Shown: in pieces, positions 1 to 33,285 of the stretch | Layout of the letters: each line of letters begins with the position of its first letter | Position numbering within the stretch: the first letter of the stretch is position 1 | Source: Treponemataceae bacterium | Lineage (GTDB): Bacteria > Spirochaetota > Spirochaetia > Treponematales > Treponemataceae | Reading direction: 5' to 3' | Assembly: GCA_024680915.1 (NCBI GenBank) | Contig: JAILBN010000076.1 | Location: 1 to 33,285 of the forward strand | Length of the DNA stretch: 33,285 nucleotides | Translations under genes and position numbers: made by a program | The notes under the pieces: generated by a model | Database searches by the model: none | The model's input: the letters and a program-made list of their open reading frames with translations, nothing else | What the model was told of the DNA's origin: nothing

Positions 1-1
1 G

Positions 2-826
2 GAGCTTAATGGAATTCCCTTTGAGGAGGTTGTAAAGGCTATCAAGGGCTATATAAGCTACGACACAGAAGCATATGCTCTTAAGAAAGTCAGCGATTCC
101 TTGAATATCCGTCAGCTGCTGGATTATTCAGGTATAGGGGCCGAGGATGGAATTTTAGCTTTGAAATTCGATGATGGTTCCCAAGCATCCTTTGAGCCTC
201 TTTCGTATTCTGAGATTGAGAGTCTTGAATTTGTATCATTTATTACCAATGTAGCAAGAACTATGTATGTGAATTCACTGTATGAATGTTATGATCTGAC
301 TCCTGACTGTCTTTTTATGCAGTACAATGCCTGTCAGGATGCTGAAGGCTACAGTGTCAGAGAGTTTACGGATTTTGTCATTGATGCTCTTGATAACAAA
401 GGTTTTAACAAGCTTATTATAGATTTGCGCTTTAATGGAGGGGGGGCTTCCCGCCTTTTGAATCTCTTTATAGGGCAGCTGAAGGAAAGAATAAAGAAAG
501 GAAAATGTAAAGCATATGTTCTGATAGGAACTAATACTTTTTCTTCTGCCGTTCTCAATGCTTGGGATTTGAAAAAAAACGGCTGCCTGCTTGTGGGCAA
601 GCCTACAGGTGGAGCGATAAACCATTATGGCGAGTTGGGAATGGCTTCTTTGCCAGAGAGCGGAATAAATGTTACCTATTCGACAAAGCATTTTGTACTT
701 GATTCCTCAGCACCGGCCGGGTCTATCCAACCCGATGTTTTTATTGATATTTCTGTTGATGATTATAAGAATTGTATTGATGCTCAGACAGCTGCATGCT
801 TAAAAATGTTTGAAAATGAAGGTTAA
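2..826 (+). CDS. S41-family (C-terminal processing-like) peptidase, 5' partial
   Basis: The reading frame is open to the left edge, so the gene begins outside the window; the TTG at 101 is internal. The first ~35 codons look like the end of a PDZ-like segment (ELNGIPFEEV). The rest is a peptidase S41 core: the IDLRFNGGG strand-turn typical of the family, then GTNTFSSAVLNA, where the Ser after TF is the expected nucleophile, and VGKPTGG, as in the IRBP/tricorn-like branch. The family cleaves peptides near their C-termini, usually in the periplasm or at the membrane. The export signal cannot be seen because the 5' end is missing. The stop is 2 nt before the next ATG, so it is probably co-transcribed with the GGDEF-like gene. 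Substrate unknown. Confidence 0.8.
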   Translation, partial: ELNGIPFEEVVKAIKGYISYDTEAYALKKVSDSLNIRQLLDYSGIGAEDGILALKFDDGSQASFEPLSYSEIESLEFVSFITNVARTMYVNSLYECYDLTPDCLFMQYNACQDAEGYSVREFTDFVIDALDNKGFNKLIIDLRFNGGGASRLLNLFIGQLKERIKKGKCKAYVLIGTNTFSSAVLNAWDLKKNGCLLVGKPTGGAINHYGELGMASLPESGINVTYSTKHFVLDSSAPAGSIQPDVFIDISVDDYKNCIDAQTAACLKMFENEG

Positions 827-828
827 GA

Positions 829-1434
829 ATGAATGATATTCCAGTCTGGAAGCTTTTCTTGCAGACTTATACTACAGAAATAATTGTTTTTTCGTTGATA
901 TTTTTAGGTCTTGTGGTTTTTCAGTTCTTGATAATTGTGAAACATAGGAATGCCAGTTTTTTGACCTTTAAGAATCTTTTTGAGATGAAAGATGGACTAA
1001 CAGGGCTTTCTAATTCAATCGAGTTCCGGCGACTGGTCAGGAATCATCTCGTGACAGTCTCTGATTTATCAAAGGATGCCCTTCTTCTTATGGATGTGGA
1101 CGATATGAAATTATTCAACGATGAAAACGGTACGGAAGAGGGAGACAGAAAACTAAAAGAGCTTTCTGATTACATAAAAAACAAGTTCAGAAGTTCAGAT
1201 ATAATCTGCCGATATGAAAGCGACACCTTTGCTGTGTATCTTAAAAATGTTCTTTCTGAAAAAATGCTATATAAAAAATGTTCGGAATTCATTGAGAAGA
1301 ATTATTATCTACCTGTCAGCATAGGGGCTACAATGATCAATAACCGGGAAATATTTTCAGCGGCATTTCAACGAGTTGCAGAGGCCCTGGCAATATCAAA
1401 AAAAGAAGGGAAGGGCCGTTTTACGGTACTGTAA
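829..1434 (+). CDS. membrane-anchored degenerate GGDEF-domain protein
   Basis: This 201-residue protein has one transmembrane segment (about residues 17-37) followed by a GGDEF-fold domain. The entry motif DGLTGLSN (55-62) and the metal/substrate region DVDDMKLFND (89-98) are well kept. The signature that should read RYGGDEF is RYESDTF (128-134): both glycines and the catalytic Glu are lost, while Asp and Phe remain. Diguanylate cyclases need the GG(D/E)EF loop, so I infer that it does not make c-di-GMP and may act as a GTP or c-di-GMP sensor or scaffold. It starts 2 nt after the S41 stop with a weak AAGG site, suggesting translational coupling. No sensory domain is present apart from the membrane segment. 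Confidence 0.8.
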   Translation: MNDIPVWKLFLQTYTTEIIVFSLIFLGLVVFQFLIIVKHRNASFLTFKNLFEMKDGLTGLSNSIEFRRLVRNHLVTVSDLSKDALLLMDVDDMKLFNDENGTEEGDRKLKELSDYIKNKFRSSDIICRYESDTFAVYLKNVLSEKMLYKKCSEFIEKNYYLPVSIGATMINNREIFSAAFQRVAEALAISKKEGKGRFTVL

Positions 1435-1456
1435 GGGTACGTAGGAGAGGGGATTT

Positions 1457-2164
1457 ATGAAAGAATACGATGATGCATTGAAGTTCTGGGATAATTATTT
1501 TAATCCAGAAGAAATAGACTGGGAAAGCTATTTGCCGGAAAATCTCCTTTTCAAGGATGATCGTATTATGGCAGAGATAAAGAAAACAGCTCTTCAAAAG
1601 AGAATCTTGGACTACGGCTGCGGTCACGGAATACTTTCCTTTATGCTGCTCAATAATGGTGCAATCTCTGTAACCGCACTGGAGCCTTCTGAAAAAGCAA
1701 TGGAATGTGTTCGTAAAGCTGCGGGTTTACGTGATGATGCTGATAAGCTGACTCTTTTGAATGGCTTTCAGGACAAGCTGGACAAGTATGAGGACGGCGC
1801 TTTCGATGGCTTTGTAAGCTGTAACGTTCTTGATGTGGTGCCCTTGACCGTTTGCATCGACATACTGGAGCACGTAAGCCGCGTACTCCGCCCGGGCACA
1901 AAAGGCTTTATAATGATTAACTCTGCCCCTTCAGAAGAATTCCTTGAAAAGCGGAATGCAGTCCTTGCGAAAGACGAAAAGGGCAAGGACATTGCCGATC
2001 ATTATGTAATCGGTGGCGTTCTGAGACTGGTAAATAAAACGGACGGATTCTGGCTGGAGCTTTTCCGCAAATATTTCAAGGCGGAGTACGTCGGCGAAGT
2101 GGACGCATCATTCAAAGGTGATGAGGGAAGTTATCCTGAAAGACTTTATGTGATAGAAAAATAG
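1457..2164 (+). CDS. class I SAM-dependent methyltransferase
   Basis: The 235-residue protein has a Rossmann-type methyltransferase core. Motif I is LDYGCGHGILSFML (about residues 50-63), an acidic residue ends the second strand in TALEPSEKAM, and motif IV lies near GFVSCNVLDVV. It belongs to the broad Methyltransf_11/UbiE-like group. The substrate cannot be read from sequence. A good ribosome-binding site (AGGAGAGGGG) precedes the ATG. It sits 22 nt after the GGDEF-like gene on the same strand, so it is probably the last gene of that unit. A loose inverted repeat, GGCTTT at 2164-2169 and AAAGCC at 2191-2196, follows the stop but is not a convincing terminator. Confidence 0.85.
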   Translation: MKEYDDALKFWDNYFNPEEIDWESYLPENLLFKDDRIMAEIKKTALQKRILDYGCGHGILSFMLLNNGAISVTALEPSEKAMECVRKAAGLRDDADKLTLLNGFQDKLDKYEDGAFDGFVSCNVLDVVPLTVCIDILEHVSRVLRPGTKGFIMINSAPSEEFLEKRNAVLAKDEKGKDIADHYVIGGVLRLVNKTDGFWLELFRKYFKAEYVGEVDASFKGDEGSYPERLYVIEK

Positions 2165-2427
2165 GCTTTATGTTGAAAATCTAGCAATAGAAAGCCATTT
2201 CTTCGTCGGTATAGCCGTGGTTTTCCCATATATAATCTGGCAAAATACAAGTTGCATCCTTAAAACCATTCATTATGGGGTTTTAGGGCGGAGCCCTAGG
2301 TGTGGGGGTAGCGGACAAGACCGATAGCACGCTTGCGTGCTTAAGGACTTGGGAGCGAGGGGGCGACTGCCCCCTTTAATTAAAGCATGCTTGTACCTAG
2401 GAGCATAGCTCCTCGGGTGACTCGCTG
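2165..2427. repeat. hairpin-rich convergent intergenic region
   Basis: This 263-nt gap separates two convergent genes and has no plausible ORF. It holds a run of perfect inverted repeats: TAGGGC/GCCCTA around GGA (2284-2298), AGCACGC/GCGTGCT around TT (2326-2341), AGGGGGC/GCCCCCT around GACT (2358-2375), the palindromes TTTAATTAAA (2375-2384) and AAGCATGCTT (2383-2392), and AGGAGC/GCTCCT around ATA (2399-2413). A two-way termination zone or a REP/BIME-like dispersed element would both explain it. Only one copy lies in this window. Confidence 0.6.
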
Positions 2428-4086
2428 CTATTTATGCTCCAGCTTCAATGTCTTTGTAGGCTGGTCACAAACATCACTTGGTCCGTAATACTGGATTGCT
2501 CCTGGATAGAGGTAATCCGTGTTGATAGCCCACTGCTCGCGGTGAGAAGCGTATTCCTTGAAGGGTGCTCCGTCCAGCTCTACAAGAGCCTTGCGGATAA
2601 CCGGCTTCTTTGAACCGTGGCGCTGCTCCATGTTCATCATCATTGTAAGAGGAACTCCTCCTGCAATCCATTTGTCAGCGGGTGCTGTAAGGTTGCGTAC
2701 TGAGGAGAGGTAACCTGTTACACCAGAAGCTATAAGCACGAAGGCATTGTAACCCAGTGAGTAGCAGTAGTCTGCGTCGAAGTTCGACGGGAAGGCGCAG
2801 CGTCCCTCATAGCCGAAGAAGTGGCAGTATGAGCTGAACTTGCCCTTGTATGTGCCTTCTTTTTTCATCTCAGCAAGGCGTTTCTCAACTGTGAGGGCAA
2901 GAAGCTTCTCTGTGTCAATGCGGCTTACCTGTACGTTTCCGTGTGGGTCGCGGTCAGCAAGGAACTGAGATGCGATTGCTTCAGGCAGTGTATCGAAGGT
3001 TGCGAAGCTGTCTGCAGTGAGGTTGGCTTTGAGCCAGGCTTTCTTTGCTGCGAAATCTGTAAGAGCGTTGAACTCGTCTGCCTTAAGGGCCATCTTGTCG
3101 TTAAGCTCTGCGATAAGAACCTTCATTTCTGGAATGAACTCGACCAGTCCCTCTGGAATAAGGATTACACCGAAGTTTCCGGCTGTCTCGGCACGCTTTG
3201 CTACTACCTTGCAGATGTCATCCGTAATCTGGCGCAGGGTCATTTTCTTTGCTTCGACTTCCTCTGAGATAAGACAGATGTTAGCCTGGGTCTGGAGCTC
3301 GCATTCAAGGGCTATATGGCTTGCTGAGCGGCCCATAAGCTTGATGAAGTGCCAGTATTTCTTTGCGGAGTTTGCATCGCGCTCGATGTTTCCGATAAGC
3401 TCTGAATAGGTTTTGCAGGCTGTGTCGAAACCGAAGGAGGTTTCGATCATCTCATTCTTAAGGTCACCGTCGATAGTCTTAGGACAGCCGATAACTCTTG
3501 TGGCAACTCCGTTAGCTCTGAAGTATTCAGCGAGAAGAGCTGCGTTTGTGTTTGAGTCATCACCACCGATGATTACGATTGCATCAAGTCCCAGCTTTTT
3601 TGCTGTGTTTGCGGAAGCTGTGTACTGCTCCGGGGTCTCGATCTTTGTGCGGCCGGAACCGATGATGTCGAAGCCGCCTGTGTTGCGGTATGCGTCGATG
3701 AATTTATCATCGAACTCTACATAGTCACACTCGATAAGTCCTGATGGACCACCCTTGAAACCGTAGAGGGTTGAGTTTTTATTTGCTTTCTTGATACCGT
3801 CATAAAGTCCGGAGATGACGTTGTGTCCGCCTGGGGCCTGACCACCAGAAAGGATAACACCTACTTTGATTTCCTTGGAAACTTCTGGATTGTTGCCTTT
3901 GACAACGAGGGCTTCCGGCTTTCCGTATGTGTTCTTGAAAAGCTCTTTCAGCTCTGCCTGATCAGCAACAGATTCTGTTGCTTTTCCGAATTCTACGACG
4001 ATTTTGTCGAGATCATTTTTCAGAACAGCGGGAAGCTTAGGCTGATAGCCATAGCGTGCTGCCTGTAATGCAGAAATGTTTGGCAT
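2428..4086 (-). CDS. pfp: diphosphate--fructose-6-phosphate 1-phosphotransferase (PPi-PFK)
   Basis: The 552-residue protein matches the long PPi-dependent phosphofructokinase clade known in spirochaetes and plants; ATP enzymes are about 320 residues. It reversibly phosphorylates fructose 6-phosphate with pyrophosphate in cytoplasmic glycolysis/gluconeogenesis. Visible motifs are the glycine-rich [20 protein letters not shown] (the Asp after GGD marks PPi rather than ATP use) and [10 protein letters not shown] with the PPi-type Lys. The start is supported by AGGAG about 8 nt upstream. The leader is long and structured: an attenuator-like hairpin at 4106-4145 and a folded element at 4217-4315. 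It lies downstream of the GH4 gene on the same strand, but the structured 237-nt gap argues for its own control. Confidence 0.95.
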
Positions 4087-4105
4087 GGGTTTTACTCCTA
4101 TAAAA

Positions 4106-4145
4106 ACTCGGCATTTCTTTGGTTTGTGAACTGATAAGGCCGAGT
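4106..4145 (-). terminator. attenuator-like hairpin in pfp leader
   Basis: Read on the minus strand, ACTCGGC (4145-4139) pairs perfectly with GCCGAGT (4112-4106) across a 26-nt loop and runs straight into five U residues, just before the AGGAG of pfp. The stem is short and the loop large, so it could be a weak terminator of upstream transcription, an attenuator, or a fold that controls access to the ribosome-binding site. Confidence 0.4.
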
Positions 4146-4216
4146 ATTGATTACGCGATACAGACAGTTTAATGAAATAGAGAGGTTACGACAAGGGTAA
4201 AAAGGAATTATGCTTT

Positions 4217-4315
4217 ATTCTCAGTGCATCCGCCAACATCCCTACAAGCTCAGGGAGTCTGTGTGCATAGAATGGCACACAAACGTCAGGGCCTTGTCGG
4301 CTATGCACTGAGAAT
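4217..4315. repeat. 99-nt multibranched inverted-repeat element
   Basis: A perfect 13-bp inverted repeat, ATTCTCAGTGCAT (4217-4229) and ATGCACTGAGAAT (4303-4315), closes a 73-nt interior. Inside it GCCAACA (4232-4238) can pair with TGTCGGC (4295-4301) with one A-C mismatch, TCCCT (4239-4243) with AGGGA (4252-4256), and TGTGTGC (4260-4266) with GCACACA (4275-4281). This gives a closing stem plus two hairpin arms. No target-site duplication is evident. Candidates are a structured RNA, a 5' regulatory RNA of pfp, or a small dispersed (MITE-like) repeat. It matches no RNA family that I recognise. Confidence 0.5.
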
Positions 4316-4323
4316 GAAAATTT

Positions 4324-5718
4324 TTATTTTTTAAGCCAGTCAGGCAGCAGTGTGGAGGTTTTGTCCAGCATTGTTGAGAACAAGGCACGGCAGTCTGCTT
4401 CTGAAATGCATTTCATTGCAGGGTCGTTCCTGAAGGCGCGGAAAATCTGCTCTTTGTCATGGTTCATCCAGCCTTCGATTATTGTCTCGTGGTTGTAGAC
4501 ATGGCGCATCACAAGGGACTCAACTGGATAAGGAAGCTTTCCTGCCTGTACAGGTGTAAGCTCGCCATCTCTGAACACTGCGTTTGTCTCCACTACTGCA
4601 TCTGTCGGCACTCCCAGCATCTGGCCTTTGTTAGGCAGGTTTACGTTTGTCACCAAGGTCTCAAGGCCAAGAAGGGCTTTTATCTGTCTTACACCTTCTT
4701 CTCCAGAGGGCTTTATTTCAATCTTCTCTTTTCCGGATTCCAGGTCCAAGCTTCTCTTGTAAAGATGCTCTGCATTCTCTTTTCTCCAGCTTACAGGGGT
4801 AAGGGAGAAGCCCCATTTTGCTACCATCTCAGGGTTCTGCAGGTACCAGTGGGGAACGAATTCTGCCAGGTGCCTGTCACCGGCTGCGGCTATGAGACCG
4901 AAACGGCGGAAAAGGTCGAACTTAAGGCGGTGGTCACAAAGGAAGTATTTGTTGAGCCAGTTCTCAGGCTCCTTTCCTTTCCAGCCGGTTTTTGCATATT
5001 TGTCGCAGAATTCTGCATACATGGGCAGCAGATCCTGTCCCTGCCAGGTTACCTTGTCCAACCAGGTGAAGTGGTTTATTCCAAGAACATTGGTTTTGAT
5101 ATCTGAGCGGTCAACATTCTGGCAGCCGGTGAATTCTTTGACCATCTCTGCAAGAAGCTTCTGTGTACCGAATACCTCGTGGCAGCAGCCGAAGGCCTTT
5201 ATTCCTGGGAAGGTGGCATACATGATGCGAACACAGAGGGTCATTGGGTTGGTGTAGTTGATAACCCATGCATTCGGGCAGATATCCCGTATTTTCTCTG
5301 CGAAATAAACATATGCAGGGAGCGTTCTCATGGCGCGGATAATTCCACCAGGGCCTGCGGTGTCTCCTACAGACTGGTAAATTCCGTAAGCTTCAGGTGC
5401 GTGGACATCGATTTCCATGTCATCAAAGGTTCCTGGCAGAATTGATGCTATGACGAAATCTGCTCCAGTAAGGGCTTCCTCTATTGTCTTTACAGCTTTG
5501 TAGTTCCACTTTCCAAGGGCCTCTTCTCTGGCGGAAAGTCCGTTTCCGATTTTTTCATTTATAGAAGCTCTCTCAAAGTCTATATCGTAGAGAGCAATAT
5601 CTCCAGAAAGCTGGCTTTCCGGTGCCAGATCTGCCATAAGGTTCCAGGCCCAACCTCTGGAGCCGCCACCGATATAAGCGATTTTTATTCCAGAGATTTT
5701 ACCGTTTTCGTATTTCAT
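4324..5718 (-). CDS. GH4 glycosidase, CHEV type (likely alpha-galacturonidase/glucuronidase)
   Basis: The 464-residue protein is a family GH4 glycosidase. These enzymes use NAD+ and a divalent metal (usually Mn2+) and cleave by an oxidation-elimination route in the cytoplasm. The N-terminal NAD-binding loop is IAYIGGGSRGW (about 13-23); INYTNPM (153-159) and GINHF (213-217) follow. The metal-binding motif is CHEV (179-182). Within GH4 that motif marks uronic-acid enzymes such as Bacillus LplD and Thermotoga alpha-glucuronidases, rather than CHSV, CHGx or CNVP groups acting on neutral or phosphorylated sugars. The substrate is therefore probably an alpha-linked uronide. AGGAG precedes the ATG. 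A near-consensus promoter lies 5858-5886 with a leader of about 130 nt. It follows the YesMN-like pair, its likely regulators. Confidence 0.88.
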   Translation of the reverse strand: MKYENGKISGIKIAYIGGGSRGWAWNLMADLAPESQLSGDIALYDIDFERASINEKIGNGLSAREEALGKWNYKAVKTIEEALTGADFVIASILPGTFDDMEIDVHAPEAYGIYQSVGDTAGPGGIIRAMRTLPAYVYFAEKIRDICPNAWVINYTNPMTLCVRIMYATFPGIKAFGCCHEVFGTQKLLAEMVKEFTGCQNVDRSDIKTNVLGINHFTWLDKVTWQGQDLLPMYAEFCDKYAKTGWKGKEPENWLNKYFLCDHRLKFDLFRRFGLIAAAGDRHLAEFVPHWYLQNPEMVAKWGFSLTPVSWRKENAEHLYKRSLDLESGKEKIEIKPSGEEGVRQIKALLGLETLVTNVNLPNKGQMLGVPTDAVVETNAVFRDGELTPVQAGKLPYPVESLVMRHVYNHETIIEGWMNHDKEQIFRAFRNDPAMKCISEADCRALFSTMLDKTSTLLPDWLKK

Positions 5719-5857
5719 CTGCTTCTCCTTATAACTTCAACGTCGGCAGCTTTTCAAAAGGGGAGGGCACTTTCTTGCCGGCGTATTCGTTGTTAACTAT
5801 TATTTTAACCATTCTTAGGGCATTTTTGTACATGCTTTTGTAAAAAAGGTATATTTC

Positions 5858-5886
5858 TTTATACAGGCGGTTTTTTTCAGGGTCAA
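5858..5886 (-). promoter_or_regulatory. sigma-70-type promoter of the GH4 gene
   Basis: On the minus strand TTGACC (5886-5881) and TATAAA (5863-5858) are separated by exactly 17 bp. The predicted start near 5851 gives a leader of about 130 nt to the GH4 ATG. The response-regulator stop lies just upstream (5927), so the GH4 gene can be transcribed independently of the two-component genes. Confidence 0.65.
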
Positions 5887-5926
5887 GTAAAAAAACATAT
5901 ATGAAATGTTAAAATTCAGTGGAGCA

Positions 5927-7423
5927 TTAATGCTGTCTGAATTGACCTGGTGTTTGTCCTGTGGCCTTTTTGAAAAGCTGACAGAAATATGAAGGATTGT
6001 CCTCAAAGCCAGTCTGCTCTGCGATCTGCTGTATTGATGAATGTGTTTCTGTCAGCAGTTGCTTGGCTTTCTCTATGCGTTTCTCAAGAAGATAATCTGA
6101 GAATTTATAGCCTGTCTCTTTCTTGAAAAGCTTTCCTAGATAATCGGAATTCATGAAGGCTGTTTCTGAAGCGAGCTTTTGCAGTGAAATACGATTTTCC
6201 GACAGATGCTTTTCTATATAGTCCACCATTGTTTGTATTGGTTTTGAATATTTCTGTATGTGGAAGCCTTTCAATTCCATCATTATAATATCTTCGAAAA
6301 TGCTTTTCAGCTCTTTAATGGATACAGCCTGCTGAAGGTTCCTTGCTTGTTCTGTAAAGCGGTCTCCGCATACGGAATATTGGATATGCCAAAAAAGATC
6401 CTTAGCGTCTTTTAGCGGGGTGCAGGAGCCTTCCAGGATTTTCATCAGTTGCTTCATCTCTTTGCTTATCGCGGCTTCGTCTTTTCTCTGTATAGCGTCT
6501 GTTATTCTTAAGGTGCTTTCCTTTATTATAAAGTCTGTGTCTATGGGGGATATCTGGATATTATCCGCATATACGGTATATTTGTTCTCAAAATAGAGCT
6601 TTGTCTCCATGAGGGTACAGAGCTGTTCAAAAAGTTCGGGGATAAATTCCGCTTCCTTTGAGGAGCTTATGAAAACAGGGGAGGGGTTCGTAATTCCACT
6701 GTTTTCAAGGAGCTGCTGTAATTCTTGATAAATAGTATCGGATTGACGGCCCTGGATATTCTTTGTGATAAGGAAAAGAGAATCCTTCTCTATATAGACC
6801 ATAGACTCTTCCAGGTCATGCTCCAAAGCTTCCGTTAAAAGATGCTTCATGGCCTCTGTTTTATCGGACAGGCAGTCTTCCACAGAAAATATGCGGAAAG
6901 TTCCATCCATGTCCGAAAAATGGGTTTTCATCTCGTATATTTGATCTTTGTTTTGGTTCTGGTTCTGTTTATGGAGAAAATCGTGGATAAGATTCTGCTT
7001 CGCCCTTGGAATTTGGTTCCATACGTGCTTTTTTTTGTCTGCTTTATCCAGGGCCGCTTTCGTAATTCTTATAAGGTCTTCTGGCTTGCAGGGCTTTAGA
7101 ATGTAGTCATCTACCCCTTGCTTAATCGCAGTCTGGGCAAATTTAAAATCATCGTAGCTGGAAAGGATGAGGAACTCAGCTGAGACTGAATTCTCATTAC
7201 ATTGTTTTATTAGTTCAAGTCCGTCCATGCCCGGCATTACAATGTCTGTGATCACCACATCAGGAGGATCTCTCTTTTCTGACATTTCCAGAATGATTGA
7301 GAGAGCTTCCTTTCCATCCTTTGCGGTCAAAATCTCCACATCTGATTCAAAATAATTTTTCAGTGTCGCAGAAATACCCTCCCTGATTATCCTCTCATCA
7401 TCTGCTATAACGATACTATACAT
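5927..7423 (-). CDS. YesN-like response regulator, receiver plus AraC-type DNA-binding domain
   Basis: The 498-residue protein starts with a CheY-like receiver: acidic pocket Asp8-Asp9, phosphoacceptor Asp60 in VITDIVMPGMDG, and the conserved Lys in ILKPCKPEDL. A long middle region (about 130-390) has no domain that I recognise. The C-terminus carries two AraC-type helix-turn-helix units (ISLQKLASETAF and SSIQQIAEQTGF, the latter followed by the typical FCQLFKKATGQTPGQFR). This architecture is the YesN family, which pairs with YesM kinases and activates sugar-utilisation operons. AGGAG precedes the ATG and the kinase stop is 24 nt upstream. Likely targets are the divergent transporter operon at 9380 and the GH4 gene. 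Confidence 0.92.
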   Translation of the reverse strand: MYSIVIADDERIIREGISATLKNYFESDVEILTAKDGKEALSIILEMSEKRDPPDVVITDIVMPGMDGLELIKQCNENSVSAEFLILSSYDDFKFAQTAIKQGVDDYILKPCKPEDLIRITKAALDKADKKKHVWNQIPRAKQNLIHDFLHKQNQNQNKDQIYEMKTHFSDMDGTFRIFSVEDCLSDKTEAMKHLLTEALEHDLEESMVYIEKDSLFLITKNIQGRQSDTIYQELQQLLENSGITNPSPVFISSSKEAEFIPELFEQLCTLMETKLYFENKYTVYADNIQISPIDTDFIIKESTLRITDAIQRKDEAAISKEMKQLMKILEGSCTPLKDAKDLFWHIQYSVCGDRFTEQARNLQQAVSIKELKSIFEDIIMMELKGFHIQKYSKPIQTMVDYIEKHLSENRISLQKLASETAFMNSDYLGKLFKKETGYKFSDYLLEKRIEKAKQLLTETHSSIQQIAEQTGFEDNPSYFCQLFKKATGQTPGQFRQH

Positions 7424-7447
7424 AGTTTATCTCCTGCCAATGGCTCA

Positions 7448-9223
7448 CTATTCTTTTTGCTCATACTTCTGCTCCCCTGAATTGTAAGGAATGCATACCT
7501 GAAGAGATGTACCGGTCCTTTTTCCTTCCTTGTCGATTTCGGGCAAAGCCCTGATTCCGTATTGAGTACCGAATAAAATCTGAAGACGATATTGTATGTT
7601 CTGAAGCCCGAAAGAATTGGATTCAGTTTGTTCTGTACCTTCTATGATCCTATTGATTTTATCCGTATCGGTTGTCATTCCATTGTCTGTAATCTGTATC
7701 AGCAAATTTTTTCCTTTTATCATAAAGGAAAGGAATATGCTGCATACTCCCCTGTGTTTTTCCAGTTGATGTCTTATACAATTCTCCACGATAGGCTGTA
7801 TCGTCATTTTGGGTAGCATCTGGGTCTTGTCCACATTGCCTTCGTCTATACTGAATTCCAGCCTGTCCTCGAATCTTATCTGCTCTATTACTATATAATC
7901 ATGAAGCAGCTCAAGCTCTTCCCCTAGAGAAATAATATCAGGTTTTTTTATTGATGAGCGGAGTAAATTACTGAGGGCCAGCGTCATTTCTGCGGTGGGC
8001 TGGTCTTGGGAGGCTACTGCGTTCCAATGTATAGTCTCCAGGGTATTATAGAGGAAGTGAGGGTTTATCTGTTTCTGCAGCATCTTGTATTTGATATCCG
8101 CTATAGTCAGCTGTTTTTGGTAAACTTCTGTTATAAGCCTGTTTATACGGGTTATCATTATATTGTAGCTTGTGGTGAAGTCCGCTATTTCCTGTACAAT
8201 CTGTTGTTTGGGGACGGGTAAGGTCTCCAACATGTCGTCTTTGGCGTTGAGCATCAGTTTTGACATACGCGTAAGGGGGTTACAGGTTTCCCGGATGATA
8301 CGGTTTATAGAAATGATTATTACTATGCCGAGGAGAAAATAAATCACGTAATACCAGGTGTTTGCTAAGGACACTTTTTTCATGGCAGTATCCATATCCA
8401 TGATATGGATAAAGGTCCAGCCGTCCACTTTTGAGTTTATCCTTCTGTAAACAGTCTTCGCGTTGGTGTCCAGCATAATGTCTGCTTCAGGTGGTTCCGC
8501 GAGAAGTGAGGCTATACGGGGTTCCTTGTATATGGGATTGTCATAGTCATACTGCATACCGTTTATGTAGCAGATGAGCCTGGAATCATGGTTCTCTTCC
8601 GTCATGTAACCGTAAGGAACCAGAATCTCTGGGTTCAGGTACATTATAAGGACACCGTAAGACCGGAAGGCGTCTATGGGGTATATGGAACGAATGGATT
8701 TTGCGAAAACTATCATGGTCGGATTTTCCGGGTCAATACGCCATATATTCCTTCCCTTTTTATTGACAGCCTCTTGCCTGACTTCTTCAAGGAATTCTTC
8801 TCTTGGCTGTATAAGGGACCGGTTCAGTATATTCATCCTGTAGTCGGAATCGAATATAAAGTAGGTGGCAGAAACGTGCTGAATATTGACAGTGACATTG
8901 AAAAATAAGTCATTTAGGGCTTTCATGGCTACGTATGCTTCGTAAGTTCCTGGGTTGTCCTTGCTGGTTTTTAGGTTTGTCTGTATTGTGGAGTTTCCCA
9001 CGATATCTATAGACAGCTGTCCTAGATCTTTCAGGTTGCGCTCGACTGTCTTAGTGTAGAGTGTAAGCTTGTCCGCCGATTCGGAGAGGATAAGCTCATT
9101 GTATATCCTGGCAATTCCTCGTTCCATAAGAATATATACAATATTAAGTATGAGAAATTGTATGATGATTATTTCGAATATACGTTGCTTCAGTGGTCTG
9201 GTCGACTTTTTTGAACCTTTCAT
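7448..9223 (-). CDS. YesM-like sensor histidine kinase
   Basis: The 591-residue membrane kinase has two transmembrane segments (about 14-33 and 288-306) flanking an extracytoplasmic sensor region of ~250 residues. A HAMP-like stretch follows, then the His_kinase module with the phospho-acceptor His in NPHFLYNTLETIHW. The ATP-binding part shows the N box (QPIVENCIRH), ITDNGM and SFGLQNIQYRL. It should phosphorylate the adjacent response regulator. There is no Shine-Dalgarno sequence before the ATG. Instead an extended -10 box (TGTTATAAT, 9243-9235) ends 11 nt upstream, implying a leader of only a few nucleotides. The gene is divergent from the sugar-binding-protein gene. Confidence 0.92.
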   Translation of the reverse strand: MKGSKKSTRPLKQRIFEIIIIQFLILNIVYILMERGIARIYNELILSESADKLTLYTKTVERNLKDLGQLSIDIVGNSTIQTNLKTSKDNPGTYEAYVAMKALNDLFFNVTVNIQHVSATYFIFDSDYRMNILNRSLIQPREEFLEEVRQEAVNKKGRNIWRIDPENPTMIVFAKSIRSIYPIDAFRSYGVLIMYLNPEILVPYGYMTEENHDSRLICYINGMQYDYDNPIYKEPRIASLLAEPPEADIMLDTNAKTVYRRINSKVDGWTFIHIMDMDTAMKKVSLANTWYYVIYFLLGIVIIISINRIIRETCNPLTRMSKLMLNAKDDMLETLPVPKQQIVQEIADFTTSYNIMITRINRLITEVYQKQLTIADIKYKMLQKQINPHFLYNTLETIHWNAVASQDQPTAEMTLALSNLLRSSIKKPDIISLGEELELLHDYIVIEQIRFEDRLEFSIDEGNVDKTQMLPKMTIQPIVENCIRHQLEKHRGVCSIFLSFMIKGKNLLIQITDNGMTTDTDKINRIIEGTEQTESNSFGLQNIQYRLQILFGTQYGIRALPEIDKEGKRTGTSLQVCIPYNSGEQKYEQKE

Positions 9224-9234
9224 TATGTTTTATG

Positions 9235-9243
9235 ATTATAACA
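9235..9243 (-). promoter_or_regulatory. extended -10 promoter of the kinase gene
   Basis: TGTTATAAT on the minus strand is a perfect extended -10 element (TGN plus TATAAT). No good -35 is seen at 17 bp (AGAGAA). The ATG begins 11 nt after the box, so the mRNA leader should be about 4-5 nt without a ribosome-binding site. Confidence 0.5.
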
Positions 9244-9338
9244 GAAGAATTAATTTTTTCTCTAATTTTTAATAAAAAAAGTCTGTTTTTTTAATTTTTT
9301 TATTAAAAATTATCATTGATACTTACCATAAGAGAAAA

Positions 9339-9359
9339 GCAGATTTGTTTATTATCTGC
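9339..9359 (+). promoter_or_regulatory. palindrome upstream of the sugar-binding-protein gene
   Basis: GCAGAT (9339-9344) and ATCTGC (9354-9359) form a perfect inverted repeat around 9 nt, ending a few bases before the AAGGAGG ribosome-binding site. It could be a protein-binding site or a 5' mRNA hairpin. A smaller inverted repeat, CTTACCATAAG, sits at 9322-9332. The rest of the 156-nt divergent region is AT-rich and no convincing -35/-10 pair for the plus strand stood out. Confidence 0.4.
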
Positions 9360-9379
9360 AAAAAAGGAGGAAAGAAACT

Positions 9380-10663
9380 ATGAAAAAAATGGTTCTTGTT
9401 GTTCTTGCACTGCTTATGGCTTTTTCTGTTCTGTATGCAGGTGGAAAGAAAGAAGTAAAGGCTGAGGATGAGCCTATTACTCTGCGTATCGCATGGTGGG
9501 GATCACAGAAGCGCCATGATGCTACACTGGCAGTACTTGACCTGTACACAAAGAAAACAGGTGTTCAGTTTGAGGCAGAACCTCTTCCATTCGATGGATA
9601 TTTCGCAAAGCTCAACACTCTTGCTGCTGCAAATGATGTTTGGGATATCATCCAGCTCGGAAGTAACTTCCCTACATACCTTGATGTCCTTGAGCCACTG
9701 GACAGCTATGTAGAGCGCGGACTCATCGATGTTTCAGGAACATCAGCCGGAACAATGTCAACGACACGTCTTAACGGAAATGGTGCTCTCTATGGTATCT
9801 CACTTGGTACTAACACATACGGTATCGCTTATGACCCAGCTCTTTTCGCTGCTGCAGGTGTTGCAGAGCCAGCTGAGAACTGGACATGGGCAGATTACGA
9901 GAAAGCTGCTATGACAATTCATGAGAAGCTGGGAATCTTCGGTTCATCAAAGCTTGATGACTTCATCTCCGGTGCAAGTATCCGTGTTCCACAGCATGAC
10001 GAGAATGCTTCTCTCTTTGCTCCTGAGGGAAACAAGCTTGGATACGATGACGACTATCCTATCGAGGACTACTGGGCAATCCGCAAGCGCCTTGTTGACG
10101 CTGGTGCCTATCCTGATCCAGGACGTATCAATGAGATCAAAGATATCGAAGGTGACTTCCTTGTTCGTGGCGAAGCTGCTATGACATTCCTTGCAAGTAA
10201 CCAGTTCGTAGCTCTCTGCTCAGCAGCAGGACGTCCTCTTAAGATGGCAACACTCCCAAGAGAGTCAGCAGATGGTCCTATCGGTGCCACAATGCAGTCT
10301 TCACAGCAGTTCAGTATGTTCAATGGTTCTAAGTATAAGGACGAAGTTGCTAAGTTCCTCAGCTTCTTTGTAAATGATATCGAAGCAAACCGCATCCTCA
10401 ATGCAGAGCGCGGAAACCCGATCATGGCTCCTGTTCTCAATGACCTTGAGAAAAGTGCTGATGACGTAAAGAAAGAGCTGTATTCATTCATGGCTGTTAT
10501 GACAAAGCTTTCTTCAATCGCTCTTAATTTTGATGTTCCTAAGCAGGAAGAGATCAAAGATCTGTATTGGAGAATCGAGGATCAGGTTGTTTTCGGAAAG
10601 TATACACCTGCTGAAGGTGCAAAACAGTTCCGCAAAGAGGCTGAAGCTATTTTCGCAAAATAA
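9380..10663 (+). CDS. extracellular sugar-binding protein (family 1) of ABC transporter
   Basis: The 427-residue protein is a MalE/YesO-like solute-binding protein that captures an oligosaccharide outside the inner membrane for the two permeases downstream. A signal peptide (MKKMVLVVLALLMAFSVLYA) ends in AxA-type residues before GGKKE. There is no lipobox Cys, so a soluble periplasmic form or an atypical anchor is expected; the GGKKE start of the mature protein is common in treponemal binding proteins. The mature domain shows the family's ITLRIAWWG beginning and a PFDGYFAKLNTL segment. The AGGAGG site is strong. Hairpins after the stop (10682-10751) probably favour higher expression of this gene than of the permeases. 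Confidence 0.92.
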   Translation: MKKMVLVVLALLMAFSVLYAGGKKEVKAEDEPITLRIAWWGSQKRHDATLAVLDLYTKKTGVQFEAEPLPFDGYFAKLNTLAAANDVWDIIQLGSNFPTYLDVLEPLDSYVERGLIDVSGTSAGTMSTTRLNGNGALYGISLGTNTYGIAYDPALFAAAGVAEPAENWTWADYEKAAMTIHEKLGIFGSSKLDDFISGASIRVPQHDENASLFAPEGNKLGYDDDYPIEDYWAIRKRLVDAGAYPDPGRINEIKDIEGDFLVRGEAAMTFLASNQFVALCSAAGRPLKMATLPRESADGPIGATMQSSQQFSMFNGSKYKDEVAKFLSFFVNDIEANRILNAERGNPIMAPVLNDLEKSADDVKKELYSFMAVMTKLSSIALNFDVPKQEEIKDLYWRIEDQVVFGKYTPAEGAKQFRKEAEAIFAK

Positions 10664-10681
10664 AAAAAATAATTAAATTTA

Positions 10682-10751
10682 GTGTTTGAAAGCGTAATGC
10701 TTTCAAACACATTCGCGAGGGGCGGTTTTGAAAAGTTCTATCTCAAAATCG
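10682..10751 (+). promoter_or_regulatory. two intercistronic stem-loops between binding-protein and permease genes
   Basis: GTGTTTGAAAGC (10682-10693) pairs perfectly over 12 bp with GCTTTCAAACAC (10699-10710) around a 5-nt loop. A second stem, CGGTTTTGA (10723-10731) with TCAAAATCG (10743-10751), has 9 pairs including one G-U. Neither is followed by a T tract, so they are more likely mRNA-stabilising or processing structures than terminators, as known between malE and malF. Confidence 0.65.
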
Positions 10752-10828
10752 TCCTGGCGATGAAGAATCCTGTGGTCTTCAAAAACTGGGCTGCAGTACT
10801 CCCTTTTTCCCTGACATGGAGTTTTCTT

Positions 10829-11752
10829 ATGAAAGAAAAAAACACGGGCGCAGTACGTCTGCGTAAGTTTTTGAATAACAACAATACAGTAGGTTATATT
10901 TTTTCAATGCCCTTTATCATCGGTTTCCTTGGCTTCGTTATTATTCCGATGATTGTATCTTTGTACTTTTCCTTTACAAAATATAATATCCGCACAGCGC
11001 CAGAATGGATTGGTCTGTCAAACTATACAAGACTTTTTACGGATGCCCGCTTTTATAAATCGGTCTGGGTTACTGTAAAGTATGTTCTTTTCGCTGTTCC
11101 TTTGAAGCTTGCTTTTGCTCTTCTTATTGCCTTTATCCTTACGAAGAAATCAAAGCTGGAAAGCATTCTCCGTGCCGTATATTATCTGCCTTCTCTGATT
11201 GGTGGAAGTGTCGCCGTAACGCTGGTTTGGAAGGAGCTTTTCTCATACAACGGGCTTGTCAATACAATAATCGGTTTCTTCGGTATTCCGACTATCTCTT
11301 GGTTCGGTGATGAGCGTTTCGCTGTTTGGCCCCTTATACTTCTGACTGTATGGCAGTTCGGTTCCTCAATGATTATTTTCGCTGCCGGAATCAAGCAGAT
11401 TCCTGTCACTTATTATGAGGCAGCCCGCATAGATGGTGCCGGTGGAGCACGTATTTTCTTCAATATCACCCTGCCCCAGCTTTCTCCGATTATTCTGTTC
11501 AATCTTGTAATGCAGATAATCTCCGGTTTCATGGTCTTCACTCAGTCTTACATCATTTCCGGCGGAACTGGGCGACCCAATGATTCTACGAACTTTATTG
11601 CCCTTTATATTTATAATGAGGCATTCAAATATTTTGACATGGGCTATGCAAGTGCACTTGCATGGATTCTTCTTCTGATGATAGCCCTTATAACTGTCGT
11701 TGTGTTCAAGACATCCAACATGTGGGTTTTCTACGAATACAAAGAGGATTAA
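10829..11752 (+). CDS. ABC sugar transporter permease, MalF/YesP-like
   Basis: The product is 307 residues from the ATG at 10829, with six predicted membrane segments. The first is in VGYIFSMPFIIGFLGFVIIP. The EAA loop that docks on the ATPase reads YYEAARIDGAGGARIFFNITLP, near the usual position. An upstream GTG at 10682 keeps the frame open but lies inside the perfect stem-loop and has no ribosome-binding site. At 10829 a GGAG site sits 7 nt upstream and the protein then begins as MalF-type permeases do. It forms the inner-membrane channel with the next gene product. No ATPase gene is nearby. Confidence 0.9.
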   Translation: MKEKNTGAVRLRKFLNNNNTVGYIFSMPFIIGFLGFVIIPMIVSLYFSFTKYNIRTAPEWIGLSNYTRLFTDARFYKSVWVTVKYVLFAVPLKLAFALLIAFILTKKSKLESILRAVYYLPSLIGGSVAVTLVWKELFSYNGLVNTIIGFFGIPTISWFGDERFAVWPLILLTVWQFGSSMIIFAAGIKQIPVTYYEAARIDGAGGARIFFNITLPQLSPIILFNLVMQIISGFMVFTQSYIISGGTGRPNDSTNFIALYIYNEAFKYFDMGYASALAWILLLMIALITVVVFKTSNMWVFYEYKED

Positions 11753-11763
11753 GGTAGGTTTAT

Positions 11764-12612
11764 ATGGCTTCTTTACATAATAAAAAAACATTGAGTGCAA
11801 TCGGTACTGTTTTCGTGATCCTTCTTGGATTACTTATGATATATCCGGTTATTTGGATGATTCTTGGATCCTTCAAAGACAACTATCAGATCCTTAACGA
11901 GTCCACAAAGCTTTTGCCCAATGAATGGAATTTCGAGAATTATTCAAACGGTTGGAAGGGATATGGCAAGACCTCTTTCTCTACCTTCTTCCTTAATTCC
12001 TTCTTCGTCACAGGCTTGGGTACTATCGGAGTCACTATCTCGTCAGCCCTTATCGCCTATGCCTTTGCCCGTGTAAAATTCAAGGGTCGCAAGCTCCTTT
12101 TCAGCTGTATGATCAGTACTATGATGCTTCCTGGCCAGGTCGTGCAGATTCCTCAATACGTAATCTTCCAGAAGCTGCATATGACAAACTCTTATGTCCC
12201 TCTTATACTTCCATGTTTCTTCGGGGCGGCCTTCTTTATCTACCTTATGATGCAGTTCATGGCTGGTCTTCCTAAGGAGCTTGACGAGGCTGCTTTTATG
12301 GAGGGTTGCTCAAAATACTCAATTTTCGTAAGGATTATTTTCCCTCTCCTTGCTCCGGCTTTGATAACTACCTTTATTATCCAGTTCTACTGGAAGTGGG
12401 ATGACTTTATGGGACCTCTCATTTATCTGAGCCGCCCTCAGAAGTATACGGTTTCTCTGGCTATAAAGATGTTCGCGGATTCAACGTCAACCACGGATTA
12501 TGGTGCCATGTTCGCCATGTCTACACTTTCGCTGATTCCAGTCTTCTTGATTTTCTTGTTCTTTAACAAGTATCTTATGGAAGGAATCAGTACAAGCGGT
12601 TTGAAGGGTTGA
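11764..12612 (+). CDS. ABC sugar transporter permease, MalG/YesQ-like
   Basis: The 282-residue permease has six predicted membrane segments, starting with a hydrophobic stretch at about 13-35 that ends in the family-typical IYPVIWMILGSFK. The EAA motif is ELDEAAFMEGCSKYSIFVRI, followed by IFPLLAP; Cys occupies the usual second position after the conserved Gly. The C-terminus ends in the characteristic LMEGISTSGLKG. It starts 11 nt after the preceding permease with an AAGG-type site and completes the membrane part of the importer. A terminator-like structure follows (12636-12700). Confidence 0.92.
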   Translation: MASLHNKKTLSAIGTVFVILLGLLMIYPVIWMILGSFKDNYQILNESTKLLPNEWNFENYSNGWKGYGKTSFSTFFLNSFFVTGLGTIGVTISSALIAYAFARVKFKGRKLLFSCMISTMMLPGQVVQIPQYVIFQKLHMTNSYVPLILPCFFGAAFFIYLMMQFMAGLPKELDEAAFMEGCSKYSIFVRIIFPLLAPALITTFIIQFYWKWDDFMGPLIYLSRPQKYTVSLAIKMFADSTSTTDYGAMFAMSTLSLIPVFLIFLFFNKYLMEGISTSGLKG

Positions 12613-12635
12613 TTCCATCCTGCTTACCGAAAATG

Positions 12636-12700
12636 GGTTGTCCGGTAAGACTCTGCTCTGTTTTCCAGCAGGCAGATGTTTTGAGGGCAACCTTTTTTTT
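12636..12700 (+). terminator. intrinsic terminator with possible alternative fold after transporter genes
   Basis: GGTTGTCC (12636-12643) pairs with GGGCAACC (12685-12692), eight pairs with one G-U, and is followed by eight T. A small hairpin CTGCT/AGCAG (12653-12671) lies inside the loop. A competing stem, CTTACCG (12623-12629) with CGGTAAG (12643-12649), overlaps the first arm by one base. Partial termination here would lower expression of the glycosidase-like gene. Confidence 0.5.
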
Positions 12701-12732
12701 AGTCTAAAAAATGAAGTTTTCAGGGAGGTTCT

Positions 12733-14940
12733 ATGAAAATAAACAGGAAAGAGCTTGTGACCAAGCATGATCCTCTTTTTTATGAAGTGAATTATGAGGC
12801 GCCTCTTTCAGTGGGGAACGGAAATTTTGTCTTCACTGCGGATCCTACAGGCTTTCAGTCCTTTCATGAGGAATTCCTGAAAAAAGGTGTTCCTTTGTGC
12901 ACGATGAGCAGCTGGGGCTGGCACACTTCTCCTGATAATGGACGACAATATGACTTTAATGACCTGAGGTTCACAGATTATTCTTACAATGGCCGGCTTG
13001 TAAAATACGCAAGTGAGAAGCAGCCTGGTAACGAAAAGATATACGACTGGCTGAGGCAGAACCCCCACAGAATGAATCTTTCTGTAATAGCTCTTTTATA
13101 TAACGGGAAGCCTATCCATCCTGAGGAAGTGGAGAATATAGGTCAGCATCTTCATCTTTATAGGGGTGTCCTTGAAAGTTCCTTCACTCTTCATGGCTCT
13201 CCTGTAACTGTTGAAAGCTCTGTCCTTCCGGACAAAGACATCCTTCTTTTTTCAGTTGAATGTCCAGATTCTCTTGCGGGGCATCTTAGCGTAAGACTTT
13301 CTTTTGAAGGAGGCAGTCCGGATATTTCTGGATTCTCGCCTTTACCTCTTTCGACCCTTTCTTCAGACTCAAAGGATTTGGATAACAGTCTTTCTCTTGT
13401 TTCTGAAAAGCCTTCTTCCCTTGTTTTTCGCCATATTGTTGACAATGATCTGTTTTTGACAGGGATTTCTGTGGAGATTAAGGACTGTGATTCAGGATTA
13501 GCTGAAAATTCTGAGGAAAAAACAAAAACCGTTTCCAGGGTGTCTCAGCTTGTGGCTTCTGAGCACTCGGTGGTCATAAATCTTTCCTCTGGTCTTTCCT
13601 TGCTTAAGATAGGCTTTGCTCCGGGGGCGCCTTGTCAGGAGCCTGCTTCTGAGCTTTCCCAGGAAGAGCTTCTAGCCCATGCTGTGGAAGAAGACTTTAA
13701 TACGCTTTCTGAGCGGGTTGAGCTTTTCTGGTATGATTTCTGGGAGAAGGGGGGCATAGTCAGTTTTGAAGGCAGCAAGGATAAGCGTGCTTTTGAGCTG
13801 GAGCGTCGAATAGTTTTGTCCCAGTATCTTCAGGCAATAAACTGCACGGGAACTATACCTCCTGCAGAGACAGGACTTTTTTGTAATAGCTGGTATGGTA
13901 AATTCCACTTGGAGATGCATTTTTGGCATACGGCATCCCTGCCTCAATGGAACCATCCTGAGCTTATGGAAAAGAGCTTTCCTTGGTATCTCCGTCATTT
14001 ACCTGAAGCCCGCAGTAATGCTGCCAGAAATGGTTTCAAGGGAGCCCGCTGGCCTAAGATGATTGCTGAGACAGCCTTGGACAGCCCTTCTGTGATAGCG
14101 GTTCTGCTCGTATGGCAGCAGCCTCATATCCTATATATGCTGGAAGAGGTTTATAGATGCGGTCGTGACCGGTCTTTCCTTGAGAAATATTGGCCTATAG
14201 TTAAGGAAAGTGCCGATTTTATGGCAGATTTCGCCGTAAAGAATGGGAATTCAGGTCTTTATGAACTGCTTCCTCCTCTTATCCCTGTTCAGGAAGAATA
14301 CAATCCCAGGACGGTGAAGAATCCTGCCTTTGAGGTAAGTTATTGGCGCTACGGTCTCAAAATAGCCTGTGAGTGGGCAAAAAGACTGGGAGAGCAGCTT
14401 CCCGGCTTATGGCTTGATGTTATGGAAAATATGGCTGCTCCTCCTTTACTGACAGATGCTGAGGGAAAATCGCTGTATACCTCCCATGAGAATTGCCCTG
14501 ATGTTTTCACATCCTTTAACAAGGATCATCCTTCCATGCTTTCTTCTTTCTCCTATTTTGCAGATGAAAGGGTCAACCCTGAGATTATGGGAAGGACTTT
14601 AGAGAAAGTGCTGGAATGCTGGAATTTTCAGTCTTTGTGGGGATGGGATTTCGCCGCAATGGCTATGACAGCGGTTCGTTTGGGTCTTAAAGACCTGGCT
14701 GTTGAACTGCTCCTTCAAGATACACCAAAAAATTTTTATGCTGAGAATGGTCATAATTTCCAGAAAACACGGACTGATCTTCCAGCTTATTTGCCGGGAA
14801 ATGGTGCTCTGCTTCTTGCTTTGGCTATGATGACAGCGGGATATGCAGGATGTGTCCCGGAGGAGGGCAGGACAGCCGGTTTCCCTGATGATGGAAATTG
14901 GACTGTGTCCTATGAAGGAATAAAGCCTCTTTTCTCATGA
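12733..14940 (+). CDS. six-hairpin glycosidase-like protein of unknown specificity
   Basis: This 735-residue protein has no signal peptide and should be cytoplasmic. The N-terminal ~330 residues are beta-rich and begin with HDPLFYEVNYEAPLSVGNG. The remainder is an alpha-helical catalytic-type domain with WYGKFHLEMHFWH (about 387-399), KGARWPKM and VWQQPHILYMLEE segments. This layout is that of (alpha/alpha)6 six-hairpin glycosidases related in shape to GH65/GH95-type enzymes. I recognise it as a recurring family in polysaccharide-degrading bacteria but cannot assign a CAZy number or substrate. Glu in HLEMHF is a candidate active-site residue. GGGAGG precedes the ATG. As the fourth gene behind the transporter it probably acts on the imported oligosaccharide. 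Confidence 0.75.
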   Translation: MKINRKELVTKHDPLFYEVNYEAPLSVGNGNFVFTADPTGFQSFHEEFLKKGVPLCTMSSWGWHTSPDNGRQYDFNDLRFTDYSYNGRLVKYASEKQPGNEKIYDWLRQNPHRMNLSVIALLYNGKPIHPEEVENIGQHLHLYRGVLESSFTLHGSPVTVESSVLPDKDILLFSVECPDSLAGHLSVRLSFEGGSPDISGFSPLPLSTLSSDSKDLDNSLSLVSEKPSSLVFRHIVDNDLFLTGISVEIKDCDSGLAENSEEKTKTVSRVSQLVASEHSVVINLSSGLSLLKIGFAPGAPCQEPASELSQEELLAHAVEEDFNTLSERVELFWYDFWEKGGIVSFEGSKDKRAFELERRIVLSQYLQAINCTGTIPPAETGLFCNSWYGKFHLEMHFWHTASLPQWNHPELMEKSFPWYLRHLPEARSNAARNGFKGARWPKMIAETALDSPSVIAVLLVWQQPHILYMLEEVYRCGRDRSFLEKYWPIVKESADFMADFAVKNGNSGLYELLPPLIPVQEEYNPRTVKNPAFEVSYWRYGLKIACEWAKRLGEQLPGLWLDVMENMAAPPLLTDAEGKSLYTSHENCPDVFTSFNKDHPSMLSSFSYFADERVNPEIMGRTLEKVLECWNFQSLWGWDFAAMAMTAVRLGLKDLAVELLLQDTPKNFYAENGHNFQKTRTDLPAYLPGNGALLLALAMMTAGYAGCVPEEGRTAGFPDDGNWTVSYEGIKPLFS

Positions 14941-14968
14941 ATAGTAATAGCTTTGTCAGAGATTAATT

Positions 14969-16492
14969 TCACATGATAGGCGAGAAAAGCTTACAGAAGC
15001 TCCATACTGTTCTTTGCAGTATGAAACGAGAGTTGAACCATGCCAGCTCCATCTCTTCTGATTTTTCCAAATCCTTTTTGAAAATAGAACTGTTATACTT
15101 TGCGAAACCCTCGTCATAGAAGACCATATTCATTTCAAAGTGAAGCTCAAAACTCCTTGTGTCGATGTTCGTGGTGCCTATGGTTATCAGCTTATCATCT
15201 ATTATAAGCATCTTTGAGTGAATGAAGCCCGGGTATGCATAGAATTTTACGCCATATTCCATGATCTCTCTTATAAACTGGAAGGCGGCGGCCTTTACAT
15301 AGCTTTTGTCCCAGTCTCTTGGGACTATCACGTATACCTTCCTTCCTGCCATCGAGGCCAGCTTGAGAGCGGAGAAAAAAGCCTCGTCAGGTGTAAAATA
15401 TGGTGTCTCTATGTATATGCTTTCCTTTGCGTTCATAATCATCCGTATCATACAGTCCCTGATTTGATGCTTGTGGTTGTCGTTCGGACTGGAGAGGAGC
15501 AGCTGTACCGGAATTATATCGTCTCCGGGTACATCGTTCATGAGGTTATCGCTGATTTCATTATTCAGGGACTCTATTTTTTCCAGTGGGAAATAGGTCT
15601 CTGTTTTTTTCAGGGATTTTATTGATTTTTTCCCGTAGGCACAACTGTAATAATCAATCATAAAAGTTATCAGCATTGCTGCGACGCAAGAGCCGGTCAT
15701 TCTTAGGTGGGTGTCACGCCAGGGTTTGTCTGGATTTTTCCCTAAGCCTATTATGTATTCGTCTCCAATATTTATGCCGCCTATATAACCTATTTTTTCA
15801 TCAATTATGACGTTTTTCCTATGATTGCGGAAATTTACCGTAAGTGGGGGGCCTATTCTTATGGGGAAAAAAGGAATACTAGATCCACCTGCATTGTCCA
15901 GCTTACGGAAAAAAAATCTGCGGGTAAGCAAGGACCCGAAGTCATCGTAGAGAAGCTTTACGTCTACCCCGTTCTCAGCTTTCCTGCAGAGGATATCCAT
16001 AATCTGCTTACCTATATCGTCTTCCCTGAAAATAAAAAACTCCATGAAGATGCTTTTTTCCGCAGATTCCAAGTCTTCTATAAGGGACTTGAACATATCT
16101 TTACCGTTGGTGAACTCCGATATAGTCTCTGTATATGCTATGTTACTTATGGCATTATTGAAATTCATCTTTACTATATCGCTGTATTCTATAAGTGTTT
16201 TGTTTTTTATTTTCGATTTGATTTTCTCGAAATATTGTTCCTGCTCCATTACATAGGGTGTGGTACGGCTGTAGATATATTTCTGTATATTATCCATCTT
16301 ACGTGTTTTTGTGAAAAAATGACCACTGAGCATGAAATACAAAAATATACCGACTCCTGGAAGAAAATATATTATAAACATCCAACTGAATTTTCGGCCA
16401 GCATCTTTTCTTTCAAAAAAAAGGATGAACAGTATGAAAAGGATTTGAAGAGAAGTGATCAGATAGCTGAAGATATTCCACGTTATTTCCAT
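14969..16492 (-). CDS. cls: cardiolipin synthase (phospholipase D family)
   Basis: The 507-residue membrane enzyme has two N-terminal transmembrane helices (about 7-24 and 35-57) and two phospholipase D modules. The HKD motifs are HRKNVIID and HSKMLIID, each followed by the usual glycine/threonine-rich strand (GYIGGINIGDEY; TIGTTNIDTRSF). Bacterial Cls joins two phosphatidylglycerol molecules to make cardiolipin and glycerol; length and layout fit. There is no Shine-Dalgarno sequence. TATAAT ends 7 nt before the ATG with TTTATA 17 bp upstream, predicting a leaderless mRNA. It converges with the glycosidase-like gene across 28 nt without an obvious terminator. The family symbol is used without a paralogue number. 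Confidence 0.92.
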   Translation of the reverse strand: MEITWNIFSYLITSLQILFILFILFFERKDAGRKFSWMFIIYFLPGVGIFLYFMLSGHFFTKTRKMDNIQKYIYSRTTPYVMEQEQYFEKIKSKIKNKTLIEYSDIVKMNFNNAISNIAYTETISEFTNGKDMFKSLIEDLESAEKSIFMEFFIFREDDIGKQIMDILCRKAENGVDVKLLYDDFGSLLTRRFFFRKLDNAGGSSIPFFPIRIGPPLTVNFRNHRKNVIIDEKIGYIGGINIGDEYIIGLGKNPDKPWRDTHLRMTGSCVAAMLITFMIDYYSCAYGKKSIKSLKKTETYFPLEKIESLNNEISDNLMNDVPGDDIIPVQLLLSSPNDNHKHQIRDCMIRMIMNAKESIYIETPYFTPDEAFFSALKLASMAGRKVYVIVPRDWDKSYVKAAAFQFIREIMEYGVKFYAYPGFIHSKMLIIDDKLITIGTTNIDTRSFELHFEMNMVFYDEGFAKYNSSIFKKDLEKSEEMELAWFNSRFILQRTVWSFCKLFSPIM

Positions 16493-16499
16493 TTTTTAC

Positions 16500-16528
16500 A
16501 TTATATCTTAATAATCTAGAAATATAAA
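16500..16528 (-). promoter_or_regulatory. promoter abutting the cls start codon
   Basis: Minus-strand TTTATA (16528-16523), 17 bp, TATAAT (16505-16500), then 7 nt to the ATG at 16492. The -10 is perfect; the -35 matches 4 of 6. Transcription should begin at or next to the A of AUG. Confidence 0.5.
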
Positions 16529-16580
16529 GGATGGTTTTCTGTCCTTATCAGCCCCTGCTTTCTCAGTACGGATTGTCTCT

Positions 16581-17273
16581 CTATTTGTCAAAAATGTCCG
16601 TTTGTTCCCTGAAGCTGAAATAATCTGTCTTTGTTATGATGATATGGTCGAGCAGCTGAATACCAATTATACGAGATGCCTCAAGAATCTTTTGTGTTGC
16701 TTCCACGTCCTGTTCGGAGGGAAGGGCGTCCCCGGAAGGATGATTATGGGCGAGTATTATTGCTGCGGCCCTGTCGGTTATGGGGTCGGCGAATATCTCC
16801 CTGGGATGGACCAGGGATTTGTTAAGTATTCCCTTTGAGATAAGGTTTACTTTTTTTATTTCATGAGAACTGGATAAAGTTATGCATAGGAAATGCTCTT
16901 CTTGTTTCAGAGCATATGATTGGATAAAGGGAATTATGTCGGAAGGTTTTTTTATACGCAGGGAATTCTTTGCGGCCAGGCGGCGTCCCAGCTCTACGGC
17001 AGCTAATATTATTGTTGTTTTTCCTGGTCCCATGCCAGCAATGGACGAAAGCTGGGCCTGAAGCTCATTTTGTGCCGTGTTCTCAATCGCTTCCAGAACA
17101 TCATCAGAAAGAATGCCCACAGGAATGCCTTTTATCCCTGTTCCCAAGAGAATCATAACCAATTCCTTATCCGTAAGGGAGAAAATTCCATTTTTTATGG
17201 CCTGTTCTCTTACTTCCGGTTTTTTCTCCGCATCGGTAAAAGTGCCACTCTCGTATGTTATTTTTTTCATCAT
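16581..17273 (-). CDS. radC: RadC family JAB/MPN-domain protein
   Basis: The 230-residue protein has the usual RadC layout. A helix-hairpin-helix stretch (LSSIAGMGPGKTTIILAAVELGRR) comes first, followed by a JAB/MPN domain with the zinc motif LAHNHPSGDALPSEQD (HxHPSGxxxPSxxD) near the C-terminus. The name reflects an old radiation-sensitivity link; the biochemical role is unsettled. Two adjacent ATGs (17273 and 17270) are possible starts. There is no Shine-Dalgarno sequence. It is divergent from the glucosaminidase-domain gene across 74 AT-rich nucleotides. Confidence 0.9.
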   Translation of the reverse strand: MMKKITYESGTFTDAEKKPEVREQAIKNGIFSLTDKELVMILLGTGIKGIPVGILSDDVLEAIENTAQNELQAQLSSIAGMGPGKTTIILAAVELGRRLAAKNSLRIKKPSDIIPFIQSYALKQEEHFLCITLSSSHEIKKVNLISKGILNKSLVHPREIFADPITDRAAAIILAHNHPSGDALPSEQDVEATQKILEASRIIGIQLLDHIIITKTDYFSFREQTDIFDK

Positions 17274-17347
17274 GATTATTATTGTTTTTTTCTTTATATT
17301 AATTGATGTTTTTTAGGAAAAAAACAAAAAAAACCGATAAATAGTTC

Positions 17348-17956
17348 ATGATGAAAAAAAATATCCTTATGTTATGTTTTTGCTGTACGCTTTCCATGAC
17401 TTTTTCTCTCCCTTGCTTCTTGTTGACCAGGTGTATAGAGCAGATTAAGCCGGCTCTTTCTCTCTCTTTGAAAATTGATTCTTCAGGAAGGAAAACGGAA
17501 GAACAGCTTGTTGATTTTTTTATGACGAGATGTCCAGATTCGGATATTGAGAAGGTTCAGAGACTCGCCTCCTTTTATATTCAGGAGGGAAGTATCGAAG
17601 GAATAAATTCAGATATAGCTTTCGTGCAGATGTGCCTTGAGACAGGATATCTTAGGTTCGGGGGGCTTGTCACCGAGGATATGAATAATTTCTGTGGTTT
17701 AGGAGCCATAGATGCAAAACAAAGGGGGAATGTGTTTGAATCCGAGCAGCTTGGTGTCAGAGCTCATATACAGCATCTCCATGCTTACGGAACAACAAGA
17801 GAGCTTGTGCAGGAATGCATTGACAATAGATATAAATACGTGAAGCCCAGGGGGAAAGCACCTGATATTTTCGGGCTTGCCGGTACCTGGGCTGCTGACA
17901 GACAATATGGGGAAAAGCTTAGAAAGCTTCTTTTCAGCCTATCTTCGTTCCAATAA
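17348..17956 (+). CDS. exported glucosaminidase-domain (Bax-like) protein
   Basis: The 202-residue protein has a short hydrophobic N-terminus (about 5-28, with several Cys) that may be a signal peptide or anchor. A glucosaminidase-type domain (PF01832-like) follows. It contains IAFVQMCLETGYLRFGG, where Glu is the expected catalytic acid, NNFCGLGAID, and EQLGVRAHIQHLHAYG. These are family hallmarks of peptidoglycan N-acetylglucosaminidases and Bax-like proteins, suggesting cell-wall hydrolysis in the periplasm. It starts with ATGATG and no ribosome-binding site; a GATAAA box lies 6 nt upstream. Its 3' end overlaps that of the convergent UMP kinase gene by 23 nt. Confidence 0.82.
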   Translation: MMKKNILMLCFCCTLSMTFSLPCFLLTRCIEQIKPALSLSLKIDSSGRKTEEQLVDFFMTRCPDSDIEKVQRLASFYIQEGSIEGINSDIAFVQMCLETGYLRFGGLVTEDMNNFCGLGAIDAKQRGNVFESEQLGVRAHIQHLHAYGTTRELVQECIDNRYKYVKPRGKAPDIFGLAGTWAADRQYGEKLRKLLFSLSSFQ

Positions 17957-18620
17957 AGTTCTGGTCATTCAGAATGCTGCGAATGTTCGGGATGTTTTTT
18001 CCGCCGGCGCAGATTACTGTCATTCCGTTTTCTGCTGCTTTCTTGCTTGCAATTGGGTCGAAGGGACAGTTTTTTCCTGGCTGCCATTCATCTCCGACCA
18101 TTTTTCTGAAGTCCGTCCAAGAGATTGTATCCAAGGGCTTTGCCTCAGGATTTTTCTTAGGGTCGTCCGTGTAGACTTTTTCTATGTTTGAAAGGTTTAC
18201 TACCGTCTTTGCACCGAACTGCTCTGCAAGAAGAACCGCGTCGTTGTCTGTTGAGAAGCCAGGCTTCCAACCGGCGGCAACGAGAATGCGGCCGGTAAAG
18301 TCCTTTGCCGCAGTCGGGTCGTAGACTACATCTTGCTCGCACAGATCAGAGAATATAGCTTTCAGGAGCTGGGCATTCAGGCGTGTGGCCATAATGCCTA
18401 TCCAATCAGCTTGATTGTCCTCTTTTGCGTTGCCGCCGACGGCCCGGTAGGCATTCTGGTAAACACGGGCCGGAGCACCCCCTCCGACTACAAGTATAAG
18501 CTTTCTGCTTTTATCTTCCGCAAGCCATTCTCTTATCATCGAAGAAAATTCATTAAGAAATGCCGTGTCAGGTGCATCCGGCACGACGATTGACCCACCA
18601 ACCGATAATACTTTGACCAT
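17934..18620 (-). CDS. pyrH: archaeal-type UMP kinase (amino-acid kinase fold)
   Basis: The 228-residue protein has the amino-acid kinase fold: VKVLSVGGSIV at the start, LILVVGGGAPARVYQNA, GFSTDNDAVLLAEQFGAK, NLSNIEKVYTDDPKKNPEAK and NCPFDPIASKKAAENG. These match the archaeal-type uridylate kinase group rather than the standard bacterial PyrH. It should phosphorylate UMP to UDP. I chose the ATG at 18620 because AGGAGG lies 7 nt upstream; an in-frame ATG at 18644 has no such site and lies inside the upstream gene. The start is 1 nt after the TIG/transglutaminase-like stop, so translation is probably coupled. A different amino-acid-kinase activity is less likely. Confidence 0.82.
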   Translation of the reverse strand: MVKVLSVGGSIVVPDAPDTAFLNEFSSMIREWLAEDKSRKLILVVGGGAPARVYQNAYRAVGGNAKEDNQADWIGIMATRLNAQLLKAIFSDLCEQDVVYDPTAAKDFTGRILVAAGWKPGFSTDNDAVLLAEQFGAKTVVNLSNIEKVYTDDPKKNPEAKPLDTISWTDFRKMVGDEWQPGKNCPFDPIASKKAAENGMTVICAGGKNIPNIRSILNDQNFIGTKIG

Positions 18621-18621
18621 T

Positions 18622-20289
18622 CTAGTCCTCCTGGAAAATGGCAACAGGTGCCCATTTCGTTGTGTAAGCTGTTATATCAGGTGACGCTTCCTCCCATATG
18701 GACTGAATCGCATATGTTCTGGGGCGTGTCACGTTTCTTGCTGTTATTTTAGATGCCTTAATAAGGTTATATCCTCTTGATATGGTTATATGGGAAGAAT
18801 CCAGATTCCCGAAATAAAAGGAAGCAGGGTTTTGTTCAGGTGAAGCTATTGGGAAATTCAGTCCTGCTCCCATGGCGGGATCCGCGGGAACCCAGCCGAT
18901 CTCATCAATGTAGAATTCTGCCCACCAATGGGTCCGGGAGCTTCCGTCTTCACCTACAAGGATTCCTGCCACAGGAATAGCCGGAATACCAGCTGCTCGT
19001 GCCAAAGCTGTAAAGATTATGGCTTCATCGTAGGCATCCGCGTAGCCGGTTTCTATTGAGTCATAAACCTCGCTGTAGATGGGGCGCGGATCGTACAGCA
19101 GGTGGAAATTGGAGACTACCCAAGAATAAAGGAGTGAAGCTTTTTTCCATGGAGAAGTTTCTTTTTTCACTATTGAGGATGCTATGTCTTTTATACGCTT
19201 GTCATCGGCTGGTACAATTTCATCCGCTAGAGTCCATTTTGAACAATATTCTGATGAAATGGAGCCGGCTTTTGCTGTTTGTTTTTTATTCTCTGTCTCA
19301 ATCTTCCATACTGTAACCTTGTAACCGTCGGAGATTGTGGTATTTTCCTCTGATTCTGACATTGCGGGTATCTGATGTACTGCTGTGCCTGTATAGTCAA
19401 GGATAACTGGGTCCTGATTGTAGAAGGTCTCATTTATTTCCCTTTGCCAAGCACAGGAAGCAGGTTTCGGCATAAAAATATAGATGGAGGCTGACGAACT
19501 GGCTTTTATGTCTGATGCCGCCATAGAAAGATTTATGTTATACTGCTTTTTGTCTGAATATTTTTTTTGACCAGCAGGTGTTGTCACCTCAAAAAGAACT
19601 TTGTTGCTTATCCCGTTTGCAGATGCTACATAAATGCTTCCTGTGGTTGCGCCGTCGGGAATTCTTACTCTTATTTCATGGTCGCTCCAGAAAAGGTAGT
19701 CAGAGTCGAATTCTGAGCAGGAAATATAGGAATCTGTGGTTGTCTGATCTGCTTTTGCCGTAAACCAAATCTGGGAATCGCTCCTCATGGGACCGAAGTT
19801 GTTTCCGTTTATGGTAAGCGATGAACCGATCGTTCCTTTTTTTATACTCAATGAGGTTATTTCTGGAAGTATCGCTTCTCTTATTTCAGAAGCGGGTATG
19901 GGTAAGGTCTCTTTATCAGTAAAGACAGTGGCATTGGAGCGGCCCGCCGGGGTTATCACATAGACAAGACCGTCTGTGCTGTGAAAAGGCAGTATGAATT
20001 GAATCTCATCATTGTTCCAGGATATATAGGATGAAGCCATTAGCCTTTCTCCGCTGAGCTCAATATAACTGTCTGACTGTATGCTGCCGAATCCGGAGCC
20101 TTTTATGGTTAGAATATCGCCGCTGTCACCAGTGTTTGGCGTCATGCCTTCTATTACAGGAGGCCTTTTTAAATAGGTGGTGGTTATGACAGTGATTATT
20201 ACTGCAATAAGTATCAGGATAAATAAAATAGCCGCCCTGAAGAGCGGATATTTTCTGAGAAGATAAGAAAACGAAAGGGTCTGCTTCAC
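18622..20289 (-). CDS. membrane protein with two TIG domains and inactive-looking transglutaminase domain
   Basis: The 555-residue protein has one transmembrane helix (about 19-40), then two IPT/TIG immunoglobulin-like domains (about 43-125 and 145-238). A transglutaminase-like domain follows (about 370-490). The segment TGYADAYDEAIIFTALARAAGIPA aligns with the usual GxC...ARAAGIPAR block, but the catalytic Cys position is Ala419 (codon 19033-19035). His454 (THWWAEF) and Asp470 (VPADPA) are kept. Protease or transferase activity is therefore unlikely and a binding or sensory role outside the membrane is inferred. Its ATG overlaps the anti-sigma stop by 4 nt, so it belongs to the sigma/anti-sigma operon and may be a partner in envelope signalling. 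Confidence 0.82.
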   Translation of the reverse strand: MKQTLSFSYLLRKYPLFRAAILFILILIAVIITVITTTYLKRPPVIEGMTPNTGDSGDILTIKGSGFGSIQSDSYIELSGERLMASSYISWNNDEIQFILPFHSTDGLVYVITPAGRSNATVFTDKETLPIPASEIREAILPEITSLSIKKGTIGSSLTINGNNFGPMRSDSQIWFTAKADQTTTDSYISCSEFDSDYLFWSDHEIRVRIPDGATTGSIYVASANGISNKVLFEVTTPAGQKKYSDKKQYNINLSMAASDIKASSSASIYIFMPKPASCAWQREINETFYNQDPVILDYTGTAVHQIPAMSESEENTTISDGYKVTVWKIETENKKQTAKAGSISSEYCSKWTLADEIVPADDKRIKDIASSIVKKETSPWKKASLLYSWVVSNFHLLYDPRPIYSEVYDSIETGYADAYDEAIIFTALARAAGIPAIPVAGILVGEDGSSRTHWWAEFYIDEIGWVPADPAMGAGLNFPIASPEQNPASFYFGNLDSSHITISRGYNLIKASKITARNVTRPRTYAIQSIWEEASPDITAYTTKWAPVAIFQED

Positions 20290-20978
20290 TTTTGTCCTTC
20301 AGGAGAATACGTGACAGGAATCTGTATGAGTTTCATGGCATCCTTTTCAGAAGATTTTATTCCTGAGACGTTGCTCAAATCTATTGTAATCTGGATTTTG
20401 TTTGTCTTTATATCAGAACCGAAAATATCTATACTTGTAAGTATCTGATTCTGAAGGGCACTTGTCAAATCAGTGTTGTAGAGCGGTGTATTAAGTACGG
20501 TACTGTCAGATGCTGGCGCTGCCGCTGCGGACTTGAGACGTAGACCGCTTTCTGTACTGATTCCCACCGAGCTCAATAATTCTGGAATATAGTTGAAGGT
20601 CTTTAAGTCCGTTTTCAAAGGTGATTCGTTGACTCCCAGTATACGAAGAGGTATGACAAGGGCAAGAATGAGGGCTGCTGCCATTGCTGGAACGACCCTG
20701 CGGAGGAAGAACTCATTTCTTCTGCTTGTTTTCCTTATAAAGGAGTTATAGGATCTTTTTGCCTGCAGCTTGACGAAGCTGTCTTCAAGAGCTTTGTCAG
20801 AGATTACGATAGATGATGAGTCTTCCACAAAAACATTGTGGATTGCCTTCATCTTATTGAATTTCTCCTGGCAGACGCTGCATCGCTCAAGGTGCGCTTC
20901 TAGCTTTTCCTTAAATTGCTCTGGAAGTTCGTTATCGAGATAAACAGAATATAAATCCAAATCAGGACAGGTAGACAT
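20286..20978 (-). CDS. zf-HC2-type membrane anti-sigma factor
   Basis: The 230-residue protein has the cytoplasmic zinc-binding anti-sigma signature His29-x3-Cys33-x2-Cys36 (HLERCSVC), with Cys4 near the N-terminus. One transmembrane helix follows (about 95-113), then a ~115-residue extracytoplasmic part without a domain I recognise. Such proteins hold an ECF sigma factor inactive until an envelope signal arrives. The gene overlaps the sigma-factor gene by 17 nt and has an AGGAG site, the classic sigma/anti-sigma arrangement. Its stop overlaps the next ATG. Confidence 0.88.
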   Translation of the reverse strand: MSTCPDLDLYSVYLDNELPEQFKEKLEAHLERCSVCQEKFNKMKAIHNVFVEDSSSIVISDKALEDSFVKLQAKRSYNSFIRKTSRRNEFFLRRVVPAMAAALILALVIPLRILGVNESPLKTDLKTFNYIPELLSSVGISTESGLRLKSAAAAPASDSTVLNTPLYNTDLTSALQNQILTSIDIFGSDIKTNKIQITIDLSNVSGIKSSEKDAMKLIQIPVTYSPEGQK

Positions 20979-21534
20979 CTTCTTCTCCTATAATTTTTGC
21001 AAGCTGTTCCCTAGCACGGAATATCCGTACTTTTACATTACCTTCGGTTATACCAAGGACCCTTCCTATCTCTTTGTAATTCAAGTCTCCATACTCGCGT
21101 AAGACTAAGACTGTCCTCAAATTCTCAGGAAGCTTTTCAAGAGCTTCTTTTGTCCTTTTCACCGTATCGGATTTAAGAAGCTCCGTCTCACCGGATTCAC
21201 TTTTGCGTCTGTCTTCTTTCAGGGCTTTCTCGTAAGCTTTCCTTTCTCTTACTTTTCTTTTCGCATAATTGAGCGAAGCATTCTTTACTACCCGGATAAG
21301 CCAGAATTTAGCTTCATCGAGGGATGGGAACACGAGGGCTTTCTCATTGAGCTTTATTAAAGAGTCGTGAACCAAATCCTCGGCAGCCTCTTCGTCATTT
21401 ACAATGCGCCAAGCAATTTTGAAAAGAAGAGGCATTAATGCTGTATATATCTTCCTGAAATCAGCTTCGTTGCCGCCATTCACCGGTTGTGACCTGGCAG
21501 AATCCCGCAGACTATCCTCTCGTTCTAAAAACAA
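20962..21534 (-). CDS. ECF-type RNA polymerase sigma factor
   Basis: The 190-residue protein has region 2 (FKIAWRIVNDEEAAEDLVHDSLIKL, then FWLIRVVKNASLNYAKR) and region 4 (LPENLRTVLVLREYGDLNYKEIGRVL and ITEGNVKVRIFRAREQL), with nothing resembling regions 1 or 3, so it is an ECF (RpoE-like) sigma factor. The start is a TTG at 21534, supported by GGGAG 7 nt upstream. It lies 33 nt after the cysS stop on the same strand. A weak GGAAA/TTTCC stem with a T7 tail straddles the cysS end. No ECF promoter for autoregulation was identified. Confidence 0.9.
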   Translation of the reverse strand: MFLEREDSLRDSARSQPVNGGNEADFRKIYTALMPLLFKIAWRIVNDEEAAEDLVHDSLIKLNEKALVFPSLDEAKFWLIRVVKNASLNYAKRKVRERKAYEKALKEDRRKSESGETELLKSDTVKRTKEALEKLPENLRTVLVLREYGDLNYKEIGRVLGITEGNVKVRIFRAREQLAKIIGEEDVYLS

Positions 21535-21567
21535 CGGTATCTCCCGGTAGTTACAAAAAAAGGAAAT

Positions 21568-23079
21568 TTATTCTTTTTTCCAGCTTGTACCCTGTGGGGT
21601 ATCAACAAGAACTATTCCCTTTGATTTTAACATGTTGCGAATCTCATCAGCTCTTGCGTAATTCTTGCTCTTCTTTGCCTCGTTACGTTCTTGTATCAAG
21701 GCTTGGATTTCTGCAGCATCCTCGTTTCCTGCTGGTGACAGGGACTGTTCCTTCCCTGCTTCTTGTGCTTTTTCGATAAGCAGAAGACCCAGTACAAAAT
21801 CCATTCTGGCCACAAGTAGAATTTTTTCCTGAGCTGTGATGGAATTGTCCTTCAAAGAAACCTGCAGCACAGACAAGGCCTTTGGTGTGGATAAATCGTT
21901 CTCCATGGCTTCTTTGAATTTATCAAGATATCCGGCGGCAGCCGGACTCCAGTCTTTTTTTCCTCCGGCTGTTTTTTCAGCTTCGTCAGAGCTTCCTGTG
22001 TAGTCTGCTTCCTTAAGGATATTTGCTACTCGTTGTACAAGTGCTTTTCGTGCATTCTTCGCTGAATCCATGGCATCCCAGGAAAAAGCAATCTGGGTTC
22101 TGTAATGAGCGCCCAGCAGGAAGAACCTGTAGTCCAGTGCATCGTATCCCTTATCTATTAATGTCTGTAAGGTTAAAAAGTTACCGGAAGATTTTGACAT
22201 TTTGCCGGAATCATCAGAATCGTTTGAATCCTTAGCTTTCGCGACAACCAGGAATTCGTTATGAAGCCAGTAATTGACCCATTTCTTTCCTGTCGCGCCT
22301 TCTGATTGTGCGATTTCATTTGTGTGATGAATCGGAACGTGGTCTATACCACCTGTGTGGATGTCGAAATGCTCTCCCAGATATTTCATGCTCATGGCTG
22401 AGCATTCTATATGCCAGCCGGGGTATCCCCGACCCCAGGGTGAGTCCCAGGTGAGAGCCTGATCCTCGAATTTTGATTTCGTGAACCAAAGTACGAAGTC
22501 GTAGGGGTTGCGTTTGTTCTCATCGATTACGACCACATCTCGCTTTCCGGCTCCAGCCTTCAGGTCATCAAGATTGATGTTGGCCAGCTTTCCATAATCA
22601 GGATATGTGGTCACATCGTAATAAAGGTTTCCGCCGGCCATATAGGTGTGACCGTTGGCTTCTATTTTCTTTATGAGCTCAATCATGTCCTGAACATGCT
22701 CTGTGGCCTTGCATACCACATCTGGACGGCGTATGTTGAGTCTGTCTATGTCGTTATAGAAGGCTTTCGTATAAAAATCCGCTATCTCAAGGACCGACTG
22801 GCCGCGTTCCTTTGCGGTTTTTATCATTTTGTCCTCACCAGCATCGGCATCTCCTGAAAGGTGACCAATGTCGGTAATGTTCATTACATGTTTTATATCG
22901 TAACCTAAAAATCTAAGGGTTCTGTCAAGCGTATCAAGAAATACGTAGGGACGCATATTGCCGAGATGGGCGTAGTTGTATACAGTGGGTCCACAACCAT
23001 AGAACCCGACATATCCGTCTTTTATAGGCTTGAATTCCTCTAGCCTGTGCCCCATTGTGTTGAAAAGCTGTAGTGCCAA
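21568..23079 (-). CDS. cysS: cysteinyl-tRNA synthetase
   Basis: The 503-residue enzyme charges tRNA-Cys. It shows zinc ligand Cys29 in [18 protein letters not shown] with the HIGH variant HLGN (38-41), WHIECSAMS, the [15 protein letters not shown] zinc/active-site block and KMSKSSGNF. The frame stays open upstream to 23421, but that part overlaps murB antisense and is not conserved. I prefer the TTG at 23079: AGGAGG (23094-23089) is 9 nt upstream and the protein then begins [19 protein letters not shown], a normal CysRS N-terminus. The ATG at 23088 directly abuts AGGAGG, which leaves no spacer. Confidence 0.94.
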
Positions 23080-23120
23080 TTCCTGCATCCTCCTGTATGT
23101 AAGTTTTTTTTGTCTTTCGT

Positions 23121-23148
23121 AGAAATTTGATAATTTCTGCGATATACT
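23121..23148 (+). promoter_or_regulatory. inverted repeat and -10 box in cysS-murB divergent region
   Basis: AGAAATT (23121-23127) and AATTTCT (23132-23138) form a perfect inverted repeat around TGAT, next to TATACT (23143-23148). TAGAAA at 23120-23125 is 17 bp before that box. The murB ATG starts 10 nt after it without a ribosome-binding site. The repeat overlaps the spacer and could be an operator. Confidence 0.4.
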
Positions 23149-23158
23149 AAATTTAGTT

Positions 23159-24121
23159 ATGAATAATCTACGTAATATATCAGAAAATATCAATATATGC
23201 AAAGGTTTCAGAGGCAGCCTTAAGACAAATGAGCTTTTTTCCGGACATACCACCTTCAGGACAGGCGGGGCTATCCCCTTGTATGCGGAACCTGTGGACG
23301 AGGAAGATATAAAGACAATTCTGCTTTTTTTCAGGGAAAAAGAAATCCCATCTTTTATCCTTGGTGGTGGTTCTAATATCGTTCCTGAAGATGACGGACT
23401 GGACTTTGCTGTTATATCCACCTGCCGGCTGGATGGGATTGCTGTGTGTGAAAAAAAGGATGACGAAGGAACTTTGCTCTTAATATGTGGCGCTGGAACA
23501 CCGATACAGAAAATAACCGACTTTTGTATAGAAAAGGGATATTCTGGTTTTGAATCCTTCGCCGGCCTTCCAGGAACCGCAGGCGGAGCTGTCTTTATGA
23601 ATGCCCGTTGTTACGGTGCTAGTGTAAGTGATGTGCTTGAGTCTGTCCGTTATGCGGATTGTTCTTCTTCCGACATTTCTTTTGTTGACTATACAATGAA
23701 AAAGGATGATTGGGATTATAAAAGGTCTCCCTTCCAGAATACGACGGATATTATTCTGTCCGCATCTTTCCGGGTTAAGAAAGGTGATGGTGAGGATATA
23801 AGGAAGAAATCGGAAGAATTTATTGAGGATCGCAGAAATAAAGGTCATTTCAGGTATCCTTCCGCCGGTAGTGTATTTAAAAATAACAGGAGCTTCGGAA
23901 AGCCCAGCGGTCAGATAATACAGGATGCAGGCCTCAGGGGCTTTTCCGTAGGAGATGCGCAGGTTGCCCCCTGGCATGGAAATATAATTATAAATAAAGG
24001 AAAGGCAAGCTCTTCGGAAATAAAGGAGCTTTCTGAGACTGTTGCTTTCCGTGTTAAAGAGATGTTCGGCTTCTGTCTGGAGAACGAAATAATATTTGTA
24101 AATCATGGCAGTATACGTTGA
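23159..24121 (+). CDS. murB: UDP-N-acetylenolpyruvoylglucosamine reductase
   Basis: The 320-residue enzyme catalyses the NADPH-dependent second step of UDP-MurNAc synthesis for peptidoglycan. It has the FAD-binding elements HTTFRTGG and ILGGGSNIV, the block GFESFAGLPGTAGGAVFMNA, YKRSPFQ, and the catalytic Ser in YPSAGSVFKN followed by PSGQIIQDAGLRG; a C-terminal Glu is in LENEI. The length is normal. The ATG has no Shine-Dalgarno sequence but a TATACT box ends 10 nt upstream, so the leader should be only a few nucleotides. It is divergent from cysS. Confidence 0.94.
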   Translation: MNNLRNISENINICKGFRGSLKTNELFSGHTTFRTGGAIPLYAEPVDEEDIKTILLFFREKEIPSFILGGGSNIVPEDDGLDFAVISTCRLDGIAVCEKKDDEGTLLLICGAGTPIQKITDFCIEKGYSGFESFAGLPGTAGGAVFMNARCYGASVSDVLESVRYADCSSSDISFVDYTMKKDDWDYKRSPFQNTTDIILSASFRVKKGDGEDIRKKSEEFIEDRRNKGHFRYPSAGSVFKNNRSFGKPSGQIIQDAGLRGFSVGDAQVAPWHGNIIINKGKASSSEIKELSETVAFRVKEMFGFCLENEIIFVNHGSIR

Positions 24122-24192
24122 TTATTTTGGCAATATAAAGCCATGAAAACTAAAGAGTTTGGAAGGGGATTATGTGGTTTGGCTCATTCCCA

Positions 24193-24221
24193 TTGACAAC
24201 AGTTACGTTGGAATCTATACT
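24193..24221 (+). promoter_or_regulatory. consensus sigma-70 promoter of the cNMP-binding regulator
   Basis: TTGACA (24193-24198) is a perfect -35, the spacer is 17 bp, and TATACT (24216-24221) matches the -10 at 5 of 6 positions. The predicted start near 24228 leaves a leader of about 15 nt. This is the best promoter in the window, so the gene should be strongly and independently transcribed. Confidence 0.75.
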
Positions 24222-24242
24222 CAGAAAGGGTGGTGATGTAGT

Positions 24243-25424
24243 TTGTTACAGCTTTCATTCGTAAATTTTAGAAAAGACTCTTTTCTTCTTGTTGAGGGAA
24301 AAACTGTCAGTGATCGTTTTTACATAATTCAGGTTGGTCGGGTCCGCTGTTTCAAAGAAGTCATGGCTTCTGCTGAGGAACAGTCTTTTTTGGGGCCGGG
24401 TGATTTTGTCGGCGTTATTCCGTGTATGTCCGGCCATAACCAGATTGAGTCTGTAGTCGCTCTCACTGATGTGGTTGCTATTTCTGTACGTCGGGATCAG
24501 TATACTGAGCTTATTCAGAAGAATACCCCTGTCGCATTAAAGATAATACGCACTTTTGCCAATAAAATGCGTATGCTCAATGAGACCCTTACAAGGCTCA
24601 CTCTCAAAAATTCTGTGGTGGCAAGTCCAGAGCATCTTTTCTCTGTCGCTAGTTATTATGAGAAGGCAGGAATGATCGATCCTGCGATATATGCCTACTA
24701 TCAGTATCTTAAAGCCTGTCCCCATGGTGCTAATGTGGAGATGGCAAAAAGACGTTTCATTGTTCTTAAACCACGTTCTCATGCTGTTTATTTCGAGCCG
24801 CCCAAAGACCCCATACGCTTGTATCCCAAGAATACGATGGTTTTCTGTGAGAATCAGTCCGGACAGGATATGTTCATAATTCAGGAAGGACAGATAAAGA
24901 TTTCTAAGGTAGTGGATGGAAATGAGGTTATTCTGGCCGTTCTAAAGAAAGGAGAATTCTTCGGAGAAATGGCCCTCCTTGAGAATATGCCCCGTTCTGC
25001 GAGTGCGATAGCCTTCGAGAACTGCCGCCTTATGACTGTAAACAGGCAGAACTTCAATCAGATGGTTACGACCCAGGCCCAGCTTATCGCCCGTTTGACC
25101 ACAACCCTTGCAGAGCGGCTTTGGTCTATGTCCCGTCAGCTTGCCAATACACAGATTCCTGATCCTCTCCATAAGCTTTTCGATATGCTTGCTCTCCAGT
25201 TGGAAAAAGAGCATGTACAGTGTACTGCTGGTTCAACTTATCATTTTGATCTTTCTCCCAACGACCTTGCCAATATGTGCGGTATTCCCCAGGAGCAGCA
25301 GGCAGCTTGTCTCCATCAATTCATGGTTGACCCCCGCATACGCATAGAAAACAACAAAATCACGATCCCGGACTGTCTTGAGATAGTGAAGTCAGCGGCC
25401 TTCTATCGCAAGCAGGTGCGCTGA
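24243..25424 (+). CDS. protein with two cyclic-nucleotide-binding domains and Crp-like C-terminus
   Basis: The 393-residue protein contains two CNB beta-barrels (about 8-115 and 190-300) joined by a helical, TPR-like linker (SVASYYEKAGMIDPAIYAYYQYL). The second CNB has the complete phosphate-binding cassette FGEMALLENMPRSASA with Glu242 and Arg251. The first has GDFVGVIPCMSGHNQIESV in its place and lacks both residues, so probably only the second binds a ligand. The last ~70 residues (LSPNDLANMCGIPQEQQ onward) resemble a Crp-type winged helix. A transcription factor is inferred; its ligand and targets are unknown. The start is a TTG with a GGTGG site. Confidence 0.8.
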   Translation: MLQLSFVNFRKDSFLLVEGKTVSDRFYIIQVGRVRCFKEVMASAEEQSFLGPGDFVGVIPCMSGHNQIESVVALTDVVAISVRRDQYTELIQKNTPVALKIIRTFANKMRMLNETLTRLTLKNSVVASPEHLFSVASYYEKAGMIDPAIYAYYQYLKACPHGANVEMAKRRFIVLKPRSHAVYFEPPKDPIRLYPKNTMVFCENQSGQDMFIIQEGQIKISKVVDGNEVILAVLKKGEFFGEMALLENMPRSASAIAFENCRLMTVNRQNFNQMVTTQAQLIARLTTTLAERLWSMSRQLANTQIPDPLHKLFDMLALQLEKEHVQCTAGSTYHFDLSPNDLANMCGIPQEQQAACLHQFMVDPRIRIENNKITIPDCLEIVKSAAFYRKQVR

Positions 25425-25428
25425 TGGT

Positions 25429-26037
25429 ATGAAAGAAAGATTTTTCTTTTTTGTTGTTTTTTTCCTGCTTGTTCCATTCTTAGTTTTTTCCGCTCCTTCT
25501 GTCACCGATGAGGGGTATGAAGTGTCTGAAACTGAGGAAGCTGAATCCGAAGATGATGACGAGATTTATACGATTCCCCTTCCAGACGGGTATTTGAGCG
25601 TACATCTGGGTATGTCACCGGATGAAGTAAAAGCAGCCCTTCTTTTATATCCTGTTTTTGGTTACAGGGGAGAAAGGGATGTATCTATTCTTCCGGGTTT
25701 CGACAGGCTTCTTATTGAAACTACTGGAGATGGGTATTTGGACAGGTGTTGGTTCCAGTTCTACTCAGACCAGCTTTATACAATATCGATAAACATAAAT
25801 ACCCACGAGATGGATTATTACTCAGTTTTCAGGACCTTGTGCAGAAAATATGGAGCTCCCGGTAGTTTTTCTCCGGAAAAAGCAGTATGGAAGGATGAGA
25901 AGGTGATAATGAGCCTTGAGAAGCCTCTCTGTATAAAATATTCTGACGTAGGTATCCTAGAATCCTTAGAGAACTCTTCTTATGTGGAAGAAAGTGTTAC
26001 AGAAAAACTCCGGGAAGATTTCCTCAACAGCTTATAG
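25429..26037 (+). CDS. exported protein of unknown function
   Basis: I do not recognise this 202-residue protein. It begins with a very hydrophobic signal peptide rich in Phe (about residues 4-22, ending LVFSA before PSVTDEG). A strongly acidic linker follows (residues 28-46, many Glu and Asp), then a compact domain. That domain starts LSVHLGMSPDEVKAALLLYP, a pattern reminiscent of small periplasmic domains in which GMSxxEV introduces a helix. No catalytic motif is visible. It starts 4 nt after the cNMP-regulator stop with only a weak site, so it is co-transcribed and probably translationally coupled. Confidence 0.7.
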   Translation: MKERFFFFVVFFLLVPFLVFSAPSVTDEGYEVSETEEAESEDDDEIYTIPLPDGYLSVHLGMSPDEVKAALLLYPVFGYRGERDVSILPGFDRLLIETTGDGYLDRCWFQFYSDQLYTISININTHEMDYYSVFRTLCRKYGAPGSFSPEKAVWKDEKVIMSLEKPLCIKYSDVGILESLENSSYVEESVTEKLREDFLNSL

Positions 26038-26058
26038 TCTGACTGTAAGAATATTTCT

Positions 26059-27207
26059 TCATTCCATTTCTGAAAGTGCGTTCTGGGCAATCACATCGTC
26101 AGGGTCATATTCAAGAACAGCGGTGAAATATTGACGCGCCGAGGTGTAATCTCCCTCTTTTTTTGCAAGGAAACCTAAATTTGACATTATTTTAGTGTTC
26201 TCTGGATCTATCTGCAATGCAGTGTGAAGATTTTTCCTGCAATTGTCGAAATCCCCAGTCTCCATGCAGCATATAGCCAGTTCGTTGTATGTGTCGCAGT
26301 TATTACCACCTAGGGTTATAGCCTGGTTGAAAGCGCTTTTTGCATCTTCATAGCGTTCCAGCCTTCTCAAAGCCCAACCCAACATGAACCAGGCATTCCA
26401 TATTTTAGGATTTTTCTCTATGAAGCCCTTGATCTGCTCCAGGCCTTTTTCTTCTTGCCCCATGGAAATAAAATCAAAGGCACTTTTGAAAAGCTCATCG
26501 TCAAGATTCCGCGATGCAATATCTTCTATTATTTCTTTAGCCCTTTCTTTTTTATACTTCTCGTTTTCAGACAGCTTTTCATCATCTTGGCCGGATACAA
26601 GGGAGAGATAGGTATCCAAGCAGTCCTTGCCTTTGGAGTAATTTTTTTGTCGAAGGTAGAAAAAAGCAGCGTTGAAAAAAGCATCGGGTAAAGGCGGGTC
26701 AGCGGCCATAGCCTCTTTGTAGTATCTGAAAGCCATGTCGTCGTATGCGTCCGCATCATCGTTCAAGCCGGATCTTCTGTAGGATTCTGCTCTTTGGTCG
26801 AAAAACAGGGCTGTGTTCAGGACTGTGGGCATGTCGTCCGGATCGAGTCCTCTTAGTGCTTCGAAAATTTCTTCGGCTATGTCGAAATCCTCGTTTTTTG
26901 TCTTTAATATGGCCGCTTCTGTAAGCTCCTGCTTGATGTTGGGTTTCGCCTTCTTGATGATGCTCCTGTAGTAGAGTATGTTCTTGTTTTCCTTGTCATA
27001 GGCAAGTACTGTGAGGATTCCTGCCAGGATCATCTCTGGAGTGAGTTGTGAGATGTCAAGCTTTGCTTTGTCAAAAACACCAGCCTGTACCGGAAGCTGG
27101 ACCGGCAGAGGTATCGTGGTATCGATATGCATTGATTCCCTTGAAAGCTTGAAATCTTCAGGAATGTTTATAAAAATGATAGAGTCGAGTGGGTTGGTTG
27201 GTGTCAT
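26059..27207 (-). CDS. tetratricopeptide-repeat protein
   Basis: The 382-residue protein has no signal peptide and should be cytoplasmic. The N-terminal ~90 residues show no repeat pattern. From about residue 100 onward TPR motifs recur, clearest in the last third (AWFMLGWALRRLERYEDAKSAF, then NELAICCMETGDFDNCRKNL and SNLGFLAKKEGDYTSARQYF). TPRs mediate protein-protein contact; the partner is unknown. AAGGA sits 5 nt before the ATG. It follows the PilZ gene by 38 nt on the same strand, so a role next to c-di-GMP output is plausible but inferred only from position. Confidence 0.85.
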   Translation of the reverse strand: MTPTNPLDSIIFINIPEDFKLSRESMHIDTTIPLPVQLPVQAGVFDKAKLDISQLTPEMILAGILTVLAYDKENKNILYYRSIIKKAKPNIKQELTEAAILKTKNEDFDIAEEIFEALRGLDPDDMPTVLNTALFFDQRAESYRRSGLNDDADAYDDMAFRYYKEAMAADPPLPDAFFNAAFFYLRQKNYSKGKDCLDTYLSLVSGQDDEKLSENEKYKKERAKEIIEDIASRNLDDELFKSAFDFISMGQEEKGLEQIKGFIEKNPKIWNAWFMLGWALRRLERYEDAKSAFNQAITLGGNNCDTYNELAICCMETGDFDNCRKNLHTALQIDPENTKIMSNLGFLAKKEGDYTSARQYFTAVLEYDPDDVIAQNALSEME

Positions 27208-27245
27208 GATTGTCCTTGTTTATTGGGGTTTATAAGCACATCTGC

Positions 27246-28310
27246 TTACTGCTGTGTTTGATTTGTAACTTCCTCAGTTTTAGCGACAGCGGCTTGTTCT
27301 TGTTCAGCAGCTTCTTGTGGAGCCTGAGTTTGAGACTCTTCCGGTTCTTTTTGTTGGGTTGTCTGGTTTTCTGCCTCTTGTGGCTGGGACTGAGGTTGAG
27401 TCTGCACATGAGCAAAAGCAGCTTTTGCCTGTGCCTGGGCATCTGCTTGTGTGATGGGTTGTTCTGGAGCTGCCTGTGCCAGGTCAGACGGACTGAAGAC
27501 GACAGAAAGCTGCTTCTTGCGTACAGCTGTAAGATATTGGTTTATATGAAGTTTGTAGACCATGGGAACACTTGCTTCATCGAAACGTATTGAAAGGGAC
27601 ACAAGATCCTTCCTGCCCTCTATTGTCTCTGCCCCTACTATCCTTCCTTTTATGCCTACAGGTTCGTGGGTATCTTCAAAATCCAGCCGTATTATGACAT
27701 CTTTATCTACAAGGAATTTGGCCAGTCCAAGAATGACAATTTTTGTTCCAGAGAAGGAAAGATCACGTATTATACAGTGGCGGGGTACATTCTGTATGAA
27801 AACGAGAGTTTCCTCTTTTACGAGCTGGAGTTTCCTTTTGGAATCGACAGAAATTACAATACGCTCTTCTTTTCTACGGATGGCATTTATGTTGGCCTCA
27901 AGCAGGCGCCCTATTATCTCTATCAGATCGTCAGGTGGACGTTGCGTGAAGGTAAGGGTTATAAGAGCAAGGTCATTGGATGTGGCGTAGGGGGTGATGT
28001 TTGTGACTTTTGTGTTGACAAAAAAACACAAGGGCTGTCCGTCTGGTTGTATGAAACAGAATCTAAGGCTGGCAGCAGTATTATCTTTTTTCAGCTGTGT
28101 GTATGCTCCACCTTTTGCACTGATAATAATCCGTGCAGAAAGAAAAGATGTTGAATTTATGATACAAGGCCATTGAGATCCTGCGCATTTTATATATATT
28201 TGACGGGGATCCAGGTTGAGTGTTTTAATGATTTCTTTCGTAAAGGTTATTTCTTTATCACGATACATATCGTAATAGTTAGTAATCTGCTGAGTGGTAG
28301 CTGTACCCAT
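27246..28310 (-). CDS. PilZN3-PilZ c-di-GMP receptor with Gln-rich tail
   Basis: The 354-residue protein has an N-terminal YcgR/PlzA-like domain (about 1-140). A PilZ domain follows with both ligand motifs intact: RKEER (146-150) for RxxxR and D184-L-S186-F-S-G189 for DxSxxG. It should bind c-di-GMP, as related spirochaetal proteins (Borrelia PlzA, T. denticola TDE0214) do. Beyond about residue 285 is a ~70-residue low-complexity tail rich in Gln, Glu and Ala. There is no Shine-Dalgarno sequence. A promoter (28318-28346) ends 7 nt before the ATG, predicting a leaderless message. The TPR gene downstream, in contrast, has a normal ribosome-binding site. Confidence 0.88.
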
Positions 28311-28317
28311 AAAGTAG

Positions 28318-28346
28318 ATGATAGTTTATTTAATGTGATTCGTCAA
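28318..28346 (-). promoter_or_regulatory. promoter abutting the PilZ gene start codon
   Basis: Minus-strand TTGACG (28346-28341), exactly 17 bp, TATCAT (28323-28318), then 7 nt to the ATG at 28310. Both boxes match the sigma-70 consensus at 5 of 6 positions. The predicted transcript starts at or next to AUG. Confidence 0.65.
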
Positions 28347-28373
28347 TCATTTGCAAGACTTGTATTTTTTTAC

Positions 28374-28402
28374 TTGAAAAAAAATCCCTTATCAAATAAG
28401 TT
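28374..28402 (+). promoter_or_regulatory. promoter-like element before the CbiK-like gene
   Basis: TTGAAA (28374-28379), 17 bp, TAAGTT (28397-28402), then 6 nt to the ATG at 28409. The -35 matches 5 of 6, the -10 only 3 of 6. An alternative -10, TATCAA at 28390-28395, would instead serve the ATG at 28433. Confidence 0.4.
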
Positions 28403-28408
28403 GTCTTA

Positions 28409-29446
28409 ATGCAACAGAATGATGGAGCTTGTATGAATACAGCCAAAAACGGGAAAAGATTGATAGAGTCTCATAAAAGAAATATTTGTGGTGATGATCC
28501 ATCTCCGGACTCTTTCGGAGGTAATGAAGGGAATTTGATAAAAGATAATCCCCTCAATCAGGATGGAATCGGGGAGAAGGAAATATTGGTGGTAAGCTTT
28601 GGCACCTCCTTTAATGATAGTCGTATAGCTGATATAAAGGGGATAGAGGATGCAATGCAGGCCTTGAATCCCGGATGGTCAGTACGGCGGGCTTTCTCGT
28701 CTCAGATAATCATTAATCACATACTGACCCGGGATAGGGAAAAAATTGACAATATGGAGGAGGCCTTTGAACGGGCAGTGGCAAATGATGTGAAAAAACT
28801 CGTGATCCAACCTACTCTTCTTATACAGGGGACTGAATATGACGAGCTGGTGCGGATAGCGGAGCTTCATGCCCCGTCTTTTGAGAATATCCTTCTTGCA
28901 GAACCCTTGCTGGGACTTGTGGGTGATAGTGCTTCTTCCCTCAATCCGGACAAAGCTATAGTAGCCAGGGAAATCACGAAGGAAGCTGTTAAGGAAGCCG
29001 GTTTTTCATCCCTTTCGGAAGCTAAGACCAAGGGAACTGCTTTTGTTTTTATGGGGCATGGAACTTCTCATCCTGCTAAGATAAGCTACATCCAAATGGT
29101 CTCTCAGATGGAGGAGCTTGGTTACGACAATGTTTTCGTGGGGACTGTGGAAGGAGAGCCTGAGGAGACGGCTTGCAAGGTAGTTATTGAGGATGTGAAG
29201 AGGGCCGGGTATAAGAAGGTTGTCCTTCGGCCCTTGATGCTTGTTGCCGGGGATCATGCCAATAACGACATGGCCGGGGACGATAAGGATTCTTGGAAAA
29301 GTTTGTTCGGGATGTCAGGCGCGTTCGATTCGATAGTATGCCAGACAGCAGGGCTCGGGAGAATCCCTTCGATCCAGAAGCTGTATGTGGAGCATACTAA
29401 GGCGGCCTGCAGGAGGATTACCTCAGAAAATACACTTTCTGATTGA
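28409..29446 (+). CDS. CbiK-like sirohydrochlorin cobaltochelatase/ferrochelatase-type chelatase
   Basis: The 345-residue protein contains a class II (CbiK) chelatase domain from about residue 58: ILVVSFGTSF, FVFMGHGTSH (metal-site His), GTVEGEPE and LMLVAGDHANNDMAGDDKDSW (second metal-site His). CbiK inserts Co2+ into sirohydrochlorin in anaerobic B12 synthesis; iron or nickel insertion into related tetrapyrroles is also possible. The first ~55 residues are a polar extension with no signal peptide. Two starts compete: the ATG at 28409 with a promoter-like element 6 nt upstream and no ribosome-binding site, and the in-frame ATG at 28433 with GGAG 5 nt upstream. No other cobalamin gene is in the window. 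Confidence 0.87.
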   Translation: MQQNDGACMNTAKNGKRLIESHKRNICGDDPSPDSFGGNEGNLIKDNPLNQDGIGEKEILVVSFGTSFNDSRIADIKGIEDAMQALNPGWSVRRAFSSQIIINHILTRDREKIDNMEEAFERAVANDVKKLVIQPTLLIQGTEYDELVRIAELHAPSFENILLAEPLLGLVGDSASSLNPDKAIVAREITKEAVKEAGFSSLSEAKTKGTAFVFMGHGTSHPAKISYIQMVSQMEELGYDNVFVGTVEGEPEETACKVVIEDVKRAGYKKVVLRPLMLVAGDHANNDMAGDDKDSWKSLFGMSGAFDSIVCQTAGLGRIPSIQKLYVEHTKAACRRITSENTLSD

Positions 29447-29471
29447 CTTGAATACTGTTTATCAGTAAATT
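29443..29471 (+). promoter_or_regulatory. promoter abutting the start codon of the polytopic membrane protein gene
   Basis: TTGACT (29443-29448) overlaps the chelatase stop codon; a 17-bp spacer leads to TAAATT (29466-29471), then 6 nt to the ATG at 29478. The -35 matches 5 of 6 and the -10 4 of 6. No Shine-Dalgarno sequence is present. Confidence 0.55.
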
Positions 29472-29477
29472 CAATAC

Positions 29478-30287
29478 ATGCTTTTGTTTTTTCTGAAAAA
29501 GAACTTTTGTGATGGATGGGACAATCTTCTTTGGTTGATGGCCTTCAATCTTTTGTGCGTGGCGGTAGTTGCCGGTGTTTATTTCGGAATGGGCGCGGTC
29601 GTGGGGCTGACGATGATTCCCGAATGGCTTGCCATCGTATTGTCCCTCGTTGTTCTTATCGCGGGTATTTTCCTGCTTTCCACGATTCTTTTTTCTGTCA
29701 GTGATGTGTGTGCGAAAATCGCTGATTTCAAGTCATCATCTTATAAGGAAGTTTTCTCCGGACTTAAGAATTCTTGGAAGGATGCCATATTGTTCTCTCT
29801 CCTTATGACATTTCTTGTTATCCTTGGCTTCGTCGCCATTCCGTTTTATCTCAGGATGGGCGGCCTCATAGGAGTTTTCCTGGCATCCCTTGTTTTCTGG
29901 ATGCTTTGTATTTGTCTTCTTTCACTGCAGTGGTTCCTGCCTCTTCGGTCCCAGCTTCATGGCGGTTTTAGAAAAACTCTTAAAAAATGCTTCATAATAT
30001 TTTTTGATAACGCCGGTTTTTCTATTTTTATGTTCTTCTATACATTGATTCTTGCAGTTCTCTCCGTCTTCCTTGCTTTCCTTGTCCCTGGATTCGCAGG
30101 AATAGCACTTGCAGAGAATAATGCTTTCCGCTTGCGTCTTTACAAATATGACTGGCTGGAGGCCCATACCGATCTTACTCCGAAAGAGGCCCGTAAGCAT
30201 ATTCCTTGGGGTGAGCTTATTGCCGAAGATCGTGAGACTCTTGGACCCAGGTCGTTCAAAAGCTTTATTTTCCCCTGGAAGGATTGA
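29478..30287 (+). CDS. polytopic membrane protein of unknown function
   Basis: I cannot assign a function to this 269-residue protein. It has about five to six hydrophobic segments (roughly 17-42, 46-75, 100-122, 125-150 and 178-205). The C-terminal ~60 residues are hydrophilic and include AENNAFRLRLYKYDWLEAH and KEARKHIPWGELIAEDRE. The layout is loosely like DUF624-type or spirochaete-specific inner-membrane proteins. The ATG lacks a ribosome-binding site but has a promoter ending 6 nt upstream. A strong terminator follows. It lies between a chelatase and malQ, and neither neighbour suggests a role. Confidence 0.7.
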   Translation: MLLFFLKKNFCDGWDNLLWLMAFNLLCVAVVAGVYFGMGAVVGLTMIPEWLAIVLSLVVLIAGIFLLSTILFSVSDVCAKIADFKSSSYKEVFSGLKNSWKDAILFSLLMTFLVILGFVAIPFYLRMGGLIGVFLASLVFWMLCICLLSLQWFLPLRSQLHGGFRKTLKKCFIIFFDNAGFSIFMFFYTLILAVLSVFLAFLVPGFAGIALAENNAFRLRLYKYDWLEAHTDLTPKEARKHIPWGELIAEDRETLGPRSFKSFIFPWKD

Positions 30288-30303
30288 TGCTTCTGAGCTT
30301 GTG

Positions 30304-30325
30304 AGGGGGAAGCTCTTCCCCCTTT
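30304..30325 (+). terminator. intrinsic terminator after the membrane protein gene
   Basis: AGGGGGAAG (30304-30312) pairs perfectly with CTTCCCCCT (30315-30323) around only 2 nt (a larger loop is expected in practice), followed by TTT. It lies 17 nt after the stop codon. Confidence 0.65.
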
Positions 30326-30441
30326 CTTCCCGCCTTCTTCCAAGGGCATGAAAAATTGCCCAGCCCTGCTTTTTTCTCTTTTTCCCTTGCTTTCCTGCAG
30401 AACTTTTTTAAAAAGAGATTCCCTAGATAGAAAAAGTGTGA

Positions 30442-30472
30442 TATAGTGACATTGGTAAACCGATTTACTAAT
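30442..30472 (+). promoter_or_regulatory. malQ promoter region with LacI-type operator-like palindrome
   Basis: TATAGT (30442-30447) is a plausible -10. Immediately downstream, 30451-30472 is an imperfect 22-bp palindrome (18 of 22 positions symmetric) centred on CpG, with core GGTAAACCGATTTACT. LacI/GalR-family operators typically have a central CpG and GTAAAC-like arms. Its position over the predicted transcription start fits repression. The -35 is poor (TTCCCT at 17 bp). Between the operator and the gene there is a further ~77 nt of leader without notable structure. Confidence 0.5.
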
Positions 30473-30549
30473 GGATAATTCTGGACTTACGCATTTTTCC
30501 CAGAAAATTCCAAATTTAACGGGTTATCCCGCAAAAAAGGATATGATAT

Positions 30550-32136
30550 ATGAACATGCTTCGTTCAAGCGGCATTTTGCTGCATCCCACATCACTTCCG
30601 GAGACACCGGGGATTGGCACAATAGGCAGATACGCGTATAAATTTATTGACTGGCTTGTGTCTGCAAAACAGTCGCTATGGCAGATACTTCCCTACGGAC
30701 CGACTGGCTATGGAGATTCTCCTTATGCCTCCTTCTCGACATTTGCGGGAAACCCCTTACTCATAGATTTGGATACGCTCAAGGAAGAAGGCTGGCTTAC
30801 GGATGTGCAGGCTGAGCCGCCTGAATGGATTCACAACAGTGGCTACGTCGATTTTGGGTCTGTCGTCTGGTGGAAGATTCCGGTGCTTAAGACGGCGGCG
30901 GAGCAGTTTTTGGACAGTGCGGACGAAAAAAAGCGCGTTGAGTACGAGGCTTTCAAAAACGATAACGCTGCCTGGCTTGATAATTACTCTATCTTTATGA
31001 GCATAAAAGAGCATTACGATGCGCAGGCACAAAAAGAAAACAAGTTCGGGGCAATGTGGATCAATTATTGGCCCCATGATCTGGCCGTCCATAAGATTGA
31101 AGCTGTTTCTGACTGGCATGCTTCTCATGTGCGCGAGGCAGAAATCCATAAGGTTATACAATTCTTTTTCTTCACCCAGTGGAGCTGCCTGAAAAAATAT
31201 GCCAACGATCACGGTGTTCGCATAATCGGCGATATTCCGATTTTCGTAGCTGCGGATTCTGCGGACGTATGGGCTGATCAGAAGCTTTTTCAGCTTGATG
31301 AGAACGGCCGCGCCACGAGTGTTGCCGGCGTTCCTCCGGACTATTTCAGCGCGACCGGGCAGCTTTGGGGTAATCCGCTTTATAACTGGGACGAAATGGA
31401 GAAAGACGGCTTTAAGTGGTGGATCCGCCGCATCCGTTCAATGCTTCATCAGGTGGATTATGTCCGCATAGACCATTTCCGCGGTTTTGAGGCCTACTGG
31501 TCTGTTCCGGCGGGGGAAGAAACTGCGATAAACGGAAAGTGGGTCCCGGGACCGGCGGAGAAGCTTTTTAACCGCATTAAGAAGGAGCTTGGGGATATTC
31601 CGATTATAGCGGAGGATTTAGGGCTTATAACTGAAGGAGTAAGAAAGCTTCGCGAAGATTTTTCGCTGCCCGGCATGAAAGTGCTGCAGTTCGCGTTCGA
31701 TGTGAACGAGGCTGGAAAAGAAGGTTTCACGAATCCCTTTTTGCCGCACATGTACACGCCGGAATGTGTCGTCTACACAGGCACCCACGACAACGACACT
31801 ATGCAGGGCTGGCTAAATAATGCCACAGAGGAAGAGGTTGAGCTTGTGAGGCGTTATCTTACGGGAAGGGTGCCGGGCATTGAAATAAAAGATGAGGGGC
31901 TTTGTCCCGGACTTATACGTGCGGCAATGGCTTCTACAGCACGCTTTGCGGTTTTCCCTCTTCAGGATTTGTTCGCTATCGGGTCGGAAGGCAGGATGAA
32001 TACGCCGTCAACGACTGGCGGACACAACTGGCAGTGGCGCATGAAGAGCGAGCATCTGGATGCGGATAAGGCGGAATGGCTCAAGGAGCTTTCTGCATTA
32101 TACGGACGCAACCTGTGTTGCAACGGCAATAATTAA
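30550..32136 (+). CDS. malQ: 4-alpha-glucanotransferase (amylomaltase, GH77)
   Basis: The 528-residue enzyme transfers alpha-1,4-glucan segments between maltooligosaccharides in the cytoplasm, for maltodextrin or glycogen metabolism. It starts with SGILLHPTSLPETPGIG and carries WQILPYGPTGYGDSPY, GVPPDYFSATGQLWGNPLY, VRIDHFRGFEAYW (nucleophile Asp), IIAEDLG (acid/base Glu) and YTGTHDND (third Asp). These are all GH77 hallmarks, and the length is that of the bacterial MalQ. The first ATG is chosen with an AAAGGA site 8 nt upstream; another ATG two codons later is also possible. A LacI-type operator-like palindrome precedes it, suggesting sugar-responsive repression. No other maltose gene is adjacent. 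Confidence 0.95.
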   Translation: MNMLRSSGILLHPTSLPETPGIGTIGRYAYKFIDWLVSAKQSLWQILPYGPTGYGDSPYASFSTFAGNPLLIDLDTLKEEGWLTDVQAEPPEWIHNSGYVDFGSVVWWKIPVLKTAAEQFLDSADEKKRVEYEAFKNDNAAWLDNYSIFMSIKEHYDAQAQKENKFGAMWINYWPHDLAVHKIEAVSDWHASHVREAEIHKVIQFFFFTQWSCLKKYANDHGVRIIGDIPIFVAADSADVWADQKLFQLDENGRATSVAGVPPDYFSATGQLWGNPLYNWDEMEKDGFKWWIRRIRSMLHQVDYVRIDHFRGFEAYWSVPAGEETAINGKWVPGPAEKLFNRIKKELGDIPIIAEDLGLITEGVRKLREDFSLPGMKVLQFAFDVNEAGKEGFTNPFLPHMYTPECVVYTGTHDNDTMQGWLNNATEEEVELVRRYLTGRVPGIEIKDEGLCPGLIRAAMASTARFAVFPLQDLFAIGSEGRMNTPSTTGGHNWQWRMKSEHLDADKAEWLKELSALYGRNLCCNGNN

Positions 32137-32154
32137 GCTATACCTTGGGGGAGA

Positions 32155-32311
32155 GGGAACCCAGGGGACTGTCCGCTGCAAAGAGTGAGACCTTGCTGTC
32201 TGTCCCTGTTTTGCCCCCCCCTTTGCTTTGTTACTGAAAAAAAAAGCGGCTCGAAAGCCGCTTTTTTTGTTCGCCGTCGTCCGTCTCATTCAGGACTGTC
32301 CGACGGTTCCC
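32155..32311. repeat. inverted and direct repeats flanking the malQ terminator
   Basis: GGGAACC (32155-32161) and GGTTCCC (32305-32311) form a distant perfect inverted repeat. Inside it GGACTGTCCG occurs twice in direct orientation (32166-32175 and 32293-32302); GGAC-T-GTCC is itself palindromic. A C8-rich stretch lies at about 32213-32221. The block occupies most of the 181-nt convergent gap and may be a dispersed intergenic repeat. Confidence 0.45.
32237..32268. terminator. bidirectional intrinsic terminator between malQ and the ATPase-like gene
   Basis: AGCGGCT (32245-32251) and AGCCGCT (32256-32262) form a perfect GC-rich stem with a CGAA tetraloop. Eight A precede it and six T follow, so A-T pairs extend the stem and each strand has a U tract. 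It serves malQ on the plus strand and the ATPase-like gene on the minus strand. Confidence 0.88.
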
Positions 32312-32317
32312 TGTTAC

Positions 32318-32998
32318 TTATTTCTCAGAAAGAAGAAGTGTCTTTGAATCAAGCTTAAGGTTGATGTTCTGTACTTCTGTGTTGTGTGCCTTAAGGACCT
32401 TCATCTGAATTACATCTGGTTTCTGCTCAAGGTGAACGACAGTGTTGAGCTCAGCTGCTGTTTCCTCACCAAAAATTTTGTTTACATCTTCTTCGTCAGA
32501 ATTGTAACTGAACCAAATAGCAAGACCTGCTTCTGCTGCATAAGTTTTAAGAATCTTCAACTCGGAAGCTGTGAAGAATTTAGATCTAAGACCGTCGATT
32601 ATAACACCGGCAGCTTTTATTCCACCTTCAGCAAGTGCTTTGAGAGTTTTTGTTATTCTCTCTGCGGATATTGCGTCAGGGCTGAAGTTAAGGATTATTC
32701 TGTTACGGATAACTGAATCCTTCACATCATCAGCATCGGCAAGATTCTTTTTCTTTGCCATTTCGTTGAAAATGTCTTCATACCATGTAATTACATTGTC
32801 TGAGTGCTGGTTGAAAGAAACGTGTACAACCGGTTTGTCCTGAAGAAGCATATCAAGACCGAACTGTACAAGGACAGAAGTTTTTCCCAGCCCTTTACGG
32901 GATGTGAGAACTCCAATCTCACCAGCCTTAAGACCGCCATTTGTAGCAGTCTCAAAACTGCGAACGGGGCTGCGGTCTATGAGTTCCTGTTTTACCAT
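32318..32998 (-). CDS. RecA/KaiC/DnaB-fold ATPase-like protein
   Basis: The 226-residue protein resembles the RecA-fold core of DnaB/KaiC proteins: GGLKAGEIGVLTSRKGLGKTSV, VVHVSFNQ at the strand-2 position and VIIDGL as Walker B. The P-loop reads SRKGLGKT (33-40), so the usual first Gly/Ala is Ser, and no partner domain (DnaB-N or a second RecA domain) is present. It may still bind a nucleotide; hydrolysis is uncertain. I cannot assign a role. AAGGAG overlaps the EF-G stop codon 10 nt upstream, so it is translated from the fusA message. That linkage is the main clue, perhaps to translation or a housekeeping process. Confidence 0.7.
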   Translation of the reverse strand: MVKQELIDRSPVRSFETATNGGLKAGEIGVLTSRKGLGKTSVLVQFGLDMLLQDKPVVHVSFNQHSDNVITWYEDIFNEMAKKKNLADADDVKDSVIRNRIILNFSPDAISAERITKTLKALAEGGIKAAGVIIDGLRSKFFTASELKILKTYAAEAGLAIWFSYNSDEEDVNKIFGEETAAELNTVVHLEQKPDVIQMKVLKAHNTEVQNINLKLDSKTLLLSEK

Positions 32999-33008
32999 TC
33001 GTTACTCC

Positions 33009-33285
33009 TTATTTTCCCTGTTGTTCCTTGCGTTTTTTCTCCTGATATTCAGCGATAAGCTGCTCAGAAACGCTGTTAGGAACTTTTCCGTACTTTTCGA
33101 ATTCCATTGTGAACTCTGCTTTTCCCTGTGTGGATGAGCGGAGAATCGTTGAGAATCCGAACATCTCAGACAGAGGAACTTCGGCGTTTACCGTTGACGT
33201 TCCGTTATCATCTGTTGAATCAATTATAACACCACGTCTCTGATTTATCAAACCAAACATGTTACCCTGGAATTCAGTAGGACCG
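33009..33285 (-). CDS. fusA: translation elongation factor G, C-terminal part
   Basis: Only the last ~92 codons are inside the window; the gene continues beyond 33285. The segment matches EF-G domain [52 protein letters not shown] and [10 protein letters not shown]. It ends in a basic/Gln tail ([11 protein letters not shown]). EF-G is the GTPase that moves tRNA and mRNA through the ribosome. Spirochaetes can carry more than one EF-G paralogue, and which one this is cannot be told from the C-terminus, so the symbol is provisional. Confidence 0.88.

Follow-up and report, generated by a model that had tools for sequence, protein, structure and literature searches.

The closest described counterparts of the locus reported here are found in Bacillus subtilis, namely, the YesMN/YesOPQ/YesR set and the GH4 enzyme LplD. 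The ligand of YesO is deltaGalA-Rha-Gal from RG-I (PMC7596534), and deletion of yesOPQ results in slower growth on RG-I and polygalacturonan (PMC5730181). A CHEV motif is the published mark of strict alpha-galacturonidases, according to the work of Thompson et al. (2013) as cited in PMC4650693.

Here, we analyze a comparable locus from a Treponemataceae bacterium, a spirochete of the gut type. The stretch of DNA under study (the window) is an entire 33,285-base contig (C120) of a draft genome of 3.15 Mb that is 95.7% complete. An earlier note, made from the sequence of the window, had described a sugar locus with YesMN regulation, a YesOPQ-like importer, a CHEV-type GH4, and a glycosidase-like protein of no nameable family, referred to below as the orphan.

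Organization of the locus

All genes named in the earlier note are intact open reading frames. The range that it gave for the locus, 5927 to 14940, holds the regulators, the importer, and the orphan; the GH4 gene lies outside it, on the same strand as yesM-yesN and directly downstream of them. At the other end, the gene set is closed by a cardiolipin synthase gene convergent with the orphan gene. The order GH4-YesN-YesM / SBP-permease-permease-orphan was found again in another Treponema (locus L027), and GH4 was seen repeatedly close to the orphan across Spirochaetota and Bacillota; thus, the grouping is not a product of chance. The inverted repeat in the divergent promoter region may serve as an operator. 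No Rfam elements were detected in the window, in which promoter-like sites occur at a near-chance number (24, versus 20.4 in shuffled sequence) and terminator-like sites exceed it (20 versus 11.1).

Table 1. Features of the locus, with positions counted from the first base of the window
Feature	Position	Strand	Basis
GH4, LplD-type alpha-galacturonidase (by sequence match), 464 aa, CHEV at residues 179-182	4324-5718	-	Pfam, PDB matches
YesN-type response regulator, receiver + AraC HTH	5927-7423	-	Pfam Response_reg 85, HTH_18 72 bits
YesM-type membrane sensor histidine kinase	7448-9223	-	Pfam His_kinase PF06580 90 bits + HATPase
Divergent promoter region, 18-bp perfect inverted repeat (9263-9280 / 9295-9312)	9224-9379		
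YesO-like solute-binding protein with signal peptide	9380-10663	+	Best PDB match YesO 5z6b
YesP-like ABC permease	10682-11752	+	Pfam BPD_transp_1 50 bits
YesQ-like ABC permease	11764-12612	+	Pfam BPD_transp_1 63 bits
Orphan glycosidase, 735 residues, (alpha/alpha)6, predicted exo-alpha-L-rhamnosidase	12733-14940	+	AF2 model, fold neighbors, genomic context

Regulators, importer, and GH4 enzyme

The sensor kinase (PF06580) and receiver-AraC regulator genes are adjacent and form a YesM/YesN-type two-component pair. The best PDB match of the binding protein is YesO (5z6b; 234 bits, E 2.4e-68, over residues 1-425), against only 64 bits for the Yersinia sugar-binding protein 2uvg, which we take to be the oligogalacturonide binder TogB. 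Ligand-contact residues of YesO were taken from the literature (PMC7596534) and mapped onto the window protein. The contacts to the uronate carboxylate (W20, R25, N254, and Q255), plus N127 and S286, are conserved, whereas W52, D75, K284, and most of the rhamnose and galactose contacts are not kept; the ligand is therefore not exactly the YesO trisaccharide. We read this pattern as pointing to a uronate-ended ligand different from that trisaccharide. The parallel with rhamnogalacturonan uptake systems drawn in the earlier note is borne out. No ATPase gene was found between positions 4324 and 16492. Another contig of the genome (C44) encodes one OB_MalK-type (MalK/MsmX-like) protein, and a shared MsmX-type ATPase of this kind may energize the importer.

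The GH4 protein matches both Pfam domains of its family (PF02056, N-terminal, 195 bits; PF11975, C-terminal, 143 bits). Its best PDB match is B. subtilis LplD (3fef, labelled alpha-galacturonidase) at 495 bits, with other GH4 structures at 83 bits or less, and the CHEV motif is present both in this protein and in all intact GH4 neighbors of the orphan relatives. By sequence, then, the window enzyme is an LplD-type, CHEV-motif alpha-galacturonidase, a sharper assignment than the CHEV-type GH4 given before. Because the enzyme is of the LplD type, glucuronoxylan or an alpha-glucuronide was dropped as the main substrate.

The orphan represents an unnamed glycosidase family

The N terminus of the orphan (MKINRKELVTKHD) has no hydrophobic leader, and hence no signal peptide is apparent. 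No Pfam family scored above its cut-off (GH95cat, 23.3 bits; GH65m, 14.8 bits; cut-off, 27 each), nor did any NCBIfam family (kojibiose hydrolase, 46.7 bits against a cut-off of 800), and no close solved relative was found among all PDB sequences; this agrees with the earlier description of a leaderless protein outside the nameable families. A 69-member orphan profile searched against all PDB sequences retrieved GH65 and, weakly, GH95, and nothing else. Assignment to GH65 was rejected, the sequence match being under both the Pfam and the NCBIfam cut-offs, as was assignment to GH95 on its subthreshold catalytic-domain score; GH78 and GH106 were likewise set aside, the Pfam scan having given only the weak GH95 and GH65 matches.

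An AlphaFold2 model, built from an alignment without plasmid-derived rows (pLDDT, 93.2; pTM, 0.94), was compared with known folds using Foldseek and VIA-align. Structure comparison, proposed as a check in the earlier note, places the orphan in the GH65/GH95/GH139 fold group: the closest fold is the GH65 kojibiose hydrolase 7fe3 (Z 38.3, 2.9 A, 598 residues), followed by GH95 (Z 26.9) and the pectin RG-II 2-O-methyl-fucosidase family GH139 (Z 26.5, a fold match alone, with no family model matched). A profile-profile comparison of the orphan family with GH95 gave a probability of 96.9%. GH78 and GH106 are absent from the top structural neighbors, an absence that excludes nothing. As modeled, the orphan combines an N-terminal beta-sandwich with an (alpha/alpha)6 barrel, and we assign it to a separate, unnamed glycosidase family. 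The fold neighbors act on alpha-glucosides, alpha-L-fucosides/galactosides, and 2-O-methyl-fucosides, and none is a rhamnosidase, which was counted against a rhamnosidase activity of the orphan.

Five acids (E379, E394, E521, E534, and D639) are invariant in 74 orphan relatives. In the alignment with 7fe3, E521 falls in the GH65 acid region; the position moves by one residue when a human enzyme is used as the template. Among the same relatives, no invariant acidic residue occurs at positions 661-687, which link the final two helices and are presumably where GH65 and GH15 carry the catalytic base. From alignments that differ by one residue between templates and a gapped GH95 profile alignment, we infer that E521 may be the acid of an inverting mechanism, with D639, adjoining the GH95 "GW" position, as the candidate base.

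Distribution and genomic context of the orphan family

A pattern scan of GTDB genomes recovered at least 576 orphan relatives. Among the matches listed, these belong to at least 10 phyla, including Bacillota, Spirochaetota, Acidobacteriota, Pseudomonadota, Planctomycetota, Verrucomicrobiota, Chlorobiota, Ignavibacteriota, Gemmatimonadota, and Hydrogenedentota; plasmid copies exist in Asticcacaulis and actinomycetes. The Asticcacaulis copies and several acidobacterial ones start with twin-arginine-type leaders, and the copies of Bacillota and Spirochaetota, including that of the window, mostly lack them. In the phylogenetic tree, the window orphan clusters with two other Treponema-type copies within sequences of gut Clostridia, and the other Spirochaetales copies fall elsewhere, a pattern suggestive of gene transfer. 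We found neither a description of the family, which may have received a recent CAZy number, nor biochemical data for it in the literature searched.

The orphan gene lies in pectin-related surroundings in several lineages. In Asticcacaulis, it is located among genes for a pectate lyase (pelA), GH28, GH88, oligogalacturonate lyase, and KduI; in Paenibacillus, it adjoins GH105, PL22, GH95, and an importer; and in Spirochaetales and Clostridia, its neighbors are an LplD-type GH4 and an importer that is YesOPQ-like or of a similar type. Across 100 tree loci, GH4 occurs near the orphan in 27, GH105 in 17, and both in 1. The two thus look like alternative partners of the orphan, although their mutual avoidance (Fisher p 0.036) is only suggestive because the loci vary in length and share ancestry. 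The tree implies no fewer than 15 changes in the presence of GH4, a number inflated by incomplete contigs, indicating that its pairing with the orphan recurs and was not inherited once.

In two distant lineages, GH4 and the orphan are joined to a complete rhamnose pathway. The order is GH4-orphan-GH43-permB-permC-SBP-RhaB-RhaA-aldolase in a member of the Spirochaetales (L110) and RhaB-RhaA-aldolase-SBP-permB-permC-orphan-GH43-GH4 in a member of the Defluviitaleaceae (L025), the latter with UxaA-UxaB on the opposite strand; UxaA/UxaB are also close to GH4 and the orphan in L053. A small GH43, whose nearest PDB entry is an "endo-arabinase," is found near the orphan in 21 loci. GH106-like proteins stand beside orphan relatives in three loci (L017, L021, and L045); these neighbors, or PL22 in Paenibacillus, could mean another role for the orphan. 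Loci of LplD-like GH4 without the orphan were examined in haloarchaea, where the sole informative case is an RG-lyase cluster of Haloterrigena that has an LplD-like GH4, no orphan, and a GH78 nearby instead.

Gene presence was compared across 149 genomes of the order (18 orphan carriers and 131 others). Rhamnose isomerase (RhaA) is present in 15/18 carriers versus 40/131 others (p 2.5e-5); counted by genus, the difference is not significant (8/10 versus 28/52, p 0.17), so relatedness may account for part of the link. Uronate isomerase (UxaC) is present in 16/18 carriers versus 83/131 others (p 0.03). Counts made in carriers only gave GH78 in 5 of 20 orphan-bearing genomes and GH106 in 2 of 20, with one match below the cut-off in each case; this scarcity, together with the Haloterrigena case, was counted for a rhamnosidase activity. 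The window's own genome encodes UxaC, RhaA, four GH88/105 matches, and one GH78 (C42). Given this GH78 and the GH106-like neighbors of some relatives, redundancy or another role of the orphan is possible. No rhamnose or galacturonate catabolism genes were found inside the 33,285-base window, and both this absence and the GH78 gene were counted against a rhamnosidase.

Proposed pathway and alternatives

We favor, with somewhat better than even confidence, a reading of the locus as a cytoplasmic module for the utilization of RG-I oligosaccharides, in which the orphan most likely cleaves the bond linking alpha-L-rhamnose to galacturonate. The pectin/RG-I setting itself is highly probable, and the likeliest substrate is a saturated RG-I oligosaccharide, not glucuronoxylan. 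GH4 and GH105 both strip terminal GalA, from saturated and unsaturated ends, respectively, and thereby bare rhamnose, so that their constant partner should act on the exposed rhamnose; this favors an exo-alpha-L-rhamnosidase. That the orphan has exactly this specificity, alternating with GH4 on saturated RG-I oligosaccharides, is a proposition on which we stand evenly divided.

In the proposed pathway, by analogy with B. subtilis, YesM and YesN would sense the substrate and turn on the divergent operon. The YesO-like protein would bind a galacturonate-ended oligosaccharide, which the two permeases would bring in. Inside the cell, GH4 would take terminal alpha-D-galacturonate off L-rhamnose via NAD/metal redox-elimination, and the orphan would cut the alternate linkage by inversion, with E521 as the putative acid, the two exo-enzymes alternating along the backbone. 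RhaBA-aldolase would then process the released rhamnose, and UxaCBA the galacturonate; both pathways are represented in the genome. The idea, advanced in the earlier note, that GH4 and the orphan attack an imported oligosaccharide containing uronate one after the other is upheld here with a predicted activity for the orphan.

The same pectin/RG-I module would accommodate an orphan whose task, before or after that of GH4, is to trim side chains or decorations, namely, alpha-L-fucose/galactose, arabinose, or galactose, from the imported oligosaccharide. Its fold neighbors GH95 and GH139 act on alpha-L-fucose/L-galactose, GH139 doing so on pectin RG-II; the small GH43 is frequent nearby, and the YesO ligand has a galactose branch. 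However, side-chain partners vary among loci (GH43, GH95, GH31, and GH2), and the recurrence of GH4 or GH105 points to a step on the backbone; the rhamnose operons linked to the GH4-orphan pair in two distant lineages also argue against a side-chain role, which we regard as rather unlikely.

Pectate lyase, PL22, and KduI close to orphan relatives, as well as UxaA/UxaB in L025 and L053, would fit an exo-enzyme on galacturonate linkages of homogalacturonan, complementing GH4 on another GalA linkage in a module for oligogalacturonides; galacturonate is common to homogalacturonan and RG-I. Such a module is quite improbable, given that the association with UxaC across genomes is weaker than that with RhaA and that the binding protein is nearer to YesO than to 2uvg (234 versus 64 bits). 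Finally, the closest fold and the weak sequence similarity, both to GH65, could indicate a GH65-like neutral-sugar glycosidase or phosphorylase acting on an alpha-glucoside and merely sitting in the locus, but identity is only 15-16%, the presumed base region of GH65/GH15 has no invariant acid, and the pectin context extends across phyla. We hold this to be very unlikely.

Beyond the window, and returning to the rhamnosidase reading, we put forward, with slightly less than even confidence, that the orphan stands for an unnamed, widespread GH family of exo-acting RG-I alpha-L-rhamnosidases that stay in the cytoplasm of Bacillota and Spirochaetota, undergo export in certain other phyla, and are partnered by GH4 (saturated ends) or GH105 (unsaturated ends). 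Among the sequences searched, this widespread family has no Pfam or NCBIfam model or solved structure, and pectin degraders are thus annotated with a hole in the RG pathway. From its association with GH4 or GH105, both a substrate and a reaction can be predicted concretely; if the prediction is true, spirochetes and gut Clostridia would have a further way to process saturated RG-I oligosaccharides.

Comparison with known systems

The GH65 kojibiose hydrolase of Flavobacterium johnsoniae (7fe3) resembles the orphan in whole-length architecture, and the DE motif of its acid region is the counterpart of E521 in the alignment; it differs in sharing only 16% identity with the orphan, which is under every family cut-off and in whose last inter-helix segment no acid is conserved. 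GH95 (alpha-L-fucosidase/galactosidase) and GH139 share the architecture as well but only 11-15% identity, and the orphan is under the Pfam GH95 cut-off. The window GH4 is similar to B. subtilis LplD from end to end and shares its CHEV motif; unlike LplD, it adjoins a YesOPQ-like importer and is paired with the orphan. With B. subtilis YesMN/YesOPQ/YesR, the locus has in common the YesM/YesN-type regulators, a binding protein of the YesO type that keeps the uronate contacts, and two permeases with no ATPase gene found nearby. It departs from that set in the non-conservation of most rhamnose and galactose contacts of YesO and in its enzymes, GH105 YesR there and the putative GH4 alpha-galacturonidase for saturated ends plus the orphan here. 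The system thus amounts to a variation on the YesOPQ/LplD pectin module, and what is new in it is the unnamed glycosidase family.

Ancestry and neighbors of the orphan glycosidase gene

In the family tree, the closest relatives of the orphan (alpha/alpha)6 glycosidase beyond the Treponema trio (the window copy and two other Treponema-type copies) are those of gut Clostridia, not the remaining Spirochaetales copies, and this placement suggests horizontal transfer of the window gene. A small GH43 protein (about 298 residues) is a recurrent neighbor of orphan relatives, being present in 21 loci (L107, L108, L110, and L025 of other genomes among them); its closest PDB entry is 5c0p, labeled "endo-arabinase." The window itself lacks this GH43.

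Other features of the window

A perfect inverted repeat (TAATTTTTAATAAAAAAA) lies midway between the divergent yesM and binding-protein genes and is possibly an operator, although its A+T content is very high. The phosphofructokinase gene is immediately downstream of the GH4 gene, and the chelatase gene does not lie together with the window's other cobalamin genes.

Coordinates of features in the window
Feature	Position	Detail
Pyrophosphate-dependent phosphofructokinase	2428-4086	862 bits to TIGR02477
Inverted repeat	9263-9312	18 bp, 14-nt spacer
Orphan glycosidase	12733-14940 (+)	
Transglutaminase/TIG protein	18622-20289	next after sigma/anti-sigma pair
ECF-type sigma factor and adjoining zinc-finger anti-sigma-like protein	20286-21534	
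CbiK-type anaerobic cobalt chelatase	28409-29446	

A haloarchaeal cluster

On the haloarchaeal plasmid pHTUR01 of Haloterrigena turkmenica, a single cluster (L135) combines an LplD-like GH4 with two rhamnogalacturonan lyases, a GH78, and a beta-galactosidase.

Follow-up and report, generated by a model that had tools for sequence, protein, structure and literature searches.

Do some genes of this treponeme carry promoters placed so close to their ATGs that transcription would begin at the start codon, giving leaderless mRNAs? The question was raised by the window, that is, the whole stretch of 33,285 nucleotides analysed here (positions 1 to 33,285 of contig JAILBN010000076.1, assembly GCA_024680915.1). 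It belongs to a Treponemataceae genome of 3.15 Mb in 134 contigs (the home genome); the named relatives nearest to it are metagenome bins of the Treponemataceae and Spirochaetaceae, several of them derived from ruminants or horses. A sequence-only reading of the window had proposed that three neighboring genes, encoding a PilZ-domain protein (pilZ), a CbiK-like protein (cbiK), and a membrane protein, are leaderless. The spacings on which this proposal was built, 17-nt spacers and gaps of 7, 6, and 6 nt between the -10 hexamer and ATG, are present base for base in the sequence. No Shine-Dalgarno (SD) sequence was seen at the three ATGs concerned (28310, 28409, and 29478), and the TPR gene behind pilZ does have, as had been stated, an SD (AAGGA) 5 nt before its ATG at 27207. 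The two outer genes and the TPR gene are arranged as follows.

28341-28346, minus strand: -35 box of pilZ, TTGACG.
28318-28323, minus strand: -10 box of pilZ, TATCAT, 17 nt from the -35 box and 7 nt before the ATG at 28310.
27246-28310, minus strand: gene for a PilZN3-PilZ protein (Pfam PF20424 and PF07238), predicted to be leaderless, with transcription starting within 0-2 nt of the ATG.
27213-27217, minus strand: SD sequence AAGGA of the TPR gene.
26059-27207, minus strand: TPR gene downstream of pilZ, SD-led.
29443-29448, plus strand: -35 box of the membrane protein gene, TTGACT, overlapping the cbiK stop codon (29444-29446).
29466-29471, plus strand: -10 box of the membrane protein gene, TAAATT, after a 17-nt spacer and 6 nt before the ATG at 29478.
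29478-30287, plus strand: membrane protein gene, predicted to be leaderless.

Hexamers alone mean little in this DNA, since a scan of 6 kb returned 11 promoter-like sites versus 8.2 expected (sd 2.9), that is, not above chance; the promoter-like site of cbiK was absent from these 11. The informative feature is the fixed distance to ATG, and this distance was therefore tested instead. The sample comprised the window and further stretches of the home genome, in total 818,973 bp or 26% of the genome. Gene starts were predicted by a simple purpose-made caller based on coding hexamers, after which nearby SD-preceded starts were given priority (97 starts were moved). The sample contained 605 genes with 100 nt of upstream sequence, including 342 first genes (divergent from the upstream gene or at least 60 nt away from it), of which 161 were without SD and 181 with SD. 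The -35 and -10 boxes were scored jointly with hand-set weights, and the background expectation for site counts was taken from gaps of 30-59 nt.

The sequence-only reading had suggested such a tally of the -10-to-start distance against SD, for first versus internal genes, and in this 26% sample a peak at 6-8 nt was found in SD-less first genes: 43 sites lay 6-8 nt before the start versus 6.1 expected. Counted by gene, this corresponds to 41 of 161, compared with 5.3 +/- 2.2 (maximum 12) in 100 dinucleotide shuffles, and the peak persisted at four score thresholds (e.g., 34 vs 2.4). No peak was observed in the 181 SD first genes (3 sites vs 7.9 expected at 6-8 nt), and SD-less genes inside operons (n = 58) had 4 sites versus 1.4 expected. 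Depending on threshold and gap range, the excess over background amounts to 30-39 genes, equivalent to 9-11% of first genes in the sample and 5-6.5% of all genes in the sampled 26%. When the whole genome was searched for TTGACA-N17-TATAAT-N6-ATG with at most two mismatches, which may also fall in the ATG, 63 matches were obtained versus 10 for the reversed pattern. The candidates are scattered across the sampled contigs, and the idea that the three genes form a special cluster was rejected. Another candidate is located in the window itself.

16500-16505, minus strand: TATAAT box of the gene at 14969-16492 (minus strand), with a gap of 7 nt to the ATG; score 8.2, no SD, leaderless-like.

In addition, no SD precedes the gene at 7448-9223 (minus strand), whose ATG follows a TATAAT at a distance of about 11 nt; it may have a very short leader.

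The same pipeline was applied to two small controls. In 250 kb of Escherichia coli K-12, none of 50 SD-less first genes fell in the peak (2.3 expected), and plasmid MP1 of Deinococcus radiodurans (150 kb), the positive control from a lineage in which leaderless genes are known, gave 5 versus 0.9 (n = 48), or 10 versus 2.4 at a lower threshold (n = 48). We also analyzed 80-200 kb of each of five further genomes of the order (Treponematales), from four families and with GC contents of 43-70%. Observed and expected counts at 6-8 nt among their SD-less first genes were 8/0.8, 8/0.8, 5/0.3, 3/0.3, and 3/0.4, with P = 0.004 and 0.008 for the last two, each of which had 14 such genes. The suggestion that the arrangement is a regular pattern in this lineage is thus supported, as the home genome and five others of the order all peak at 6-8 nt. 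Similar results were obtained with the pilZ comparison set, which consists of the best 80 of 375 loci (Treponema group), leans to close relatives, and is not made up of independent cases: with pilZ left out, 102 sites were found versus 12.4 expected at 323 SD-less first genes, and 2 versus 16.4 at 284 SD first genes.

These counts bear on one alternative, in which the genes lack an SD but are leadered and initiated through S1 or AU-rich sequences, with the promoter further upstream and the near-ATG hexamers being coincidences of AT-rich DNA. The upstream DNA is indeed AT-rich, and 171 sampled SD-less genes have no near-ATG promoter, implying either that such initiation exists in this genome or that their starts were miscalled. 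However, coincidence would hardly give a peak that rises sharply over flanking positions and shuffles, that has a paired -35 box at 17 nt in 38 of 47 high-scoring starts, that is missing from SD genes and from E. coli, and that includes a conserved case such as pilZ. We consider this alternative very improbable.

The middle gene of the three requires a different reading.

28374-28402, plus strand: promoter-like site TTGAAA (28374-28379), 17 nt, TAAGTT (28397-28402), 6 nt before the ATG at 28409.
28424-28427, plus strand: SD sequence GGAG of cbiK, 5 nt before the preferred ATG at 28433.
28433-29446, plus strand: cbiK (Pfam PF06180), read as a leadered, SD-led gene.

The ATG at 28433 is in frame, 24 nt downstream of 28409, and was also chosen on coding score alone. 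Two relatives of the same genus (G001 and L076) have a cbiK start with AAGGAG, followed by a lipoprotein-like signal peptide, and an extra C-terminal domain (523 and 521 codons from stop to stop); in G004, a similar hydrophobic N-terminal stretch follows a weaker AAAAAGGC. The cbiK of the window has neither the signal-peptide N-terminus nor the extra C-terminal domain of the two close relatives, and its chelatase looks cytoplasmic rather than exported. Considering the SD at the in-frame ATG 28433 and the AAGGAG in two of three same-genus relatives, cbiK was rejected as a leaderless candidate; more likely it is SD-led and has a leader of 24 nt. Of the three genes first proposed, pilZ and, within its genus, the membrane protein gene are retained, and cbiK, already singled out as the weakest case because of its second ATG, is not; the second ATG is the better supported one.

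Could the other starts be wrong in the same way, with the real start lying downstream behind an SD? This is the likely situation at cbiK. On the other hand, the N-termini of the two remaining proteins are kept in relatives (MGxATSQQIT in PilZ and MxxFFxKKxF in the membrane protein), and the tally had given nearby SD-preceded starts priority before anything was counted. As an explanation of the arrangement, miscalled starts are very improbable.

The conservation of pilZ was examined in the same best 80 of 375 loci. The best promoter lies 6-8 nt before the ATG in 72 of 80 and 6-9 nt before it in 76, an SD was found at only 1 of 80, and the -35 box has TTGAC in 60 loci and TTTAC in 15. The 77 promoters that were aligned include 73 distinct sequences, in which the positions flanking the boxes show little conservation. 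Within the spacer, a pair of bases is conserved.

28328-28329, minus strand: A-T pair conserved within the pilZ spacer, 5-6 nt before the -10 box.

The frequencies of A and T are 0.88 and 0.96, respectively, in the 73 distinct aligned promoters (loci L076-L155). The candidate promoters of the home genome, taken together, lack this pair, which is possibly a regulator site. The TPR family behind pilZ has an SD in 64 of 77 cases and is leaderless-like in none of the 77.

A broader view was obtained from the home genome and 19 relatives, in which the pilZ gap is 6-9 nt in 14 of 20 genomes and 11-14 nt in 5 of 20 (families f2-f4), the latter implying that pilZ has a leader of about 5-8 nt in those genomes; L069 has an SD-like word in place of a near promoter. 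A phylum-wide draw of 120 genomes contained 26 with the domain, and 25 loci besides the home genome were read for pilZ. In genomes of the same family the gap is 6-7 nt in 10 of 11, and one (G061) reads a GTG start. Elsewhere, gaps of 11-13 nt were found in three genomes of family f6, 10 nt in one genome of f8, 7 nt in G016 (f5), and 12 nt in G015 (f4). An SD-like word was read at pilZ of G122 (f9), G034 (f22), and G044 (f10), and neither a promoter signal nor an SD was found at pilZ of G021 (f10). This distribution suggests that the leaderless state of pilZ belongs to the home branch. In f7, another family of the class, a strong SD (AAAGGAGAGG) precedes the pilZ-domain gene in each of four small genomes (L243-L246), and no promoter adjoins it. 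The pilZ initiation mode thus appears to differ between branches.

The membrane protein, which has no Pfam match at an E-value of 0.001, was compared across 18 loci (L029-L046); L041 is cut by a contig end, leaving 17 including the home genome, and three weaker matches (L047-L049) were kept outside the count. A promoter scoring at least 8 of 12 with a gap of 6-8 nt is present in 10 of 17, comprising 7 of 7 in the genus, where the gap is 6-7 nt in all seven genomes, and 3 of 10 beyond it. By eye, four other loci (L036, L042, L044, and L046) have TTGAC or TTGCC, 17 nt, a TA-box without the last T, and 6-9 nt to the ATG; L037 and L043 have weak boxes, and the best box in L039 is 21 nt away. No SD was found at this gene in any of the 17 genomes. 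In the home genome the membrane protein gene and pilZ flank cbiK, and they are adjacent and codirectional in two genomes of family f3. In these the membrane protein gene immediately precedes pilZ, at a distance of roughly 50 nt in G014 (C146:119355-120997) and 110 nt in G017 (C12:1414-3130). Even there, pilZ still carries a promoter, with gaps of 11 and 14 nt to the ATG.

The DNA arrangement, its statistical excess, and its conservation are directly established. Taken together, they make it very probable that pilZ and the membrane protein gene are leaderless and cbiK is a leadered SD gene, and that the arrangement is used by a minority of genes and has been kept across relatives. Judged from the DNA, transcription would start at the ATG and translation would initiate at a 5'-terminal AUG. 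In such a mechanism, RNA polymerase at a sigma-70-type promoter close to the open reading frame would begin transcription on the A of the ATG or 1-2 nt away from it; the resulting mRNA would be taken up by the ribosome without SD pairing; and downstream genes, e.g., the TPR gene after pilZ, would be initiated conventionally by SD.

A somewhat unlikely alternative is that these mRNAs have very short leaders of about 1-8 nt, with the AUG near but not at the 5' end. Gaps do range from 6 to 9 nt within Treponema and reach 10-14 nt in some other families. Against this, the commonest gap among the 47 high-scoring starts of the home genome is 6 nt (25 starts, with 14 more at 7 nt), placing the usual start on the A, 6 nt being the textbook distance from the -10 box to the transcription start. 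A pyrimidine bias at position -1 leans, weakly, to the same side. A pyrimidine is expected there before a start at A, and in the home genome it was found in 39 of 47 leaderless-like starts (score of 7 or more). Among SD-less first genes of low score the count was 41 of 74 (P = 0.002), and among SD first genes it was 100 of 155 (P = 0.02). For the other loci, the three corresponding counts were 60 of 82, 79 of 137 (P = 0.03), and 162 of 237 (P = 0.49). As a fingerprint of the start point, the -1 base was set aside: it is modest at home, and in the other loci it fails to tell the candidates apart from SD first genes.

Start codon usage was also different in the leaderless-like genes. All 47 leaderless-like starts of the home genome are ATG, as are those of pilZ and the membrane protein gene, compared with 141 of 171 among SD-less genes of low score (P = 0.0005). 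With pilZ counted in, the best 80 of 375 loci use ATG in 151 of 162 leaderless-like genes versus 256 of 352.

To what extent the same genes are involved in different species was analyzed in 33 orthologous families (724 genes, pilZ excluded). Concordance was seen in 952 pairs versus a permuted mean of 246 (maximum 390), and at a control distance of 35-39 nt it was 6 versus 6.2. This concordance may stem from shared ancestry of near relatives and not from selection; ancestry does contribute, since the families come mostly from the pilZ neighborhood in related species. Leaderless-like starts were found in 6 of 6 members of an Hsp33-like family and 27 of 49 members of a family that we take, from a sequence motif, to be MurB-like; a presumably cysteine-tRNA-ligase-like family had 0 of 43 and an SD in 42.

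Searches against NCBIfam were carried out for 29 of the home genome's 62 candidate proteins (score of at least 5, first and internal genes) and for one relative's protein. Matches above the curated cut-offs included LepA, LysS, a PBP1A-family protein, MutS, ClpB, TruA, PurN, and signal peptidase I. The protein taken from a relative resembled Hsp33 but scored below the cut-off of that model, and several candidates had no NCBIfam family. Because MutS and TruA are located only 2 and 12 nt behind a codirectional gene, they may be false candidates. No functional theme was seen among these 29 proteins and the relative's protein. A more ambitious reading seems unlikely to us: that selection has long kept the PilZN3-PilZ protein gene, the murB-like and Hsp33-like genes, and others leaderless in Treponema and its order because the cell can thereby re-weight their translation against SD genes under particular conditions, as a translation-level regulon common to species.

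Leaderless bacterial genes are already known, and what is new here is their gene-specific conservation in Treponema and its order. In the open-access literature, as far as its accessible text goes, no report of leaderless mRNA in Treponema was found, nor was a genome-wide transcription-start map for Treponema found in that literature. The accessible part of a study of Treponema denticola gives a mapped promoter of the flaA gene cluster with TTGACT and TATACT boxes (PMC9481697), indicating that such hexamers act as promoters in Treponema; the leaders mapped there are 14 nt (flaA gene cluster) and 124 nt (another transcript), neither being leaderless. Evidence against the leaderless reading comes from a base-composition survey, whose accessible text reports no leaderless-like signal in 6 Spirochaetes (mean PC3 of -3.25; PMC5397173).

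According to the accessible text of Zheng et al. (2011), leaderless genes were predicted for 6 of 18 Spirochaetes genomes, at a mean of 3.9% of genes (1.8-6.9%), the other 12 having none by that method (PMC3160421). The 5-6.5% estimated here falls in the upper part of this range. In addition, pilZ and the membrane protein gene resemble the TA-led genes described there, which have TANNNT about 12 bp before the start and no SD. The word "Treponema" is absent from the main text of that paper, and its accessible part contains no gene-level conservation for spirochaetes.

If transcripts confirm the present reading, a -10 box 6-8 nt upstream should be counted among the start signals when start codons are annotated in these genomes. 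Treponema would then be well suited to finding out why genes stay leaderless, with particular genes keeping this state in many species. It would also join Leptospira, Actinobacteria, and Deinococcus as a regular user of leaderless mRNAs. Leptospira interrogans belongs to the same phylum but to another spirochaete branch, and its starts were mapped by dRNA-seq in 2017, whereas ours are deduced from DNA; the accessible text reports about 440 genes with a primary start no more than 10 nt from the start codon and no common motif besides sigma-54 (PMC5243855), whereas clear -35 and -10 boxes are present here. In Deinococcus-Thermus, the accessible text likewise describes a -10 box adjoining the open reading frame, read as leaderless expression, in about 30% of open reading frames (PMC12340547), whereas in the treponeme the arrangement is limited to a small minority of genes and usually includes a -35 box as well.
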